Position numbers and translations under genes: made by a program. From the NCBI RefSeq assembly GCF_000380165.1, contig NZ_KB904635.1, positions 124,001-188,000 of the forward strand: a stretch of 64,000 nt of DNA. The letters are read 5' to 3'. This document shows, in pieces, positions 1 to 64,000 of the stretch (the stretch's first letter is position 1; the number at the start of each line of letters is the position of its first letter). The notes below the pieces were generated by a model. The model was given only the letters and a program-made list of their open reading frames with translations, did not search any database and had not been told where the DNA came from. This DNA is from Wenjunlia vitaminophila DSM 41686. Its GTDB lineage: Bacteria > Actinomycetota > Actinomycetes > Streptomycetales > Streptomycetaceae.

Positions 1-89
1 AAGTAGACGATGGCGGCGGCCACGCCGATCACCGCCATCGACAAGATCATGTCTCGTGCCGTCTGCTTGCCACGCCTGTTCGCTGCCAC
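1..89 (-). CDS. Partial DUF4245-like membrane protein (N-terminus only)
   Basis: The reverse strand reads from a GTG at 89 through a basic start ([14 protein letters not shown]) into a hydrophobic stretch ([16 protein letters not shown]) that leaves the window. Basic N-terminus, a conserved-looking RDM and then a membrane helix is how DUF4245 proteins begin, and such genes commonly lie divergent from glpX in actinobacteria. GGGAGG lies directly before the GTG, which is unusually close, so the in-frame ATG about 13 codons later is an alternative start. Only 29 codons are visible, so the family call rests on the N-terminus and gene order. Confidence 0.5.
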
Positions 90-212
90 CCTCCCATGGT
101 CGCAGGTGAGCCAGCCCGGCCGGTTCGGGCCCCCTGCTGCGCGACCGGGTCCGCTGGATACAGTCGCATCAACCCTCATAACGGCCGTCGACGTACAGAA
201 AGGTACGGACAG

Positions 213-1244
213 ATGACCGAGCAGAACCTGCCGCCCCAACTCGAGGTGGCCCCTGAAGCACCCGACCGCAACCTCGCCCTGGAACTGGTGCGGGTCACCG
301 AGGCCGCCGCGATGGCGGCTGGCCGGTGGGTCGGCCGCGGCGACAAGAACGGTGCCGACGGCGCCGCGGTCCGGGCCATGCGCGCCCTGGTCTCCACCGT
401 GTCGATGAACGGCGTGGTGGTGATCGGGGAAGGCGAGAAGGACGAGGCCCCGATGCTGTTCAACGGGGAACACGTCGGCGACGGCACCGGTGCGGAGTGC
501 GACGTCGCGGTGGACCCGATCGACGGCACCACCCTCACCGCCAAGGGCATGAGCAACGCGCTCTCGGTCCTCGCCGTGGCCGAACGCGGCACCATGTTCG
601 ATCCCTCCGCGGTCTTCTACATGGAGAAGCTGGCCACCGGCCCCGAGGCCGCCGACAGCGTGGACATCTCCGCACCCATCGCGGAGAACATCCGCCGGGT
701 CGCCAGGGCCAAGCGCTCCTCGGCGGACGACGTGACCGTGGTCATCCTGGACCGCCCCAGGCACCAGGACATGGTCCGGGAGATCCGGGAGACCGGCGCC
801 CGGATCAAGTTCATCGCCGACGGCGACGTGGCCGGCGCCATCATGGCGGCCAGCGAGGACACCGGGATCGACCTGCTGCTGGGCATCGGCGGCACCCCGG
901 AGGGCATCATCACCGCCTGCGCGATGAAGTGCCTGGGCGGAACCATCCAGGGCCGGCTTTGGCCCAGGGACGAGGCGGAGCGCCGACGCGCCCTGGACGC
1001 GGGTCACGACCTGGACCGGGTGTTGACCACGGACGACCTGGTCTGGGGCGAGAACGTGTTCTTCGTCGCCACCGGCATCACCGACGGCGAACTGCTGAGG
1101 GGGGTGCGGTACCGCGCCGACACCGCGCTCACCGAGTCGCTGGTGATGCGCTCCAAGAGCGGCACCATCCGGCAGATCGACTCCACCCACCGACTCGCCA
1201 AGCTGCGGGCCTACAGCGCGGTCAACTTCGACCGGGCCCACTGA
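213..1244 (+). CDS. glpX: Class II fructose-1,6-bisphosphatase GlpX
   Basis: The 343-residue product hydrolyses fructose-1,6-bisphosphate to fructose-6-phosphate in cytosolic gluconeogenesis. It matches GlpX over its whole length. The metal-binding phosphatase signature DPIDGTT lies near residues 104-110, an [12 protein letters not shown] stretch precedes it, and an [11 protein letters not shown] segment follows. The ATG at 213 is preferred because AAAGG lies about 9 nt upstream; an ORF open from 96 adds only non-conserved residues. The gene is convergent with the whiB-like gene and ends at a strong hairpin. PEP carboxykinase elsewhere in this window acts in the same pathway. Actinobacteria usually rely on this class II enzyme as their main FBPase. 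Confidence 0.95.
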
Positions 1245-1367
1245 CCCCCGGCCCCGCCACCCCGGTGGGGCCCACCCGCACCGACCCCACCGGCACGGCC
1301 CCGCGGCGCCGTCGGCCCACCTCTCGGTGGCGGCGGTGCGGGGGAGGGCGGGAGGCGGCATGACTGA

Positions 1368-1395
1368 GGGCGGAGCACCTCGCGGTGCTCCGCCC
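1368..1395. terminator. Bidirectional terminator hairpin between glpX and the whiB-like gene
   Basis: A perfect 12-bp stem (GGGCGGAGCACC pairing with GGTGCTCCGCCC) closes a TCGC loop. It lies between two convergent genes, about 120 nt after glpX. No long T run follows, which is usual for actinobacterial terminators. Confidence 0.8.
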
Positions 1396-1446
1396 CCGTT
1401 GCTCGTTCCCGCTCGCCCCCGTCGGGTGGAACTCTTGGGTACTCCC

Positions 1447-1842
1447 TCAGCCCACGGCTGCTATCCGTCCCCGGTGTCCGGCCGCGGACTTCAACTCGGC
1501 CTCCCGGCGCCGCCGGCGGGCCAGGACCACCCGGCGCTCCGCGGCGGTCAGCCCGCCCCACACCCCGTAGGGCTCGGGCTGCATCAGCGCGTGTTCGCGG
1601 CACTCCAACAGGACCGGGCACCGCGCGCAGACCCGCTTCGCGGCCTCCTCCCGGGCCAGCCGCGCCGCCGTGGGTTCCTTGGAGGGGGCGAAGAACAGAC
1701 CCGCCTCGTCCCGGCGGCAGGCGGCCCCCGAGTGCCAGGGGCCACGCAGGTCCCCCGACTCGGCCTCGGCTTGCACAAGACGTCCGGAAGTGCGCTGGCC
1801 CGGAAGGGCGGCATCCTTCGCGGACTCGGTCGATTGCAGCAC
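1447..1842 (-). CDS. WhiB-like iron-sulfur transcription factor
   Basis: The 131-residue product is a Wbl protein. These bind a [4Fe-4S] cluster through four cysteines and act with the primary sigma factor. The pattern is complete: one Cys in HSGAAC, the CARC pair in VCARCPVL, and the Cys in LLECREHAL. The [11 protein letters not shown] turn and a basic tail ([10 protein letters not shown]) follow. The GTG at 1842 is chosen because CAGGAG lies 6 nt upstream; the open frame to 1968 has no Wbl similarity. The N-terminal 40 or so residues before the first Cys are not conserved in the family. I cannot say which Wbl paralogue it is; pairing with glpX is seen in streptomycetes. Confidence 0.9.
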
Positions 1843-2164
1843 GGTGTACTCCTGACGACGACGGCTCGGCGGCGATTTCGAGCTTGACCGTCCAACTGCG
1901 CACGGCTGTCCGCACCGCACTGCACTGTCCACATTTCGGGCGCAGCCATACGAGAGACGATGAAGCAAGCCCTACCCGCTGTGGCGGGCTTCATGCACAC
2001 CGTGTCAAGAGGCAGGTCACAAGGGCCTCCAGAACGCCCTCGGCTCCCGGCGAATCCGTCCCCCGTCCCGCCGCCGTCCTTCCCCGTGCACCGGATATCG
2101 AACCGCGGGGACGGCGCGCGCGCCGTTCACCACCCCGACCCGTCGGTCCTGGCGCCCCCGGGCC
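1843..2164. other. Intergenic region upstream of the whiB-like gene
   Basis: No convincing gene is seen in these 322 bases. The region must hold the whiB-like promoter. The only structure noticed is an imperfect hairpin with ATGAAGC (1960-1966) and GCTTCAT (1988-1994) as outer arms. It could be a leader structure or chance. Confidence 0.4.
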
Positions 2165-2857
2165 TCAGCCCTCGAGCCGTTTGCGCGCCCACTCGCGCAG
2201 TCGCTTGCCCTTCTTGCGTTTGACCTCGATGCCGCCGAACACCGCGGCTCCGCCGATCTGGACCACCGGGGCGTCGGGCTCCGGGGACTCGTACCCCTTG
2301 ACGTCGAAGCCGCCGAAGATCCCGGTCCCGCCACCGTTGCGCACCGTGATGTTCTCCGGCACCTTGATGTCCACGCCACCGAAGATCGCCGTGACGTTGA
2401 TCACCACCTCGGGGTGTTCGAAGACCGCCTCGGTGAGGTCGATCTCGACGCCCCCGAACACCGCGACCGCGCGCAACTCGCTGCCCACCCGCCAGCGGCC
2501 CTTGCGGGTGACCCCACCGAAGATCGCCACCAGGGCCGGCGGTTCGGCCCTGGCCGGTGCCTGCGGTGTCATCGGCACGGGCCGGGCTGAGGGGGCGGCC
2601 CCGGCGTAGTGCGCCGGGAGGTCGCGGGTGAGTGGCTCCAGCTCGCCCATGGTCTTGGCCCGGTAGAGCGCGTCGAGACGTTCGGCGTGCTCCTCAGTGG
2701 TCAGCCGGCCCTCGGCGAGCGCGTCGCCCAGCATGTCGGCCACCCGGTCCCGATCCGCGTCCGACGCTCGGAGTTGGGCCGCCGGCACCGGACCCGGCAC
2801 CGGGCGCGGTATCACTGCGGGCGGCTGGTCTCGCTTCTCAAGCTGGGGCTCGTCCAC
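2165..2857 (-). CDS. DUF1707 / LiaF-like cell-wall-active-antibiotics response protein
   Basis: The 230-residue product starts, after a Pro-rich leader, with a DUF1707 domain at about residues 27-80 (LRASDADRDRVADML, then LTTEEHAERLDALYRAKT). Its C-terminal half has four FGG-containing beta repeats (IFGGVTRKGRW, VFGGVEIDLTEA, IFGGVDIKVPEN, VFGGIEVKRKKGK), as in the LiaF/YvqF C-terminal domain. There is no membrane segment, so this is the soluble form. DUF1707 proteins are widespread in actinobacteria and their biochemical role is not settled; LiaF-type domains are linked to envelope stress. The GTG at 2857 is taken as the start because the domain begins soon after. The upstream extension runs through a promoter-like region with no Shine-Dalgarno sequence. 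Confidence 0.8.
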   Translation of the reverse strand: MDEPQLEKRDQPPAVIPRPVPGPVPAAQLRASDADRDRVADMLGDALAEGRLTTEEHAERLDALYRAKTMGELEPLTRDLPAHYAGAAPSARPVPMTPQAPARAEPPALVAIFGGVTRKGRWRVGSELRAVAVFGGVEIDLTEAVFEHPEVVINVTAIFGGVDIKVPENITVRNGGGTGIFGGFDVKGYESPEPDAPVVQIGGAAVFGGIEVKRKKGKRLREWARKRLEG

Positions 2858-2860
2858 GGC

Positions 2861-2889
2861 AACACGATAACGAAACGCGATAGATCGTG
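2861..2889. promoter_or_regulatory. Putative operator: CACGAT...ATCGTG inverted repeat
   Basis: CACGAT (2863-2868) and ATCGTG (2884-2889) flank an AT-richer core directly upstream of the chosen DUF1707 start. An almost identical motif precedes the ABC exporter operon at 54735-54752. The motif is seen in the sequence; its role as a repressor site is inference. Confidence 0.4.
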
Positions 2890-3037
2890 ACCAGTGCGAG
2901 GGACGCGGCGGCACGGCCTCCACCGCCACCGGCGGGCCCCGCGGCCAAGGTCACCCCGTGCCGCCCCGGCACGGCGTTCTACGCTGGTGGGGTTCTGGTT
3001 GACGCTGCCGACGAGTCGATGAGTGAGGTTGCCTTCG

Positions 3038-4699
3038 ATGCCCGAATTCACCTACACGGACCTGCTTCCCGTCGGTGACGACCCCACCCCGTACCGTCTG
3101 CTCACCACCGAGGGCGTGAGCACCTTCGAGGCCGCCGGGCGCCGTTTCCTCAGCGTGCGGCCCGAGGCGCTGCGCCTGCTCGCCGCCGAGGCCATGCACG
3201 ACATCGCGCACTTCCTGCGGCCGGCGCACCTGGCCCAGCTCCGGCGCATCCTGGACGACCCCGAGGCCAGCCCCAACGACCGCTTCGTCGCCCTCGACCT
3301 GCTTCGCAACGCCAACATCGCGGCGGCCGGGGTGCTGCCCATGTGCCAGGACACCGGCACCGCCATCGTCATGGGCAAGCGCGGCCAGCAGGTGCTCACC
3401 GCGGGCCGCGACGAGGAGGCCCTCTCCCACGGCGTCTTCGACGCCTACACCAAGCTGAACCTGCGGTACTCCCAGATGGCCCCGTTGACCATGTGGGAGG
3501 AGAGGAACACCGGCAGCAACCTGCCGGCGCAGATCGAGCTGTACGCCACCGACGGGGACGCCTACAAGTTCCTGTTCATGGCCAAGGGCGGTGGCTCGGC
3601 CAACAAGTCGTTCCTGTACCAGGAGACCAAGGCCGTGCTCAACGAGGCCTCCATGATGCGCTTCCTCGAGGAGAAGCTGCGCTCCCTCGGCACCGCCGCC
3701 TGCCCCCCGTACCACCTGGCCATCGTCGTCGGCGGCACCTCGGCCGAGTACGCGCTGAAAACGGCCAAGTACGCCTCGGCGCACTACCTGGACGCCCTGC
3801 CCACCTCCGGCTCGCCCTCCGGCCACGGCTTCCGCGACCCGGAGCTGGAGCAGCGGGTGTTCGAGCTGACGCAGCGGATCGGGATCGGCGCCCAGTTCGG
3901 CGGCAAGTACTTCTGCCACGACGTGCGGGTGGTCCGGCTCCCCCGGCACGGCGCCTCCTGCCCGGTCGCCATCGCGGTGTCCTGCTCCGCGGACCGCCAG
4001 GCGCTCGGCAAGATCACTGCGGAGGGCGTCTTCCTCGAGCAGTTGGAGCAGGACCCGGCCCATTACCTCCCGGAGACCACCGACGAGGACCTCTCCGGCG
4101 ACCAGGTGGTGCGGATCGACCTGAACCGGCCGATGGACGAGATCCGCGCCGAGCTGACCAGGTACCCGGTCAAGACCCGGCTGTCGCTGACCGGGCCGCT
4201 GGTGGTGGCCAGGGACATCGCGCACGCGAAGATCAAGGAGCGCCTGGACGCGGGCGAGCCGATGCCCGCGTACCTGCGGGACCACGCGGTGTACTACGCG
4301 GGCCCGGCCAAGACGCCCGAGGGGTACGCCTCCGGGTCGTTCGGACCGACCACCGCGGGCCGGATGGACAGCTACGTCGAGCAGTTCCAGGCGGCCGGCG
4401 GCTCCCTGGTGATGCTGGCGAAGGGCAACCGGTCCCGGCAGGTCACCGATGCCTGCGCCGCGCACGGCGGCTTCTACCTCGGTTCCATCGGCGGTCCCGC
4501 GGCCCGGCTGGCCCAGGACTGCATCCGTTCCGTGGAGGTCCTGGAGTACCCGGAGCTGGGCATGGAGGCGGTGTGGAAGATCGAGGTGATGGACTTCCCG
4601 GCGTTCGTCGTGGTGGACGACAAGGGCAACGACTTCTTCGCCTCGCTGGCCCCGTCCACCCCGTTCGTGACCGGCATCCCGGTGCGCTCCGGGGCGTGA
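3038..4699 (+). CDS. Fumarate hydratase, class I (4Fe-4S)
   Basis: The 553-residue product is a fused alpha-beta class I fumarase, converting fumarate to L-malate in the TCA cycle with an oxygen-sensitive [4Fe-4S] cluster. Length and layout match the single-chain form. Candidate cluster cysteines are visible in [10 protein letters not shown] (alpha part), VAVSCSADR and QDCIRSVEV. The C-terminal beta domain has the [11 protein letters not shown] and [11 protein letters not shown] motifs. ATG 3038 is preferred over GTG 3023 because GTGAGG then serves as ribosome-binding site. It is followed after 127 bp by a class II fumarase, so the cell has an iron-dependent and an iron-free isozyme side by side. 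Confidence 0.93.
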
Positions 4700-4767
4700 C
4701 CCGCCCGGCCGACCCGCCGTTGGGACCGGTGCACACCGGGCGTGCGGGTACCCGCAACACACCCGGG

Positions 4768-4810
4768 ACCACGGGAACCACGCACCACCGGAACCACGCA
4801 CCACGGGAAC
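4768..4810 (+). repeat. 16-bp tandem repeat in the fumC leader
   Basis: ACCACGGGAACCACGC is followed by ACCACCGGAACCACGC and then ACCACGGGAAC, giving about 2.7 copies. The array ends a few bases before the GGAGG ribosome-binding site of fumC. The core CCACGGGAAC also recurs in the ridA leader (29582-29664, reverse strand). Confidence 0.75.
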
Positions 4811-4826
4811 ACGGAGGCAGGCGGCC

Positions 4827-6263
4827 ATGACCGACCGACGCGTCGAACACGACTCCATGGGAGAGGTCCTGGTGCCCGCCGCGGCCAAGTGGCGGGCCCA
4901 GACCCAGCGGGCCGTGGAGAACTTCCCGATCTCCGGCCAGCGCCTGCAGGGCGCGCACATCCGGGCACTGGCCCGGATCAAGGCCGCCGCGGCCGTGGTC
5001 AACGCCAGGCTGGGCGTGCTGGAGCCGGACGTCGCCGAGGCCATCGCCGGGGCCGCGGAGGAGGTGGTGACCGGGCGCTGGGACGACCAGTTCCCGATCG
5101 ACGTGTTCCAGACGGGCTCCGGCACCTCGTCCAACATGAACATGAACGAGGTGCTCGCCACCCTCGCCAGCGAGCGCCTCGGCCGCCCGGTGCACCCCAA
5201 CGACCAGGTCAACGCGAGCCAGTCGTCCAACGACGTGTTCCCCTCGTCCATCCACCTGGCCGCCTCGCACGCGGTGGTCAACGACCTGCTGCCGGCCCTG
5301 GAACGGCTCGCCGGCTCGCTCGAGCGCAAGGCCACGGAGTTCGCCGACGTGGTCAAGGCCGGCCGCACCCACCTGATGGACGCCACCCCGGTCACCCTCG
5401 GGCAGGAGTTCGGTGGCTACGCGGCCCAGGTGAGGAACGGGACGCGGCGCCTGTCCGACTGTCTGCCCCGACTGGCGGAGCTGGCCCTCGGCGGGACCGC
5501 CGTCGGCACCGGCGTCAACACGCCCCACGGGTTCGCCGCCGCGGTGGTCGCCGAACTCGCCGCCGCCACCGGCCTGCCGCTGGTCGAGGCCCCCAACCAC
5601 TTCGAGGCCCAGGGGGCCCAGGACTCCCTGGTGGAGCTCTCCGGTCAGCTCCGCACCGTCGCGGTCAGCCTCACCAAGATCTGCAACGACCTGCGGTGGA
5701 TGGGCTCCGGCCCGCGGGCCGGCCTCGCCGAGATCACCCTGCCCGACCTCCAGCCCGGATCGTCGATCATGCCGGGGAAGGTCAACCCGGTCATCCCCGA
5801 GGCGACGCTGATGGTGGCGGCCCAGGTCATCGGGAACGACGCGGCCATCGCGTTCGCCGGCGCCTCGGGCTCCTTCGAGCTCAACGTGATGCTGCCGGTG
5901 CTGGCCCACAACGTCCTGGAGTCGGTCCGGCTGCTCGCCAACGCCTGCGGGCTGCTGGCCGACCGCGCCGTGGACGGGATCACCGCCAACGTCGAACGGG
6001 CCCGCGAGTACGCCGAGTCGTCCCCCGCGGTGGTCACCCCGCTCAACCGGTACCTGGGGTACGAGGAGGCCGCCGAGGTGGCCAAGCAGTCCCTGGCCGA
6101 ACGCCGCACCATCCGCGAGGTGGTCGTCGCCCGCGGCCACCTCGAGCGGGGCACCCTCACCGAGTCCCAGCTCGACGAGGCCCTGGACATCCTCACCATG
6201 GCCCGCCCGCCCGCCGACCCCACCAGCGGGACCCCACCGCGTACCCCGCCCCCCACCCCCTGA
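4827..6263 (+). CDS. fumC: Fumarate hydratase, class II
   Basis: The 478-residue product is the iron-independent, thermostable-type fumarase of the aspartase/fumarase superfamily and acts as a homotetramer on the same reaction as its upstream neighbour. The signatures are all present: [26 protein letters not shown], the TAxGTG-like [12 protein letters not shown], and the catalytic loop [15 protein letters not shown] carrying the active-site serine. GGAGG lies about 10 nt before the ATG. The last 20 residues are Pro/Thr-rich and non-conserved. Co-location with class I fumarase suggests backup under iron limitation or oxidative stress, which is inference. Confidence 0.95.
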
Positions 6264-6337
6264 CCCACACGCGCCACATTCGACAGCAGCAGTCGCATAC
6301 TCCGGTGCGCGGAGCGCGCTGCGCCTACCATCTCTCC

Positions 6338-7072
6338 ATGACGGCTGAGACGGTGGGTCCCCAGGATTCGGACGGGGCGGCCGGGGAGTGGTGGACGCCT
6401 GGTGACACGGTGCTGTGGCGGTACCGGGGCAACGCGAGTGAGCAGCTCCACATCTGCCGGCCGGTCACCGTGGTGCACGACGGCCCCGATCTGCTCGCCG
6501 TCTGGCTGGCCCCGGGAACCACATGCGTGCGACCGGTGCTGGCGGACGGTTCGGAGATCGCCCGGGAGCCCCTGGACACCCGGTTCCGCAAGCCCCGTGC
6601 GCCGCGGAGGTCCACCTGGTTCGGCACCGGGGTGCTGAAACTGGCCAGGGCCGGTGACCCGTGGTCGGTGTGGCTCTTCTGGGACCGGGACTGGCGGCTG
6701 CGGAACTGGTACGTCAACCTCGAGGAGCCCAGGGCCCGCTGGGCCGGCGGCGTGGACTCCGAGGACCACGTGCTGGACATCGCGGTCTACCCGGACCGTT
6801 CCTGGGAGTGGAAGGACGAGGACGAGTTCGTCGCCGCGCAGGAGGCCGGGCTGATAGGGACGCGGAAGGCCGCGACCATCCGGGCGGCGGGCCGGGCCGC
6901 GCTGCGGGAGATCGAGGGCTGGGGTTGGCCGTTCCGCGACCACTGGGAGGACTGGCGGCCCGACCCCGCCTGGGGCGTCCCGGCGCTTCCTGCCGACTGG
7001 GACCGTGACCCGGCCGACCTCATGGGCGGGGAGGAGGGGGGAACTCCACCAGCGTCGAATTCGTATGACTAG
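6338..7072 (+). CDS. DUF402 domain protein
   Basis: The 244-residue product has the DUF402 (FomD-like) pattern: WxPGDTVLWRYRG at the N-terminus, WSVWLFWDRDWRLRNWYVNLEEP in the middle (quoted in part as WRLRNWYVNL), and a DxxLDIAVYPDRSWEWKDEDEF acidic segment whose key residues are VYPDRSWEWKDEDEF. DUF402 enzymes are metal-dependent hydrolases acting on nucleoside di- and triphosphates or related phosphate esters; the substrate here is unknown. There is no signal peptide. The ATG lacks a strong Shine-Dalgarno sequence. The gene stands alone, 74 bp after fumC. Confidence 0.8.
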   Translation: MTAETVGPQDSDGAAGEWWTPGDTVLWRYRGNASEQLHICRPVTVVHDGPDLLAVWLAPGTTCVRPVLADGSEIAREPLDTRFRKPRAPRRSTWFGTGVLKLARAGDPWSVWLFWDRDWRLRNWYVNLEEPRARWAGGVDSEDHVLDIAVYPDRSWEWKDEDEFVAAQEAGLIGTRKAATIRAAGRAALREIEGWGWPFRDHWEDWRPDPAWGVPALPADWDRDPADLMGGEEGGTPPASNSYD

Positions 7073-7304
7073 TAGTCAACTCCCTTAGCAGAGTATATTT
7101 TCAGCCACTGTGCACGGCGCGCCGTGCTCATTCTTCTTTCCCGGCCCATCCGCAACCTCGGCTACCCAGGTAGGCCAGCAGGGTCACGGTGGGTATGGGA
7201 ACAACAGACGGACCATCGACTGCCATCACCGTCCGCTACCGCTCCCCGTCCCGGCGACGGAGCGGCGGCGGTCGGGACAGGCCGGACGAAAGGACGGCGG
7301 GCGG

Positions 7305-7961
7305 GTGAGCCACTACGGGCACAGGGGTGACCGCGCCGGTCAGGCGGAGGCGTTCGACGCCATCGGGGACCGGTATGACGAAGCGTTCCCGCACAAGGAC
7401 GGCCAGATCGCCGCCGGTGAGTGGCTGCTGAAGTCCATGGCGCCGGGCTCCCGGGTGCTCGACCTCGGCTGCGGCACCGGGCTGCCCACGGCGGCCCAGC
7501 TCGCCGAGGGGGGACACCAGGTGGTGGGCGTGGACCTGTCGCCCGGCATGCTGGCCCGCGCCCGGGCCAACGTTCCCTCCGGCAGCTTCCACTGCCTGGA
7601 CATCGCCGACCTGTCCCCGGCGGGCACCCGTGACCTCGGACGGTTCGACGCGGTCGCCGCGTTCTTCTCCCTGCTGATGCTTCCCAGGGCGGAGATACCC
7701 GGCGCCTTACACCTGTGCCATGACCTGCTTCGTCCCGGCGGGCTCTTCGCCCTCTCCATGGTCGAGGCGGACCTCGACGACGTTCCACTGCCATTCCTCG
7801 GAAACGCCATCCGGGTGACGGGTTTCCTCCGTGAGGACCTGCGCGCCCAGGTGGAGGAAGCCGGGTTCGAGGTGGTGGCGGAATCGTCGTACACCTACGC
7901 GCCGGCGAGCACCGACGTGCCACCAGAAGAACAGCTCTTTCTGCACTGCGCTCGCAAGTAG
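7305..7961 (+). CDS. SAM-dependent class I methyltransferase
   Basis: The 218-residue product has the Rossmann methyltransferase motif I VLDLGCGTGLPT near residues 48-59. It is followed by VVGVDLSPGMLARAR (motif II), HCLDIADL and the FDAVAAFFSLLML core. The substrate cannot be read from the sequence. The start GTG 7305 follows AAAGGACGGCGGGC and leaves a normal-sized small methyltransferase; the frame is open to 7110 but the added residues are low-complexity. Codon 135 (7707-7709) is TTA, a rare codon in such genomes that often marks bldA-type translational control. A perfect 16-bp palindrome (GCACGGCGCGCCGTGC, 7112-7127) and the AT-rich TATATT stretch lie upstream. Confidence 0.85.
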   Translation: MSHYGHRGDRAGQAEAFDAIGDRYDEAFPHKDGQIAAGEWLLKSMAPGSRVLDLGCGTGLPTAAQLAEGGHQVVGVDLSPGMLARARANVPSGSFHCLDIADLSPAGTRDLGRFDAVAAFFSLLMLPRAEIPGALHLCHDLLRPGGLFALSMVEADLDDVPLPFLGNAIRVTGFLREDLRAQVEEAGFEVVAESSYTYAPASTDVPPEEQLFLHCARK

Positions 7962-8210
7962 TGCGGTTGCGGGCAGCGCACCAGCGGATGGATCGACACA
8001 GCCGTGACGGAGCAGCACGACACCCCTCATGAGCACCCTGCCAGGCTCGCCTTACGCGCGTGGACGCACGGCGGCAGGAACGACGTCGGGGCGACGCCCC
8101 CACGCGCCCGCGAGGAGGTCGCGGGCTGCCCGGCCACGGACGGCCCCGGTCAACGACCGGCCGAACGGCCACCGCAGGAGCGCACCCACGAGGGCGGGAA
8201 GGACCGGCCG

Positions 8211-9980
8211 GTGAACCTGCCCATCGAGCGCCCGCCGGAACGACCGGCCGAGCACCCCGCGCAGAGCCGCGAACGGGACCGGCTGCGCTACCTGGACGCC
8301 GCCGCCCGGCGCATCGGGCGCGGCCTGGAACTCGACGAGACGCTCCAGGGCCTGTGCCGTGCCTGCGTCCCGGTCTTCGCCGACGCCACCATGATCTACC
8401 TGCGGGAGCCGCTGCCGGTCGGCGAGCACAAGGTGGTCGGCCCGGTGGTGCTGCACCTGCGCCACAGCGACCAGATCGGTTACGGCCACCAGGGCAAGCG
8501 CTACCGCTTCAAGCCGTCCGCCGACTTCCCCGCCGCCCCGGGCTTCCCCGTCGAGGCCGAGCCGGTCGAGCCGGTGCGCCTGGCCAGCCGGGGGGTGCTG
8601 ACCGAGATCCTGCGCGAGGGCCGTCCGGTGTTCACCGACGACGCCCGGGGCACCGGTGCCCTGCGGGAGCTCCTGGGGTCAGCGCTCGCCGCGACCCTGC
8701 CCCAGGGCGCCCGGGTCATCCTGGCCCCGCTGCGCGGACGGCGCAGCGTGCTGGGCACGGTGGTGCTGTTGCGCGGCGCGGAGCGGCCCCCGTTCGAGTC
8801 GGACGACCTGCTGGTGGCCGCCCAGCTCGCGACGCACACCGCCCTCGGTGTGGACAAGGCACTGCTGTACGGACGCGAGGCGTACATAGCGGACGCACTG
8901 CAACGGGCGATGCTCCCCACCTCGTTGCCCCAGCCGACGGGGGTGCGGCTGGCGCACCGTTACCTGCCCGCGGCGCAGACCGCCCGGGTGGGCGGGGACT
9001 GGTACGACTCCATTCCGCTGCCGGGGAACCGGGTCGCCCTGGTGGTGGGCGACGTGATGGGCCACTCCATGACCTCAGCCGCGATCATGGGGCAGTTGCG
9101 CACCACCGTGCAGACGCTGGCCATGCTCGACCTGCCCCCGGAGGAGGTGCTCTACCACCTCGACGAGCAGGCCCAGCGGCTCGGTGACGACCGGATGGCG
9201 ACCTGTCTGTACGCGGTCTACGACCCGATCGCACACCGCCTGGTGCTGGCCAACGCCGGTCATGTGCCCCCGCTGCTGCTGCACCGGGACGGGCGCGCGG
9301 AGGTGCTGCGGCTGCCGACCGGGGCGCCGATCGGGGTGGGCGGGATCTCGTTCGAGTCCGTGGAGTTGCCCGCCCCGGCGGGGGCCACCCTGCTGCTGTA
9401 CACCGACGGCCTGGTCGAGTCGCGGGTCAGGGACGTCGGCGCGGGGGTGGAGCAGTTGCGGGAGCGGCTCGCCGCCGCGGGCCAGGCCATCAGCTCCCCG
9501 CCGCTCGAGCCGCTGTGCGACGAGGCGTTGGACGTCCTCGGTCCGGGGGACCGCGACGACGACGTGGCCCTGCTGGCCGCGCGGTTCGACGGGATTCCGC
9601 CGCAGAACGTGGCCTACTGGTTCCTGGAGCCGCACCCACAGACCCCGGGCCGGGCCCGCCGCCTGGTCCGCAGGGCACTGCGGCGCTGGAACCTGCCGGA
9701 GCTGATCGACACCACCGAGCTGCTGGTCAGCGAGGTGGTGACCAACGCGGTGCGGTACGCCGACCGGCCGGTGACGCTGCGCCTGCTGTGCACCGACAAC
9801 CTGCGCTGCGAGGTCGGTGACGACTGCCCGCAGCTCCCCCGCAGACGCCAGGCCCAGCCCTGCGACGAGGACGGCCGTGGGCTGGCCGTGGTGAGCCGGC
9901 TGGCCAAGCGCTGGGGCGCGACCCGGCTGAGCACCGGCAAGGTCGTCTGGTTCGAGCAGTCACTTCCCTCGAAGGACTGA
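8211..9980 (+). CDS. GAF - SpoIIE-type PP2C phosphatase - HATPase regulator
   Basis: The 589-residue product combines three modules. A GAF-like sensor covers about residues 20-200. A SpoIIE/RsbU-type PP2C phosphatase covers about 226-460, with the metal motifs GGDWYD and VGDVMGHS. A C-terminal RsbW/SpoIIAB-like ATPase covers about 470-589, with its N box SEVVTNAVRYA and a late DGRGLAVV G box. Such proteins set the phosphorylation state of anti-sigma antagonists and are common in streptomycetes. The chosen GTG 8211 has GGGAAGGA 8-15 nt upstream. A longer frame opens at GTG 8004 but contains a TTA codon and low-complexity sequence. No anti-sigma antagonist gene is adjacent, so its partner is unknown. 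Confidence 0.88.
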   Translation: MNLPIERPPERPAEHPAQSRERDRLRYLDAAARRIGRGLELDETLQGLCRACVPVFADATMIYLREPLPVGEHKVVGPVVLHLRHSDQIGYGHQGKRYRFKPSADFPAAPGFPVEAEPVEPVRLASRGVLTEILREGRPVFTDDARGTGALRELLGSALAATLPQGARVILAPLRGRRSVLGTVVLLRGAERPPFESDDLLVAAQLATHTALGVDKALLYGREAYIADALQRAMLPTSLPQPTGVRLAHRYLPAAQTARVGGDWYDSIPLPGNRVALVVGDVMGHSMTSAAIMGQLRTTVQTLAMLDLPPEEVLYHLDEQAQRLGDDRMATCLYAVYDPIAHRLVLANAGHVPPLLLHRDGRAEVLRLPTGAPIGVGGISFESVELPAPAGATLLLYTDGLVESRVRDVGAGVEQLRERLAAAGQAISSPPLEPLCDEALDVLGPGDRDDDVALLAARFDGIPPQNVAYWFLEPHPQTPGRARRLVRRALRRWNLPELIDTTELLVSEVVTNAVRYADRPVTLRLLCTDNLRCEVGDDCPQLPRRRQAQPCDEDGRGLAVVSRLAKRWGATRLSTGKVVWFEQSLPSKD

Positions 9981-10025
9981 GCCCGTCCCCTCCTGCCCCG
10001 TCCGAGGTCCTCGGTAGCCGCGGGA

Positions 10026-11462
10026 TCACGTCTGCTTGGCTTCGCCCCCCGGGGGCTGGTCGTGCGGTTCCGCCGGCCCGGTGACCGCCACGGCCGCCGC
10101 GCCGGTGGCCTGACCCGCCACGGCCGCCGCGACGACCTGGCCCTGACCCGCCTGGCCCGCGGTGGCCGCCGCCTGTTGCTTGGCCATCTCGCGGCTGCGT
10201 TCGCTCAGGTAGGTCACGAGGGTGTTGGCCACCGCGACGAGGGGAACCGCCACCACCGCGCCGCCGATCCCGGCGATCAGCGATCCGCAGGCCACGGAGA
10301 GCACCACGCCCAGTGGGTGCACCCGCACCGCCCGGCCCAGGATGAACGGTTGCAGCACGTGCCCCTCGATCTGCTGGACCGCGAGCACCACGATCAACAC
10401 CATCAGTGCCGTGAACGGACCCTCGGTGACCAGCGCCACCAGCATGGCCAGCGCTCCCGAGGCAGCCGCTCCGACCAGCGGGATGAACGCCCCCAGGAAG
10501 ATGATCACCGCGAGGGGTACCGGCATCGGCACGCCGAGCAGGGCGATCCCGGTACCGATGAACACCGCGTCGATCAGGGCGACTATCACCGTGCCCCGTA
10601 CGTACCCGGTCAGGGTGACCCAGACCCGCGGGCCCGCGCCCTCCAGCGCCTCCCGGGCGTCCTGCGGGAACAGCTTCAGGACCCAGTACCAGATCCGCCG
10701 ACCGTCGTAGAGCAGGAACAGGGTGCAGAAGGCGCAGAGCAGCATGCCGGTCAGCGCCTCGATGATGAACGTGACGCCCTCGAGGCCGCGCGAGGTCAAC
10801 TCCTCGCTGTTGTTGCCCACCGTCTCCGTGAGCTTGTCCGCGATGTCGTTGATCTGTTTCTCGGTGACGTGGAACGGGCTGTCCAGGGCCCAGCGCTTCA
10901 TCTCCTCGATGCCGTCCTGGACCGAGGTGGACAGGTTGTCCGCGTTCTCCATGACCTGCCAGACCACGAACCACCCGGCCAGGCCCAATATGACGAAACC
11001 AGTGATGAAGGTGGCCGCGGTGGCGAGCCCCCGGGGCAGCCCCCAGCGCATCAACCGGGCCACCGTGGGCTGGAGCAGCGCGGTGATCAGCAGTGCCGCC
11101 GAGAAGGCGAGCACCACGAGTCGCACCTCGCTGATCACCCGCATCAGCACCCAGACGGACGCGGCCAGGACCAGCAGCCGCCAGCTCACCTCGGCGGCGA
11201 CCCGCATCCCCCAGGGCACCACGGCGACCGGGTTGGGCAACGGCGGGGGCGCTGCGGGGGCGGCGGAGGCGGCGGGGGGTGCGGGGGTGGGGACGGGTTC
11301 GGGCGCGGGAGTGGGGGGCGTCGGCGCGGTGTCCAGGGGCTCGGTGGTCCCGGGTTCGCCGCGTGCGGCACGGCGGCGCTCAGCCCGCCCGGCCGCCAGC
11401 CGGGCGGAGACCCGGGACCGGATGGTCTTCCATCCCGCCCCCCACTTCTGCAATCGCGACAT
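10026..11462 (-). CDS. AI-2E family transporter (PerM-like permease)
   Basis: The 478-residue product has an N-terminal cytoplasmic Pro/Ala-rich region (residues 40-80) and then about eight hydrophobic helices in the AI-2E/PerM arrangement. Typical elements are the DGRRIWYWVLKLFP stretch, GTGIALLGVPMPV, the FIPLVGA motif and EGHVLQPFILGRAVRVHP near the C-terminus. Family members export small molecules or act as Na+/H+ antiporters; the substrate is not predictable. GGAGGAAGG lies 4 nt before the ATG. The Ala/Gly-rich tail of about 50 residues is unusual in composition but has no recognisable domain. Confidence 0.9.
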   Translation of the reverse strand: MSRLQKWGAGWKTIRSRVSARLAAGRAERRRAARGEPGTTEPLDTAPTPPTPAPEPVPTPAPPAASAAPAAPPPLPNPVAVVPWGMRVAAEVSWRLLVLAASVWVLMRVISEVRLVVLAFSAALLITALLQPTVARLMRWGLPRGLATAATFITGFVILGLAGWFVVWQVMENADNLSTSVQDGIEEMKRWALDSPFHVTEKQINDIADKLTETVGNNSEELTSRGLEGVTFIIEALTGMLLCAFCTLFLLYDGRRIWYWVLKLFPQDAREALEGAGPRVWVTLTGYVRGTVIVALIDAVFIGTGIALLGVPMPVPLAVIIFLGAFIPLVGAAASGALAMLVALVTEGPFTALMVLIVVLAVQQIEGHVLQPFILGRAVRVHPLGVVLSVACGSLIAGIGGAVVAVPLVAVANTLVTYLSERSREMAKQQAAATAGQAGQGQVVAAAVAGQATGAAAVAVTGPAEPHDQPPGGEAKQT

Positions 11463-11553
11463 GAACCTTCCTCCACCCCCGGGGTCGGGCGAGATGTCAG
11501 ACCCGCAACGGCCTAGACGCTACCGCAGCGCGTCGTTCCACCCGGGGACACCA

Positions 11554-11592
11554 AGTAGCCCCCGATCGGTGAGGACGCCGACGGGGGCTACT
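11554..11592. terminator. Terminator hairpin downstream of the transglycosylase gene
   Basis: AGTAGCCCCC (11554-11563) pairs perfectly with GGGGGCTACT (11583-11592) around a 19-nt loop. It lies about 85 nt past the stop of the leftward transglycosylase gene and before the AI-2E gene. Confidence 0.7.
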
Positions 11593-11676
11593 TCGTTGCA
11601 CTGCTCCGGCACCGGTGCGCCGTAACCCCGGGCCACCGCGCACAAGCGGCGGCCCGGGGCCGGTCACCCGGCCGGT

Positions 11677-12387
11677 CTAGTACCAGTGGTTGGCCTGCCA
11701 GAACGACCAGGCGCCGCAGGGGCTGCCGTAGCGCTCGTTCATGTAGCTGAGGCCCCACTTGATCTGGGTGGCCGGGTTGGTCTGCCAGTCCGCGCCCGCG
11801 GAGGCCATCTTCGAACCCGGCAGCGCCTGCACCAGTCCGTAGGCACCGGAGGAGGGGTTGACGGCCTGGTAGTTCCAGCCACTCTCGTGGTCAACGATGT
11901 TGCTGAAGCACTGGAACTGGTCTCCACCGACGATCTGCCTGGCCATCTCCTGGACCTCGGCGACCGTGTAGGAGCTCTTGGTGGGGAACGTCGCCCGCTC
12001 GGCGGAGCGGCTGGCGGCCTCCTGCTCCTCCGCCCGCTTCGCCGCGAGTTCCTCGGCCCGCTTCTTGGCTGCGGCCTCCTCGGCCGCGGCCTTCTTCGCC
12101 GCCGCCTGGTTGGCGGCGTGCTTGCGGGCGGACTCCTCAGCGGACCGCTTGGCCGCGGCGTCGGCCACGTCGGCCTGGGCCTGGGCCTGCTGGGTGAGGT
12201 TCACGGAAACGACCTGCTGGGCCTGGTCTCCGCTGGGTATGTCGGCGAGCAGGGTGGAGCCCAGGGGATCGCCCGCCTGTGCGGTCTCTCCCTGCTCACT
12301 GCCCGAGGCAACACCGACGACGGCACCGACAGCGGTGACCGCGGTGGCGGATGCCACGGCGAATCCCCGGACCGAGATCCGAGTCAC
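11677..12387 (-). CDS. Secreted lytic transglycosylase-like protein
   Basis: The 236-residue product has a Sec-type signal (RISVRGFAVASATAVTAVGA), then an Ala/Glu/Lys-rich coiled-coil of about 60 residues (KRAEELAAKRAEEQEA and similar), then a C-terminal lysozyme-like domain. The catalytic-type glutamate is in IVDHESGWNYQA; the SSGAYGLVQALPGSKM loop and the terminal GAWSFWQANHWY follow. Actinomycete proteins of this build cleave peptidoglycan outside the cell and are tied to growth and germination. The GTG start at 12387 has GGAAGGAA upstream. A 550-bp gap precedes the gene, so a long leader is possible; I checked it for a c-di-AMP riboswitch and could not support one. Confidence 0.88.
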   Translation of the reverse strand: MTRISVRGFAVASATAVTAVGAVVGVASGSEQGETAQAGDPLGSTLLADIPSGDQAQQVVSVNLTQQAQAQADVADAAAKRSAEESARKHAANQAAAKKAAAEEAAAKKRAEELAAKRAEEQEAASRSAERATFPTKSSYTVAEVQEMARQIVGGDQFQCFSNIVDHESGWNYQAVNPSSGAYGLVQALPGSKMASAGADWQTNPATQIKWGLSYMNERYGSPCGAWSFWQANHWY

Positions 12388-12941
12388 ATGCGTTCCTTCC
12401 AGCATCGTCCGCGTGGTGACCGCGCGGACGCAATCGTGCCCCTGGCGCTGGCCTTCCCTTGGCGACTGGTCACGGAAGGCACGGGCCCGCGCTCCCCGGA
12501 CGGGTTCGCTGGTGCTGCTTCGGGCGGCGTACGGCGCATCACTGTTCAGTTCTGGGCTGTGCTGCTCTGCCGTGGTGCTCTGGCGTCCTGGGGACACCGT
12601 CGTCACTGCCGTACGCGGGGCCTGACAGAAACCACACCCTGCCCCAGACGGACGGACGGGCGCAATTATCCGTTGCGTGGGAAAGCTCACATGCCCCAGA
12701 CGCCACGGGTTCCCTCGATCGCATCCGTTTGTTCGCCACCGCCATTAGAGTGACGTCTTTTCGGCTCAGAGAACTGATGGAACGACAGTTCGAAGCCTCT
12801 TTGACATATCGGGGCAGAAGGCACGTCAGGGCGCTTGACAAAGGGACGCCCTCCGAGCCTCCGGACCCGAGGGACGGCAACGCCGAGGACGGGAGCGGTG
12901 GAACCGTCCCGTCCTCTTTCCATGGCGTCGACCGGGTTCGA
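12388..12941. other. Intergenic region upstream of the transglycosylase gene
   Basis: No convincing gene lies in these 554 bases. The region holds the promoter and probable long leader of the transglycosylase gene and, at its right end, the phoH terminator hairpin. A TTGACA-containing stretch near 12801 is the only promoter-like element noticed, on the plus strand. Confidence 0.4.
12885..12916. terminator. Terminator hairpin downstream of phoH
   Basis: GAGGACGGGA pairs with TCCCGTCCTC, with an inner CGGT/ACCG stem and one bulged G. It lies 26 nt past the leftward PhoH gene. Confidence 0.7.
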
Positions 12942-14279
12942 TCAGATGTGTCCCTCTTCCAGCATCTCGGTGACCAGCGCCGCGATGGGGGAGCGCTCCG
13001 ACCGGTTGAGGGTCACGTGGGCGAACAACGGGTGGCCCTTGAGCTTCTCGACCACCGCGACCACTCCGTCGTACCGCCCGACCCGGAGGTTGTCCCGCTG
13101 GGCGACGTCGTGGGTGAGCACCACACGGGAGCCCGTGCCCACGCGGGAGAGCACGGTCAGCAGCACATTGCGTTCCAGTGACTGTGCCTCGTCCACGATG
13201 ACGAACGCGTCATGGAGGGACCTGCCCCGGATGTGGGTCAGCGGCAGCACCTCGAGCATGCCCCGTTCCACGACCTCCTCGATGACCTCCGCCGAGGTCA
13301 CCGCCGAGAGGGTGTCAAACACCGCCTGCGCCCACGGGCTCATCTTCTCGGACTCGGTACCCGGCAGGTAGCCGAGGTCCTGGCCACCCACCGCGTACAG
13401 CGGGCGGAACACCATCACCTTGCGGTGCTGCCGGCGTTCCAGGACCGACTCCAGCCCGGCGCACAGCGCGAGCGCCGACTTCCCGGTGCCGGCCCTGCCA
13501 CCCAGCGAGATGATCCCCACGTCCGGGTCGAGCAGCAGATCGAGGGCGATGCGCTGCTCGGCGCTGCGCCCGTGGATGCCGAAGACCTCGCGGTCCCCGC
13601 GCACCAGTCGCACCCGACCGTCCGGGGTGACCCGTCCCAACGCCTTGCCCCGCGGGGACTGGAGCACCAGACCCGTGTGCACCGGCAGCTCCCGGGCCTC
13701 CGTGAGCGCACAGGTGTCCTGGCTGAACAGCGCGTCCACGTCCTCCGCCGAGACGTGGAGTTCGGCCATGCCGGTCCAGCCCGACGTGACCGCCAGCTCA
13801 GCCCGGTACTCCTCCGCCAGCAGCCCCACCGAGGACGCCTTCACCCGCAGCGGCAGGTCCTTGGAGACAACCGTGACGTCGTACCCCTCCGCCTGGAGGT
13901 TCCGCGCCACGGCCAGGATGCGGGAGTCGTTGTCACCCAGCCGGCCCCGGTCCCTGGGCAGCAGGGCGGGCGGCAGGAGGCCGGGGTCGCTGTGGTTGAG
14001 CTCCACCCTGATCGTGCCACCCAGCTCCCCGATCGGGATCGGGGCGTCGAGCCGGCCGTACTTGATCCGGTACTCGTCGAGCAGCCGCAGCGCCTGGCGG
14101 GCGAAATAGCCCAACTCGGGATGGTGCCGCTTGGCTTCCAGCTCGGTCACGACGACGACGGGGAGCACCACCTCGTGCTCCTCGAAGCGGGTCAGGGCGA
14201 CCGGGTCGGCCAGCAGCACACTGGTGTCCAGTACATAGGTGCGCCGGTCATGGGTCCGGCGGTTCTTGGTTGCCACCAC
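12942..14279 (-). CDS. PIN-domain PhoH family ATPase (PhoH2/YlaK type)
   Basis: The 445-residue product has an N-terminal PIN ribonuclease domain, with acidic residues in [16 protein letters not shown] and DNDSRIL. A PhoH ATPase domain follows, with Walker [13 protein letters not shown] near residue 265 and Walker [12 protein letters not shown]. PhoH2-type proteins are RNA helicases with coupled RNase activity. Two GTG codons lie side by side at the start; neither has a well-spaced Shine-Dalgarno sequence, so the exact start is uncertain by one codon. The gene is monocistronic, with a terminator behind it. It is a usual neighbour of uppS in actinobacteria. Confidence 0.92.
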
Positions 14280-14800
14280 CTGTTGACGTACCCCCTCGCG
14301 GGGCGCGCACCGGCGCCCCGGACGGTTTAGCGCAACGGAACACCGTCAACGAGCCAGGGACGCTGCGACGTCGCGCGGGACGGTACCGGGACGTGCCCGA
14401 GGGCCGGGTGCCGGCCCTTTCGCTCAGCGCGGCACGGCCCTGCCGGACTCCCCGGGGACACCGGTTCTGCCGGAGCAACGGCACGTTCCCTCGCAAAGGG
14501 CCTCCCGGGCGGGTGGCCCGATACCACCCGCTGGTCGTCGGCGACCGTGACCGGGCACCGATCTGCTGGGGGTATTCCCCTTCCGAGGGACACACATGCC
14601 GTACCGGAGGAGACGTCCCATCAGGTGACACCCGGGGTGGAGGAAGTCTCGAGTGGCGTTGTGCCCGGTCAGCGAGTCACGGCCGACCCGTCCGTGCTGG
14701 CCTCCGGGAGACGCCGCGCCCCGCGGGAGGGCGACTCGGGGGGGCGCCCCCGGGGCGGACGCCGTCCGGGGCCGGCCACGGCGTGCGGGGCCCCCGGCGG
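14280..14800. other. Intergenic region between uppS and phoH
   Basis: No gene with convincing codon bias or a ribosome-binding site was found in these 521 bases; the open frames are GC-rich shadows. A short CGGAC/GTCCG stem and the GGGGGGCGCCCCC palindrome just downstream of uppS (about 14738-14772) may terminate uppS. The phoH promoter should lie near 14280-14400. Confidence 0.4.
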
Positions 14801-15562
14801 TCAGACCCCGTACCGACGGTGCCGCTCGGCGTAGTTGCGGATCGCCCGCAGGAAGTCCACCTTGCGGAAGGCGGGCCAGAACGCCTCGCAGAAGTAGTAC
14901 TCCGAATGCGCGCTCTGCCAGAGCATGAAACCGGACAGGCGTTGCTCGCCGGAGGTGCGGATGACCAGGTCCGGGTCGGGCTGACCGCGGGTGTAGAGGT
15001 GCTCGGAGATGTGCTCCACGTCGAGGATCTCGGCGAGCTCCTCGATGGAGGTGCCCCGCTCGGCGTGCTCGGTGAGCAGCGAGCGCACCGCGTCGGCGAT
15101 CTCCTGCCGGCCGCCGTAGCCCACGGCGACGTTCACCAGCAGGCCGCGCACGTCGTCGGTGTCCTCCTTGGCGCTCTTCAGCACCTGCTGGGTCTGCGCC
15201 GGCAGCAGGTCGAGGGTGCCGACCGGATGGACCTTCCACCGGCGCGCCGCGGCCAGCCCGCTCACCGCTCCCTCAATGATCTTCAGCAGCGGCTCCAGCT
15301 CGGCCGCGGGGCGGTTGAGGTTGTCGGTGGACAGCAGCCACAGGGTGACCACCTGGACATCGGTCTCCTCACACCAGCCGAGGAGCTCCTTGATCTTGTC
15401 AGCGCCGGCCTGGTGGCCCTGCTCGGTGGTGCCGCCCGAGGCACGCGCCCACCGGCGGTTCCCGTCCAGGATCACTCCGATGTGCTTGGGACCCTGCCCG
15501 ACGTCGAGCTTGGACTCCACCCTGCGCGCATACAGGCGATACACCAGGTTGCGCAACTTCAT
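14801..15562 (-). CDS. uppS: Isoprenyl transferase (undecaprenyl diphosphate synthase family)
   Basis: The 253-residue cis-prenyltransferase condenses isopentenyl diphosphate onto an allylic diphosphate to make the polyprenyl carrier for cell-wall synthesis. Signatures are present from end to end: HIGVILDGNRRWA with the catalytic Asp and substrate-binding residues, LSTDNLNRP, NVAVGYGGRQEI, PDLVIRTSGEQRLSGF and the EYYFCEAFWPAF end. The N-terminal MKLRNLVYRLYARR amphipathic helix suits membrane association. Actinobacteria often have two cis-prenyltransferases with different chain lengths, and I cannot tell which this is. It is divergent from the aldo/keto reductase gene. Confidence 0.93.
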   Translation of the reverse strand: MKLRNLVYRLYARRVESKLDVGQGPKHIGVILDGNRRWARASGGTTEQGHQAGADKIKELLGWCEETDVQVVTLWLLSTDNLNRPAAELEPLLKIIEGAVSGLAAARRWKVHPVGTLDLLPAQTQQVLKSAKEDTDDVRGLLVNVAVGYGGRQEIADAVRSLLTEHAERGTSIEELAEILDVEHISEHLYTRGQPDPDLVIRTSGEQRLSGFMLWQSAHSEYYFCEAFWPAFRKVDFLRAIRNYAERHRRYGV

Positions 15563-15630
15563 CGTGGTCCAGCCCTTCCGCGTCCCGTACCCGCCGAGGC
15601 AGGTTACTCCGCGTCCGGCGCGGTGCCGTA

Positions 15631-15654
15631 ATCGGCTTTCATGTTCAAGCCGAT
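15631..15654. promoter_or_regulatory. Inverted repeat in the uppS/aldo-keto reductase promoter region
   Basis: ATCGGCTT (15631-15638) and AAGCCGAT (15647-15654) form a perfect 8-bp inverted repeat with an 8-nt spacer between two divergent genes. A wider GTTCAA/TTGAAC pair overlaps it. An operator is inferred from position only. Confidence 0.35.
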
Positions 15655-15712
15655 CGGACAGCCGTTTGAGTTTGTCAGCCTATTGAACGAATCAGCATGA
15701 TAGGACTCAAGA

Positions 15713-16783
15713 GTGACTACACCACCTTCATACCAGCCCCTCACCTCGCCCTATCTCTACCGCGCCGATGACACCCGGTACGACTCCATGGAGTACCGGC
15801 GCTGCGGGCGAAGCGGCTTGAAACTGCCGGCCATCTCCCTGGGACTGTGGCACAACTTCGGCGACGACCGCCCGCTGCAGACCCAGCGCGACATCCTCCG
15901 GCGCGCCTTCGACCTGGGGGTCACCCACTTCGACCTGGCCAACAACTACGGGCCCCTACCCGGCTCCGCGGAATCCAACTTCGGGCGGATCTTCGCGCAG
16001 GACCTGTACCCGTACCGGGACGAACTCATCATCTCCACCAAGGCGGGCTACGACATGCAGCCCGGCCCCTACGGCGACTGGGGCTCCCGCAAGTACCTGC
16101 TCTCCTCGCTCGACGCCTCGCTGCGCCGGATGGGCCTCGACTACGTCGACATCTTCTACTCCCACCGGTTCGACCCGCACACCCCGCTCGAGGAGACCAT
16201 GGGTGCGCTGGCCTCCGCCGTGCAGCAGGGCAAGGCCCTGTACGTCGGGGTCTCGTCCTACGGCGCCGAGCGCACGCGCGAGGCCGCGGGACTGTTGCGG
16301 CAGATGGGTGTCCCCGCGCTCATCCACCAGCCGTCCTACTCGATGATCAACCGTTGGGTGGAGGACACCGGACTCCTCGACGTGCTGGACGAAGAGGGCA
16401 TGGGCTGCATCGGCTTCGCGCCGCTGGCCCAGGGACTGCTGACCGACCGGTACCTCGACGGCATCCCGTCGGACTCGAGGGCCGCCCGGGGCACCTCGCT
16501 GGACCCCGAGCTGATCAACGAGAACACGGTGACCCGGCTGCGGGCCCTGGACGCCGTCGCCCGGCGCCGCGGCCAGTCCCTGGCCCAGCTCGCGCTGAGC
16601 TGGGTGCTCCGCGACCCGCGGATGACCTCCGCACTGATCGGTGCCTCCTCCGTGGCACAGCTCGAGGCGAACCTCGGCGCGGTCAGCGCGCCGCCGCTCA
16701 CCGCGGAGGAGATCGCCGAGATCGACCAGCACGCCGTGGAACGGCCGGGCGTCAACATCTGGGCCCGCAGCAGCGAGGGCTGA
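15713..16783 (+). CDS. Aldo/keto reductase, YghZ / L-glyceraldehyde-3-phosphate reductase type
   Basis: The 356-residue cytosolic NADPH-dependent oxidoreductase is of the long AKR type (AKR14/YghZ-like). The order of motifs is canonical: THFDLANNYGP with the catalytic Asp and Tyr, IISTKAGYDM with the catalytic Lys, YSHRFDPHTPLEET, HQPSYSMINRW, GFAPLAQGLLTDRYL and the nucleotide site ALIGASSVAQLEANL. YghZ reduces L-glyceraldehyde-3-phosphate and detoxifies methylglyoxal; the true substrate here is not shown. The GTG start follows an AGGA about 11 nt upstream. It is convergent with the prepilin peptidase gene. Confidence 0.9.
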   Translation: MTTPPSYQPLTSPYLYRADDTRYDSMEYRRCGRSGLKLPAISLGLWHNFGDDRPLQTQRDILRRAFDLGVTHFDLANNYGPLPGSAESNFGRIFAQDLYPYRDELIISTKAGYDMQPGPYGDWGSRKYLLSSLDASLRRMGLDYVDIFYSHRFDPHTPLEETMGALASAVQQGKALYVGVSSYGAERTREAAGLLRQMGVPALIHQPSYSMINRWVEDTGLLDVLDEEGMGCIGFAPLAQGLLTDRYLDGIPSDSRAARGTSLDPELINENTVTRLRALDAVARRRGQSLAQLALSWVLRDPRMTSALIGASSVAQLEANLGAVSAPPLTAEEIAEIDQHAVERPGVNIWARSSEG

Positions 16784-16830
16784 GCGCCCAGGGGAGTGAT
16801 CCGGCTCCCACACCGCTCCCGACCTGACGA

Positions 16831-17544
16831 CTACCCGGCGCCCACCAGCACCCCCGCCAAGGCACCGAGCAGCAGGAAGGGACCGAAGGGCAGCCCGGTA
16901 CGGCGGTGGGCCCGCCGCGCGGCGACCCGCGCGAAGCCCACCGCCGCACCCAGCAGGAAACCGGTGAACGCCCCCAGCACCAGCACGTCCCAGCCGTACC
17001 ACCCCAGGACGAGACCGACCGTCAACGACAGCTTGACGTCACCGAACCCCATGCCGTCGGGGCTCACCAGGAACAGCAGGAAGAGGAACGCCGTCAGGGC
17101 CACCGCGCCCAGCAACGCCCGCACCCACGCCCCCTCAGCCCCGGGCAGCAGCGCCGCACCCCCGAGCAGCGCGGCGGTCCCGCCCGCCATCGGCAGCGTC
17201 AACAGGTCGGGAAGCCGCCTGACCGCCAGGTCCACCGCCCCGAGCAACACCCCCACCGGGGCGAACAGGAGCCACACCGCCGTCTCCGGCCGCACCCCGC
17301 CCGCCACGGCGAGCAGCCCGCACACCACCGCGGTGACCGTGCCGGTGAGCCACGCCCCGGGCCCGTACCGGGTGGCGCACCGGCGGCACCGGCTCAGCAG
17401 CGGCAACCGGTGCCCCTCCGGGCAGAGTTCACGCCACGGCTCCCCCGGGGCCACACTCAACCGGTAGGCCGGTCCCGGCAACAGCGCCCCCACCAGCCCG
17501 CCGTACCCGACGGCGACGACGACAAGCGGCAGGTTCAACGGCAC
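16831..17544 (-). CDS. Type IV prepilin peptidase (TadV/PilD family)
   Basis: The 237-residue membrane protease of the A24 family should process the Flp and TadE-type prepilins encoded to its right. The two catalytic aspartates are visible, in AVDLAVRRLPD and in the MGFGDVKL motif (GxGDxK-like). A cysteine cluster (ELCPEGH, RCRRCATR) near the N-terminus resembles the zinc-binding tetrad of larger PilD enzymes. About seven hydrophobic helices follow. The GTG at 17544 is preferred because GGGGGG lies 5 nt upstream; the frame is open to 17568. The adjacent DUF192 gene is divergent. Confidence 0.88.
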   Translation of the reverse strand: MPLNLPLVVVAVGYGGLVGALLPGPAYRLSVAPGEPWRELCPEGHRLPLLSRCRRCATRYGPGAWLTGTVTAVVCGLLAVAGGVRPETAVWLLFAPVGVLLGAVDLAVRRLPDLLTLPMAGGTAALLGGAALLPGAEGAWVRALLGAVALTAFLFLLFLVSPDGMGFGDVKLSLTVGLVLGWYGWDVLVLGAFTGFLLGAAVGFARVAARRAHRRTGLPFGPFLLLGALAGVLVGAG

Positions 17545-17590
17545 CTCAACCCCCCGGACCGGCACCACCCACCGACGAAGGAGGCAGGCG

Positions 17591-17947
17591 ATGGCCCGTC
17601 GCTGGCACGACGGTCACGGCACTCTACGCATTCCCGGAACACCGCCGCTCCCCCTGGAGATCGCCGCCTCCTACCGGGCCCGCACCCGCGGGCTCCTGGG
17701 CCGCACCGGGATCGACGGCGCACTGCTGCTCACCCCGGCGGCCAGCGTGCACACCATCGGCATGCGCTTCGCCATCGACGTCGCCTACCTCGACCGTCAC
17801 GACACCGTGCTGGCCGTCCGCACCATGCCTCCCGGACGGCTCGGAAGGGTGCGCCTGCGGGCCCGCCGCGTCCTGGAGTCCGAGGCCGGCGCCATGGGCC
17901 GGTGGGGGCTGCGCCCGGGCGTGGCAGTGCAGTTCGACGCGGACTGA
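17591..17947 (+). CDS. DUF192 family protein
   Basis: The 118-residue product matches DUF192: RTRGLLGRTGIDGALLL, the signature VHTIGMRFAIDVAYLD, and an ESEAGAMGRWGLRPG end. Members are small beta proteins of unknown function, usually exported or membrane-linked, and are regularly found in actinobacterial tad loci. No signal peptide is seen here. GGAGG lies 7 nt before the ATG. It reads against the rest of the pilus cluster. Confidence 0.8.
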   Translation: MARRWHDGHGTLRIPGTPPLPLEIAASYRARTRGLLGRTGIDGALLLTPAASVHTIGMRFAIDVAYLDRHDTVLAVRTMPPGRLGRVRLRARRVLESEAGAMGRWGLRPGVAVQFDAD

Positions 17948-17970
17948 GCCCGGCCGCGCCCACCGGCGGG

Positions 17971-18576
17971 TCAGTCCTCGAGCTTGGGGAAGGTGATCTC
18001 CACCCGGCGGTTCTTCCGCCGCCCCTCCTCCGTGGAGTTGTCGGAGATGGGGTAGTCCTCGCCGAAGCCCCGCACGTCGTAGTTGACCTCCGGGCTGAGC
18101 AGGTCCTTCAGCACCTGGTGCACGGCCTCGGCGCGCTTCTGGGACAGCACGTCCCCGTGGCCTTCGCTGCCGAGGTCGTCGGTGAAGCCGAAGATCCGGA
18201 CGTAGTGCGTCTCCTGGTCGTCTATCTCGTCGGCGATGGTCCGGATTCGGCCCCGCGCGGTCGGGGACAGCTCCGCGCTGTCCCTGCCGAACAGCACCTC
18301 CGCCTGGAGGGCGAACGTCACGTTCTCGTTGGTCTCCTCGCGACGCTCCTCTCCCTTGCCGTCCTCCACCACCGTCTTGATGTCGAGCACCTTGGGCTCC
18401 GCCAACTCCGCTCCCTCAGCGAGCAGGAGCTGCGGGTCGTTCGCGTCGATCTCCACGGGGGCGGACGGGGTGCCGGTCGGGTCCGGCCCCTCCGCGTGTC
18501 CTGTCGGCGCACCGACGAACACCAGGCCCGTGGCGAGCGCGGCCGTGGCCGCCAGCCGGAACGGTCTGAGCTGCAT
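17971..18576 (-). CDS. Secreted OmpA/MotB-like domain protein
   Basis: The 201-residue product has a Sec signal (RPFRLAATAALATGLVFVGA) and a C-terminal OmpA-like peptidoglycan-binding domain. The domain starts near FALQAEVLFGRDSAELS and has the GFTDDLGSEGHGDVLSQKRAEAV core and the terminal GRRKNRRVEITF, the usual D/R peptidoglycan contact segment. The ATG at 18576 is chosen over GTG 18588 because GAGGG then has proper spacing. It closes the leftward pilus operon and starts 8 bp after the lipoprotein gene. In a cell without an outer membrane it probably anchors or positions the pilus at the wall, which is inference. Confidence 0.88.
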   Translation of the reverse strand: MQLRPFRLAATAALATGLVFVGAPTGHAEGPDPTGTPSAPVEIDANDPQLLLAEGAELAEPKVLDIKTVVEDGKGEERREETNENVTFALQAEVLFGRDSAELSPTARGRIRTIADEIDDQETHYVRIFGFTDDLGSEGHGDVLSQKRAEAVHQVLKDLLSPEVNYDVRGFGEDYPISDNSTEEGRRKNRRVEITFPKLED

Positions 18577-18584
18577 GGGCACCC

Positions 18585-19181
18585 TCACCCCGAAATCTTG
18601 ATCTTGGCGGGCGGCATGGTCGGGAGCTGGAACTCGACGTCGGTCACGTCCTCGGCGGGAGCGGGGAACTGGGCGTAGATGGGGCGGGTCTCATCGGGCT
18701 TGACGTCACTCAGTTGCATGGTGCACAGGCACATGCCCTCGGTGTCCCGCAACACGTAGTAGCGCTTCTTGGCCTCGGGGTCCACCAGGACCGCGCCGGC
18801 CACCGAGTACCCCGACTTCTGCACTTCCTGTTCGGTCCCCACCCACTGGGTGGCGTCGAAGATCTCGTCGCCGGTGTTGGTGATCTCGCCCTTGACGGTG
18901 ACGAAGCCGCCGGCGTCCCGGGTCGCCTCCGTGATGGCCAGCACCACTCCCTTCTCCCCCTTGACCTCTGCCAGCGTCTGGGCCGGCGCCGGTTCCTCCT
19001 TCGGTTTCGAGGAACTGGTTGACACGTCGGATCCCTGGGTGTTCGACGCCTTCGGGTCCGCCTTGTCGGCCTCCTTGTCACCGTTGTCCCCGCCACAACC
19101 GGCCACGGCGAACGACAGGCCGATGGCCAGGGTGGCAGCGGCCAGCCGGACCCGAACCTGCGTTCTGCGCTGGGTGGTCAT
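18585..19181 (-). CDS. Lipoprotein with DUF4352-like domain
   Basis: The 198-residue product has a lipoprotein signal with lipobox VAGC (Cys 29), a Ser/Lys/Pro-rich linker and a beta-rich C-terminal domain (VTVKGEITNTGDEIFDATQW) resembling the immunoglobulin-like DUF4352 fold. Two closely spaced Cys in GMCLCTMQL may form a disulfide or bind metal. It ends 8 bp before the OmpA-like gene and follows the TadG-like gene, so it is probably the lipid-anchored partner of that protein in the pilus locus. The exact function is unknown. Confidence 0.75.
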   Translation of the reverse strand: MTTQRRTQVRVRLAAATLAIGLSFAVAGCGGDNGDKEADKADPKASNTQGSDVSTSSSKPKEEPAPAQTLAEVKGEKGVVLAITEATRDAGGFVTVKGEITNTGDEIFDATQWVGTEQEVQKSGYSVAGAVLVDPEAKKRYYVLRDTEGMCLCTMQLSDVKPDETRPIYAQFPAPAEDVTDVEFQLPTMPPAKIKISG

Positions 19182-19215
19182 CGTTGCTCGTTTCCTTCGC
19201 TCGTCGTTCCACTCG

Positions 19216-19887
19216 TCACTTGGTGAGCCGGATCACGAAGAGATCCCCGAGGTCCAGGTCAAGCTCCGGGTCCCCCGGGTCCAGGGACAGTCCGCCCTCG
19301 TCGCAGTCGAACGTCACCGGTCCCGGTTCCTCCTCGCTGTCACCCTCGTCCTCGTCCTCTTCGTCGGCCGGAGAACTGGGGTCACCGTCAGGCTCCTCGG
19401 TCGGGTCCTCCTGTCGGGGACTCAGCGCGCAGCGGGGCTCGATGACGGCCGTTGCGGTGGCCACCGCGTGCTTGTCCTCGGTGCCGTCGATCACCGAATC
19501 GCCGATGCTGTCCTCGGACCTCACATCAACCCGGTAGCCCGCGGGATCATGTACCCGGACGCATTCCTGTACCCGGGCCCCGTTGCGCTCGGCGTAGCTG
19601 GACGCGGCGGCGCAGTGACCGGAGCGGAGCTCCTTGCCGTCCAGCAGGTCCTGGATCAGCTCGAGGTCGCCCGCGCGCAGGGCGTCGAGGAACTGGGGGC
19701 CCATCCCGTCCCGGGCGTCCTTGGCCGCACCCAAGGCCGCCGCGTCGGCCGCCGTCTGGGTGCCGTTGCGCGAGTCCTCGGCCTGTCCCACGGCGAAGAA
19801 GGCCAGCGCGACGAAGAGCAGGCCGACCCCCGCCATCAGGTGGAGCGGGATGGTCTGCCCGTCGTCACGTCGGAGACGTCGGATCAC
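19216..19887 (-). CDS. TadE/TadG-like pilus assembly protein
   Basis: The 223-residue product begins with a class III prepilin-like N-terminus (RRDDGQTIPLHLMAGVGLLFVALAFF) and a single membrane helix, followed by the TAADAAALGAAKDARDG segment typical of Flp pilus-assembly TadG-like proteins. The C-terminal half is very acidic (DEEDEDEGDSEEEPG), a feature I do not know from the family. The GTG start overlaps the flp stop (GTGA), so the two are translationally coupled. Confidence 0.85.
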   Translation of the reverse strand: MIRRLRRDDGQTIPLHLMAGVGLLFVALAFFAVGQAEDSRNGTQTAADAAALGAAKDARDGMGPQFLDALRAGDLELIQDLLDGKELRSGHCAAASSYAERNGARVQECVRVHDPAGYRVDVRSEDSIGDSVIDGTEDKHAVATATAVIEPRCALSPRQEDPTEEPDGDPSSPADEEDEDEGDSEEEPGPVTFDCDEGGLSLDPGDPELDLDLGDLFVIRLTK

Positions 19888-20120
19888 GAATCACCGATGA
19901 CGTCGTTGATCGCGCCGGTGATTCCATTCTTGATCTTGTTACCGATGTCCGTGCCGTTCAGCGCGAGGATGATCGCCGCGACGATCACCGCGATCCCCAG
20001 ATACTCAATCGCTGTCTGTCCCCTGTCTCCCCGTCCTGACCGTGTCGCCGCGACACGGTCAACCGCCCAGTCGCGCACGGCGATCCGTGCCGCGACCGCT
20101 GCCTTGATCACGCGGTCCAT
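19884..20120 (-). CDS. flp: Flp-type prepilin (major pilin candidate)
   Basis: The 78-residue product has the Flp signature: a hydrophilic leader ending in RGDRG, then QTAIEYLGIAVIVAAIILAL with Glu at +5 and Tyr at +6, then a short tail. The prepilin peptidase at 16831-17544 should cut between Gly and Gln. The leader, about 48 residues, is longer than in most Flp pilins. GAGGAGG lies 10 nt before the ATG. About 100 bp separate it from tadC, so it may have its own promoter and be made in larger amounts. Confidence 0.9.
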   Translation of the reverse strand: MDRVIKAAVAARIAVRDWAVDRVAATRSGRGDRGQTAIEYLGIAVIVAAIILALNGTDIGNKIKNGITGAINDVIGDS

Positions 20121-20223
20121 AGTCGCGCCCCCTCCTCGGTTCTCGTCGCTATGCACAAGGTAGAGCCGAATGCGATTTCCGCCAGTGGGCATCGGAGGAC
20201 GCCTTCCCCCCGCGGCGGTTGCC

Positions 20224-21111
20224 CTATCCGTCAAGGAATGCGTCCATGTCGATGTCGGAACCCAACAGCAGGCTGGTGACCAGCAGGATCAGCGTGGCCG
20301 GGACCATGAGCATGGTCACCACACCGGTGGCGCGGGGCACCGTGCGGGCCGCCTTCCTGCGGGCGTTCTGGGCGTCGGCGCGGCGCATGTCCTGGGCGAT
20401 CTGCATCAGCGTCTCCGCGATGGGGGCACCGAGGTCCTCGCCCTGCTGGAGGGCCGTGACGAACTGGCCCACCTGCTCGGAGTCGTTGCGGCGACGGAGT
20501 TCCTCGAACGCCTGCCGGCGGCTCATGCCCATCTCCATCTGCCGCAGGCTGATCCGGATCTCGTCAGACCAGGGTCCCTGGTACATCGTGGACACCCGCT
20601 CGAGCGCCTGGCGGAAACCCAGTCCGGCGGTCACCACCACGGACAGCACGTCGAGGAAGTCCGGCAGGGTCCGCTCGATCTCCTCGCGACGGGCCCGCAC
20701 GGCCGCCCAGATGCCGACGTCCGCCCACCACCAGGCGAACGCCGCGCAGATCAGCGCGACCACGATCTGCCCGCGGACCAGGAAGACCAGGGTGGCGGTC
20801 CCGCCGAGGGCACCGTAGACCGCGCGGCGGGCGGCGTAGCGCTGGACGGTCAGCCCCCGGGGGTTGCCCGCGTGGTCGATGCGGTCCCTGGCCCTGGCCA
20901 CCCGGACCGGGCCCATCAGCCGTAGCACCAGGGGGGCGTAGCGCATGCCGAGGCGGTCCAGCAGGGATCCGACCGCGGTCGTGCGGGTGGAGCCGACCTC
21001 CAGCGCCAGGCTGAGGTCGCTGGGAAGCCGGGCGTCCCGTCGGTACAGGGCCACGCCGTAGGCGACGCCCAGTACGGACAGCGCCGTGACAGCGGCGAGC
21101 AACAGCGCCAT
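20224..21111 (-). CDS. tadC: Tad pilus inner-membrane platform protein TadC
   Basis: The 295-residue product is a type II secretion F-domain protein. The T2SSF core lies at about residues 150-275 (RTLPDFLDVLSVVVTAGLGFRQAL, then the ALQQGEDLGAPIAETL motif), flanked by membrane helices at the N-terminus, middle and C-terminus. With TadB it forms the platform on which the TadA ATPase works. It begins 1 bp after tadB ends. Confidence 0.9.
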   Translation of the reverse strand: MALLLAAVTALSVLGVAYGVALYRRDARLPSDLSLALEVGSTRTTAVGSLLDRLGMRYAPLVLRLMGPVRVARARDRIDHAGNPRGLTVQRYAARRAVYGALGGTATLVFLVRGQIVVALICAAFAWWWADVGIWAAVRARREEIERTLPDFLDVLSVVVTAGLGFRQALERVSTMYQGPWSDEIRISLRQMEMGMSRRQAFEELRRRNDSEQVGQFVTALQQGEDLGAPIAETLMQIAQDMRRADAQNARRKAARTVPRATGVVTMLMVPATLILLVTSLLLGSDIDMDAFLDG

Positions 21112-21112
21112 C

Positions 21113-22060
21113 TCAGACCTCGATGCGGGACATGCGGTGGATGAGGAAGAAGCCCAGCGCGTACAGGCCGAGGGAGACCAGCACGGCCACCCGGCCGATG
21201 CCGCCGCCGGTCATCTCGGCCAGCGCGCCGGGGGTGATCTGGTCGATCATCAGCAGGGCGCCGACGCCGATGACCGGGACCGCGTAGGCGGTGACCCGGA
21301 TCTGGGCGAGCTGGGTGCGCACCTCGCGCCGGGTCTCCTTGCGTTCCTCCAGCGTGTTGGTGAGGTTCCGCAGCGAGCCGACGAGTGAGCCGCCCGTGCG
21401 GGCGGACAGGACGAGGGTGGTCACCAGGACCGCGAGCTCCCGGGACGGCAGCCGGCGCTGGAGGTCGCCCAGCGCGTCGTTGAGCGAGTGGCCGACGGCC
21501 AGGGCGTTGGCCACCTTGGTCAGCTCCTCCCCGGCGGGGGCCGGCAGTTCCTCGGCGGCCATGGAGACGGCGGTGCGCAGCGCCAGGCCGGCCTGGGTGG
21601 CGTTGGCGAGTACCCGGGACAGCTCGGGGAGCTGGTTGATGAAGCGTTCGATCCGCAGTTGGCGGCGCCAGTTGAGGAAGGCGAACGAGGCCCAGACGCC
21701 CACCAGGCCGGCGATCGGGCCGAAGAACGGGGCGAGCAGGGCGTGTGCCAGGGCCCACAGTCCACCGACCACGCCCAGCATGGCCGCGGTGAACTCCCCC
21801 GGCGTCAGTCGAAGGCCGGTGGTGGCGATCCGCTGTTCCAGGCGCGGGCCGTACCTGCTGCGCCGGACGCGGGCGTCGAGCCGGGCGAACCGCTGGGGCC
21901 GTTCCGGGGGGGCCTCCTGGCCCCCCGCGGTGATCGCCAGCCGTTCCACCAGTGCCTGCCGCTGGGCCTGCCCGGCCGACCAGGTCAGCACCCCCCACAC
22001 GGCGAGGACGCAGGCCAGCAGCGTCACACCGAGGACGACGAGCGACGAGGTACCCCACAC
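21113..22060 (-). CDS. tadB: Tad pilus inner-membrane platform protein TadB
   Basis: The 315-residue product is the second T2SSF platform protein. It has an N-terminal helix, two central helices near residues 90-125, the F-domain signature FINQLPELSRVLANATQAGLALRTAV and VLVTTLVLSARTGGSLV, then two C-terminal helices. It starts 2 bp after the tadA stop and is followed directly by tadC, the usual tadABC order. Confidence 0.9.
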   Translation of the reverse strand: MWGTSSLVVLGVTLLACVLAVWGVLTWSAGQAQRQALVERLAITAGGQEAPPERPQRFARLDARVRRSRYGPRLEQRIATTGLRLTPGEFTAAMLGVVGGLWALAHALLAPFFGPIAGLVGVWASFAFLNWRRQLRIERFINQLPELSRVLANATQAGLALRTAVSMAAEELPAPAGEELTKVANALAVGHSLNDALGDLQRRLPSRELAVLVTTLVLSARTGGSLVGSLRNLTNTLEERKETRREVRTQLAQIRVTAYAVPVIGVGALLMIDQITPGALAEMTGGGIGRVAVLVSLGLYALGFFLIHRMSRIEV

Positions 22061-22062
22061 CG

Positions 22063-23397
<1,335 letters not shown>

Positions 23398-23404
23398 GGC
23401 CGCA

Positions 23405-23815
23405 TCACTCCTTGGGCAGGTGTGCGGTGCGGTGGACCGGGCCGAACCCGCCGATGCCCGGGATGACCGACGGGATGTCGATGCTGGCGGTGGCGGTCAC
23501 CGACTCCTCCCCCGTTTCGACGTCCACGGTGACGTCGTCCCGGAGCCAGTCGCTGACCGCGGCGGTTCCCGCGGCCTGCGGGGAGCGTCCCGGCACGTCC
23601 TGGGAGGCGGTGCGGGCGGCGGCCCTGGCCGCCGTTCCGGCCTGGGAGGCGGCGTGCGCGACGATGCCGAGTTGGATGCCGACCAGCGCGACCAGCAACA
23701 GCACCGGGATGGCCCCGAGGAGTTCGAGGGCCGCCTGACCACGGTCGTCGCGCGACCTGACCGACCGTCCCGGGGCGGACCGGTCCGGGGCGCCGACGCC
23801 GGTCCGGCTACCCAT
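23405..23815 (-). CDS. TadE-like pseudopilin
   Basis: The 136-residue product has a basic leader ending in RDDRG, then QAALELLGAIPVLLLVALVG, the TadE helix with Glu at +5, then a soluble domain with VSDWLRDDVTVDVE. The start ATG has AAGGAG about 8 nt upstream and overlaps the end of the cpaE-tadE gene by 8 bp, so coupling is likely. Two TadE modules lie in tandem here, one free and one fused. Confidence 0.88.
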   Translation of the reverse strand: MGSRTGVGAPDRSAPGRSVRSRDDRGQAALELLGAIPVLLLVALVGIQLGIVAHAASQAGTAARAAARTASQDVPGRSPQAAGTAAVSDWLRDDVTVDVETGEESVTATASIDIPSVIPGIGGFGPVHRTAHLPKE

Positions 23816-25412
23816 CGTCGCTCTCCTTCGCCGCGCCCGCGCTCGCGGAGAGCGTCAGCGGGAACGAGGCCACTCCGGGGAAGAGCGCGGGAACCCGGAG
23901 GTTGACCGACGCCGTGACCATCCCGTCCGACTCGGCGCAGGTGATGTCGGCGCCGTCCTGCCAGGCGCCCGGCAGGTCCTCGGTGCCGCCGCCGGCACAG
24001 GAGTGGCCGGTGGCGGCGGACCGTGCCGCCTTGTCCGCGGCGTTGCCGGCGAGGGTGAAGGTGTAGCCGATGAGGACGCACTGCCAGACCAGCGCGAGCA
24101 CCACCAGGATCGTCGGGACCATGCCGAGGAACTCGAGGCTGGCCTGCCCCCGGTCCCCGAACCTGCCGGGCCCGCGCTTCCTGCCGGAGCGGCCCCGGGC
24201 GTGCTGGCGCCCCGCGCGGCGCCCGGGGTCGCCCGGCTCCGCGGTCTGGAGCAGGTCGAGTTCGCCGGCGAGCGCCCACAGTGCCTGCTTGACCGTGGAG
24301 CGCGCGTCGAGGTCCTGCAACCGGCCGGCGTCCACGAACGGTTGGAGTTCCCGGTAGGCCGCCGGGATCACCGTCCTGGCGCCGCGGGTGCCGGTGATCC
24401 GTTGCACCAGGACCGGCTGGATCTCGGTCCCGCGGGTGTGCCGGTTGAGGACCACGACGGTGTCCTCCGCCTTGCGCACCTGGAGGCGGTCCCACAGGCG
24501 CACCATCCGCTTGGCGGCCCGCACCGCGACCACGTCGGGGGTGGTCAGCAGGACGGCGGTGTCGGCGAGTTCCACGGCGACGGCGTTGGCCCCGTTCACC
24601 TGGCTGCCGCAGTCCACCACCACCACGTCGAAACGGGAGCGCAGGGCGGTGAGCACCTGACGGGCCGCGCGGTCGGTGACCTCCTCGGCGCGCTCGCCCT
24701 CGGCGGGGGCGAGCAGCAGGGCGAGCCCCGTGGGGTGGTCGAACATCGCCTCCTGGAGCACCCGGGGGGAGATGTCGTTGATGTCGGCGAGGTCGGCGAG
24801 GGAACGCCGGAACTGCACCTCGAGGTAGGACGCCAGGTCCCCGGACTGGAGGTCCATGTCGACCAGCGCGGTGGCCCGGCCGGCGGCGCGGGCGGCCAGC
24901 GCGAGTTCGATGGCGGCGACGGTGCTGCCGACCCCGCCCTTGGCCCCGGCGACCGTGACCAGGGTCCCGGTCCTGCCCGACGGGGCCTCGGGGGCGGGGG
25001 CCAGGTGTCGGCGCACCCCGGTCGCCCAGGCGGCGGCGGTCTGCACCCGCATGGCCAGTTCGTCGTGGGACAGCGGCAACCCGACCACGCCGCGGGCGCC
25101 GACGTCCATGGCCGCCGCGTACAGGTCCGGGTTCGGGGACTGGGACATCAGCACCACCCCGACCGCGGGGAACCGCATGGCGACCTCCCGGACCAGCTCG
25201 AACGCCGGCATCGGGCCGATCCGCTCGTGGACCAGGACCACCTCGGGCAGCCCGTCCACCGACTCGTCGGCGAGCCGGTCCAGGGTGGTGAGGAGCGCCG
25301 CGGAGTCGGCCGCGACCGGCGCCAGCTCCGCCCCGGGGACCTGGTTCAGCACCGTGGCGAGGGCCCGCGCGGTGTCGGTGTCGCCGATCCCACAGAGCAC
25401 ACGAATGATCAC
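23808..25412 (-). CDS. CpaE/TadZ-like MinD-family ATPase fused to a TadE pseudopilin
   Basis: The 534-residue product has a response-regulator-like N-terminal domain (about 1-130) and a MinD/ParA-type ATPase domain with deviant Walker A GAKGGVGST at 156-164 and VVVDCGSQ as Walker B region. After a basic linker (ARGRSGRKRGPGRFGDRG) comes a complete TadE module: QASLEFLGMVPTILVVLALV from residue 423, then an extracellular-type domain with a Cys pair. The frame is continuous, and between the ATPase and the TadE leader I find no ATG, GTG or TTG codon that could start a separate TadE, so the fusion looks genuine. The G-Q junction is a prepilin-peptidase site, so cleavage could release the ATPase. 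The GTG start follows the cpaB stop by 7 bp. Confidence 0.85.
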   Translation of the reverse strand: MIIRVLCGIGDTDTARALATVLNQVPGAELAPVAADSAALLTTLDRLADESVDGLPEVVLVHERIGPMPAFELVREVAMRFPAVGVVLMSQSPNPDLYAAAMDVGARGVVGLPLSHDELAMRVQTAAAWATGVRRHLAPAPEAPSGRTGTLVTVAGAKGGVGSTVAAIELALAARAAGRATALVDMDLQSGDLASYLEVQFRRSLADLADINDISPRVLQEAMFDHPTGLALLLAPAEGERAEEVTDRAARQVLTALRSRFDVVVVDCGSQVNGANAVAVELADTAVLLTTPDVVAVRAAKRMVRLWDRLQVRKAEDTVVVLNRHTRGTEIQPVLVQRITGTRGARTVIPAAYRELQPFVDAGRLQDLDARSTVKQALWALAGELDLLQTAEPGDPGRRAGRQHARGRSGRKRGPGRFGDRGQASLEFLGMVPTILVVLALVWQCVLIGYTFTLAGNAADKAARSAATGHSCAGGGTEDLPGAWQDGADITCAESDGMVTASVNLRVPALFPGVASFPLTLSASAGAAKESDDG

Positions 25413-25419
25413 GCGCGTC

Positions 25420-26133
25420 TCACCGTTCCCGGTCCTCGTCGAGGGTGTAGGTGCGCTCACCGGGGGTGAGCGCCGTCTCGTCGCCCGGCGCAACCAGGGC
25501 GAGCCGCACGTGGGTGGCGAACGACTCGGCGTAGGCGAGGCGTTGCGCGTCGCTCGGGGAGAGCGCGAACGTGATCGGCACGGCCTCGTCACCGGAGCCG
25601 TCGTCGTCCCGGTCGGCGTCCAGCACCTCCAGTTCGCCGACGTCGATGACCTTGGCCGCGGAGACGATGATCTGCGAGGAGGCGGGCGACTTGCCGCGGT
25701 CCTCGGCTTCGAACGTGGCGAAGATGTCCACCCGGGCCCCGGGGTCGATCTTCCCGGCCACCCCCGTGGCGGCGTCGATCATGATGGCGATCTCCCGCTG
25801 CCCCGGCTCCAGGGCCGGGCGGTCCACGGCCATCTCCCGCTGGAGGAGCGAGCCCTCGTGCAGCGCGATGGGGGCGATCTTGTCGTCGATCTCGTCGAGG
25901 TCCCGCACCGCGGTGTCGGGGAGCCAGCGCTCGGGCACCTTCACCCGGCGGAACTGGCTGGGGGTCAGCTCCTGGTAGGCGGGGATGTCCTGCTTGAGCT
26001 CGTACGCGGTGGTCTCCTGGCCGACCTTGGACTCCACGTCGTTGACGACCGCGAGCACGCCCGCGAAGGCGGCGACGGCGCAGACGACGGAGAGGACGAT
26101 CAGGATGACGCCGCGCCGTTGACGTGAGTTCAT
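25420..26133 (-). CDS. cpaB: Flp pilus assembly protein CpaB/RcpC (SAF domain)
   Basis: The 237-residue product has an N-terminal membrane anchor (RRGVILIVLSVVCAVAAFAG), a SAF domain (YQELTPSQFRRVKVPERWLP) and the RcpC/CpaB C-terminal domain (AIMIDAATGVAGKIDPGARVD). CpaB proteins sit outside the membrane and stabilise pilus assembly. Its ATG overlaps the stop of the upstream gene as ATGA, which favours this start although the Shine-Dalgarno sequence is weak. Confidence 0.88.
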   Translation of the reverse strand: MNSRQRRGVILIVLSVVCAVAAFAGVLAVVNDVESKVGQETTAYELKQDIPAYQELTPSQFRRVKVPERWLPDTAVRDLDEIDDKIAPIALHEGSLLQREMAVDRPALEPGQREIAIMIDAATGVAGKIDPGARVDIFATFEAEDRGKSPASSQIIVSAAKVIDVGELEVLDADRDDDGSGDEAVPITFALSPSDAQRLAYAESFATHVRLALVAPGDETALTPGERTYTLDEDRER

Positions 26134-27116
26134 CGACGTGTGGGACCAATCTGGTATCTGCTGTCGGTCTCGGTTCGGCTGACGGTCCCGGCTCCTGCCC
26201 CGGGCCCGGGACGCCGTGAGGTGCCCGCCGGGGTGGCGGCGGACCCCGGGGTGACGGCGGCGGGGCGGGTGGGTGCCGTGGGTTCGACGCGGGCGGAGCA
26301 GAACAGGCACCGGTCGCCGATGGTCTCCAGTCCGCACCAGCCGCAGGCGTCGCGGCGGACGGAACGGACGAGTTGGTGGAGCACCGCCACGTCGGGGATG
26401 TACGCGGCGAACTCGACCAGCTTCTGGTTGCCCCACCACTGGGTGGACGCCGCGGGCAGCGGCACCTGGCACACCCGCTGGCACCGCCACTGACGGGCCA
26501 GGTCACCGCTGACCCAGTCGGACGCCAACCCGTGCTCCCCCACGGCGAGGTGGGTGGCGAAGTCGGGCCCGGGGAGCCTGGCGGAGCCGGTCAGCTCCGC
26601 CAGGTGCGCCTGGGGGTTGGCGACCACGGCGAACTGGGACCCGGGGACCCAGGAGCGCAGGTGTGACCTGAGGTTCACCTCGACCCGGTCGAGCCGGGCG
26701 ATGCTGTTGAGCACGGCTCCGGTGTGCAGGTAGTAGGGCAGCAGCCGGGCGGCCCCGGCGAGCACCCCGGGTGCGAGGTCGGTGCCGCACAGCAGGGTGA
26801 GCTGACGGGCCAGCAGCGCGGCGGCCAGCGGCGGGAGATCGACGTCCACCAGCGCGATCCGGTCGCTCTCCAGGACCGCGCGGACCGTGTGCAGCCGGCG
26901 GCGCTCCTGCGCCGGCAGCGTGGCCGGAACGAGCGCCACTAAGTACCCGAAGCTGTCCAGCGCCGCGCTGACTCTGGTCAACTGTTCGTCGAGCGGATGT
27001 GACCGCTCCGTTGCCGCCCGGTCGTCGGGACGGTGCAGGACCACGGCGGCGGGCGCTTGCCCCTCCGGCACCGGAAGGATCAGGTCCGCGCTGGTCACGG
27101 CTATGGCAGTTGGCAC
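26130..27116 (-). CDS. Conserved tad-locus protein of unknown function with a CxxC...CxxC end
   Basis: I do not recognise a family for this 328-residue protein. It is the first gene of the leftward pilus operon and overlaps cpaB by 4 bp. It has no signal peptide. The N-terminal 170 residues are alpha/beta-like with a VALVDVDLPPLAAALLARQL stretch, the middle is Trp-rich (STQWWGNQKLVEF), and a zinc-ribbon-like motif (CGWCGLETIGDRCLFC) precedes a disordered Pro/Ala tail. Codon 59 (26942-26940) is TTA. A regulatory or ATPase-like role in pilus assembly is possible but unproven. Its promoter should lie in the 170-bp gap to its right. Confidence 0.7.
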   Translation of the reverse strand: MPTAIAVTSADLILPVPEGQAPAAVVLHRPDDRAATERSHPLDEQLTRVSAALDSFGYLVALVPATLPAQERRRLHTVRAVLESDRIALVDVDLPPLAAALLARQLTLLCGTDLAPGVLAGAARLLPYYLHTGAVLNSIARLDRVEVNLRSHLRSWVPGSQFAVVANPQAHLAELTGSARLPGPDFATHLAVGEHGLASDWVSGDLARQWRCQRVCQVPLPAASTQWWGNQKLVEFAAYIPDVAVLHQLVRSVRRDACGWCGLETIGDRCLFCSARVEPTAPTRPAAVTPGSAATPAGTSRRPGPGAGAGTVSRTETDSRYQIGPTRR

Positions 27117-27289
27117 CCGACCCCCAGTTCGCCTGATGACTCGCCCCCGCGGAACACCCCCAGGGCCAGCTTAACCAGGCGAACGGCCCAAAGGCATGCC
27201 ACTCGGCGGGCGAGCGGCCGTGCGTTCGGTCCGTACCCGCGACGGTGACGCGGTGACCGGAGTGGTCGTCAGTTTCACGCGGCGCGGGG

Positions 27290-28783
27290 CTAGATGAGCA
27301 GGCTCAGCAGCGCGGCCGTGACGAAACCGGCCACCGAGAGCACCGTCTCCAGCACGGTCCAGGTGCGCAGGGTGTCCCGTTCGGAGATGCCGAAGTACTT
27401 CGACACGATCCAGAACCCGCCGTCGTTGACGTGCGAGGCGATGATCGAGCCGGACGAGATGGCGACGATGACCAGCGCGAGGTGTGCCTGGGAGTGGTCG
27501 CCCGCCGCGAGCAGGGGCTCGACGATGGCCGCGGTGGTGATGATGGCCACCGTCGCCGAGCCCTGGGCCACCCGGATCACGGACGAGATCAGGTACGCCA
27601 GCACGATCACCGGGAGCCCGGCGTCCTGGAAGGCGTCGGCGAGGGCCTGGGCGACGCCGCTGGCGCTGAGCACCTTGCCGAACACCCCGCCGGCGCCGAT
27701 CACCAGCAGGATGGAGCCGACGGGCTTCAACGACGCCGAGGTGACCGCCTCCAGGCTCTGCCGGCTCCAGCCCCGGCGGATGCCCAGCAGGTAGTAGGCG
27801 AGCAGCAGGGCCACGGTCAGCGCGACGAACGGGTCGCCGACGAACTCGAGCACCGACCGCACGTCGCCCTTGTCCATGGTGATCGACGAGAAGGTCGCCA
27901 TCAGGATGAGCAGCAGCGGGGTGCCGATGATGAACAGCACGGTGCTCAGCGGCACCGGGTCCTCGGTGGCCGCCGGGCCTTCACCCCCGTCCCCGCCGTT
28001 CCGGCGTCCCCGGCCCTTGGTGACGGTCCGCTCCAGTTCGGCCGCCACCGCGGCCCTGGCCTCCTCCGTGGCGTCCACCATGTCCTGGGGGACGGGAACG
28101 AAGATCCGCTTCCCCACCCAGTCGGCGAACACCCACGCCGCGAGCACCGCCGGCACGGCGCACACCGAACCCATCAGGATCATCCAGCCCAGGTCCACGC
28201 CGAGCAGTCCTGCCGCGGCCACCGGGCCGGGGTGCGGCGGCAGGAAGGCGTGCGTCACCGACAGGCCGGCCAGCAGGGGCAGCGCGTACAGCAGCAACGA
28301 CTTGCCGCTGCGCTTGGCCGCCGCGTACACCAGCGGGGCGAGCACGAAGATGCCGACGTCGAAGAAGACGGGGATGCCGAAGACCAAGCCGGTCAGCCCC
28401 ATGGCCAGCGGCGCCCGGCGTTCCCCGAAGACTCCCAACAGCCGCGAGGACAACACCTCGGCCCCGCCGGAAACCTCCAGGATGGCGCCGAGCAGGGTGC
28501 CGAGCCCCACCACGATGGCGACGCTGCCCAGGATGCCGCCGAATCCCGACTGGGTCAGACCGACGACCTCGCTGCGCTGGACGGTGCCGAACAGTTCCTC
28601 CACGCTGATGCCCGCGCCTAAGGCGACCGCGAAGCTGACCCCCAGCAGGGCGACGAACGGCTGGAGCCGGACCTTCATGATCAGGTAGAGGAGCAGCGCG
28701 ATGCCGAGGACCGCGATGGTGAGCAGACCTGGTGTGCCCGATATCAGCAGGAGCAGGCCACCGGTGTGCGGGGTTGGTTCCAT
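27290..28783 (-). CDS. GntP family gluconate/sugar-acid permease
   Basis: The 497-residue integral membrane protein of the gluconate:H+ symporter family has about 12-14 helices. It carries the family motifs HAFLPPHPGPVAAAGLLG, FGIPVFFDVGIFVLAPLVYA, VAQGSATVAIITTAAI and SHVNDGGFWIVSKYF. Members import gluconate, 2-keto-3-deoxygluconate, D-glycerate or D-serine. Lying with ridA, an IclR regulator, a KDG-type kinase and a D-amino-acid deaminase, it probably brings in the substrate of this island. AAGGAG lies 6 nt before the ATG. Codon 55 (28621-28619) is TTA. Confidence 0.92.
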   Translation of the reverse strand: MEPTPHTGGLLLLISGTPGLLTIAVLGIALLLYLIMKVRLQPFVALLGVSFAVALGAGISVEELFGTVQRSEVVGLTQSGFGGILGSVAIVVGLGTLLGAILEVSGGAEVLSSRLLGVFGERRAPLAMGLTGLVFGIPVFFDVGIFVLAPLVYAAAKRSGKSLLLYALPLLAGLSVTHAFLPPHPGPVAAAGLLGVDLGWMILMGSVCAVPAVLAAWVFADWVGKRIFVPVPQDMVDATEEARAAVAAELERTVTKGRGRRNGGDGGEGPAATEDPVPLSTVLFIIGTPLLLILMATFSSITMDKGDVRSVLEFVGDPFVALTVALLLAYYLLGIRRGWSRQSLEAVTSASLKPVGSILLVIGAGGVFGKVLSASGVAQALADAFQDAGLPVIVLAYLISSVIRVAQGSATVAIITTAAIVEPLLAAGDHSQAHLALVIVAISSGSIIASHVNDGGFWIVSKYFGISERDTLRTWTVLETVLSVAGFVTAALLSLLI

Positions 28784-29156
28784 GAGGACTCCTTGGGCGT
28801 GGTGGGGCGGGGGGGCGCGGGGCGCCACCGGTCGGGACCGCCCCGCGGAGCGTGCGGGTCGGGGGCGGTGAGGGGCGGGCCGTCACGGGTGCCCGGCCGC
28901 GGGTCACCCGTGCGCGTGGGTGCGCGAGGGGGCACCGCGGTGCACGGGGTGACGGGGTGACGGGTGGTGTGCGGCGGAGCGCGCGGTGCCGGGGCGTCCG
29001 CGGTGGGGCGACGGGCTCGTCCTTCGGTGTCCCGGCGGCGGTCTGCGGGCCGGCGGCCGGGCGGCCCTGGTCACGTGGGCCCGGCGGCGGGCCGGCCGGT
29101 TGCGAGGTGGACCGGGAGGTCGCCCGCCGGACCCGGGTCCGGCGGGCGACGGCGCG
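28784..29156. other. G-rich intergenic region between ridA and gntP
   Basis: No gene is supported in these 373 bases. The plus strand is strikingly G-rich and the frames are low-complexity. The region contains the ridA terminator palindrome and may hold a separate promoter for gntP. Confidence 0.4.
29119..29150. terminator. Perfect 32-bp palindrome, probable ridA terminator
   Basis: GTCGCCCGCCGGACCC is followed directly by its exact complement GGGTCCGGCGGGCGAC. It begins 6 nt past the ridA stop on the transcribed strand, which favours a terminator, though there is no T run. Confidence 0.7.
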
Positions 29157-29549
29157 TCAGTCCAGCACCGCCAGCGCGTCGATCTCGACGAGGAGGCCGG
29201 CGGGCAGCCCCACGTAGACGGTGGTCCGGGCCGGGTGCGGGCCGGCGACGCGGGAGAACCACTCGTCGTAGACCCGGTTGAGTTCGGCGAAGTGGCTGGT
29301 GTCGGTCAGGTAGACCCGCATCATGACCACGTCCGTCCAGGAGGCCCCGCCCTCCTCCAGGACCGCCTGCACGTTGCGCAGGGTCTGCTCGGCCTGCTCG
29401 ACCAGGCCGGTGCCCGCCACCACGCCGCTGGCCGGGTCGAACCCGACCTGACCGGCGACCTGGAGGAGGTTCCCCTTGCGCACGCCCTGGGAGAAGGAGG
29501 CGGGAGGGCGCGGTGCCCGGTCGGTGACGACCGCGGTCTTTTCACTCAT
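29157..29549 (-). CDS. ridA: RidA family reactive enamine/imine deaminase
   Basis: The 130-residue product is a RidA/YjgF/Rid-family protein. It has LLQVAGQVGFDPASG, QTLRNVQAVLEEGG and the arginine of HPARTTVYVGLP (Arg 108), which binds the carboxylate of the imine intermediate. RidA hydrolyses reactive enamines released by PLP-dependent dehydratases, and one such enzyme is encoded in this same cluster at 31656, so the pairing makes sense. AAGGAAAC lies before the ATG, and the leader upstream is a 14-bp tandem repeat array. Confidence 0.9.
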   Translation of the reverse strand: MSEKTAVVTDRAPRPPASFSQGVRKGNLLQVAGQVGFDPASGVVAGTGLVEQAEQTLRNVQAVLEEGGASWTDVVMMRVYLTDTSHFAELNRVYDEWFSRVAGPHPARTTVYVGLPAGLLVEIDALAVLD

Positions 29550-29581
29550 CGGCGTTTCCTTCGTGTCGTCGGCTTCCTGCG

Positions 29582-29664
29582 GTTCGTTCCTCGTGGTTCG
29601 TTTCCCGTGGTTCGTTCCTCGTGGTTCGTTCCTCGTGGTTCGTTTCCCGTGGTTCGTGTCGCTG
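29582..29664 (-). repeat. 14-bp tandem repeat array in the ridA leader
   Basis: Five full units alternate between GTTCGTTCCTCGTG and GTTCGTTTCCCGTG (as read on the plus strand), followed by a degenerate sixth. On the ridA-sense strand each unit reads CACGAGGAACGAAC or CACGGGAAACGAAC, so each contains a Shine-Dalgarno-like AGGAA or GGGAA. Because 14 is not a multiple of three, the array is not coding. Confidence 0.9.
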
Positions 29665-29708
29665 GTTGGTGCCCGGGGGGGCCTCCTCCTTCCGTCGTCC
29701 GGCTCCGG

Positions 29709-30455
29709 TCAGGCGTGCTGTCCCACGTACTCACGGCTGACCGCTTCGGCGGTCCTGCGCACCAGGGGGAGCAGCGTGAGCAGTTCCTCGGCGCTGACCA
29801 CCACGGTGGGCGCGGAGACGGACATCGCGGCGATCACCCGGCCGTCGGTGCCGCGGATGGGCGCCGCGACGCAGTTGATCGATTCCTCGTGACCGCCCAG
29901 GTCGGTGGCCCAACCCTGTTCACGCACCGTTGCCAGCTCGGCGAGGAACGCCTCCGGGTCGGTGATCGAACGGGCCGTGTAGCGGGGGAAGTCCAGGGTG
30001 GCGGCCAGCCTGCGCCGCTCGTCGTCGGGCAGGTCGGCCAGGAGCAGCTTGGCCACCGCGGCGACGGTGATGGCGACCGGTTTGCCGATGCGCGAGTACA
30101 TCCGCACCGGGTAGCGGCTGTCCACCTTGTCGATGTACACGACCTCACCCTCCTCGTGGACGGCGAGGTGGACGGTATGTCCGCAGGCCTCGTTGAGCCC
30201 GACCAGGTGGGGGTGGGCGACCTCGCGGACGTCGAGGCTCTCCATCGCCTGCTGGGCGAGGGCGAACAGGCGCGCCCCAAGGCGGTACCGCTGGTCGTCC
30301 TGCCGGTAGACCAGACCGTGCTCGTGCAGGGTGCGCAGCAGCCGCAGCGCGGTTGACTTGTGCACACCCAGACGGTTCGCCACCTGCTCCAGGTTGGCGG
30401 GCCCCTCCGCGAGCAGCGGAAGGATGCGCAGCGCGCGGTCGACGGTCTGGCTCAT
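29709..30455 (-). CDS. IclR family transcriptional regulator
   Basis: The 248-residue product has an N-terminal winged helix-turn-helix (RALRILPLLAEGP, then VHKSTALRLLRTLHEHGLV) and a C-terminal IclR effector-binding domain (RIGKPVAITVAAVAKLLLAD, GHEESINCVAAPIRG). It overlaps the upstream kinase gene by 4 bp as ATGA, so the two are coupled. It most likely controls the surrounding catabolic genes through the palindrome at 31595-31611. The effector is unknown; 2-keto-3-deoxygluconate or a D-amino acid would fit. Confidence 0.92.
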   Translation of the reverse strand: MSQTVDRALRILPLLAEGPANLEQVANRLGVHKSTALRLLRTLHEHGLVYRQDDQRYRLGARLFALAQQAMESLDVREVAHPHLVGLNEACGHTVHLAVHEEGEVVYIDKVDSRYPVRMYSRIGKPVAITVAAVAKLLLADLPDDERRRLAATLDFPRYTARSITDPEAFLAELATVREQGWATDLGGHEESINCVAAPIRGTDGRVIAAMSVSAPTVVVSAEELLTLLPLVRRTAEAVSREYVGQHA

Positions 30456-31492
30456 GAACGGTCCTCCACCGTGCCGGGCCGCTCGGCCCACCCCGGGCCG
30501 AGCCGCAGGGCCCTCCAGGCATCCTCGTCCATGGCGGCCAGCCGGTCGGCGACGGCTCGCGACGGCGGGCGGCCCAGGTCGGCGGGGACGGTGAGGGAGA
30601 CGGCGGCCAGCACGTGGCCGTGCCGCAGCCGCGCGGCGGGAGGCAGTCCGCGCAGCGCCGCGGACAGGAACCCCGCGGCGAACGCGTCGCCGGCCCCGAC
30701 CGGCTCCACCACGTCGACGTGGAGCGCGGGTTCGAAGTGCCGGTCGTCGGTGCCGTCGGGGCGCCGGACGTGGGCCACCGCCCCGGTGGCGCCCTGCTTG
30801 ACCACCAGGGTGCCCGGTTCTGGCAGCGCGGCGCGCAGCTCGGCGGCCCCGGTCGTGCCCCAGGCGGCCTCCGCCTCGTCCTCACCGACGAAGACGATGT
30901 CGCAGCCGCGGGCGAGCTCCAGCAGTTCCCCCGGGTGCCGGGGCCCCTTCCACAGCGACGGGCGGTAGTTGACGTCGAACGACACCAGGGGGCGGCCGGC
31001 GGCGCGCCGGGTGAGTTCCCGCACCAGTTCGCGGCAGGACGCGGAGAGCGCCGCGGTGATCCCGCTGAGGTGGAGCACCCGCCCCGACCAGGCCAGTTGT
31101 CGGGGGACCAGCTCCGGTGACATGACGGTGGCGGCGGACCCCGCACGGTAGTAGGTCACCGCGGTGCGCCCCGGCAGCCGTTCCTTGAAGTAGATGCCGG
31201 TGGGCCGCGTGGGGTCGCGCCGCACCCAGTCCACGTCCACCCCGGCGGCGGCGATCTCGGCGACCAGGTGGTCGCCGAAGCCGTCGGCGCCGACCCGGCT
31301 GATCCAGCGGGTCGAGTGGCCGCTGAGGGCGAGGTAGCAGGCGACGTTGGACTCGGCGCCGCCGACGCCCCGGTGGAAGGTGGGTGCGTCGGCGAGGGGC
31401 CCGGTGTGCTCGGGGACGAACGTGACCATCGACTCCCCCAGGCACACCGCATCGACGGCGGCGGGGGCGGTTCCGGTGGTGGGCGTGGTCAC
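30452..31492 (-). CDS. PfkB family carbohydrate kinase (2-keto-3-deoxygluconate kinase type)
   Basis: The 346-residue product is a ribokinase-fold sugar kinase. An N-terminal GESMVTF, the GVGGAESNVACYLALSG motif (PfkB signature 1 region), and the C-terminal anion hole DVVEPVGAGDAFAAGFL with its catalytic Asp are all present. The sugar-binding segment RPTGIYFKERLPGRTAVTYYRAGSA, read through its key residues YFKER and YYRAGSA, is that of KDG kinases. It would phosphorylate 2-keto-3-deoxygluconate to KDPG in the cytosol. The GTG at 31492 has GAGGA about 11 nt upstream. The frame is open much further to the right but overlaps the divergent gene. Confidence 0.88.
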   Translation of the reverse strand: MTTPTTGTAPAAVDAVCLGESMVTFVPEHTGPLADAPTFHRGVGGAESNVACYLALSGHSTRWISRVGADGFGDHLVAEIAAAGVDVDWVRRDPTRPTGIYFKERLPGRTAVTYYRAGSAATVMSPELVPRQLAWSGRVLHLSGITAALSASCRELVRELTRRAAGRPLVSFDVNYRPSLWKGPRHPGELLELARGCDIVFVGEDEAEAAWGTTGAAELRAALPEPGTLVVKQGATGAVAHVRRPDGTDDRHFEPALHVDVVEPVGAGDAFAAGFLSAALRGLPPAARLRHGHVLAAVSLTVPADLGRPPSRAVADRLAAMDEDAWRALRLGPGWAERPGTVEDRS

Positions 31493-31594
31493 GTGGGTGT
31501 GCGTCCTCGTCTCGCTGGGCACGGTCCGGGGCGGCACCGTTGACCGTCCGGTGGGCCGGATGCTAGACACCATGAAGCATGCACCGCAATGCCT

Positions 31595-31611
31595 GTTGCA
31601 CAAAATGCAAC
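31595..31611. promoter_or_regulatory. IclR-type operator candidate
   Basis: The palindrome GTTGCA-CAAAA-TGCAAC lies in the 163-bp gap between the divergent kinase and deaminase genes and is the only strong symmetric element there. Its AT-rich centre and size fit IclR-family operators. A second GCATGC element lies about 15 nt to its left. Confidence 0.55.
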
Positions 31612-31655
31612 GGACTCCAGCGGGGCAGCGGTTGCGGACGGCGGCAGGAGGCGGC

Positions 31656-32921
31656 ATGGATCCGGTCCGGGCACTGGCCGACGAACGGGTGGACTGGCGG
31701 TTCAAGGGGATGCCGCCGCAGGCGCAAGGACTCACCGTCAGGGAGCTCGCAGCCGAACGCAGGCCGCTGTTCACCGGTGGTTTCACCACCCCGGTGCTGA
31801 CGCTGTCCGAGCCCGCGCTCGAGCACAACCTGGCCCTGATGCGCCGGTGGTCGGCCGAGCGGGGCCTGGCGTTCGCCCCGCACGGCAAGACCTCCATGGC
31901 CCCGCAGCTCTTCGCCCGCCAGCTCGCCGGCGGGGCGTGGGGCATCACCGTCGCCGTGCCCAGCCAGGTGCGGGTGTGCCGGGCGTTCGGTGTGCCGCGG
32001 GTGTTCCTGGCCAACGAGGTGGTGGACCCCGCGGCCCTGGCCTGGCTCGGCGCGGAGCTCGACGCCGATCCCGACTTCGTCTGCGTCGTCTACGTGGACT
32101 CCGTCCGCGGGGTCGAGCTGATGGAGACGGCGCTGCGGGCGGCAGGGGTGAAGCGGCGTCTTGACGTGGTGGTGGAGTTCGGTTGCCCGGGCGGGCGCAC
32201 CGGTGTCCGCGACCAGCAGACCGCGGACGCCGTCGCCGACGCGGTGCGGCGGACCTCCTCGCTGCGGTTGGTCGGGGTGGCCGGCTACGAGGGCGAGTTG
32301 CGGGTCAGGACCCCCCAGTCGGTGCGGGAGTGGCTGGGGCGGCTCGTGGCGCTCGCCGAGCGGTTCGACGCGGCCGGCCGGTTCGCGGACACCGGAACCA
32401 TCGTCCTCAGCGCCGGTGGGAGCGCCTGGTTCGACGCGGTCGCCGACGTCTTCTCCACCGTTCCCGCCCTGTCCCGGCCGGTGCTGCGACTGCTGCGGTC
32501 GGGCGCCTACGTCACGCACGACGACGGGCACTACCGCCAGGTCACCCCGTTCAACCGGCTCCCCGGCAACGACGCGCTGACCGCGGCGTTCCGACTGTGG
32601 GCCCAGGTCGTCTCCCGCCCGGAACCGGGTCGGGCCTTCCTCAACGCCGGGAAGCGCGACGCCCCTCACGACCTGCACCTGCCGCAGGCCCGGGTGGTCC
32701 GGGGCGCCGACGGGGTGGTCCGTGAGGCGTCCGGCCTCGTGGTGACCGCGCTGGCGGACCAGCACACGTTCGTGGAGGTCGCCGAGGGGACCGCCCTGGA
32801 GGTCGGGGACTGGGTCGGCCTCGGTCTCTCCCACCCGTGCACCACCTTCGACAAGTGGCAGCTCATCCCGCTGGTCGCGGAGGACGGCACGGTCACCGAC
32901 CTGATCCGCACCTTCTTCTGA
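31656..32921 (+). CDS. PLP-dependent D-amino-acid deaminase (D-threonine aldolase / D-serine dehydratase-like)
   Basis: The 421-residue product belongs to the alanine-racemase fold type III group, in its amino-acid-deaminase branch. The PLP lysine is in FAPHGKTSMAPQ (Lys 78), followed by the WGITVAVPSQVRVCRAFG strand-helix. The C-terminal beta domain ends in the metal-site-like LGLSHPCTTFDKW (His and Cys). Such enzymes dehydrate or cleave D-serine or D-threonine-like substrates, giving enamines that RidA would clear. GGAGG lies 7 nt before the ATG. The open frame to 31347 crosses the promoter and is not used. The deacylase follows after 89 bp. Confidence 0.87.
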   Translation: MDPVRALADERVDWRFKGMPPQAQGLTVRELAAERRPLFTGGFTTPVLTLSEPALEHNLALMRRWSAERGLAFAPHGKTSMAPQLFARQLAGGAWGITVAVPSQVRVCRAFGVPRVFLANEVVDPAALAWLGAELDADPDFVCVVYVDSVRGVELMETALRAAGVKRRLDVVVEFGCPGGRTGVRDQQTADAVADAVRRTSSLRLVGVAGYEGELRVRTPQSVREWLGRLVALAERFDAAGRFADTGTIVLSAGGSAWFDAVADVFSTVPALSRPVLRLLRSGAYVTHDDGHYRQVTPFNRLPGNDALTAAFRLWAQVVSRPEPGRAFLNAGKRDAPHDLHLPQARVVRGADGVVREASGLVVTALADQHTFVEVAEGTALEVGDWVGLGLSHPCTTFDKWQLIPLVAEDGTVTDLIRTFF

Positions 32922-33010
32922 GGCGTGCCGACGGTGGTCGCCAATACCCGCCCGGGCACGCCGTCGGCGCGGTCAGCCCCTGCCCACACTGGAGCGGAAA
33001 GGGTCCTGCC

Positions 33011-34609
33011 ATGGATCTGGTACTGCGCGGCGCCCGGGTGGTGGACGGCTCGGGAGCGCCCTCGTTCCGGGCCGACGTCGGCCTCGTCGGAGGTCGGATC
33101 GCCGAGCTCGCCCGCGCCGGCGAGGGCCGGCTGGGCGGGCGTTCCACCCTGGACTGCGACGGCCTGGTGCTCGCCCCGGGGTTCATCGACATGCACGCCC
33201 ACTCCGACCTGGCCCTGCTCACCGACCCCGGTCACGAGGCGAAGGCCGCCCAGGGGGTCACCCTAGAGGTGGTCGGCCAGGACGGCCTGTCCTACGCCCC
33301 GGTGGACGACCGCACCCTGGCCCAGGTGCGGGAGCAGATCACCGGCTGGAACGGGGACCCGCCCGGCCTTGACTGGGACTGGCGGTCCGTCGGGGAGTAC
33401 CTGGACCGCCTGGACCGCGGGATCGCGGTCAACGCCGCCTACCTCGTCCCCCACGGCACGGTGCGCATGCTCGCCGTGGGCTGGGAGGACCGCCCGGCCA
33501 CCGCCGCCGAGCTGCGCCGGATGCGCCAGCTCGTCGCCCGGGGGCTGGCCGAGGGCGCCGTGGGCCTGTCGTCCGGCCTCACCTACACCCCGGGGGCGTA
33601 CGCGGACGAGTCCGAGCTGACCGAGCTGTGCCGGGTGGTGGCCCGGTACGGCGGCTACCACTGTCCGCACCACCGGTCGTACGGGGCCGGGGCCCTGGCG
33701 GCGTACGCCGAGATGGTCCGGGTCGCCCGGTCCTCCGGGTGTGCCCTGCACCTGGCCCACGCCACGATGAACTTCGACGTCAACCGGGGGCGTGCGCCGG
33801 AGCTGCTGGCCCTGCTGGACGCCGCCCTCGACGACGGCGCCGACATCTCCCTGGACACCTATCCCTACCTGCCGGGCTGCACCACCCTCGCGGCGATGCT
33901 GCCGGGCTGGGCCACCGAGGGCGGGCCGGGCGCCACCCTCGCCAGGCTCCGCGACGGCGCGGTCAGTGAACGGATCAGGCGGGTGATGGAGGTGGACGGG
34001 TCCGACGGCTGCCACGGGGTGCCCATCGACTGGGACACCATCGAGATCTCCGGGGTGGCCGACCCCGCGCTGTCCCGGTACACCGGCCTGACCGTGCGCG
34101 AGTCGGCGGAGCGCGCGGGGACCCCACCGTTCGAGCTGGCCCGCACCCTGCTGCTCCGGGACCGGCTGGGCACCACCATCCTCCAGCACGTGGGGCACGA
34201 GGAGAACGTTCGGACGATCATGAGGCACCGGGTGCACACCGGGGGCAGCGACGGGCTGCTGGTGGGCGCCAAGCCGCACCCGAGGGCGTACGGCACCTTC
34301 CCCCGCTACCTGGGGACCTACGTGCGGGAGCTGGGGGTGCTCGGGCTCGAGGAGTGCGTCGCCCACCTGACCTCCCGCCCCGCGGCCCGGCTGCGACTGC
34401 CCGACCGCGGGCTGGTCCGTCCCGGGTACCGGGCGGACCTGGTGCTGTTCGATCCGGCGACGGTGGGCGCGGGATCGACGTTCGCCGCACCCCGCACCCC
34501 GCCGACCGGGGTTCCGCACGTGCTGGTCGACGGCTGTTTCGTCATGCGAGACGGACGCCGGACGGACGTGCTGGCCGGGCGCTCCGTTCGCCGCACCCCG
34601 ACCTGCTGA
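33011..34609 (+). CDS. N-acyl-D-amino-acid deacylase
   Basis: The 532-residue product is an amidohydrolase-superfamily D-aminoacylase. It has an N-terminal beta domain (LVLRGARVVDGSGAP), the metal motif APGFIDMHAHSDLAL, the HLAHATMNFD and ISLDTYPYLPG segments, and a late HTGGSDGLLVGAKPHPRAYGTFPRYL. It frees D-amino acids from N-acyl-D-amino acids, which the upstream deaminase can use, so the two probably form one operon. GGAAAGGG lies before the ATG. Confidence 0.9.
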   Translation: MDLVLRGARVVDGSGAPSFRADVGLVGGRIAELARAGEGRLGGRSTLDCDGLVLAPGFIDMHAHSDLALLTDPGHEAKAAQGVTLEVVGQDGLSYAPVDDRTLAQVREQITGWNGDPPGLDWDWRSVGEYLDRLDRGIAVNAAYLVPHGTVRMLAVGWEDRPATAAELRRMRQLVARGLAEGAVGLSSGLTYTPGAYADESELTELCRVVARYGGYHCPHHRSYGAGALAAYAEMVRVARSSGCALHLAHATMNFDVNRGRAPELLALLDAALDDGADISLDTYPYLPGCTTLAAMLPGWATEGGPGATLARLRDGAVSERIRRVMEVDGSDGCHGVPIDWDTIEISGVADPALSRYTGLTVRESAERAGTPPFELARTLLLRDRLGTTILQHVGHEENVRTIMRHRVHTGGSDGLLVGAKPHPRAYGTFPRYLGTYVRELGVLGLEECVAHLTSRPAARLRLPDRGLVRPGYRADLVLFDPATVGAGSTFAAPRTPPTGVPHVLVDGCFVMRDGRRTDVLAGRSVRRTPTC

Positions 34610-34690
34610 CCTGCTGAAATGCCGCGGATTGGGCCATCAGTGGGAAAAAACACGTGCACCGGCGCGGCGACGCGGTCGTAAGGTACGGAC

Positions 34691-35902
34691 ATGCAGGTGA
34701 TCCAGTCCACGAAGCTCGCAAATGTCTGCTACGAGATCCGCGGTCCGGTGCTCGAGGAGGCGATGCGGCTCGAGGCAGAGGGGCACCGCATCCTCAAGCT
34801 CAACACCGGGAACCCCGCGCCGTTCGGGTTCGAGTGCCCACCGGAGATCCTGGAGGACATGCTCCGGAACCTCGGGGACGCCCACGGCTACGGCGACGCC
34901 AAGGGGCTGCTGTCCGCCCGCCGCGCCGTGGTCCAGCACTACCAGACCCAGGGGGTCACCCTCGAGGTGGAGGACGTCTACCTGGGCAACGGGGTCTCCG
35001 AGCTGATCCAGATGTCCATGCAGGCGCTGCTCGACGACGGCGACGAGGTGCTGGTCCCGGCGCCCGACTACCCGCTGTGGACCGCCTCGGTCTCCCTGGC
35101 CGGGGGCACCGCGGTGCACTACCGCTGCGACGAACAGTCCGACTGGATGCCGGACCTGGCCGACATCGAGCGCAAGGTGACCGACCGCACCAAGGCGATC
35201 GTGGTCATCAACCCGAACAACCCCACCGGCGCGGTCTACGACGACGCGTTGCTGCGCGACCTCACCGACATCGCCCGCCGGCACCGGCTGATCGTCTGCT
35301 CCGACGAGATCTACGACAAGATCCTGTACGACGGCGCCACCCACACCCCGACCGCCGCCGTCGCTCCCGACCTGCTGACCCTGACCTTCAACGGCCTGTC
35401 CAAGGCGTACCGGGTCGCCGGGTACCGCTCGGGCTGGATGGCGGTCTGCGGCCCCAAGGCGCACGCCGCCAGCTACATCGAGGGCCTGACCATCCTGGCC
35501 AACATGCGGTTGTGCGCCAACATGCCGGCACAGCACGCGATCGCCACCGCGCTCGGCGGACACCAGTCCATCAAGAACCTGGTGCTGCCCGGCGGCCGGC
35601 TGCTCGCCCAGCGGGACGCCGCCTACGACCTGCTCACCCAGATCCCCGGGGTCACCTGTGTGCGCCCCAAGGGGGCGCTGTACCTCTTCCCGCGGTTGGA
35701 CCCCGCCGTGTACAAGATCAAGGACGACCGGCAGATGGTGCTCGACCTGCTCCGGGCCGAGAAGATCATGATCGTGCACGGCACCGGCTTCAACTGGCCG
35801 GAGCCCGACCACGTCCGCATCGTCACCCTCCCCCGCGCCGAGGAGCTGGTGGACGCGATGACCCGGATCGGCCGGTTCCTCGACGGGTACAGCCAGCACT
35901 GA
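34691..35902 (+). CDS. AlaA-type pyridoxal-phosphate aminotransferase (glutamate-pyruvate)
   Basis: The 403-residue product is a fold type I aminotransferase of the class I/II family. The PLP lysine is in FNGLSKAYRVAGYRSGW; the VVINPNNPTGAVY and CSDEIYDKILYDG motifs precede it. Its start (IRGPVLEEAMRLEAEGHRILKLNTGNPAPFG, key residues LKLNTGNPAPFG) is the one seen in AlaA, which makes alanine from pyruvate and glutamate. AAGG lies 6 nt before the ATG. The gene is preceded by its own gap and followed by a terminator, so it stands outside the D-amino-acid operon. Confidence 0.92.
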   Translation: MQVIQSTKLANVCYEIRGPVLEEAMRLEAEGHRILKLNTGNPAPFGFECPPEILEDMLRNLGDAHGYGDAKGLLSARRAVVQHYQTQGVTLEVEDVYLGNGVSELIQMSMQALLDDGDEVLVPAPDYPLWTASVSLAGGTAVHYRCDEQSDWMPDLADIERKVTDRTKAIVVINPNNPTGAVYDDALLRDLTDIARRHRLIVCSDEIYDKILYDGATHTPTAAVAPDLLTLTFNGLSKAYRVAGYRSGWMAVCGPKAHAASYIEGLTILANMRLCANMPAQHAIATALGGHQSIKNLVLPGGRLLAQRDAAYDLLTQIPGVTCVRPKGALYLFPRLDPAVYKIKDDRQMVLDLLRAEKIMIVHGTGFNWPEPDHVRIVTLPRAEELVDAMTRIGRFLDGYSQH

Positions 35903-35981
35903 GTCCCGGCTGCCGCCGGCAGGACGGCCACCGGCGTCTGCCCTCCCCCCCGCGGCGTCGGGTGGCACACCGGCGAGGGGG

Positions 35982-36004
35982 CGGGGGCGCCACACGCGCC
36001 CCCG
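35982..36004. terminator. Terminator hairpin after the aminotransferase gene
   Basis: CGGGGGCG (35982-35989) pairs with CGCCCCCG (35997-36004) around a 7-nt loop, followed by TTCG. Confidence 0.65.
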
Positions 36005-36089
36005 TTCGACTCCCTTTTAGACCATGTCCAAGTTAGGATGGTGTCGATAGGAAGCCGCGCCCAGGCTCTCCCCGTCGTCGGAGGTCACC

Positions 36090-36539
36090 GTGTACGAACC
36101 GATTCGCACAAGGCCGGTGCACTCCCCGGGCTTGCCCTCGGACCGGGGTGGGCCGCTGGCCGGGGCCGCGGTGCCCCGCCAGCCGCGCGCCGAACACCTG
36201 CGCGTCCAGCTCGCCGGCCACCTGGCCGCGCTGCTCGCCGTCACCGACGAGCTCCGCGAGGACGGTGGCTCCCCCGAACTGGACGAGGCCGCGCACCAGA
36301 TCGCCCAGCGGATCAACGAGCTCAGCCCGGAGACCTCACCGGTGCGGATCTGGGAGGGCAGCCGCCCGGCCGGAGGCCCCGTGGCGGTGCTCGCCGCACT
36401 GCACCGCCAGGCGCACACCATCGCCGGGCGGGTGCTGCTGGTCGCCGCCTCCCGGCAGGACACCACCACCGCCATGCTCGCCTGCCGCCGCATGGACGCC
36501 CACGCGGCGGCCCTCAAGGCGGTGCCCACGGCCGCCTGA
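36090..36539 (+). CDS. Hypothetical alpha-helical actinobacterial protein
   Basis: I do not recognise a domain in this 149-residue protein. It has no signal or membrane segment. After a Pro-rich N-terminus of about 35 residues it is predominantly helical, with three amphipathic helices (HLRVQLAGHLAALLAVTDEL, DEAAHQIAQRINEL, MDAHAAALKAV). The GTG start has GGAGG 4-5 nt upstream and the codon bias is normal, so I take it as a real gene. It is convergent with PEP carboxykinase. Confidence 0.65.
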   Translation: MYEPIRTRPVHSPGLPSDRGGPLAGAAVPRQPRAEHLRVQLAGHLAALLAVTDELREDGGSPELDEAAHQIAQRINELSPETSPVRIWEGSRPAGGPVAVLAALHRQAHTIAGRVLLVAASRQDTTTAMLACRRMDAHAAALKAVPTAA

Positions 36540-36563
36540 CCGCAGGCGCTCCGCTAGTCCGGC

Positions 36564-36591
36564 CCGGGGCCGCCCGGGCGGGCGGCCCCGG
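36564..36591. terminator. Bidirectional terminator between the hypothetical gene and pckG
   Basis: CCGGGGCCGCCC pairs perfectly with GGGCGGCCCCGG around a GGGC loop. It lies 5 nt from the pckG stop, between convergent genes. Confidence 0.8.
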
Positions 36592-36595
36592 ATGC

Positions 36596-38536
<1,941 letters not shown>

Positions 38537-38956
38537 GATTGCTCCGTTCCGCCGATTCCGCACGAATCGGCGACAGAATTTGAGGGTTTTGCGGATGCTA
38601 CCGCTTGTGTCCGCATGGTGGAACAAACCCCTTGGGGGCGTCGACCCGGGCGCTTCATGGCTTCCGTCCGGTATCAACCATGCTCGTCGATCAGCATTCA
38701 AGGGGACCGGACCGCCTGTCCACAAGGGCATGGGGCGCGGCGCCCGGGGGACGGCGCCCACCAGGAACGCGCCCGCAGTGCGCCGACCTGCCGCCCGCCC
38801 GTCCGACCGCCCCGTCCAACGCCCCGTCCGGTGGACGCCGGACGGGGGAACGCGCCGGTCGACGTCCGCCGTCCACCGCGGCCCGGCGGGCACGAGGAGG
38901 AGCGCTCACCCCAATGACCGAGCAGGTGTCCGAGGCGGCGTAGTTAAAGTTTCCCT
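38537..38956. other. Divergent promoter region of pckG and the hemolysin III gene
   Basis: No gene is supported in these 420 bases. The AT-richer part at 38560-38700 should carry the pckG promoter. TAGTTAAAGT at 38941-38950 is a -10-like element only 6 nt before the ATG of the hemolysin III gene, so that mRNA is probably leaderless. Confidence 0.5.
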
Positions 38957-39700
38957 ATGACAGCCGAGGAGACCTCGCCCGACGCACCGGCTGCGTCGGA
39001 CGCCCCCACCGCCCCCACCACCGGAACGATCCCGGGGCCCGCGCCGGTCCAGGCCACGTTGGCCGTGACCAAGCCCAAGCTGCGCGGCTGGCTGCACGCC
39101 GGCATGTTCCCCGCGTCGGTCGTCGCCGGAAGCGTCCTGATCGCCCTGGCGGAATCCACCCGGGCCCGCGCCGCCTGCTCCGTCTACGCGGTGACCGCCT
39201 GCCTGCTGTTCGGCGTCAGCGCCCTGTACCACCGGGGGCGCTGGGGGCCGCGGGGCAACGCCATACTGCGCCGACTCGACCACGCCAACATCTTCCTGAT
39301 CATCGCGGGCACCTACACCCCGCTGACCATCCTGCTGATGCCCAACGGCCGCGGGAAGCTGCTGCTGTGGCTGGTGTGGATGGGAGCACTGGCCGGCATC
39401 GCCTTCCGGGTGCTGTGGGTCGGCGCGCCCCGCTGGCTCTACACCCCGTGCTACATCGCACTGGGCTGGGCCGCGGTGTTCTTCCTGCCCGACTTCCTGC
39501 GGACCGGTGGCATCACCGTCCTGGTGCTCGTGGTCGTCGGCGGGCTGCTCTACAGCGCCGGCGGGGTCATCTACGGCATCAAGCGACCGAACCCGTCACC
39601 TCGGTGGTTCGGCTTCCACGAGGTGTTCCACTCCTTCACCCTGGCGGCGTTCATCACCCACTATGTGGGCATCTCCCTGGTGGCCTACTCGCAAGCGTGA
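38957..39700 (+). CDS. Hemolysin III / PAQR-like family membrane protein
   Basis: The 247-residue product has seven hydrophobic helices and the Hly-III motifs: a Ser-His-type SALYHRGRWG, RRLDHANIFLIIAGTYTPL and the C-terminal GFHEVFHSFTLAAFITHYVG with its two His. These form the metal site of the PAQR/Hly-III/CREST hydrolase-like superfamily. The physiological role is unknown; pore formation is not implied by the name. The transcript is probably leaderless, since a -10-like TAAAGT ends 6 nt before the ATG. Confidence 0.88.
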   Translation: MTAEETSPDAPAASDAPTAPTTGTIPGPAPVQATLAVTKPKLRGWLHAGMFPASVVAGSVLIALAESTRARAACSVYAVTACLLFGVSALYHRGRWGPRGNAILRRLDHANIFLIIAGTYTPLTILLMPNGRGKLLLWLVWMGALAGIAFRVLWVGAPRWLYTPCYIALGWAAVFFLPDFLRTGGITVLVLVVVGGLLYSAGGVIYGIKRPNPSPRWFGFHEVFHSFTLAAFITHYVGISLVAYSQA

Positions 39701-39967
39701 CCAACTCCGCGCCGACTGCCCGAAGCCGCCGTGCCAGTGGGCCACCCAGCGGTCGCCCCCCAAGCGGTGACAGCGCGGGCAGTCGCCGGCTACCAGGGCC
39801 GTGCGCACCGCCCGGTGCGTGGCCCTGGAGGGCGAGGACGCGTAACCGGCTGCCACGGCGGTCCCGACGAGCATCAGGCCCAGTACGGCCGGACCCCCAC
39901 CGAGGAGGTAGCCGACCGCGAGCAACCCCGCGCCCACACCGGCCCCAAGACGGAGATTCGCTTTCAT
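39596..39967 (-). CDS. Small membrane protein with a CxxC-H...HxH motif
   Basis: I do not recognise this 123-residue protein. It starts with MKANLRLGAGVGAGLLAVGY, has a long hydrophobic hairpin (about residues 5-45), then CPRCHRLGG and WVAHWHGG, a possible zinc site. GGGGGA lies a few nt before the ATG. The last third runs antisense into the hemolysin III gene and may be only tolerated sequence. Short proteins with a membrane hairpin and such a motif occur in actinobacteria, but the call is tentative. Confidence 0.5.
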   Translation of the reverse strand: MKANLRLGAGVGAGLLAVGYLLGGGPAVLGLMLVGTAVAAGYASSPSRATHRAVRTALVAGDCPRCHRLGGDRWVAHWHGGFGQSARSWSRLRVGHQGDAHIVGDERRQGEGVEHLVEAEPPR

Positions 39968-40219
39968 ACCATCCCCCTTCGTCCGACTGCCGTCCGCCAA
40001 CTCCAGTTTCCGTCACTCATGGCATACCGCTGCCAAACCCACAGTGACAGACCCCACCGACAATCCTGCTCGAACACCCGTCGTAGTTACGCCAAATCCG
40101 GCAGGCACCCGTCCCGCGCCGCGGGTGGACGGCGGTGCGCCCCGACGACGCCTCTCGCCGCTCCCCTCCCTGCAGAACCCGTTCCTCCCCGTCCCCGGGG
40201 TGCCCACGGAGGAGTCCCC

Positions 40220-40828
40220 ATGACCGCGCCCACCCCCTCCCGCACGGGCTCCGGCCTGCGGGAGCGCAAGAAGACCAGGACTCGGCTGGCCATCCGCCGG
40301 GAGGCCTACCGGCTCTTCCAGGAACAGGGTTTCGAGGCCACCACCGTGGAACAGGTCTGCGCCGCCGCGGAGGTCTCCCTCAGCACCTTCTTCCGCTACT
40401 TCCCCTCCAAGGAGGACGTCGTCCTCACCGCCGAGTACGACGTCCTGATCAAGGACGCGCTGCGGGCCAGACCCCCCGACGAGCCGGTCATCGAGTCCGT
40501 CCGCACGGTGACCCGGGCGTTGTTCGGTGCGTACCTCGAGCGCTACGACACCGAGGCCCGCGTCCGCACCCGGCTGTTCCGCGAGGTCCCGGCGCTGCGG
40601 TTCCGGATGGCCCAGTGCCTGGAGGAGTCGCTGGCGATGCTCCGCGAGATCATGGCGGAACGCACCGGGCTCCCGGAGACCAGTCTGGAGGTCCGGGTGG
40701 TCTGCGGGGCGCTGCTCGCCGCCGTCAACGAGGCGTGCTTCGGCTGGCCCGAGGACGGGACGAGCACCCAGCTCCTGGACGACATCGACCGCGCGCTCGA
40801 CGTGCTCGCCCGGGGCCTGGCCCCGTGA
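40220..40828 (+). CDS. TetR family transcriptional regulator
   Basis: The 202-residue product has a TetR helix-turn-helix at about residues 15-65 (TRLAIRREAYRLFQEQGFEATTVEQVCAAAEVSLSTFFRYFPSKED, key residues VSLSTFFRYFPSKED). A C-terminal ligand domain of the acyl-CoA-regulator-like type follows. GGAGG lies 7 nt before the ATG. No obvious target operon is adjacent; the converging neighbour is the YyaL-like gene. The ligand is unknown. Confidence 0.92.
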   Translation: MTAPTPSRTGSGLRERKKTRTRLAIRREAYRLFQEQGFEATTVEQVCAAAEVSLSTFFRYFPSKEDVVLTAEYDVLIKDALRARPPDEPVIESVRTVTRALFGAYLERYDTEARVRTRLFREVPALRFRMAQCLEESLAMLREIMAERTGLPETSLEVRVVCGALLAAVNEACFGWPEDGTSTQLLDDIDRALDVLARGLAP

Positions 40829-40869
40829 TCCGGCCGGCCCCGCCACCGGTCGCGGCGGACCGGCGTCCC

Positions 40870-42912
<2,043 letters not shown>

Positions 42913-42921
42913 CACCCCATC

Positions 42922-42954
42922 CTGTCAGTCTCCTGCCGTGCAGGAGACTGACAG
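42922..42954. repeat. 33-bp perfect palindrome between the YyaL-like and repeat-peptide genes
   Basis: CTGTCAGTCTCCTGC is followed by CGT and then its exact complement GCAGGAGACTGACAG. It lies 9 nt upstream of the YyaL-like start and about 100 nt upstream of the peptide start. A terminator is unlikely between divergent genes, so an operator or a 5' leader hairpin is the better reading. Confidence 0.85.
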
Positions 42955-43051
42955 CCCGCAAGGATGACAGAACTCGCTCGAACGACGAAAGTTTATGGCC
43001 ACGGGGGTCGGACGGATGCATGAACATATTTGCGTACAGGAGGCTCCACCG

Positions 43052-43261
43052 ATGTCCACCAAGCTCGTCAAGCGTGTGGCTGTCACCTTCGCTGCTGCCA
43101 TCGCCGTGGGCGCCGGACTCTCCACTGCCGCCCAGGCCGCGACCACACCCACCTCGCCCAACGGCAACGGCTGGGACAGCGTCGTCGCCGCCAACGGCTG
43201 GGACAGCATGAACGGCAACGGCTGGGACAGCCTCAGCACCAACGGCAACGGCTGGGACTGA
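43052..43261 (+). CDS. Secreted peptide with four NGWD repeats (putative modified-peptide precursor)
   Basis: The 69-residue product has a Sec-type signal peptide (basic STKLVKR, hydrophobic AVTFAAAIAVGAG, predicted cut after AQA at residue 29). A 40-residue mature part is built of repeats: NGNGWDS at 37-43, NGWDS at 48-52, NGNGWDS at 54-60, and NGNGWD at 64-69, which ends the protein. The Trp residues lie at 41, 50, 58 and 68. The DNA of the units is nearly identical (GGCAACGGCTGGGACAGC), so they arose by recent duplication. AGGAGG lies 8 nt before the ATG. No cysteine is present. The next gene rightwards is an HxD...H dioxygenase, which suggests a modified peptide; a plain secreted structural peptide is the alternative. 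I know no family for it. Confidence 0.75.
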   Translation: MSTKLVKRVAVTFAAAIAVGAGLSTAAQAATTPTSPNGNGWDSVVAANGWDSMNGNGWDSLSTNGNGWD

Positions 43262-43678
43262 CTCCTCACCCCTCATCCGCGCAGGTCACCGGGCGGCGTG
43301 CAGGCATGGCGTGTGCGCCGCACCTTTGACGTGCCTCTTGACACGGCGCCGCGGACGACAGCCTCCACCCTGTCGGCGCCGGGCAGATCCGAGTCCCGAT
43401 CGACACCCCACCGAGCAGCTTCCCCGCGCTCAGCGTCAGCGCTCCGCCGCTTCCCCCGCATGTGCTGCGGGCACTGACGCAACGCCCGCTCGAGATCCTC
43501 CGTAGCGGAGGTTCCTACGACCCGACACCCAACGTGGCCGTGGCCGGCGGAAAGAGTGCAGGGGGCCGCAGGGCAACCGTGTGTGTCACGGCAGGACCCT
43601 GCGCCCAGGAGCGGGGCCGGCGTGCCACCCGCCGGCCCCGCTCCTGCCATTTGCTCAAGCGAAGGAGAGTCCCCCTCC
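43262..43678. other. Gap between repeat peptide and dioxygenase genes
   Basis: No gene with convincing codon bias was found in these 417 bases on either strand. The stretch contains CTTGACACGG near 43337, which could be a -35 element, and a strong hairpin at 43606-43646. An unannotated small RNA or very short gene ending at that hairpin is possible. Confidence 0.45.
43606..43646. terminator. Strong hairpin directly upstream of the dioxygenase ribosome-binding site
   Basis: CAGGAGCGGGGCCGGCG pairs perfectly over 17 bp with CGCCGGCCCCGCTCCTG around a 7-nt loop, followed by CCATTTGC. It ends about 15 nt before the AAGGAGAG of the dioxygenase gene. It could be a terminator, an attenuator or a protective 5' hairpin. 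Confidence 0.75.
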
Positions 43679-44749
43679 ATGCTGACCGAGCCGCACTTCT
43701 TCCCGGGCGAGGCGCCGCCCGGCTACTCGTACCTGGAAGACGAGCCCGAGTTCGACCCGCGGACCGACCTTCAGCTCGAGCCTCCACAGGAGCTGACCAA
43801 CCTGCGTGACCTGGGGTACGACACGGGGTTCGAGATCGACTTCCCCTCCCCCCTCGCGGTCACCTCAGCGCTGCGGGTGCTGTCCGACACCGGGGTGGAG
43901 AAGACCCGCAAGGTCATCAAACGGCTGTTGCCACACGCGGTGCACAGCCCCGACCCCCGCGTCGCCCCGGTGCTGCACGGCGCGGTGTACCGTTCCCGCT
44001 TCCTGCGCGACCTGTCGCTCTCCCCCGAGGTGGCGGCGTTCTTCAGTGAGATCGCCGGGACCGACCTGGTGCCCACGGCCCTGCCGTTCAACCTGGCGCA
44101 GATCAACTACGTCCACCCCCAACCGGAGCAGGCCATCGAGGGCTGGCACCACGACGACACCGGCCTGTCCATGCTGCTCGTGGTCCACGACCCCAGCCAC
44201 CTGGACGGGGGCCGCTTCCAGTACTTCCACGGCACCCGGCAGGAGGCGGCCGGGTACGCCCGCAACCGCCTGTGCCTGCCCGCCGACCGGGTGGTCTCCC
44301 CGGTGCTGCCGGGTCCCGGGTACGCGGTGCTGATGCAGGGCTCCGCCCTGGTCCACCGGGACGAGCCGCTGTGGACACCGGGCGAGCGGTACACCCTGGG
44401 TTCCTGCTACGACAGCCCGGACCCGGAGCACACCGCCCCCAACCGCACCTACTTCCCCGACGAGACCGACACCGACCACCTCTTCGACCCGGAGACGCAG
44501 GTGGAGAGGCTGTGCCGGTACGTGGACTTCGCCAGGCACAAGGCGTGGCGGGCGCGCGGGAGGCTGGACGCGTTCCTGCGCGAGGTGCCCTGGACCGACG
44601 ACCGGGAGCTGATCGTCCGACAGCTCACCGAGGCGGTCAGGGAGGTCGTCGAGGCGGTCAACCTGCTGCGCGGCGACGAGACCGGAACGGCGCAGGTCAC
44701 TCAGCTCCGGGCACCCGAGGAGAGCCGGGGGAAGCGAAGGATGGCCTGA
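43679..44749 (+). CDS. 2-oxoglutarate/Fe(II)-dependent dioxygenase-like protein
   Basis: The 356-residue soluble protein carries the facial-triad pattern of non-heme iron dioxygenases. GWHHDDTGLSM holds H157-x-D159 (or H158-x-D160), SALVHRDEP holds the distal His 226, and GERYTLGSCY has Arg 237 for 2-oxoglutarate. The carboxylate at the Asp position argues for hydroxylation rather than halogenation. The N-terminal 110 residues and the helical tail after 290 have no family I can name. There is no signal peptide, so it acts in the cytosol. AAGGAGAG lies about 10 nt before the ATG. It follows the NGWD peptide gene on the same strand after 417 bp; the peptide as substrate is inference. Other substrates, such as a free amino acid, remain possible. 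Confidence 0.75.
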   Translation: MLTEPHFFPGEAPPGYSYLEDEPEFDPRTDLQLEPPQELTNLRDLGYDTGFEIDFPSPLAVTSALRVLSDTGVEKTRKVIKRLLPHAVHSPDPRVAPVLHGAVYRSRFLRDLSLSPEVAAFFSEIAGTDLVPTALPFNLAQINYVHPQPEQAIEGWHHDDTGLSMLLVVHDPSHLDGGRFQYFHGTRQEAAGYARNRLCLPADRVVSPVLPGPGYAVLMQGSALVHRDEPLWTPGERYTLGSCYDSPDPEHTAPNRTYFPDETDTDHLFDPETQVERLCRYVDFARHKAWRARGRLDAFLREVPWTDDRELIVRQLTEAVREVVEAVNLLRGDETGTAQVTQLRAPEESRGKRRMA

Positions 44750-44815
44750 ATGGGGTCTGTCAGGGCACCGTCCCCCTCCACCCGAGCTGCCCGACGCCCG
44801 TCGGTCACCGCCGCG

Positions 44816-45820
44816 TTAGTCGAGGTCGATCCACCCCTTGGAGGCAGCGAGCGCACCCGCCTGGAAGCGACTGCGCGCACCGAGGCGTTCCATCAGGGCC
44901 GCGGCAACCCGGCGCATGGTCCGCACGGACACGCCCAGCTTCCGGGCGACCAGCTCATCCGTCAGCCCCTGGGCCAACAGGCGCAGCATCTCCCGTTCCT
45001 GGCTGCTCGGCTCCTCCGCGGTGCCCTTGGCCCGGTGCCGGCGCTGGTCGCCGAGCGGTACCGCGTTCATCCACACGTGCTCGAAGAGCGCCGTGAGCGC
45101 GGTGATCATGCCGGGCCCGTGGATCAGCACGCCCCCGGCCCGGCTGTCGTCCATGTCGATCGGCACGATGCCGAGCTTCCGGTCGTAGACGATCATGCGC
45201 ATGGGCAGTGCCGGGACGGTGCGGATCTCGCCGCCGAGCTCGGTCAACCAGCGGACGTAACTCAACGTCCGGGGGTCGTTGCGCACGCTGTCCAGGTAGA
45301 CGTAACGGAGCCGCACACCACGCTGGAGCATGTGCTCGTCGTGCGGGCTGCTGGCGTCCAGGCTGTCCTGCGACTGACCGCCACCGGGTTGGAAGTTGAG
45401 CACCTCGCTGCCCACCGTGGGCGCGAGCTCGCCGATCCGCTCGCGGACCGCCGCCACCCCGATGAGCTGCTCCACCTCGGCGTACTGCCAGCCGGGCCTG
45501 AGCTTGGTGTACTCCGCCATCAGCGCCGCCGCCGCGGCCCGCGCCTCCTCGATGCGGTTGCGCTGGGCCACCAACTCCGCTTCCTGACGGGCGAGCACGG
45601 CTTCGAGCCCGGCCTCCGGGCTCACCGCCCGCCACTGGTCCGGGGTGGTCAGCGAGGGGCGCAGCAACGCGGCCCGTGCCAGCTCGTCGAAGGCCGAGCG
45701 CACGTCCTCGGGTGTGATCGACAGGCGCCCTGCGAGGTCGGACACGCCGAGACTCGGGTCGGAGAGCATCACGCGGTACACCGCCTCCGCCCGGTCGCTT
45801 ATCCCGAACACGTGCAGCAC
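44816..45820 (-). CDS. TrmB/LuxR-type transcriptional regulator
   Basis: The 334-residue product begins with a TrmB-like winged helix (GISDRAEAVYRVMLSDPSLG, LAGRLSITPEDVRSAFDELARA), followed by a coiled-coil of about 30 residues. A central phospholipase-D-like/effector domain (YLDSVRNDPRTLSYVRWL, MRMIVYDRKLGIVPID) comes next. It ends with a LuxR helix-turn-helix (EMLRLLAQGLTDELVARKLGVSVRTMRR). Such double-HTH regulators are abundant in streptomycetes, often beside natural-product genes. It converges on the dioxygenase gene and is divergent from the small-protein gene at 45948. Confidence 0.88.
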   Translation of the reverse strand: MLHVFGISDRAEAVYRVMLSDPSLGVSDLAGRLSITPEDVRSAFDELARAALLRPSLTTPDQWRAVSPEAGLEAVLARQEAELVAQRNRIEEARAAAAALMAEYTKLRPGWQYAEVEQLIGVAAVRERIGELAPTVGSEVLNFQPGGGQSQDSLDASSPHDEHMLQRGVRLRYVYLDSVRNDPRTLSYVRWLTELGGEIRTVPALPMRMIVYDRKLGIVPIDMDDSRAGGVLIHGPGMITALTALFEHVWMNAVPLGDQRRHRAKGTAEEPSSQEREMLRLLAQGLTDELVARKLGVSVRTMRRVAAALMERLGARSRFQAGALAASKGWIDLD

Positions 45821-45947
45821 TTAGGCCTCCTGAACCTCATGCCGGACGACTCCGAGGTCTTGGCATCGTAGGCTCCCCGCTCGTCCGCTGCCCAGTACGC
45901 ATTCGGTCCTAAGACTCCGCCATCTCACATTCCGGGAGATGACCTCC

Positions 45948-46241
45948 ATGTACGCCTTTACCGCCCGATTCCACTCATACGATGGAGCGGAGGCGGCTCC
46001 GGACATCGCCCATCATGTGCAGTCAACCGCGGCTCCACACAATGGTCTTGAGCATATCTACACGGAAGCAACCCCTTTCGGGGTCTATGCGGTTCTGTTC
46101 ATGCATGCGAACGGCGCCGAGGCCGCGGAGGACGCGGCCGTCGAGGTCTGCCGGGGGGCCTTGCAGCGGGCGGAGTTGAGGGGATGGAACTTCACCTGGC
46201 AGGGACCGGAACGGGCACTCAACGCCGGCGCGTCCTGGTGA
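45948..46241 (+). CDS. Small protein divergent from the LuxR-type regulator
   Basis: I do not recognise this 97-residue protein. It has no signal or membrane segment and reads as an alpha/beta ferredoxin-like domain (MYAFTARFHSYDGAEAA, GVYAVLFMHANGAEAAEDAAVEV, GWNFTWQGPERAL). The ATG at 45948 is preferred because GGGAG lies 9 nt upstream; the ATG at 45939 is too close to it. The shared 127-bp gap with the regulator suggests regulator and target. The STAND gene begins about 100 bp later. Confidence 0.65.
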   Translation: MYAFTARFHSYDGAEAAPDIAHHVQSTAAPHNGLEHIYTEATPFGVYAVLFMHANGAEAAEDAAVEVCRGALQRAELRGWNFTWQGPERALNAGASW

Positions 46242-46343
46242 GTGGGTAGCCCGTCCCCCGCGTCGCGCGGCGGCGGCACCGACCGCGTCCAGCGGGCGCG
46301 GGCCGCACCGGACGCGAGCTGCCCAGGACACGGAGGAGGCCAG

Positions 46344-49300
46344 ATGTCCGGGCGGCGGCAGGGTGGTGAGCACCCGGGTCCCGAGAACCAGTGGCGCGAC
46401 ACCGGGACGGACCAGGGCACAACGAATGGCGCGGCGGACGGGACGCGCCCCGTGGCGTTGACCGATCATGCTGCGAAGCAGCAGGTCAGCGGCGAGGAGG
46501 CCGCCCGGGGGGCCGCGGTGGGCGGCGTCCCGCGAGAGGGGCCCGACGGGGGCCGGGGGACCGAACGGGGCGGTGGCGCTCCGTTCGCCCGGCCCGAGGA
46601 CCTCCACGCGTTCCGACGACTGGTGGAGCGGGCCACCAACGACCCCGCCGCGCGCCGGCACGCCCACGCCGCCGCGGAGAGGGTCGCCACGGGGACCCGC
46701 GCCGAGTACGCCGCCTATCTGCGCTCGGTGGCCGAGGGGCGTGCGCTCGGGCGGTTCCCGGCCAGGACCGCGAGCGTGGCCGGGGCCGGTTTCGGCGCCG
46801 TGGGGCTGACCGTGGAGCTGGCGTCCGGGGCCGGTCCTGCGATGGCGGTCGGCATGGGGGCGCTGGTGTCGGTGGCCGCCGTCGGCGGCGCGTTGCTGCA
46901 CCAGCCGCGCCACGTCCGCCGCGCTGCGGCGGAGCGCACGGCGCGGGAGCGGCGACGGATCTGGCTCGCCGCGATGGAGCGCACCCTCAAGGAGCAGTTC
47001 AGCGAGGGTCAAGCGCTGTTCGAGACCCCGCCGCATGCTGAGACGCCGGACACCACCGCCGGCCAGGACCACTCCGGCCCCTCGGCCGCGCCCCACGACA
47101 CCGCCGACCCCGAGGCGTTGCCCGAGGCCGGGGCCGCGTCACGGCTCCACAGCCCACCGGCGCGCGGGGGTGACCCCCGGGTGGGGCCCCACGCCACCGT
47201 GACCGGTGGACGTCCGTCGAGCACCGGAGGACCCGAGCCAGCATCCGAACACCCGAACGGCATGTCGCCTTCGGGTGACGTCGCTCCCGAGGGCGGTGCG
47301 GCCCACGGGACAGGCACCCCCGAGGAGGTGCCCGGCGGTCCCTCCGGGGAAGGGGCGCCCGACGCCCCTCCGGCGTCGTCCCGCCGGTTGCCCCTCCCCC
47401 GCCGTGACCGCACCCCCACCTCGGCCTCCCTCCACCTCCCCGTCCGCCGGGGCCCGTTCCTCGGCCGGGACTCCGCCCTCGCACGCGTCAGCGGCTGGGC
47501 CCGGCCGGACGGTGCCCCCGGAGGACTGCCGTCACCGTGCGTCGTGGTGCTGCACGGCCCTCCCGGTGCCGGCCGGACCGCTCTCGCGGTGGCCGCCGCG
47601 GAGCTGCTGGGCGAGCGGTACCACAGCCGCTGCCTGGTCAGCCTGCGGGGCGGGGGCGCCGAAGCGGGGGACGACGCCGCTGCTCCGCTGTCCACCCGCG
47701 ACGCGCTGCTACGGCTGCTGAACCAGCTCGGGGCGCCCAAGCAGGACCTGCTCTTCCGCGATCCCGCCTCCCGGGACACCCATGTGCGGCGGCTCCGTCA
47801 GCAGTACCAGGAGCACCTGACCCACCAGCCCGCGGTACTGATCCTCGACGACGCGGCGGACGCGGCCCAGGTACGGCCGCTGGTCCCGGTCCGCTCCCCG
47901 AGCCTGGTGCTGATCACCAGCCGGGAGCCACTCGACCTCGGTGACCAGTTCACCACCCACCGACTGGCCGTGGGCGCCCTCACGGACGCCGAGGCCGAGG
48001 AGCTGTTCGCCGCCGTCGCGGGTCGGGAGCCGGGTTCGGCCGGGGACCGGGCGCTGCTGCGGGCCGCACAGGGCCTGCCGCTCGCACTGTGCATGGCGGG
48101 TGCCGCGGTGGCCCGGGGAGCAGGAGCCGGTGACCCGTTCGGGGGCCCCGAGGACCCGCAGGCCGTGCTGCGGTACGGCTACCTCACTCTGGAGCCGGTC
48201 GCCCAGCAGCTCTTCCGCCGGTTGGCCCTGATCGGCTCGGGCACCCTCGGAGCGGCCGCGGCCGCCGCGCTGCTCGACCCGGACGATTCCCCGGCCGCGG
48301 GCGGCAAGGCCACGCAGCGGGCGGCGGCCACCCACCTGGACGCGCTGTGTCGGGCCCGGATGGTGGAGGAGGTGTCGGGCGGCCGGTTCCGGCTGCCCGA
48401 CATGCTCCGTGCCTTCGCCCTTCGGCAACTGGCCGAGGAGGACTCCGCGCAGCAGCGCTCCGCCGCCCAGGAACGGCTGGTCAGGGACTACGCGGAACTG
48501 GCGGAGCGGGTCATCCACCGGGTGGAGGGCGCGTCGTCCGCCCGCACGGTGCGCTCGATGCTGCGTTCCGCCCCGGGCGCCTCGCGGGTGCCCTTCCGGC
48601 GGGGCGACGAGGGGCTGCCCGCGGCGTTGAACTGGCTCGACGAGGAGAGCGGTCTGATCACCGCCGCGTTGCGGCAGGCCGACGACGTGGACCCGGCAGC
48701 GGTGCAACGGCTGGTCGAGGCGCTGTGCGACTACTGCCTGCTGCGCGGGGACCTGTACCGGTTGGGGGAGATCGCCGAGCTGGCCCGGGGGCTGGGTGAG
48801 CCGGTGGTCCGCTCGGTGCGGCTGCGCACCGGGATCGCCGCCCGGCAGCTCGGGCAGCTCGACCGGGCGAGGACCACGCTCAGCTCCCTGGTGAGCGTGT
48901 ACCGGGAGGGGCACAACGAGGCAGGAGCCGCCCGGGCGCTGTGCAGCCTCGGCATCACCCTGCACCACCGGGGCAACCTCCCGGAGGCCACCGCCAAGCT
49001 GCGTGAGGCCCTGGAGCTCCAGCAGCCGGAGGACCAGCGCGGCGACCGGGCCTGGACCCTGCACGCGCTGGGAGCGGTGTTGCGCGACCGGGGGGAGCTG
49101 GACGAGGCGTGGCGGCTGCTGCACGAGGCGCAGCGGCTGCACGAGGAGACGGAGAGCCTGCACGGGCAGGCGTGGACCTGCCTGCAACTCGGCCAGGTGC
49201 ACCTGCGGATCGGCGAGGTGGCCGAGGCGGAGGAGCAGCTCTGGCTGAGCCAGGAGCTGTACCGCATGACCCGGGACGCCCGCGGCGAGGCGTGGGCGCT

Positions 49301-50045
49301 GACCCAGCTCGGCCGGGCCCGGCTGCTGCGCGGTGAGGCCGAGCGGGCGGTGCTCGAGCTGAACGGGGCCAGGACGCGGCACAGGGAACAGGAGGACGCC
49401 CGTGGCGAGGCGTGGACCCTCTACTACCTGGGGCAGGCGCTCGAGGACGCGGGGCGGCTCGACCGCGCGGAGGACGCGCTGAGTCGGGCCCGGCACATGT
49501 TCAGCACGATGGGCGACCGGTACGGGCACGCCTGTGCCCGGCACCACTTCGGGCGGGTCACCAGGGACCGTCTCGCCGGACGGTCGGGGTCGTTGCGGAA
49601 CACCGGCTTCGCCCGCCAGTTGCTGCACGAGGCCCGGCAGGACTTCCGGGCAGTGGGACTGCCCCACGGTGAGGCGTGGTCGTGCGTGGAGCTCGCGGTG
49701 GTCGACGCGGGGTGCGGCCGGATCTCCCGGGCGGTGGACGTGCTCCAGGACGCCCGCGAGCTCTTCGACGGGCTGCGGGACGGCAGGGGTGCCTCCTGGG
49801 CGACGTTCCTGCTCTGCACGCTGGCCCCGCTGACGTCGGACGACGGGCTGCGCACGGCCCACGAGACGCTGGCGGGACTACTCGAGGCCCCCGGCTGTCA
49901 CCCGACGGTGCGGGAGCACGCCCGCCGCTGGATGGACGGGCCCTGGCTGGAGACCCACGGTGACGGGCCCTGGCCGGTGTGGCGCCTGGGCCTGACCCCC
50001 TCCCGCGGCGCGCGCGACGTCATGGGCACGCCGATCAGGGGGTGA
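46344..50045 (+). CDS. Membrane-associated STAND (NB-ARC-like) NTPase with TPR repeats
   Basis: The 1233-residue product has a disordered N-terminus, a helical segment and then two adjacent hydrophobic stretches at about 145-190 (VAGAGFGAVGLTVELASG and AMAVGMGALVSVAAVGGALL). A Pro/Gly-rich linker of about 180 residues leads to an NB-ARC-type NTPase. Its Walker A is HGPPGAGRTALAV near 403-415, with Arg in place of the usual Lys; Walker B is AVLILDDAAD near 495. A winged-helix region follows, and about eight TPRs (RGDRAWTLHALGAVLRDRGEL, RGEAWALTQLGRARLLRGE and others) run from about 830 to 1180. It resembles the C-terminal part of AfsR-like regulators without the SARP DNA-binding domain. GGAGGAGG precedes the ATG. 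The effector and signal are unknown. Confidence 0.85.
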   Translation: MSGRRQGGEHPGPENQWRDTGTDQGTTNGAADGTRPVALTDHAAKQQVSGEEAARGAAVGGVPREGPDGGRGTERGGGAPFARPEDLHAFRRLVERATNDPAARRHAHAAAERVATGTRAEYAAYLRSVAEGRALGRFPARTASVAGAGFGAVGLTVELASGAGPAMAVGMGALVSVAAVGGALLHQPRHVRRAAAERTARERRRIWLAAMERTLKEQFSEGQALFETPPHAETPDTTAGQDHSGPSAAPHDTADPEALPEAGAASRLHSPPARGGDPRVGPHATVTGGRPSSTGGPEPASEHPNGMSPSGDVAPEGGAAHGTGTPEEVPGGPSGEGAPDAPPASSRRLPLPRRDRTPTSASLHLPVRRGPFLGRDSALARVSGWARPDGAPGGLPSPCVVVLHGPPGAGRTALAVAAAELLGERYHSRCLVSLRGGGAEAGDDAAAPLSTRDALLRLLNQLGAPKQDLLFRDPASRDTHVRRLRQQYQEHLTHQPAVLILDDAADAAQVRPLVPVRSPSLVLITSREPLDLGDQFTTHRLAVGALTDAEAEELFAAVAGREPGSAGDRALLRAAQGLPLALCMAGAAVARGAGAGDPFGGPEDPQAVLRYGYLTLEPVAQQLFRRLALIGSGTLGAAAAAALLDPDDSPAAGGKATQRAAATHLDALCRARMVEEVSGGRFRLPDMLRAFALRQLAEEDSAQQRSAAQERLVRDYAELAERVIHRVEGASSARTVRSMLRSAPGASRVPFRRGDEGLPAALNWLDEESGLITAALRQADDVDPAAVQRLVEALCDYCLLRGDLYRLGEIAELARGLGEPVVRSVRLRTGIAARQLGQLDRARTTLSSLVSVYREGHNEAGAARALCSLGITLHHRGNLPEATAKLREALELQQPEDQRGDRAWTLHALGAVLRDRGELDEAWRLLHEAQRLHEETESLHGQAWTCLQLGQVHLRIGEVAEAEEQLWLSQELYRMTRDARGEAWALTQLGRARLLRGEAERAVLELNGARTRHREQEDARGEAWTLYYLGQALEDAGRLDRAEDALSRARHMFSTMGDRYGHACARHHFGRVTRDRLAGRSGSLRNTGFARQLLHEARQDFRAVGLPHGEAWSCVELAVVDAGCGRISRAVDVLQDARELFDGLRDGRGASWATFLLCTLAPLTSDDGLRTAHETLAGLLEAPGCHPTVREHARRWMDGPWLETHGDGPWPVWRLGLTPSRGARDVMGTPIRG

Positions 50046-50204
50046 GCGCCGCCCTGCCGGCTGCCGCTCGCTGTCCGGCACGGGTCAGGTCGGCTGCTGG
50101 ATGGACTTTGCCCAGGGCCAGGGCCTCGGCCTGGAATCCGGAATCTGGACGAGGGGGTGCCGTCCGGCCGGTGGAAGGGAGAGAGGACGGGAGGTGCCCG
50201 CCGC

Positions 50205-50444
50205 TCAGGCCGGCTTGGCGGAGCCGCTCTGGGTGCCGGGCGTCCGCTCCGTTCCGCGTTCCTCCCCCGGCTCGGGCTCCTCAGTGAAGTTGACCTTGCC
50301 GAACTGCTTGTTCATGTTCTTCAGCAGGAACCACAGCGCCACGCCCATGGCGGCGACCACCAGGAAGCCCAGCACACCGGGCGTGACCTTGTTCTTGTCC
50401 AGTTGCTCGGCGAGTGGGACGAGGTTGGCCATCGAGGCATTCAT
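50205..50444 (-). CDS. Small single-span membrane protein next to mca
   Basis: The product is about 79 residues: a short N-terminus, LDKNKVTPGVLGFLVVAAMG as the start of one membrane helix, FLLKNMNKQFGKVNF, and an acidic tail. Small proteins of this kind lie beside mca in many actinobacteria. Three in-frame ATG codons (50453, 50444, 50432) compete, and the start is uncertain. The function is unknown; the operon context suggests co-expression with mca. Confidence 0.75.
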   Translation of the reverse strand: MNASMANLVPLAEQLDKNKVTPGVLGFLVVAAMGVALWFLLKNMNKQFGKVNFTEEPEPGEERGTERTPGTQSGSAKPA

Positions 50445-50535
50445 GCCTCCCATTCTCCACTCCCCCGGGCCGGCCCCCCGGCCAGCCCCTCCGGACGGCC
50501 GGTGGGGCCCCGGGGAGCCCCACCGCCGACGGCGC

Positions 50536-51402
50536 TCAGCGAACCCCGGCGAACAGGTCGTCCTCCGGCAGTGTGGTGTCCACCAGTGACTTGGCCAGCT
50601 CGAAGTCCTCCGTGGGCCACACCTCCTGCTGCACCTCGATCGGGATGCGGAACCACGGACCGTCCGGGTCGATCTGGGTGGCGTGGGCGATCAGGGCCTT
50701 GTCCCGCACCGGGAAGTACTCCCCGCACGGCACCCGGGTGGTCAGGGTGCGCTCGGGGTAGTCGCTCTCGTCCCAACGCTTGAGCCAGTCACCGTAGGGG
50801 GACTCCAGGCCCAGGTCCAGCATCGCCTGGTGCATGGTCTCGATCCTGGGCCGGTTGAAGCCCTGGTTGTAGTACAGCTTCAGTGGCTGCCACGGCTCGC
50901 CGGTGCCCGGGTACCGGGCCGGGTCGCCGGCCGCCTCGAACGCCACCATGCTGATCTTGTGGGTCATGATGTGGTCGGGGTGCGGGTACCCGCCGTTCTC
51001 GTCGTACGTGGTGATCACGTGCGGCCGGAACTCCCGGATCAGCTTCACCAGCGCACCGGCCGCCTCGTCCACGTCGCACAGCGCGAAGCACCCCTCGGGC
51101 AGCGGGGGCAGCGGGTCGCCCTCCGGGAGCCCGGAGTCGACGAAGCCGAGCCACGCCTGCCGCACCCCGAGGATCTCCCGGGCCTCGGCCATCTCCTTGG
51201 CCCGCACCTCGTGCATGTTCTCTTCGATGTACGTGTCACCCTGGAGCTTGGGGTTGAGGATGGATCCCCGCTCACCGCCGGTGCACGTGGCCACCAGCAC
51301 GTCCACGCCTTCGGCCACGTACTTGGCCATGGCCGCCGCACCCTTGCTCGACTCGTCGTCAGGATGGGCGTGCACCGCCATCAGTCGCAACTGCTCAGTC
51401 AA
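50536..51402 (-). CDS. mca: Mycothiol S-conjugate amidase
   Basis: The 288-residue zinc hydrolase cleaves mycothiol S-conjugates to mercapturic acids and glucosaminyl-inositol, detoxifying electrophiles. The AHPDDESSKG zinc motif lies at about 12-21 and PHPDH supplies further ligands; YDENGGYPHPDHI and YYNQGFNRPRI are typical of Mca rather than MshB. The TTG at 51402 is chosen because AAGGA lies upstream and the protein then has family length. The frame is open to 51486 with no conservation. The gene is direct evidence for a mycothiol-producing actinobacterium. Confidence 0.92.
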   Translation of the reverse strand: MTEQLRLMAVHAHPDDESSKGAAAMAKYVAEGVDVLVATCTGGERGSILNPKLQGDTYIEENMHEVRAKEMAEAREILGVRQAWLGFVDSGLPEGDPLPPLPEGCFALCDVDEAAGALVKLIREFRPHVITTYDENGGYPHPDHIMTHKISMVAFEAAGDPARYPGTGEPWQPLKLYYNQGFNRPRIETMHQAMLDLGLESPYGDWLKRWDESDYPERTLTTRVPCGEYFPVRDKALIAHATQIDPDGPWFRIPIEVQQEVWPTEDFELAKSLVDTTLPEDDLFAGVR

Positions 51403-51542
51403 CGCATGATCCTTAGAATCAGTGCCTTCCGACCCGAGCCACCTGGGCCGAAGACGTGAAACAACGCCTTCTATAGTGACGGACAACGGGGCGCGTTTAG
51501 TCCCACCGATGGACCCCCGATCGGACCTCGAAGGGAACGAGG

Positions 51543-51947
51543 ATGAGTGCGACCCTCAGCGGACCGCCGGCAGGGCGGTACGGGCGCACCACCGCGGAGT
51601 CATCGGTGCGGCGGTTGCGCCGGGTGGGCATGGTGCTCGCGGTCGCCGGCGTCGCCGTGATCGGCTGGTTCGGCTGGGCATATGTCGACAAGCAGGACAT
51701 CTCCGGGCAACTCGTTCGATTCAAGGTGGTCTCCGACAGCCGGGTCGAGGTGCACCTGGAGGTCCACAAGCCCAAGGACCAGGACGGCGTGTGCACGCTG
51801 CGGTCCCGCGGCGAGGACGGCGCCGAGGTGGGCCTGAAGGACGTCCGGATCGCCGAGCGGTCCGAGGTCGTGAACACGGTGGTGGAGCTGAGGACGACGG
51901 CCAGGGCCACTACCGCCGAGCTCGTGCGCTGTCAACCAGCCGACTGA
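51543..51947 (+). CDS. DUF4307 membrane protein
   Basis: The 134-residue product has one N-terminal membrane helix (VGMVLAVAGVAVIGWFGWAY) and an extracellular beta domain ending in a Cys (ELVRCQPAD) paired with VCTLRS. This is the DUF4307 pattern. The gene lies between divergent mca and greA, its conserved place in actinobacteria. The function is unknown. Confidence 0.85.
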   Translation: MSATLSGPPAGRYGRTTAESSVRRLRRVGMVLAVAGVAVIGWFGWAYVDKQDISGQLVRFKVVSDSRVEVHLEVHKPKDQDGVCTLRSRGEDGAEVGLKDVRIAERSEVVNTVVELRTTARATTAELVRCQPAD

Positions 51948-52115
51948 GACTTTGCCGAGGGTTAATCTGCTCCCGTTCGGGAGAGGGAATTGTTAGGCTC
52001 GTGGTTTCGCCCGTCCTCGAGGCACTGTCCCGAGGTGGGCGTTCGTTTATCCACAGCGGCCTGCCGCACAACACCGAAGCACAGCCATTCCGTGTCATTG
52101 ATCCGAGGAGCACCT

Positions 52116-52613
52116 GTGACCCAGACCAGCGACAACGTCACCTGGCTCACCCAGGAGGCGTACGACCAGCTCAAGGCCGAGCTGGACCAACTGTCGGGGC
52201 CTGGCCGCATTGCGATCGCCACCAAGATTGAGGAAGCCCGACAGGAGGGCGACCTCAAGGAGAACGCGGGCTACCACGCGGCCAAGGAGGAACAGGGCAA
52301 GCAGGAGGCCCGTATCCGGCAGCTCACGCAGTTGCTCGAGCACGCGAAGGTGGGCGTGGCCCCCGCCGACACCGGCGTGGTGGCCCCCGGAATGGTCGTC
52401 ACGATCGCCTTCGACGGCGACCCGGACGACACCATCACCTTCCTGCTCGGATCGCGTGAGTACGTGACGTCCGACCTGGAGATCTACTCCCCGCAGTCCC
52501 CGCTGGGCTCGGCGGTCCTCGGCAAGAAGGTCGGGGAGGACGCCGAGTACGAACTGCCGAACGGCGGTACCGCCTCGGTGCAGGTGCTCGAGGTCAAGCC
52601 CTACCAGGGCTGA
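52116..52613 (+). CDS. greA: Transcription elongation factor GreA
   Basis: The 165-residue product rescues backtracked RNA polymerase by stimulating transcript cleavage. The N-terminal coiled-coil (EARQEGDLKENAGYHAAKEEQ, key residues GDLKENAGYHAAK with the catalytic acidic tip) and the C-terminal FKBP-like domain (SPLGSAVLGKKVGEDAEY) are both complete. The GTG start has GAGGAG 5 nt upstream. The gene ends at a strong terminator. Confidence 0.96.
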   Translation: MTQTSDNVTWLTQEAYDQLKAELDQLSGPGRIAIATKIEEARQEGDLKENAGYHAAKEEQGKQEARIRQLTQLLEHAKVGVAPADTGVVAPGMVVTIAFDGDPDDTITFLLGSREYVTSDLEIYSPQSPLGSAVLGKKVGEDAEYELPNGGTASVQVLEVKPYQG

Positions 52614-52618
52614 CCGGA

Positions 52619-52655
52619 CCGCGGCCCGGCCCCGTCGCTGGGGGCCGGGCCGCGG
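52619..52655. terminator. greA terminator
   Basis: CCGCGGCCCGGCCCC pairs over 15 bp with GGGGCCGGGCCGCGG, followed by CTTTG. It begins 6 nt after the greA stop. Confidence 0.9.
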
Positions 52656-52686
52656 CTTTGCCCCGTCGGTCCGCCGGGCGGGCGGC

Positions 52687-53556
52687 TCAGACGGTGGCCG
52701 AACGGTACTTGCGCACCGCCAGGGTGCGGAAGACCACAGTGATCAACAGTGACCACAGCAGCGAGGCCAGCACCGGGTGCTGCATCGGCCAGGCGTCGGA
52801 CGCCACCGGCTGGAACTGGTTCCCGAACAGCTCCCTGGAAGCCTGCACGGTGGTGCTGAAGGGGTTCCAGTCGGCGATGTGCCGCACCACGGTCGGCATG
52901 TTGTTGGTCGGCACGAACGCGTTGGACATGAACGTCAGCGGGAACAGCCAGACCAGGCCGGCAGAGGTGGCCGCCTCCGGGGTGCGCACGGACAGGCCGA
53001 TCAGCGCGCCGATCCAGGAGAAGCCGTAGCCGAGCAGGAGCAGCAGCCCGAAGGCGGCGAGGGCCTTCGGCAGGCCCTCGTGAATCCGCCAGCCGACCAC
53101 CAGCGCGCACCCCATCAGCACCAGCACGGTCACCGCGCTCTGCACCAGGTCGGCCAGGGTGCGTCCGGTGAGCACCGCGCCCCGGGCCATCGGCAGCGCC
53201 CGGAACCTGTCGATCAGGCCCTTGTGCATGTCGTCGGCGATCCCCGCGCTCGCGCCCGCCGTGGCGAAGGTCACGGTCTGGGCGAAGACACCGGCCATCA
53301 TGAACTCGCGGTAGGCGCTCCGGTCGGCTGCCGCCGCGCCGGGGATGCTGATCGCCCCACCGAAGACGTAGGCGAACAACAGGACGAACATCACCGGTTG
53401 GATGATGCCGAAGATCACCACTTCGGGAATCCTGAGCATCCGGACGAGATTGCGCCTGGCCACCACCAACGAGTCCCGCACGGACCGGGCCAGAGCCCCC
53501 CTGGCCTGTCCGTCACCACCCGCGACCTGCGGTTTCGTCATCGTCGCCGTCATCAC
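52687..53556 (-). CDS. ABC-2 type exporter permease (DrrB-like)
   Basis: The 289-residue product has six hydrophobic helices and the ABC-2 permease pattern: RNLVRMLRIPEVVIFGIIQP at the start, then DDMHKGLIDRFRALPMAR and a late VFPLT-like WLFPLTFMSNAFVP. DrrB-type permeases export lipophilic drugs or lipids with a DrrA ATPase. Its ATG overlaps the ATPase stop by 4 bp, so the pair is coupled. The substrate is unknown. Confidence 0.9.
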   Translation of the reverse strand: MMTATMTKPQVAGGDGQARGALARSVRDSLVVARRNLVRMLRIPEVVIFGIIQPVMFVLLFAYVFGGAISIPGAAAADRSAYREFMMAGVFAQTVTFATAGASAGIADDMHKGLIDRFRALPMARGAVLTGRTLADLVQSAVTVLVLMGCALVVGWRIHEGLPKALAAFGLLLLLGYGFSWIGALIGLSVRTPEAATSAGLVWLFPLTFMSNAFVPTNNMPTVVRHIADWNPFSTTVQASRELFGNQFQPVASDAWPMQHPVLASLLWSLLITVVFRTLAVRKYRSATV

Positions 53557-54566
53557 CCGCGCTCCTTCTTCCCCTTGCCCCCGGCGGCGCCACGGGGCTC
53601 CGCCTCGTCCTGCGCTTCGCTCTTCTCCTCGGCGACGTGCCCGGTCAGGGACAGGAACACGTCATCGAGGGTGGGGCGGCGCAGGCCGATGTCGTCGATC
53701 TCGACCCCCCGGCCGTCGAGCTCCCGGATCACCTCGGCGAGCAGCTTGGCGCCGCCGCTGACCGGCACAGTGATCTTCCTGGTGTGCTGGTCCACGGTGC
53801 TCTCGCCCTTGCTGAACCCGTGCAGCACCTCGGTCGCGGTACCCAGCAGGTCGCGGTCGTGCACCACCACCTCGACCCGCTCGCCGCCGGTCTGCGCCTT
53901 GAGCTGGTCGGCGGTGCCCCGAGCGATCACCCGGCCGTGGTCCACCACGGCGATGTCATGGGCGAGCCGGTCGGCTTCCTCCAGGTACTGCGTGGTCAGC
54001 AGCAGAGTGGTACCGCCGGCCACCAGGCTCTCGATGACCTCCCACAGCAGCATCCGGTTCCGGGGGTCGAGACCGGTGGTCGGCTCGTCCATGAACATCA
54101 CCGGTGGTTTCACCACCAGGGCGGCGGCCAGGTCGAGCCGGCGGCGCATCCCGCCGGAGTAGGTCTTGGTCGGGCGGTCGCCGGCGTCCGCGAGGTCGAA
54201 CTGCTCGAGCAGCTCGACGGCCCTGGCCCGCGCCGCGCGGGAGCTCATCTGGTACAGCTCGCCCACCATCTGGAGGTTCTCCCGGCCGGTGAGGTACTCG
54301 TCCACGGCGGCGAACTGTCCGGAGAGCCCGATGTTGTGGCGGACGGCGTCGGGTTCCGCGACCACGTCGTGGCCGGCGACGACCGCTCGCCCGGCGTCCG
54401 GCCGCAAGAGGGTGGTGAGCACGCGGACGGTGGTGGTCTTGCCCGCGCCGTTGGGCCCCAGGAGCCCGAGGACGCTGCCCTCGGGCACGTCCAGGTCCAC
54501 CCCGTCCAGAGCCCTCACCTCGCCGAAGGTCTTGACCAGACCCTCGGCGTATATGGCACCCGGCAT
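53553..54566 (-). CDS. ABC exporter ATPase (DrrA-like daunorubicin-resistance type)
   Basis: The 337-residue product has Walker A LGPNGAGKTTTV near residues 38-49, signature YSGGMRRRLDLA, Walker B VMFMDEPTTGLD, a switch His region (TTQYLEEAD) and the DUF4162-like C-terminus (ELDGRGVEIDDIGLRRPTLDDVFL, key residues RRPTLDDVF) of DrrA proteins. GGGAG lies 8 nt before the ATG at 54566. The AACACGAT/ATCGTGTT palindrome upstream is a likely operator. No TetR gene is adjacent. Confidence 0.92.
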   Translation of the reverse strand: MPGAIYAEGLVKTFGEVRALDGVDLDVPEGSVLGLLGPNGAGKTTTVRVLTTLLRPDAGRAVVAGHDVVAEPDAVRHNIGLSGQFAAVDEYLTGRENLQMVGELYQMSSRAARARAVELLEQFDLADAGDRPTKTYSGGMRRRLDLAAALVVKPPVMFMDEPTTGLDPRNRMLLWEVIESLVAGGTTLLLTTQYLEEADRLAHDIAVVDHGRVIARGTADQLKAQTGGERVEVVVHDRDLLGTATEVLHGFSKGESTVDQHTRKITVPVSGGAKLLAEVIRELDGRGVEIDDIGLRRPTLDDVFLSLTGHVAEEKSEAQDEAEPRGAAGGKGKKERG

Positions 54567-54978
54567 TTTACGTCTCCCGCTGGTCTTGTCATGGGTGCTG
54601 GATGGGACCCGCGCCGGACGTTCGCCGCACGGGGCCCGCAGTCGATTGGTGTCCCCGATCGTCTCTGCCCGCGTCCCGCGGACCCACGACCTGCCTCCGA
54701 CAGGCACGGCGCGAGCCAGCAGAACACCGAGGGCAACACGATACATCGTGTTTGCCCAAAGGCGATATGTCGCAGGGTCGTCGACACATGGGGTCCGTCC
54801 CGGCTCGTTCCGCGCCTGCCCCCGCCGGCCCGACGCGGGCCGCGTCCCAGCATGCCGAAGACCACTGACAACCCGGGCCCGACGCACCTACCGGCGCCCA
54901 CCGCCGGGCGACCGAAGAAACGTTCCCGCAAGCCGTCACCCAGGGGCGGCAACCGGTCGGGACCCGTCGGGCCGACCT
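54567..54978. other. Intergenic region between ilvA and the ABC exporter operon
   Basis: No gene is supported in these 412 bases. The region carries the exporter promoter and its candidate operator at 54735-54752, plus a GGCGATATGTCGC stretch at 54761 with partial symmetry. Confidence 0.45.
54735..54752. promoter_or_regulatory. Palindromic operator candidate upstream of the ABC exporter
   Basis: AACACGAT-AC-ATCGTGTT is a perfect 8-bp inverted repeat. It extends outward as GGGCAA/TTGCCC if one unpaired T is allowed. It lies about 170 nt upstream of the ATPase gene. The same CACGAT/ATCGTG half-sites occur upstream of the DUF1707 gene. Confidence 0.55.
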
Positions 54979-56187
54979 CTACAACACCGTGTAGCCGGCC
55001 TCCCGCAGCGCCATGACCACCGACGAGCAGTGGTCGGCGCCCTCCGTCTCCAGGTGCACCTCCACCTCCGCCTCGGTCACCTTCAACCGGGCGTCGGTAC
55101 GCATGTGGCCCACGTCGAGGACGTTGGCCTGCGCCCGGGAGAGCACCGACAACAGGGTCGCCAGTGCCCCCGGCCGGTCCGACAGGCGCAGTCGCAGCGA
55201 CAGGTATCGGCCCGCCGCGGCCATGCCGTGCCGCAGCACCCGCTGCATCAGCAGCGGATCGACGTTGCCGCCGGAGAGGACCGCCACCACGGGACCCGGA
55301 AACGCCTCGGGGTCGCTCAGCAACGCCGCGACCGGACTGGCCCCGGCCGGCTCGACCACCAGCTTGGCCCGTTCCAGGCACAGCAGCAGAGCGCTGGAAA
55401 GCGCGTCCTCGCTGACAGTACGGACCTCGTCCACCAGTGCGCCAATGATTTTGAAGGGCACGTCCCCGGGACGGCCCACCTTGATCCCGTCGGCCATGGT
55501 GGAGACCGAGTCCAGCGCCACCGGACGGCCCGCCACCAGCGACGGCGGGTAGGCGGCGGCGCCCTCCGCCTGCACCCCGATCACCCTCACGTCCGGACGG
55601 AGCGTCTTGACCGCGACCGCGATCCCCGCGGCGAGCCCACCACCGCCCACCCCGACCACGATGGTGCGCACCTCCGGACACTGCTCCAGGACCTCCAGGC
55701 CGACGGTGCCCTGGCCGGCCACCACGTGCGGATGGTCAAAAGGGTGTATGAACACCGCCCCGGTCTCCTCGGCGTGCTCCCGGGCCGCCCGCAACGTCTC
55801 GTCCACCACCTGCCCGTGCAACCGCACCTCGGCACCGTAGTCACGGGTCGCCGCGATCTTGGGCAGCGGCGCCCCCACCGGCATGAACACGGTGGAGCGC
55901 ACGCCCAGCAGCGACGCGGCCAGGGCCACCCCCTGGGCGTGGTTGCCCGCGCTGGCCGCCACCACCCCGGCCGCCCGTTCCTCCGGATCGAGCCCGGCGA
56001 TCCGCACATAGGCCCCGCGCAGCTTGAACGAGCCGGTCCGTTGCAGGTTCTCGCACTTCAACTGCACCGGCGCGCCGACCAGCGAGGACAGGTGGCGACT
56101 GCCCTCCATGGCGGTCATCCGAGCCACCCCGGCGAGCGTCTTCTGCGCGTCCTGGACGTCCTCCAGGGTGATGGCGAACTCAGTCAT
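54979..56187 (-). CDS. ilvA: Threonine ammonia-lyase (biosynthetic-like, with C-terminal ACT)
   Basis: The 402-residue PLP fold type II enzyme deaminates L-threonine to 2-oxobutyrate for isoleucine synthesis. The PLP lysine is in RTGSFKLRGAY, followed by AASAGNHAQGVAL, VGVGGGGLAAGIA and the C-terminal VVAVLSGGNVDP. The last 75 residues form an ACT regulatory domain (SDRPGALATLLSVLSRAQAN). This length with a single ACT domain fits the shorter class seen in actinobacteria. The ATG at 56187 is used; the frame opens at 56205 with no Shine-Dalgarno sequence. A divergent marR gene shares its promoter region. Confidence 0.93.
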   Translation of the reverse strand: MTEFAITLEDVQDAQKTLAGVARMTAMEGSRHLSSLVGAPVQLKCENLQRTGSFKLRGAYVRIAGLDPEERAAGVVAASAGNHAQGVALAASLLGVRSTVFMPVGAPLPKIAATRDYGAEVRLHGQVVDETLRAAREHAEETGAVFIHPFDHPHVVAGQGTVGLEVLEQCPEVRTIVVGVGGGGLAAGIAVAVKTLRPDVRVIGVQAEGAAAYPPSLVAGRPVALDSVSTMADGIKVGRPGDVPFKIIGALVDEVRTVSEDALSSALLLCLERAKLVVEPAGASPVAALLSDPEAFPGPVVAVLSGGNVDPLLMQRVLRHGMAAAGRYLSLRLRLSDRPGALATLLSVLSRAQANVLDVGHMRTDARLKVTEAEVEVHLETEGADHCSSVVMALREAGYTVL

Positions 56188-56306
56188 GCGTACAGTCTCA
56201 CCCACGCTGCGCCCGGCGCCGCGTTGGAACCGCCCACCAGGGCAGGAGCCACCGCTAGGCTGTGCGCCAACGCCGATCCGACCGACAGAACGCGAGCATT
56301 TCGGCC

Positions 56307-56834
56307 ATGCCCACTCCAGACACGGTCATCCGGGACTCGGCGGCGGACCCCGCTGACGAACCCAGCCTGTACGACCGCCTCCAGCACCAGGTGGCGCTGT
56401 TCGCCCGTCGCGCGGAGCAGACCCGCCTCGGTGGCGTGGGGAAGGCGCGCAACTCCATGGACCGCGCCGCGTACCTGCTGTTGAACCGGCTCGACCTCCA
56501 GGGTCCGATGGGCGTGAAGGCACTCGCCGAGAGCATGGGCATCGACTCCTCGACGGTGACCCGCCAGGTGGCTCCGCTGGTGGAGTCCGGCCTGGTCGAA
56601 CGGGCCTCGCACCCGGAGGACGGGCGGGCCGTGGTCCTGGAGTTGACCACCCGTGGGCTGCAACGGCTCGAGGAGGTGCGCCAGTCACGGCGGCAGTTGA
56701 TGACCCTGGTCACCCAGGACTGGACGGAGCACGAGCGCGAGGTGTTCTGCGACTTGCTCTGCCGGTTCAACGACGCGCTCACCAAGCACCACGCCACGTT
56801 CCACCAGCGCACCGGTGATCGGGACGAACCGTGA
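56307..56834 (+). CDS. MarR family transcriptional regulator
   Basis: The 175-residue product has a MarR winged helix at about 45-125: AAYLLLNRLDLQGPMGVKAL, AESMGIDSSTVTRQVAPLVESGLVERAS (key residues SSTVTRQVAPLV) and the wing HPEDGRAVVLELT. The helical ends provide dimerisation. It is divergent from ilvA with a 119-bp gap and may regulate it or itself. The ligand is unknown. The Shine-Dalgarno sequence is weak. Confidence 0.9.
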   Translation: MPTPDTVIRDSAADPADEPSLYDRLQHQVALFARRAEQTRLGGVGKARNSMDRAAYLLLNRLDLQGPMGVKALAESMGIDSSTVTRQVAPLVESGLVERASHPEDGRAVVLELTTRGLQRLEEVRQSRRQLMTLVTQDWTEHEREVFCDLLCRFNDALTKHHATFHQRTGDRDEP

Positions 56835-56960
56835 GCGAACCGTGTCGGCCCGGAGCTTGACCTCTCGGACGGCATGCCGTCCCATGGCCCTACAGGGCTG
56901 ATCGGCGTCGCGCGCCGGTCGGGCACCTCAGCCGGCGGCGAAGCATGAAGGGGGCGTGCG

Positions 56961-57455
56961 TTGCGCGGCGACAAGGAGGCGGCACGTGTTCGCCGCGCCC
57001 ACGAGTTCGAGGCCTTCGCCGGAGGCGCGGCGGGCCGGCTCCTGCATGTCGCCACCCTGCTGACCTGTGACGACGCCAAGGCCGCGGATCGACTCCTGTG
57101 TCACGCGCTGGCCCGCACCTACCTGCGCTGGGACCGGCTGCGCGGCGAGGACCCCTACGCCTACGCCCGCCAGGAACTGGTCACCAGCTATGCCCGGCGT
57201 GCGGGTGTGGGCTGGCTGCACCCCCGCCGCAGGGAGGAGACCGGCCGGCTGGCCGGGCTCACCCCCCAGGAGCGGGTGATCGTGGTGCTGCGGCTGTTCG
57301 AAGGCGTCGAGGACGAGCAGGTGGCGGCGCTCCTCGGGATCGCGCCTGACCGGGTGACCGCGCTGTGCACCCGGGCCTGCGTCCTCCTGCGGGGCGGGGC
57401 CCAGGCCCCGGCCGCGTCGTTCGCCGGCCGCGCCGCACCGGCCAGCGGGAGGTGA
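56961..57455 (+). CDS. Compact ECF (SigE-family-like) sigma factor homologue
   Basis: The 164-residue product has an ECF-type region 2 (FEAFAGGAAGRLLHVATLLTCDD, AADRLLCHALARTYLRWDRL with the xWxR of region 2.3-like helices) and a region 4 (LTPQERVIVVLRLFEGVEDEQVAALLGIAPDRVTALCTRA, key residues GIAPDRVTALCTRA). Region 4 usually reads GxxxGTVKS; here it is APDRVTAL, so promoter recognition may be altered. The TTG start has AAGGGGG about 7 nt upstream. The next gene encodes a small membrane protein, which would suit an anti-sigma role. Confidence 0.75.
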   Translation: MRGDKEAARVRRAHEFEAFAGGAAGRLLHVATLLTCDDAKAADRLLCHALARTYLRWDRLRGEDPYAYARQELVTSYARRAGVGWLHPRRREETGRLAGLTPQERVIVVLRLFEGVEDEQVAALLGIAPDRVTALCTRACVLLRGGAQAPAASFAGRAAPASGR

Positions 57456-57458
57456 GTG

Positions 57459-57743
57459 ATGAGCCGTTGCACGGTTGACGACTGGACGTCGTCGGCGCCT
57501 GACCGCAAGCACGAGCAGGTCCGGTGGATACTCGAGAGCCCCTACCCACCGGTCCCGGCCGACCTGACGGCCCGGGCCGCGAGCCAGGGCCGCCGGATGC
57601 TCCACCGCCGACTGCTGCTGCGCCGGCTGCTGCTGGTGACCGCGACGCTGGCGGTGGTGGCGCTGGTGGTGCTCGCGGTCGTCACCTGGCCCGGGGACAC
57701 CCCGTCCGGGCCCCCGGCCACCCCGCCGCCGGTGAGCGGCTGA
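57459..57743 (+). CDS. Small membrane protein paired with the sigma-like factor
   Basis: The 94-residue product has a hydrophilic N-terminus of about 45 residues, a very basic segment (RRMLHRRLLLRRLLL), one membrane helix (VTATLAVVALVVLAVVTW) and a Pro-rich outside tail. It starts 3 bp after the sigma-like gene, with GGAGG 5-6 nt before the ATG. Cytosolic N-terminus plus one helix fits an anti-sigma partner, though no HxxxCxxC zinc motif is present. The function is inferred from context only. Confidence 0.7.
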   Translation: MSRCTVDDWTSSAPDRKHEQVRWILESPYPPVPADLTARAASQGRRMLHRRLLLRRLLLVTATLAVVALVVLAVVTWPGDTPSGPPATPPPVSG

Positions 57744-57755
57744 GCCCACGCGCCC

Positions 57756-57833
57756 GGGGGCGACCGCCCCGCCCGGGCCGCTGGTCCCCGGGCCGCTGCT
57801 CCCCGGGCCGGCCGGGGGAGCGGTCGCGCCCCC
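57756..57833. terminator. GC-rich hairpin with direct repeats between convergent genes
   Basis: GGGGGCGACCGC (57756-57767) pairs with GCGGTCGCGCCCCC (57820-57833) with a 2-nt bulge. The loop contains two near-identical 15-bp units (GGGCCGCTGGTCCCC and GGGCCGCTGCTCCCC). It lies between convergent genes, so a shared terminator is likely. Confidence 0.6.
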
Positions 57834-57856
57834 GGCCGGCCCGGACCGTGTCGCGC

Positions 57857-59014
57857 CTACCCCAGCGCCCGCTTCAGGTCCGCGATCAGGTCGTCCGCCG
57901 ACTCGATGCCCACCGAGAGCCGCACCAGGTCCGCCGGCACCTCCAGCGCCGACCCGGCCGCCGAGGCGTGGGTCATCCGGCCCGGGTGCTCGATCAGCGA
58001 CTCCACCCCGCCCAGGGACTCACCGAGAGTGAACAGCTCCGCCCGGTTGCAGACCTCCACCGCGGCCTCCATGCCGCCGGCTGCCCGGAACGACACCATC
58101 CCGCCGAACGCCCGCATCTGCTTGGCGGCCACGTCGTGCCCGGGGTGGTCCGGCAGCCCCGGGTAGTACACCTGCGCGACCCTGGGGTGACCGGCGAGGA
58201 ACTCCGCGACGGCGGTGGCGTTCTGGCAGTGCCGGTCCATCCTGACGCCCAGGGTCTTGGCCCCGCGCAGCACCAGCCACGCGTCGAACGGCCCGGCGAC
58301 CGCTCCCATCGCGTTCTGGTGGAAGGCGAGCTCGTCGCCGAGGGCCTCGTCGCTGGTGACCAGGGCGCCTCCGACCACGTCGGAGTGGCCGCCCATGTAC
58401 TTCGTCGTCGAGTGCACCACCACGTCCGCGCCCAGGGTCAGCGGCTGTTGGAGGTAGGGGCTGGCGAAGGTGTTGTCCACCACCAGACGCGTCCCCTTCT
58501 CCCGCGCCACCTCGGCGAGCGCCGCGATGTCGGCGATGCCGAGCAGGGGGTTGGACGGCGTCTCCACCCAGATCAGCTTGGTGGTGTCCCGCACCGCTGC
58601 CCGCACCGACGCCGGGTCCGTGGTGTCGGCGACTCCCCACTCCACGCCCCAGCGTTCCATCACCTTGCTGAACAGGCGGAAGGTCCCGCCGTAGGCGTCG
58701 TTGGGGATCACGACGTGGTCACCCGGCGCGCAGACCGTCCGCAACAGACAGTCCTCCGCGGCGAGACCCGAGGCGAAGGCGAGTGCCCGACGCCCCGCCT
58801 CCAGGGCGGCCAGGTTCTCCTCGAGTGCGGACCGAGTGGGATTCGCGGAACGGCTGTACTCATAGCCGTTGCGCAGGCCCCCAACACCGTCCTGCTTGTA
58901 GGTGGACACCTGGTAGATCGGCGGCACCACGGCCCCGGTCAGCGGATCCGCCTGGTTCCCGGCGTGGATGGCCAGCGTCTCGAACGAGTAGCTGCTGAGG
59001 TGGTCGTGACTCAT
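57857..59014 (-). CDS. Cystathionine gamma-synthase / gamma-lyase family enzyme
   Basis: The 385-residue PLP enzyme belongs to the Cys/Met metabolism family. It has the ANPTRSALEENLAALEAG start, SGLAAEDCLLRT, the substrate loop NDAYGGTFRLF, and the PLP lysine in HSTTKYMGGHSD; SLGGVESLIEHPGRMTHAS ends the active site. MetB (O-acyl-homoserine plus cysteine to cystathionine) and the gamma-lyase are hard to tell apart by sequence. The Glu in SLGGVESLIEHP and the MTHAS motif favour the gamma-synthase/lyase clade over the beta-lyase. It stands alone, convergent with the sigma-like pair. Confidence 0.9.
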   Translation of the reverse strand: MSHDHLSSYSFETLAIHAGNQADPLTGAVVPPIYQVSTYKQDGVGGLRNGYEYSRSANPTRSALEENLAALEAGRRALAFASGLAAEDCLLRTVCAPGDHVVIPNDAYGGTFRLFSKVMERWGVEWGVADTTDPASVRAAVRDTTKLIWVETPSNPLLGIADIAALAEVAREKGTRLVVDNTFASPYLQQPLTLGADVVVHSTTKYMGGHSDVVGGALVTSDEALGDELAFHQNAMGAVAGPFDAWLVLRGAKTLGVRMDRHCQNATAVAEFLAGHPRVAQVYYPGLPDHPGHDVAAKQMRAFGGMVSFRAAGGMEAAVEVCNRAELFTLGESLGGVESLIEHPGRMTHASAAGSALEVPADLVRLSVGIESADDLIADLKRALG

Positions 59015-59167
59015 GAACCGAGCCTAGCCCCCGCCCGTCCCCCGGACGGCCGAACGTTTCCGGCCTCCTCCCCGGGACGGCGGAAGCATCCACCCCCAGT
59101 CGAGCGTTCCCCCCATAGCCAGTGCTCTCATGACACCGTCCGTACCTTTTGACCGCGGGAGCCCAGA

Positions 59168-59827
59168 ATGCTCTTCAACCGCTTCAAGTCACACCTCCCG
59201 AGCAAGGAGGAGGCCCTGCCGGGCCGCACGGAGCGCCCCTACCGGGTCCCGGAGCGCCACGCCGTGCTCGGCACCCCGCTCCTCGGGCCCTATCCCGAGG
59301 GCCTGGAGGTCGCCGACTTCGGCCTCGGCTGCTTCTGGGGCGCCGAGCGGGCGTTCTGGAAGGTCCCCGGCGTCTGGACCACCCTCGTCGGCTACCAGGG
59401 CGGTCACACCCCGCACCCCACCTACGAGGAGGTGTGCAGCGGCATGACCGGCCACACGGAGGCCGTCCGGGTGGTGTTCGACCCGGCGAAGGTCAGCTAC
59501 GAGCAGCTCCTGAAGGTGTTCTGGGAGACCCACGACCCCACCCAGGGCTTCCGCCAGGGCCACGACGTCGGCACCCAGTACCGTTCGGCGGTCTACACCC
59601 ACTCCCCCGCCCAGCAGGAGACCGCGACGGCATCCCGGGACCTGTTCCAGTCGGTCCTCACCGACGCCGGATACCGCGAGATCACCACCGAGATCCTCCC
59701 CGCCGGCCCCTTCCACCCGGCTGAGGACTATCACCAGCAGTACTTGGAGAAGAACCCGGGCGGCTACTGCGGCCTGGGCGGCACCGGGATGTCCTGCCCG
59801 GTGGGGATCGCCTCCACCGACTCCTGA
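59168..59827 (+). CDS. msrA: Peptide methionine (S)-S-oxide reductase
   Basis: The 219-residue product reduces methionine-S-sulfoxide in proteins. The catalytic Cys 55 is in [48 protein letters not shown] and the resolving-Cys region [14 protein letters not shown] follow. The C-terminal [11 protein letters not shown] supplies recycling cysteines. GGGAG lies 6 nt before the ATG. It is monocistronic. Confidence 0.95.
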
Positions 59828-59945
59828 ACGGGGTCCGCCCACCACCCGGACCTCGCGTGCCGGCCGCCGGGGCGGCGCGCGGGGACGAAACGCCGGCACG
59901 ACACGCCGTTCCTGCGCCGGCACGCCGGAACGGCCCGGGCCGCCG

Positions 59946-60468
59946 TCAGCGAACGGCCGGCGCGGCCCCGTGGCGCCAGTCGTCCACGCGCTTGCGCAGC
60001 GCGTTCACCATCGGGAGGGCGTCCAGTTCCTCCGGGCGGAACCAGCGCACCTCGTGCGGCTCGTTCGACGCGGCCGGAGTGCCGCTGACCGGCCGGGCGA
60101 GCAGGCAGGCAGGCAGGCGGAGAACTCCTGCCGAACCTCGCCGTCGTCGTGGGCGAACGCGTGCGTGGGGTCGCTGTAGGTGCCGACGACGCCGGTGATC
60201 TCGACGGTGAGGCCCGTCCCCTCCCTCGTCTCCCGGATCGCGCGGTCAGCCAGCGACCCTCCCAGCTCCGTGGCGCCGCCGGGGAGCGCCCACATGCCGT
60301 TGTCCGCTGCTGGTGGCGCCTCGCCACCGGTGCCTGTGCCCGGGGTGCGCCGTGGTGAGAGCGCTGCGCGGGGCGTGGCTCTGGCTTCGGCTGCGACGCG
60401 TGGGGGGTACTGGGCACCCGCCGAACGTCCGTCGAGTCGCGGTCGGCAGGACCAGCGGAAGCCGTCAC
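59946..60468 (-). pseudogene. Frameshifted NUDIX hydrolase gene
   Basis: A NUDIX domain is spread over three reading frames. The likely start is GTG 60468, which overlaps the tyrosine phosphatase stop as GTGA. The middle frame holds NGMWALPGGATELGG and RAIRETREGTGLTVEITG. The last frame holds LLARPVSGTPAASNEPHEVRWF and PEELDALPMVNALRKRVDDW (both shown in part) and ends at 59946. The break between the last two frames falls exactly in a (CAGG)4 tract at 60102-60117. In the NUDIX box two conserved Glu are Gly (GGSLAD for GES, RETREG for REVREE). Frameshifts plus lost catalytic residues point to decay. Sequencing error in the repeat or phase variation are alternatives. Confidence 0.65.
60102..60117. 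repeat. Tetranucleotide repeat (CAGG)4 in the NUDIX pseudogene
   Basis: Four exact CAGG units, with partial units on each side, lie at the frame break. Arithmetic on the frames shows that one more unit (five) or two fewer (two) would join the NUDIX halves. Confidence 0.9.
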
Positions 60469-61226
60469 CCGCGGGCCGTGGCCCCGGCCTCGGGAGCCGG
60501 TTCGAGGAGGTTGCGGCGGAGCGCGGCGACCAGGTCGTCGTCGACGTCAAGCAGGTCGGCGCAGTAGGCGCGCACGGAACCGTGTCGCTCGGTCAGGGCG
60601 GAGAGGAACAGGCGCATCACGTCGGGGGGCGCTTGGCCGAACCCGGGCCAGGCGGGCTCCTGCCCCGCGTGGTCGGCCCGCCAGTCGGCGAGGAGGCGCT
60701 CGGTGGCGAGCCCGGTCAACGCGAAGTCCTCGACGATGTCGGTCTCGGAGACGCCCAGCAGCGACAGGACCAGCGCGGCCAGCAGGCCGGTGCGGTCCTT
60801 CCCCGACGCGCAGTGGAACACGACACCGCCGTCCTCCGTGGCGGCGATCACCCGCAGGGCCTGGCGCAGCTCCTCGACGCCGTCGTGGGCGACCTCCATG
60901 TACCGCTCGGCGAGGAAGGCACCCGTCTCCGCCTCCGGACCGAGCCGTGCCTGGTCGTAGGGGCGGTGCTCGATGCTGAGGTTGTGGTAGGCGAACGACG
61001 GGTCCTCCGGGACGCGGCCCTTGGCCTCGATCTCCCAGGGGTACCGCAGGTCGATCACGGTGCTGATCCCGAGCGCGAGGAACCGTTCCCAGTCCTGTCC
61101 CCGCGCCTTGCTCAGCGAGTCGGAGCGGAACAACCTCCCCCAACGCACCGCGTGGCCGTCCCCGGTCGGGTAACCGCCCAGGTCACGGAAGTTGTGCAAC
61201 TGTCCAAAAGGTATGTGTCTCAGCAC
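60465..61226 (-). CDS. Tyrosine phosphatase (MptpB / SiaD-like atypical family)
   Basis: The 253-residue product is a tyrosine-protein or lipid phosphatase of the MptpB type. The P-loop HCASGKDRTG lies at 138-147 with nucleophile Cys 139 and Arg 145; NFRDLGGYPTGDG at the start and ISTVIDLRYPWEIEAKG are family hallmarks. The lysine and Asp inside the loop (GKDR) favour dual protein and phosphoinositide activity as reported for MptpB. No signal peptide is seen. The GTG start has no clear Shine-Dalgarno sequence. Its stop overlaps the start of the NUDIX pseudogene. Confidence 0.9.
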   Translation of the reverse strand: MLRHIPFGQLHNFRDLGGYPTGDGHAVRWGRLFRSDSLSKARGQDWERFLALGISTVIDLRYPWEIEAKGRVPEDPSFAYHNLSIEHRPYDQARLGPEAETGAFLAERYMEVAHDGVEELRQALRVIAATEDGGVVFHCASGKDRTGLLAALVLSLLGVSETDIVEDFALTGLATERLLADWRADHAGQEPAWPGFGQAPPDVMRLFLSALTERHGSVRAYCADLLDVDDDLVAALRRNLLEPAPEAGATARG

Positions 61227-61318
61227 AGTGGTGCACGCTAGACGTGATCGACCTCAAACACCATGGCGAACGTCACCTGTTCCGATCGTGACGGGCCCGG
61301 CCGGCACAAGCACCGGTG

Positions 61319-62623
61319 TCAGGCCGGGTTGGACTCCTCCCACAGTTCGCAGCAGTCGGCCCACGACTCGTCCGCGGTGGTGGGGCGCAGGACGCCTTCG
61401 TACTCGTCCAGCAGTGCCCGCACCTCCGGGACGTCCCGGTACTCGTCCAGCCTGTGCAGCACCACCCGGAAGCGGGCGGCGGTGCGCTCCGACGGGACGT
61501 CCGCGCCGAGCTCGAGCATCCGGGCGGCGACGCTCGCTGCCTTCTCCGGCTCGTTGGCGTCGGCGTAGGCGATGGCCAACCACGACAGGTACAGGGCCAG
61601 CTCCCGGGCGTGGGTGGCGTCGTACCGGGTGAGCACCTCGCTGAGGATCGGCACGGCCCGCAGCGGGCGGCGCAGCTCGGTGTAGGCCCGGGCCTCCATG
61701 ATCTGGAGCTCCTTGTGGTCCATCCAGTACAGGTACTCGGGCTCCTCGTCGCCCGGCTCGCACCGGGCCATGGCCTCGGCGGCCTGTCCCAGTGCGAACA
61801 GCGCCGGCTGCGTCTCCTTCGCCTGCACGTGTGCCCAGGCCAGGCGGTCCCAGTAGAGCGCGGCCGCCTTCGGCGGCGCCGTGCCGCAGGAGTGCTCCAC
61901 GGCAGCCCTGGCCATCGCCACCCCTTCTCTGGGGTCGCCGACATTGGTCACCTGATAGGCGAGCGACCCGAGAACGTTACCCACCAATGTGGGGTCCGCG
62001 GCACCGCGTGCCGCGGAAAGACCAACGTGGTATATCCGTGCCGCCTCGGCGTGTTTTCCCGCGTCCGACGCTATCCATCCGGTGATCTGCGCGAGTTCCC
62101 CGATGACGGTCAGGAGCCGCCGGCCCACCCATTCCGTGTAACACCCGTCCCGGTAGAGCCGGACCGCCGAGTTCAGTTCCCGGTAGGCGGGGCGCAACAG
62201 GTCCCCGCCCGCCAGGACGTCGTCGGCGAGCCGTAGCCCGTGGGCCCGGCGGGCGAGGTGCTCGACGGTCTCCATGCCCACGCGGCGCCCGACGCGGCTG
62301 AGCGGGACGACCTGGGGCGGGTCCTCGAGCGGGAGCTCGGCGAGCCCGTTGACCTGCGCGTCGTCCTCGCACCTCGTGGTTCGTCTGACCGGAAAGGCGG
62401 CCCGTTTCAGCTCGCCGAGCGGTACGTTGAGCGCGTCGGCGATGAACGGCAGCCAGGTGTCCGGAGTGCGGGCGCCGCGCTCCCACCTGCTGACCTCGTT
62501 GCGGGTCAGTGACTGCGTCCCGGACAGCCTGCACAGCTCGTCGGCGAGGTCGCGCTGACTCATGTGGGCGTCGAGCCGAAGACGCGCGAGAAACTGCCCG
62601 AACTTCTTTCTTTTCTCACTCAC
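61319..62623 (-). CDS. XRE-family regulator with TPR-like C-terminus
   Basis: The 434-residue product has a helix-turn-helix at about residues 8-70 (FGQFLARLRLDAHMSQRDLADEL, LTRNEVSRWERGARTP) and a long helical-repeat domain of TPR type (GKHAEAARIYHVGLSAARGAAD, ARELALYLSWLAIAYADANEPEKAASVAARM, key residues AIAYADANEPEKA). Such proteins are widespread in streptomycetes and often paired with a HATPase protein, as here on the divergent strand. The ligand is unknown. Confidence 0.9.
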   Translation of the reverse strand: MSEKRKKFGQFLARLRLDAHMSQRDLADELCRLSGTQSLTRNEVSRWERGARTPDTWLPFIADALNVPLGELKRAAFPVRRTTRCEDDAQVNGLAELPLEDPPQVVPLSRVGRRVGMETVEHLARRAHGLRLADDVLAGGDLLRPAYRELNSAVRLYRDGCYTEWVGRRLLTVIGELAQITGWIASDAGKHAEAARIYHVGLSAARGAADPTLVGNVLGSLAYQVTNVGDPREGVAMARAAVEHSCGTAPPKAAALYWDRLAWAHVQAKETQPALFALGQAAEAMARCEPGDEEPEYLYWMDHKELQIMEARAYTELRRPLRAVPILSEVLTRYDATHARELALYLSWLAIAYADANEPEKAASVAARMLELGADVPSERTAARFRVVLHRLDEYRDVPEVRALLDEYEGVLRPTTADESWADCCELWEESNPA

Positions 62624-62765
62624 TACTGGCCCCCCCGTTGGCCTGGAAGTCCATTCTGGCCCCCCTCATGGCCCCCTGTCTGGCTCCTGTGCAGAACCGA
62701 TACACACCGGCACCATCGGTAATCGGCAGACTGCTAGGCGTGGCAAATCCAACGGGGTTGATCAC

Positions 62766-63557
62766 ATGTACGTACGGGGGACGAACGAGGAGACCGGGCC
62801 GGTGCGGCCCCTGACGGAGCACCGCGGGAGCGCGCAGCCCCGCCCCGGAGGGCGGCCACCAGAAAGGGACGCTCCGTGGTACCGGGGGGACCACTTCCCC
62901 CTCGGTTCGCCGAACACGCCGCGGAACGCCCGGCTCCTGGTGGGTGCGGCCCTCGCCGACTGGCGGCTGCTGCCCCTGCTGGACGACGCGGTGTACTGCG
63001 TCAACGAGCTGGTGATCAACGCGGTGCAGCACGCGGTCGGCCCGGCGTCGGCCAGGCCGCGGGACCGGACGGTGACCGTGGCGGCGCGCTACCGACGCCC
63101 CTGGGAAGTGGTCCTGGAGGTCGGGGACGACGATCCCCGGTTCCCCGGGGAGTCCGAGCCGATGGCGGACGACGACGAGTTGGCGCAGTGCGGACGGGGG
63201 TTATCCATCGTGCGAACCCTCGCCGACGAGCTGGGATGGACGCGTACCGCGGCCGGCGGGAAGCTGGTCATCGTCCGGTTCGCCGCGAACCGCCGCACGG
63301 GGGACGGGCCCGGTATAGCGGGCGACCTGCCCACACCGGTCGCCGTCTGCGCCCGGTGCGCCCGGAGGGCGTGCTGGGGCTGCGGCGACGTGCCGGACCT
63401 GGCGCCGCCGCCGGAGTACCCTTCGGCCCGGTCGGCGCACGTCGCCACGGCGAGGAGCGGCCACCACGGTGTGGTGCTCGAGCTGCACGGGACCCGGCGC
63501 GAGCACGAGCGCGCCCGGGAGGCTGGCACCGGGTGCACCGACGGGCGGCGTCGGTAA
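62766..63557 (+). CDS. HATPase (RsbW-like serine kinase fold) regulatory protein
   Basis: The 263-residue product has an ATPase domain at about 50-180: N box DAVYCVNELVINAVQHAV, then VVLEVGDDDPRFP, and the G2-like GRGLSIVRTLADELGW. The C-terminus adds a Cys-rich patch (CARCARRACWGCGD) that could bind zinc, uncommon for the family. Codon 146 (63201-63203) is TTA. The gene is divergent from the XRE regulator; the usual third partner, a DUF397 gene, is not present nearby. The ATG follows GGGG about 8 nt upstream. Confidence 0.85.
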   Translation: MYVRGTNEETGPVRPLTEHRGSAQPRPGGRPPERDAPWYRGDHFPLGSPNTPRNARLLVGAALADWRLLPLLDDAVYCVNELVINAVQHAVGPASARPRDRTVTVAARYRRPWEVVLEVGDDDPRFPGESEPMADDDELAQCGRGLSIVRTLADELGWTRTAAGGKLVIVRFAANRRTGDGPGIAGDLPTPVAVCARCARRACWGCGDVPDLAPPPEYPSARSAHVATARSGHHGVVLELHGTRREHERAREAGTGCTDGRRR

Positions 63558-63705
63558 TTCGCTTGCTCCGGGGCGGGTGCCTCACCAGGATCGCCGCCAT
63601 GACGCCCTGCCACTTCCTCGTGTCGCCGCCCGCCGTGTCGTCCGATGCCGCGTGGCGACAGCAGCGGGGCGGTTCCCGGGAAGGACGGCCAGCCTCTCGA
63701 CCCAG

Positions 63706-64000
63706 GTGACCGGCGCCCTGGTCGCGGGGCTGGCGGCGGGGTACGGCATCGCCGTGCCGGTGGGTGCGATAGCCCCGCTGCTGATCAGCCTCACGGCCCG
63801 CACGTCGTTCCGCGTCGGCGCCGCCGCGGCACTCGGGGTGGCCACCGCCGACGGGTTGTTCTGCCTGCTGGTGGTCGCCGGGGGCAGGGCGGTGAAGCAG
63901 TGGGTCGAACCGGTGGCGCGGCCGATGACCTTGCTGGGGGCGGTCGTCCTGCTGGGCTGGGCGGCCCACACCGCCTTCACCGCGGTACGGGCCCACCGCA
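63706..64000 (+). CDS. LysE family exporter, partial
   Basis: From GTG 63706 the frame is open to the end of the window (98 codons). It encodes an N-terminal LysE-type sequence: GLAAGYGIAVPVGAIAPLLI, FRVGAAAALGVATADGLFCL and MTLLGAVVLLGWAAHTAF, three helices with the PxGP-like PVGAIAP motif. LysE exporters expel amino acids such as lysine or homoserine. The start lacks a good Shine-Dalgarno sequence and the C-terminus is missing. Confidence 0.75.
   Translation, partial: MTGALVAGLAAGYGIAVPVGAIAPLLISLTARTSFRVGAAAALGVATADGLFCLLVVAGGRAVKQWVEPVARPMTLLGAVVLLGWAAHTAFTAVRAHR

Follow-up and report, generated by a model that had tools for sequence, protein, structure and literature searches.

The tad locus and its fused gene

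The window, that is, the whole 64,000-nucleotide stretch of the Wenjunlia vitaminophila DSM 41686 genome analyzed here, carries a tad operon whose genes all lie on the minus strand. CpaB/RcpC (25420-26133, its ATG at 26133 read from the frame) is recognized by RcpC and SAF matches at 25420-26121 and by TIGR03177 above cut-off. Upstream of it, and overlapping its start by four bases, a further member of the operon encodes 328 residues (26130-27116) with a zinc-ribbon-like CGWC...CLFC near the C-terminus and gave no match in Pfam or NCBIfam. CpaB is followed by the gene under study (23808-25412), a separate gene for a second TadE (23405-23815; site DDRG^QAALEL after a 26-residue leader), the motor ATPase TadA/CpaF (22063-23397; T2SSE, E 4e-74) and the platform proteins TadB (21113-22060; T2SSF) and TadC (20224-21111; DUF5936 and T2SSF). 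Next come the Flp pilin (19884-20234; site GDRG^QTAIEY), with a Flp_Fap match under cut-off, and a TadG-like protein (19216-19887; PF13400), in which DDGQTIPLH stands where the other pilin-like proteins carry E at +5. After the tad genes and in the same direction, a lipoprotein-like and an OmpA-like gene (17971-19181) were named by eye from the sequence, and their products are possible pilus anchors in the Gram-positive wall.

The prepilin peptidase that the earlier note placed at 16831 is indeed encoded there (16831-17568), as the only Peptidase_A24 protein found in the genome; two candidate aspartates, D113 and D177 of GFGD, were located in its sequence and are presumably catalytic. The same genome holds a second tad locus (L225, G000:C79:32000-40500), where the ATPase and TadE are encoded separately, at a distance of several genes, and within which no peptidase gene was found. 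With one A24 peptidase in the genome, this enzyme must therefore serve both tad loci, if either is made.

The gene at 23808-25412 encodes 534 residues, from a GTG start at 25412 to a stop at 23808, in a single frame free of internal stops and open upstream as far as 25592. Reading these coordinates, correct in themselves, on the plus strand does not yield the gene. Residues 1-137 (25002-25412) form a pseudo-receiver domain according to the AlphaFold model (pLDDT about 90 across most residues), a weak Response_reg match and receiver structures retrieved by Foldseek. A MinD-like ATPase follows (residues 149-385; 24258-24968), identified in Pfam by AAA_31 (residues 151-313, E 8.5e-10) and ParA profiles, both above cut-off, and by MinD, FleN and ParA structures matched in sequence and, with Foldseek, in fold; the Foldseek matches included 3fkq, which we take to be TadZ of Eubacterium rectale. 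The Walker A motif of MinD is KGGVGKT, where the fusion has the deviant KGGVGST (residues 158-164; 24921-24941), of which K158, G159, G160, G162 and T164 are invariant in an alignment of 43 fused proteins (the window's own and those of 42 of the 52 named fused loci). A basic linker (residues 391-422; 24147-24242; 10 K/R and 3 D/E) then leads to a TadE minor pilin, whose mature part comprises residues 423-534 and the stop (23808-24146), the predicted cut falling between bases 24147 and 24146. In the AlphaFold model, built with 43 sequences (mean pLDDT 72), confidence is high on the receiver and on the long pilin helix 422-467, which is followed by strands, intermediate on the ATPase, dropping under 50 across a disordered linker region at residues 390-426. 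The TadE profile (PF07811) matched residues 422-464 at 18.8 bits (E 0.0018) in the whole-protein Pfam scan, under the curated 22.9, and the same stretch at 24.4 bits, above cut-off, when the whole genome was searched in six frames; among the window protein and 42 relatives, AAA_31 was matched in 43/43 and TadE in 42/43 at E <= 0.01.

CpaE/TadZ, and also actinobacterial Ssd, consist of a receiver-like domain and, after it, a MinD/ParA-type ATPase whose Walker A is deviant, and are encoded next to CpaB and TadA in tad operons. The gene in the window shares this arrangement, which together with the domain matches and the fold bears out the CpaE/TadZ-type ATPase proposed in the earlier note; the ATPase is not classed as Ssd, because its score against the Ssd model TIGR03815 (80.5 bits) is under the cut-off of 154.45. 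Unlike known CpaE/TadZ proteins, which end after the ATPase, the frame in the window continues into a pilin, so that the in-frame TadE module claimed on the same occasion stands as well, with one open frame and the match at residues 422-464. The PF07811 match, a class III site, a hydrophobic helix after it and a small extracytoplasmic part liken this module to TadE/TadF proteins matured by TadV, which is reported to be needed for the maturation of both (Tomich et al. 2006, as cited in PMC4322843). Where an ordinary TadE/TadF has a short leader peptide, the fusion has a leader of 422 residues that includes a folded ATPase.

The prepilin site, internal starts and the ATPase tail

At the junction lies DRG^QASLEF, with G422 as the -1 residue, and the D-R-G^Q context recurs in the window's second TadE and in Flp. 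An independent alignment of the 43 fused proteins shows no variation at D420, G422, E427 and P433, in agreement with the earlier description of an intact class III site at G-QASLE. A GxxxxE site ahead of a hydrophobic stretch was missing from 0/93 fused and 0/75 split loci; the search pattern itself required G and E, and 168/168 thus means that none failed and is no unbiased frequency.

The absence of an internal start before TadE was likewise confirmed. The ATG, GTG or TTG codons nearest the site correspond to residue 365, before it, and residue 431, within the pilin helix, and none occurs between residues 366 and 430, so that an internal start was rejected for the window. Across the 93 fused loci, the stretch from position 385 to the site has no in-frame start in 50 and a possible one in 43, from which internal initiation could yield free TadE in some cases.

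In Streptomycetaceae the ATPase tail is alike in both arrangements, with a median of 29 residues and a net charge of +6 in 80 fused loci, and of 31 residues and +6 in 65 split ones. Streptomyces CpaE tails (L006-L183), fused or split, show the motif DRG[SA][LIV]x[LF]RRR, which resembles the start of a pilin site lacking E+5 and may serve for docking or for membrane contact. This DRG[SA]-type basic motif is present in 40/44 fused and 32/44 sister split loci; the window's own clade lacks it, although the tail there is basic.

Distribution and history of the fused form

The search for the same architecture in other tad loci, suggested with the original observation, returned 168 distinct close loci, 93 of them fused and 75 with two adjacent genes. 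These came from the best 80 of 272 confirmed relatives, a set ordered by similarity to the fused query, hence biased toward fusions, and from the loci of 150 genomes of the family and 296 of the class. Three loci (L140, L148 and L160) were counted as fused on closer look, the automated junction count alone giving 91/167; one with a stop within the ATPase match (L182) was counted as split and excluded from the trees. In the even family sample, 88/150 genomes had a match and, once two weak matches (G005 and G030) were excluded, 47 of the 86 close ones were fused and 39 split, 13 of the 47 being judged from full-length or near-full-length stop-free matches. Fused forms also occur under four further family codes of the class (f17, f26, f40 and f42). 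No TadE extension was found in 40 distant CpaE loci (25-31% identity), the single flagged motif being an 8-residue tail end, and a search of the plasmid collection returned a single weak match at 30%. Split junctions consist of short gaps, 4-base start/stop overlaps, or a single in-frame stop followed by a start.

Fusion is specific to this junction. While CpaE and TadE form one ORF in 91/167 loci, no such state was found at CpaB-CpaE (0/164), TadE1-TadE2 (0/157), TadE2-TadA (0/154) or TadA-TadB (0/110), nor further downstream at TadB-TadC (0/78), TadC-Flp (0/20) or Flp-TadG (0/20). CpaE-TadE would be the sole junction among these with a cytoplasmic protein ahead of a prepilin site in the N-in orientation.

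The arrangement has also switched repeatedly. On a careful ATPase tree, built from 82/167 close and 12/40 distant rows, eight changes between fused and split were counted (8-9 in bootstraps), four of them forced by well-supported branches; by parsimony the number is eight whichever ingroup root is taken, with one founding fusion to be added where that root is fused. Repeated fusion from a split root is mildly preferred, with a log-likelihood of -26.4 (fission only, -30.9; equal rates, -30.0), although this comparison could be led astray by branch lengths, sampling, an uncertain topology or gene transfer. Such recurrent switching points to a fusion that two separate proteins can largely replace, rather than to a required regulatory device, its near-neutrality being inferred from the tree.

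Possible maturation of the fusion by the prepilin peptidase

Fusion of a tad gene pair is not in itself new, as TadB and TadC of Micrococcus luteus constitute a single ORF (PMC4322843) and TadB/TadC fission is discussed in PMC6668835; there, both partners are membrane platform domains, whereas the junction in the window is a prepilin-peptidase site. A CpaE/TadZ-TadE fusion did not appear among the titles and abstract openings searched, a scope that leaves out most subscription journals, in which it may be noted, and is unmentioned in the available parts of PMC4322843, PMC8467076, PMC3244431, PMC13170226, PMC6668835 and PMC9531140.

Since many relatives are fused and many carry neighboring genes instead, the peptidase probably cuts the two halves apart. 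We consider it fairly likely that the gene makes a precursor in which residues 1-422, the pseudo-receiver and CpaE/TadZ ATPase, stand in for the leader peptide of TadE (423-534). The ATPase would remain cytoplasmic while the hydrophobic helix of the pilin would enter the membrane N-in. A cut after G422 by the one prepilin peptidase of the genome would release an ATPase whose basic tail is like that of its stand-alone relatives, together with a mature TadE that has E+5 and whose N-terminus is free. Given the similarity of the ATPase tails in fused and split Streptomycetaceae, such cutting would nearly restore the two proteins of the split relatives. Fused and split genes would then be nearly interchangeable, and the junction could have switched repeatedly for this reason. 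The main effect would be synthesis in a 1:1 ratio and co-delivery of the minor pilin to CpaE's site by the motor, with the peptidase freeing TadE after the pair has reached one place. Usual pilin leaders are far shorter than a folded leader of 422 residues, which counts against cleavage. The co-occurrence of the peptidase was dropped as evidence: it is present in 59/59 genomes with the fusion and in 20/20 family genomes without a match, and is uninformative because it is found with or without the fusion.

The same architecture could instead serve as a regulated tether, the uncut fusion keeping the ATPase at the membrane until a timed cleavage releases it; the coupling of localization to assembly that the earlier note proposed would be possible in this way, though the results do not support it. 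PMC13170226 models the CpaE dimers of Caulobacter around the motor CpaF. It also proposes a C-terminal amphipathic helix as CpaE's route to the membrane, the very end to which TadE is added in the fusion, and models minor pilins at the platform ahead of extension; these last two points would suit a tether, as would the basic and disordered linker. Nevertheless, the fusion is missing from 39/86 family genomes that have a close match, and its state changed about eight times on the ATPase tree, so that such coupling is no general need, and we regard this explanation as unlikely. Less probable still is a permanent anchor, in which the pilin part stays uncut and merely holds the ATPase in the membrane while the second TadE acts as the working pilin. 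The complete second TadE gene directly after the fusion fits this arrangement, and a permanent anchor could replace the short basic tail of split CpaE relatives; yet the fused forms conserve G(-1), E(+5), P(+11) and the extracytoplasmic part, none of which a plain anchor would need, and E+5 in particular would have no obvious use in one. Moreover, a second TadE accompanies the free first one in most split relatives, and the two are thus not simply redundant.

That there is no true fusion, either through a sequencing frameshift or through internal initiation giving two proteins, is largely refuted and the least probable explanation of all. Split relatives are common and, as reported above, nearly half of the fused loci have a possible internal start, both of which would favor it; the other 50, and the window, have none, and the fusion recurs across independent assemblies. 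The earlier note had named separate-gene relatives, with a start codon lost here by error, as one finding that would undo the fusion: such relatives do exist (75/168 close loci), but no start was lost by error, the fusion being clade-wide. A sequencing artefact was rejected since a congener shares the fusion at 75% identity (the named W. tyrosinilytica locus, L004, at 74%) and since whole clades of up to 44 distinct loci are fused.

Cleavage of a precursor therefore remains our preferred reading. A more elaborate form of it makes the prepilin peptidase a polyprotein protease: the positioning ATPase would be the leader of a priming minor pilin, one pilin would be loaded per CpaE subunit around the motor, cleavage would license pilus initiation, and the fusion would have arisen several times independently because cleavage silences it. 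We consider this form rather unlikely. If the precursor is cut as we infer, it would offer a clear example of a bacterial polyprotein that is resolved by a pilin peptidase and has a folded enzyme as its leader. Through the fusion, a minor pilin is joined physically and at 1:1 to the CpaE/TadZ hub, a contact otherwise hard to see, and the fused and split sister clades of Streptomyces are natural experiments on the need for joint synthesis or placement of the two halves.

Follow-up and report, generated by a model that had tools for sequence, protein, structure and literature searches.

The short secreted peptide encoded at 43052-43261 on the forward strand of the window (the whole 64,000-nt stretch of Wenjunlia vitaminophila DNA analysed here) has as its conserved partner a TrmB/LuxR-type regulator, together with a protein of about 100 residues, and not the dioxygenase encoded next to it. 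Because the peptide belongs to a widespread family of Streptomyces and related bacteria, with tryptophan-containing terminal motifs found beside one type of regulator, we regard it as a probable signal between cells and not as a substrate of the adjoining oxygenase. The explanation that we favour, with moderate confidence, is that the gene specifies a multi-copy precursor of an exported peptide signal, for which the TrmB/LuxR protein would be both the cognate intracellular receptor and the transcription factor.

The initial annotation described a 69-residue precursor with a Sec signal and four near-identical units, the last one at the C-terminus, and both points stand. The translated product, MSTKLVKRVAVTFAAAIAVGAGLSTAAQA followed by ATTPTSPNGNGWDSVVAANGWDSMNGNGWDSLSTNGNGWD and the stop codon, starts at an ATG with an AGGAGG ribosome-binding site on its 5' side, and a homologue with a diverged motif is encoded at the same place in the sister species (G008, see below). 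The predicted Sec signal covers residues 1-29 (43052-43138, + strand), with a cleavage point, set by eye, that is likely to follow AQA; it leaves a mature part of 40 residues, and the presence of such a leader suggests export. The units, recognizable both in the translation and as DNA repeats of the + strand, are NGNGWD (43160-43177), NGWD (43193-43204), NGNGWD (43211-43228) and NGNGWD (43241-43258), the fourth abutting the stop codon. That the repeats are identical at the DNA level, as was also claimed, is true for the cores only: the 14-mer AACGGCTGGGACAG is present in exactly three copies in the 6.4-Mb genome, all within the peptide gene, whereas over the whole 25 nt of the repeat the identity to the reference copy ranges from 72 to 100%.

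The regulator gene (P0003) is found 1.6 kb from the peptide gene, at 44816-45820; it had been placed on the same strand as the peptide and enzyme genes, which proved incorrect, since it lies on the opposite strand and is convergent with the enzyme gene. G008, the single other genome of the genus in our sample, has the same gene order as the window: a DUF255-type gene, the peptide, an extra 204-aa gene, the HalD-like enzyme (67% identical to that of the window) and the regulator (78%). Its peptide keeps the MSTK... type of leader and terminates with ATGWQKTDDVSISQSAAPDTGWQ just before the stop codon, with two Trp units, one of them C-terminal. The extra gene (L041, 8259-8873) is sugar-isomerase-like, with a weak Pfam match below the cut-off. 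In the window this gene has decayed: alignment with the intact G008 copy indicates that much of the ORF is gone and that its 3' end is left as a remnant at about 43380-43580 (+ strand, approximate limits). Two other elements of the neighbourhood can be mentioned. One is a perfect 14-bp inverted repeat, CTGTCAGTCTCCTG-CCGTG-CAGGAGACTGACAG, located at 42922-42954, upstream of the peptide gene and with the DUF255-type gene on its other side; this candidate operator is a single site in the genome and is kept in G008 with one change. The other is a gene for a 1267-aa STAND/NB-ARC and TPR protein (46242-50045), directly after the gene of the 100-residue protein; a large ORF is found at the matching position in G008.

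In the structure model of the regulator a TrmB-type winged helix, a coiled coil and a PLD-like domain can be recognized besides a DNA-binding domain of the LuxR type, and among known structures the model comes closest to TrmBL2 and TrmB. The winged helix and the PLD-like ligand domain are shared with these archaeal proteins, but the fused C-terminal LuxR-type DNA-binding domain sets the present regulator apart. The known ligands of TrmB are sugars and, to our knowledge, the TrmB/LuxR fold has not been recognized as a receptor for peptide signals; the role of peptide receptor is proposed here from the sequence and domain matches, the structure model and the loci of the relatives. Such relatives (E-value of 1e-50 or better) were detected in 185 of 298 genomes of the family, a single genome containing as many as seven. 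The named plasmid matches were almost all from Streptomyces, which makes Streptomycetaceae the probable family of these genomes, and no relative was found on viral contigs.

A similarity search with the peptide itself returned weak chance matches only. With a divergent leader and so short a motif, this type of search fails, and the regulator was therefore taken as the anchor. In the flanks of the closest regulators (44-53% identical) short Sec-type ORFs with Trp-motif ends were found. The terminal motifs seen were DNMIWG, GDMGWQ, ANTIWD, TTAWE, DNLIWGS, TTGWD and IIGWD; DMGWQ and the IIGWDS...IIGWD arrangement, for example, are of the same kind as the motif of the window, and GGCCGGAAC represents one type of regulator/peptide pair in Streptomyces. 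Candidate peptides were then defined as ORFs of 25 to 110 aa with a positive N-terminus, a hydrophobic core (as judged by a home-made signal-peptide filter) and a Trp among the last three residues. An ORF of this kind was present near the regulator in 43 of 58 loci, whereas control DNA from these loci, in which the same filter gave 11 matches, mostly implausible, in 486 kb, leads one to expect about 4. Because half of the loci had already been inspected when the criteria were set, it is the size of the excess that counts and the exact P value is not to be relied on. One of the 43 matches (L107) looks spurious and two more loci possess a peptide missed by the filter; at roughly one regulator locus in four no peptide was detected. 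The peptide gene is usually on the 5' side of the regulator gene, divergent and 300-900 bp away. Unlike most loci, the window has it on the 3' side, with other genes in between; it has the Sec-type leader, NGNGWD at the stop codon, an adjacent regulator of the P0003 subfamily and the 100-residue protein. The earlier proposal of a secreted multi-copy precursor forming one system with its neighbours is, to that extent, supported. The more distant TrmB/LuxR paralogues of the window genome and of G008 (27-34% identical) have no peptide beside them, and no clear peptide was seen near a 52% identical paralogue in G008.

Repetition of the terminal motif within the precursor is not peculiar to the window: it was observed in 13 of 48 precursors, with ANTIWD and IIGWD in three copies and DMGWQ and TTAWE in two. 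In another actinomycete family, where the regulators are 33-36% identical, precursors contain four copies of DGNTWPG or of GNTWG, the last GNTWG unit being at the stop codon as in the peptide of the window. These precursors with four NTWG or NTWPG units beside more distant TrmB/LuxR regulators are those of loci L147, L150, L153 and L156. Some peptides are carried by Streptomyces plasmids, where the NCBI annotation designates them as hypothetical proteins; on pCLA1 of S. clavuligerus, the record of which is almost without annotation, the filter yields a precursor with two DLPWT units. Some of the plasmid pairs adjoin biosynthetic genes (NRPS-type genes, ketosynthases). When the residue following the Trp was mapped on the regulator tree, 12 changes were counted versus 25.6 after shuffling (none of 200 shuffles was as low), which indicates that the type of peptide travels with the type of regulator, this clustering being due in part to close relatives or near-copies.

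The second conserved element is the MYLxH protein of about 100 residues (45948-46241, + strand, in the window). Of 66 loci, 46 encode it divergently from the regulator, that of the window among them. It has no match in Pfam and one sub-threshold match in NCBIfam, and a ferredoxin-like fold is predicted by its structure model. Its gene, hitherto undescribed, is thus a usual component of the conserved locus.

In many loci, the sequence GGCCGGAACSGTCC, a candidate operator, precedes both the regulator gene (by about 90-120 bp) and the peptide gene (by 160-200 bp). With at most one mismatch, it was found upstream of 18 of 58 regulators and 9 of 42 peptides, for 0.006 expected per stretch; as it was derived from the same, related sequences, this enrichment is indicative, and more weight attaches to its occurrence at the two promoters of a single locus. 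It is absent from the promoters of the window. Since it is missing from several other peptide-bearing loci too, we did not treat it as defining the family. A further site, the short inverted repeat GCGTCACCGCGGGACGC, was noted with no more than three mismatches 5' of 16 of 42 peptide genes (L060, L073, L066 and L061 among others) and of none of the regulators.

How the system might operate can be outlined. The precursor would be exported through the Sec pathway and cut into short peptides ending in the Trp motif (about NGNGWD in the present case), which would be re-imported, presumably by an oligopeptide permease. Once inside, the peptide would alter binding of the regulator at the regulator/MYLxH promoters and at the peptide promoter, thus providing autoregulation. 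The gene of the HalD-type hydroxylase, in the peptide operon, and the sugar-isomerase-like gene of the sister species would be lineage-specific output genes. What the sequences themselves show is the Sec-type precursor, its repeats, the pairing with the regulator, the agreement of peptide type with the regulator tree and the candidate operator common to relatives; we infer the processing, the re-import, the recognition of the peptide by its regulator and the regulatory link to the HalD gene.

The pairing and the shared candidate operator demand only that the regulator control the peptide gene. The peptide could then be a secreted effector (antimicrobial, surface-active or acting on the cell wall) and the regulator could sense something else, a possibility with which secretion fits as well. 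However, more of the mature chain would be expected to be conserved in an effector, whereas conservation is limited to about five C-terminal residues, which vary from locus to locus, occur in tandem and track the regulator type. We therefore see an effector function as a minority possibility, though one to be kept in mind.

The initial annotation had paired the peptide with the enzyme encoded downstream on the same strand (P0002; 43679-44749). Its description as a protein with a dioxygenase pattern is confirmed: the ORF, the best start of which is the ATG at 43679 following GAAGGAG, contains the HxD, His and Arg residues and matches the HalD family of Pfam (PF23169) with 35.3 bits (cut-off of 26; E-value of 1e-8), a score above the gathering threshold that relates it to the BesD/HalD Fe(II)/2OG halogenases and hydroxylases. 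Work on BesD, a characterized member of the family, has associated a carboxylate iron ligand with hydroxylases and its replacement by Gly with halogenases, and has identified free lysine as the substrate of BesD (PMC13244439). Every full-length homologue that we aligned conserves WHxD and VHR, so that the enzyme is of the hydroxylase type; a halogenase (HxG, with Gly in place of the Asp ligand) was considered and rejected, P0002 differing from the BesD/HalD halogenases by the retained Asp.

This iron site, and the fact that the two genes are same-strand neighbours in each of the two species of the genus, are what would be expected if the enzyme hydroxylated the Asp, Asn or Trp of the repeat units to give a modified peptide. 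The distribution of the enzyme argues against it. Relatives of P0002 were found in only two of 150 genomes of the family (both of this genus), plus a doubtful one at 26% identity, and in two of 395 genomes of the class, the window being counted in both cases; HalD-type genes are thus nearly absent from the genomes where such terminal-motif peptides abound (more than 40 loci). The other homologues, 37-41% identical, come from Komagataeibacter, Thioalkalivibrio and two metagenome-assembled proteobacteria, and no Trp-motif peptide was found beside these proteobacterial genes. The search for repeat peptides next to dioxygenase homologues, as had been suggested, therefore returned the pairing in this genus only, and homologues devoid of a repeat peptide, the very observation named beforehand as contradicting the proposal, do exist. 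Co-inheritance of peptide and oxygenase was rejected on these grounds, and the enzyme is not the defining partner it was taken for. No maturation enzyme was strongly recurrent among 117 neighbouring proteins (ThcOx accounts for 3), and a HalD gene beside the peptide in one genus does not make the repeated pairing of a precursor with its maturation enzyme that characterizes RiPPs. In addition, an enzyme located in the cytosol could reach the precursor only ahead of Sec export. Given that BesD acts on free lysine, P0002 is, by analogy, more likely to act on a free amino acid than on a Sec precursor. In Komagataeibacter europaeus (L037), the HalD-like hydroxylase gene adjoins, as judged by eye, genes for an apparent MFS transporter, a TonB-type receptor and an aromatic amino-acid lyase, a neighbourhood that suggests an amino-acid-derived product. 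With the enzyme almost absent from actinomycetes, with homologues that lack the peptide and with adjacency in two sister species as the one positive indication, modification of the peptide appears unlikely, although it is possible within this one genus.

Could the receptor be the large STAND/TPR protein instead of the TrmB/LuxR regulator? TPR domains bind the peptide pheromones of the RRNPP family, and the gene follows that of the MYLxH protein in the window, with the large ORF of G008 at the equivalent position. The pairing is defined by the TrmB/LuxR gene, however, and NB-ARC or AAA_16 domains were seen in only about 3-5 of the 117 neighbouring proteins elsewhere, so that we consider this quite improbable. 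That a short secreted repeat protein lies beside unrelated genes by chance, as its unusual side of the regulator and the intervening genes could suggest, is hardly credible in view of its conservation in the sister species, of the recurrence of this pairing at dozens of loci elsewhere and of the agreement between peptide type and regulator tree.

The TrmB/LuxR regulator as receptor brings to mind the RRNPP systems (PapR/PlcR, Phr/Rap, AimP/AimR), where a Sec-exported precursor, matured into a C-terminal product, is encoded next to a cytosolic DNA-binding partner. The layout of precursor and partner is alike, as is the diversification of motif-receptor pairs, and the likeness is one of principle: the partner is not a TPR receptor of the Rap/Rgg/NprR/PlcR/PrgX type but a TrmB/LuxR protein with a PLD-like sensor domain, the motif is present two to four times in many precursors, and the hosts are actinomycetes. 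The signals known from Streptomyces are mainly gamma-butyrolactones. A short peptide imported by BldK, reported as 655 Da, is presumed to be a signal there (PMC9640686). The candidate 5-6-mers that might be released from the present precursors have computed masses of about 550-735 Da and would likewise be short extracellular peptides in the same bacterial family.

No description of the peptide family was found in a literature search by motif, by regulator type and by Streptomyces peptide signalling, preprints and most subscription journals being outside its scope. It is an evenly balanced question for us whether streptomycetes and their actinomycete relatives possess in these loci an extensive, as yet undescribed family of multi-copy pheromones, with dedicated TrmB/LuxR receptors and more than one independent pair in a genome, from which the long-suspected imported signals of Streptomyces might come. 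If so, they would offer peptide signals that can be tested as synthetic molecules of 5-6 residues together with their receptors, the regulator being present in about 60% of the sampled genomes of the family; and, where the pairs sit beside biosynthetic genes on plasmids, the peptides might serve as switches for silent clusters.
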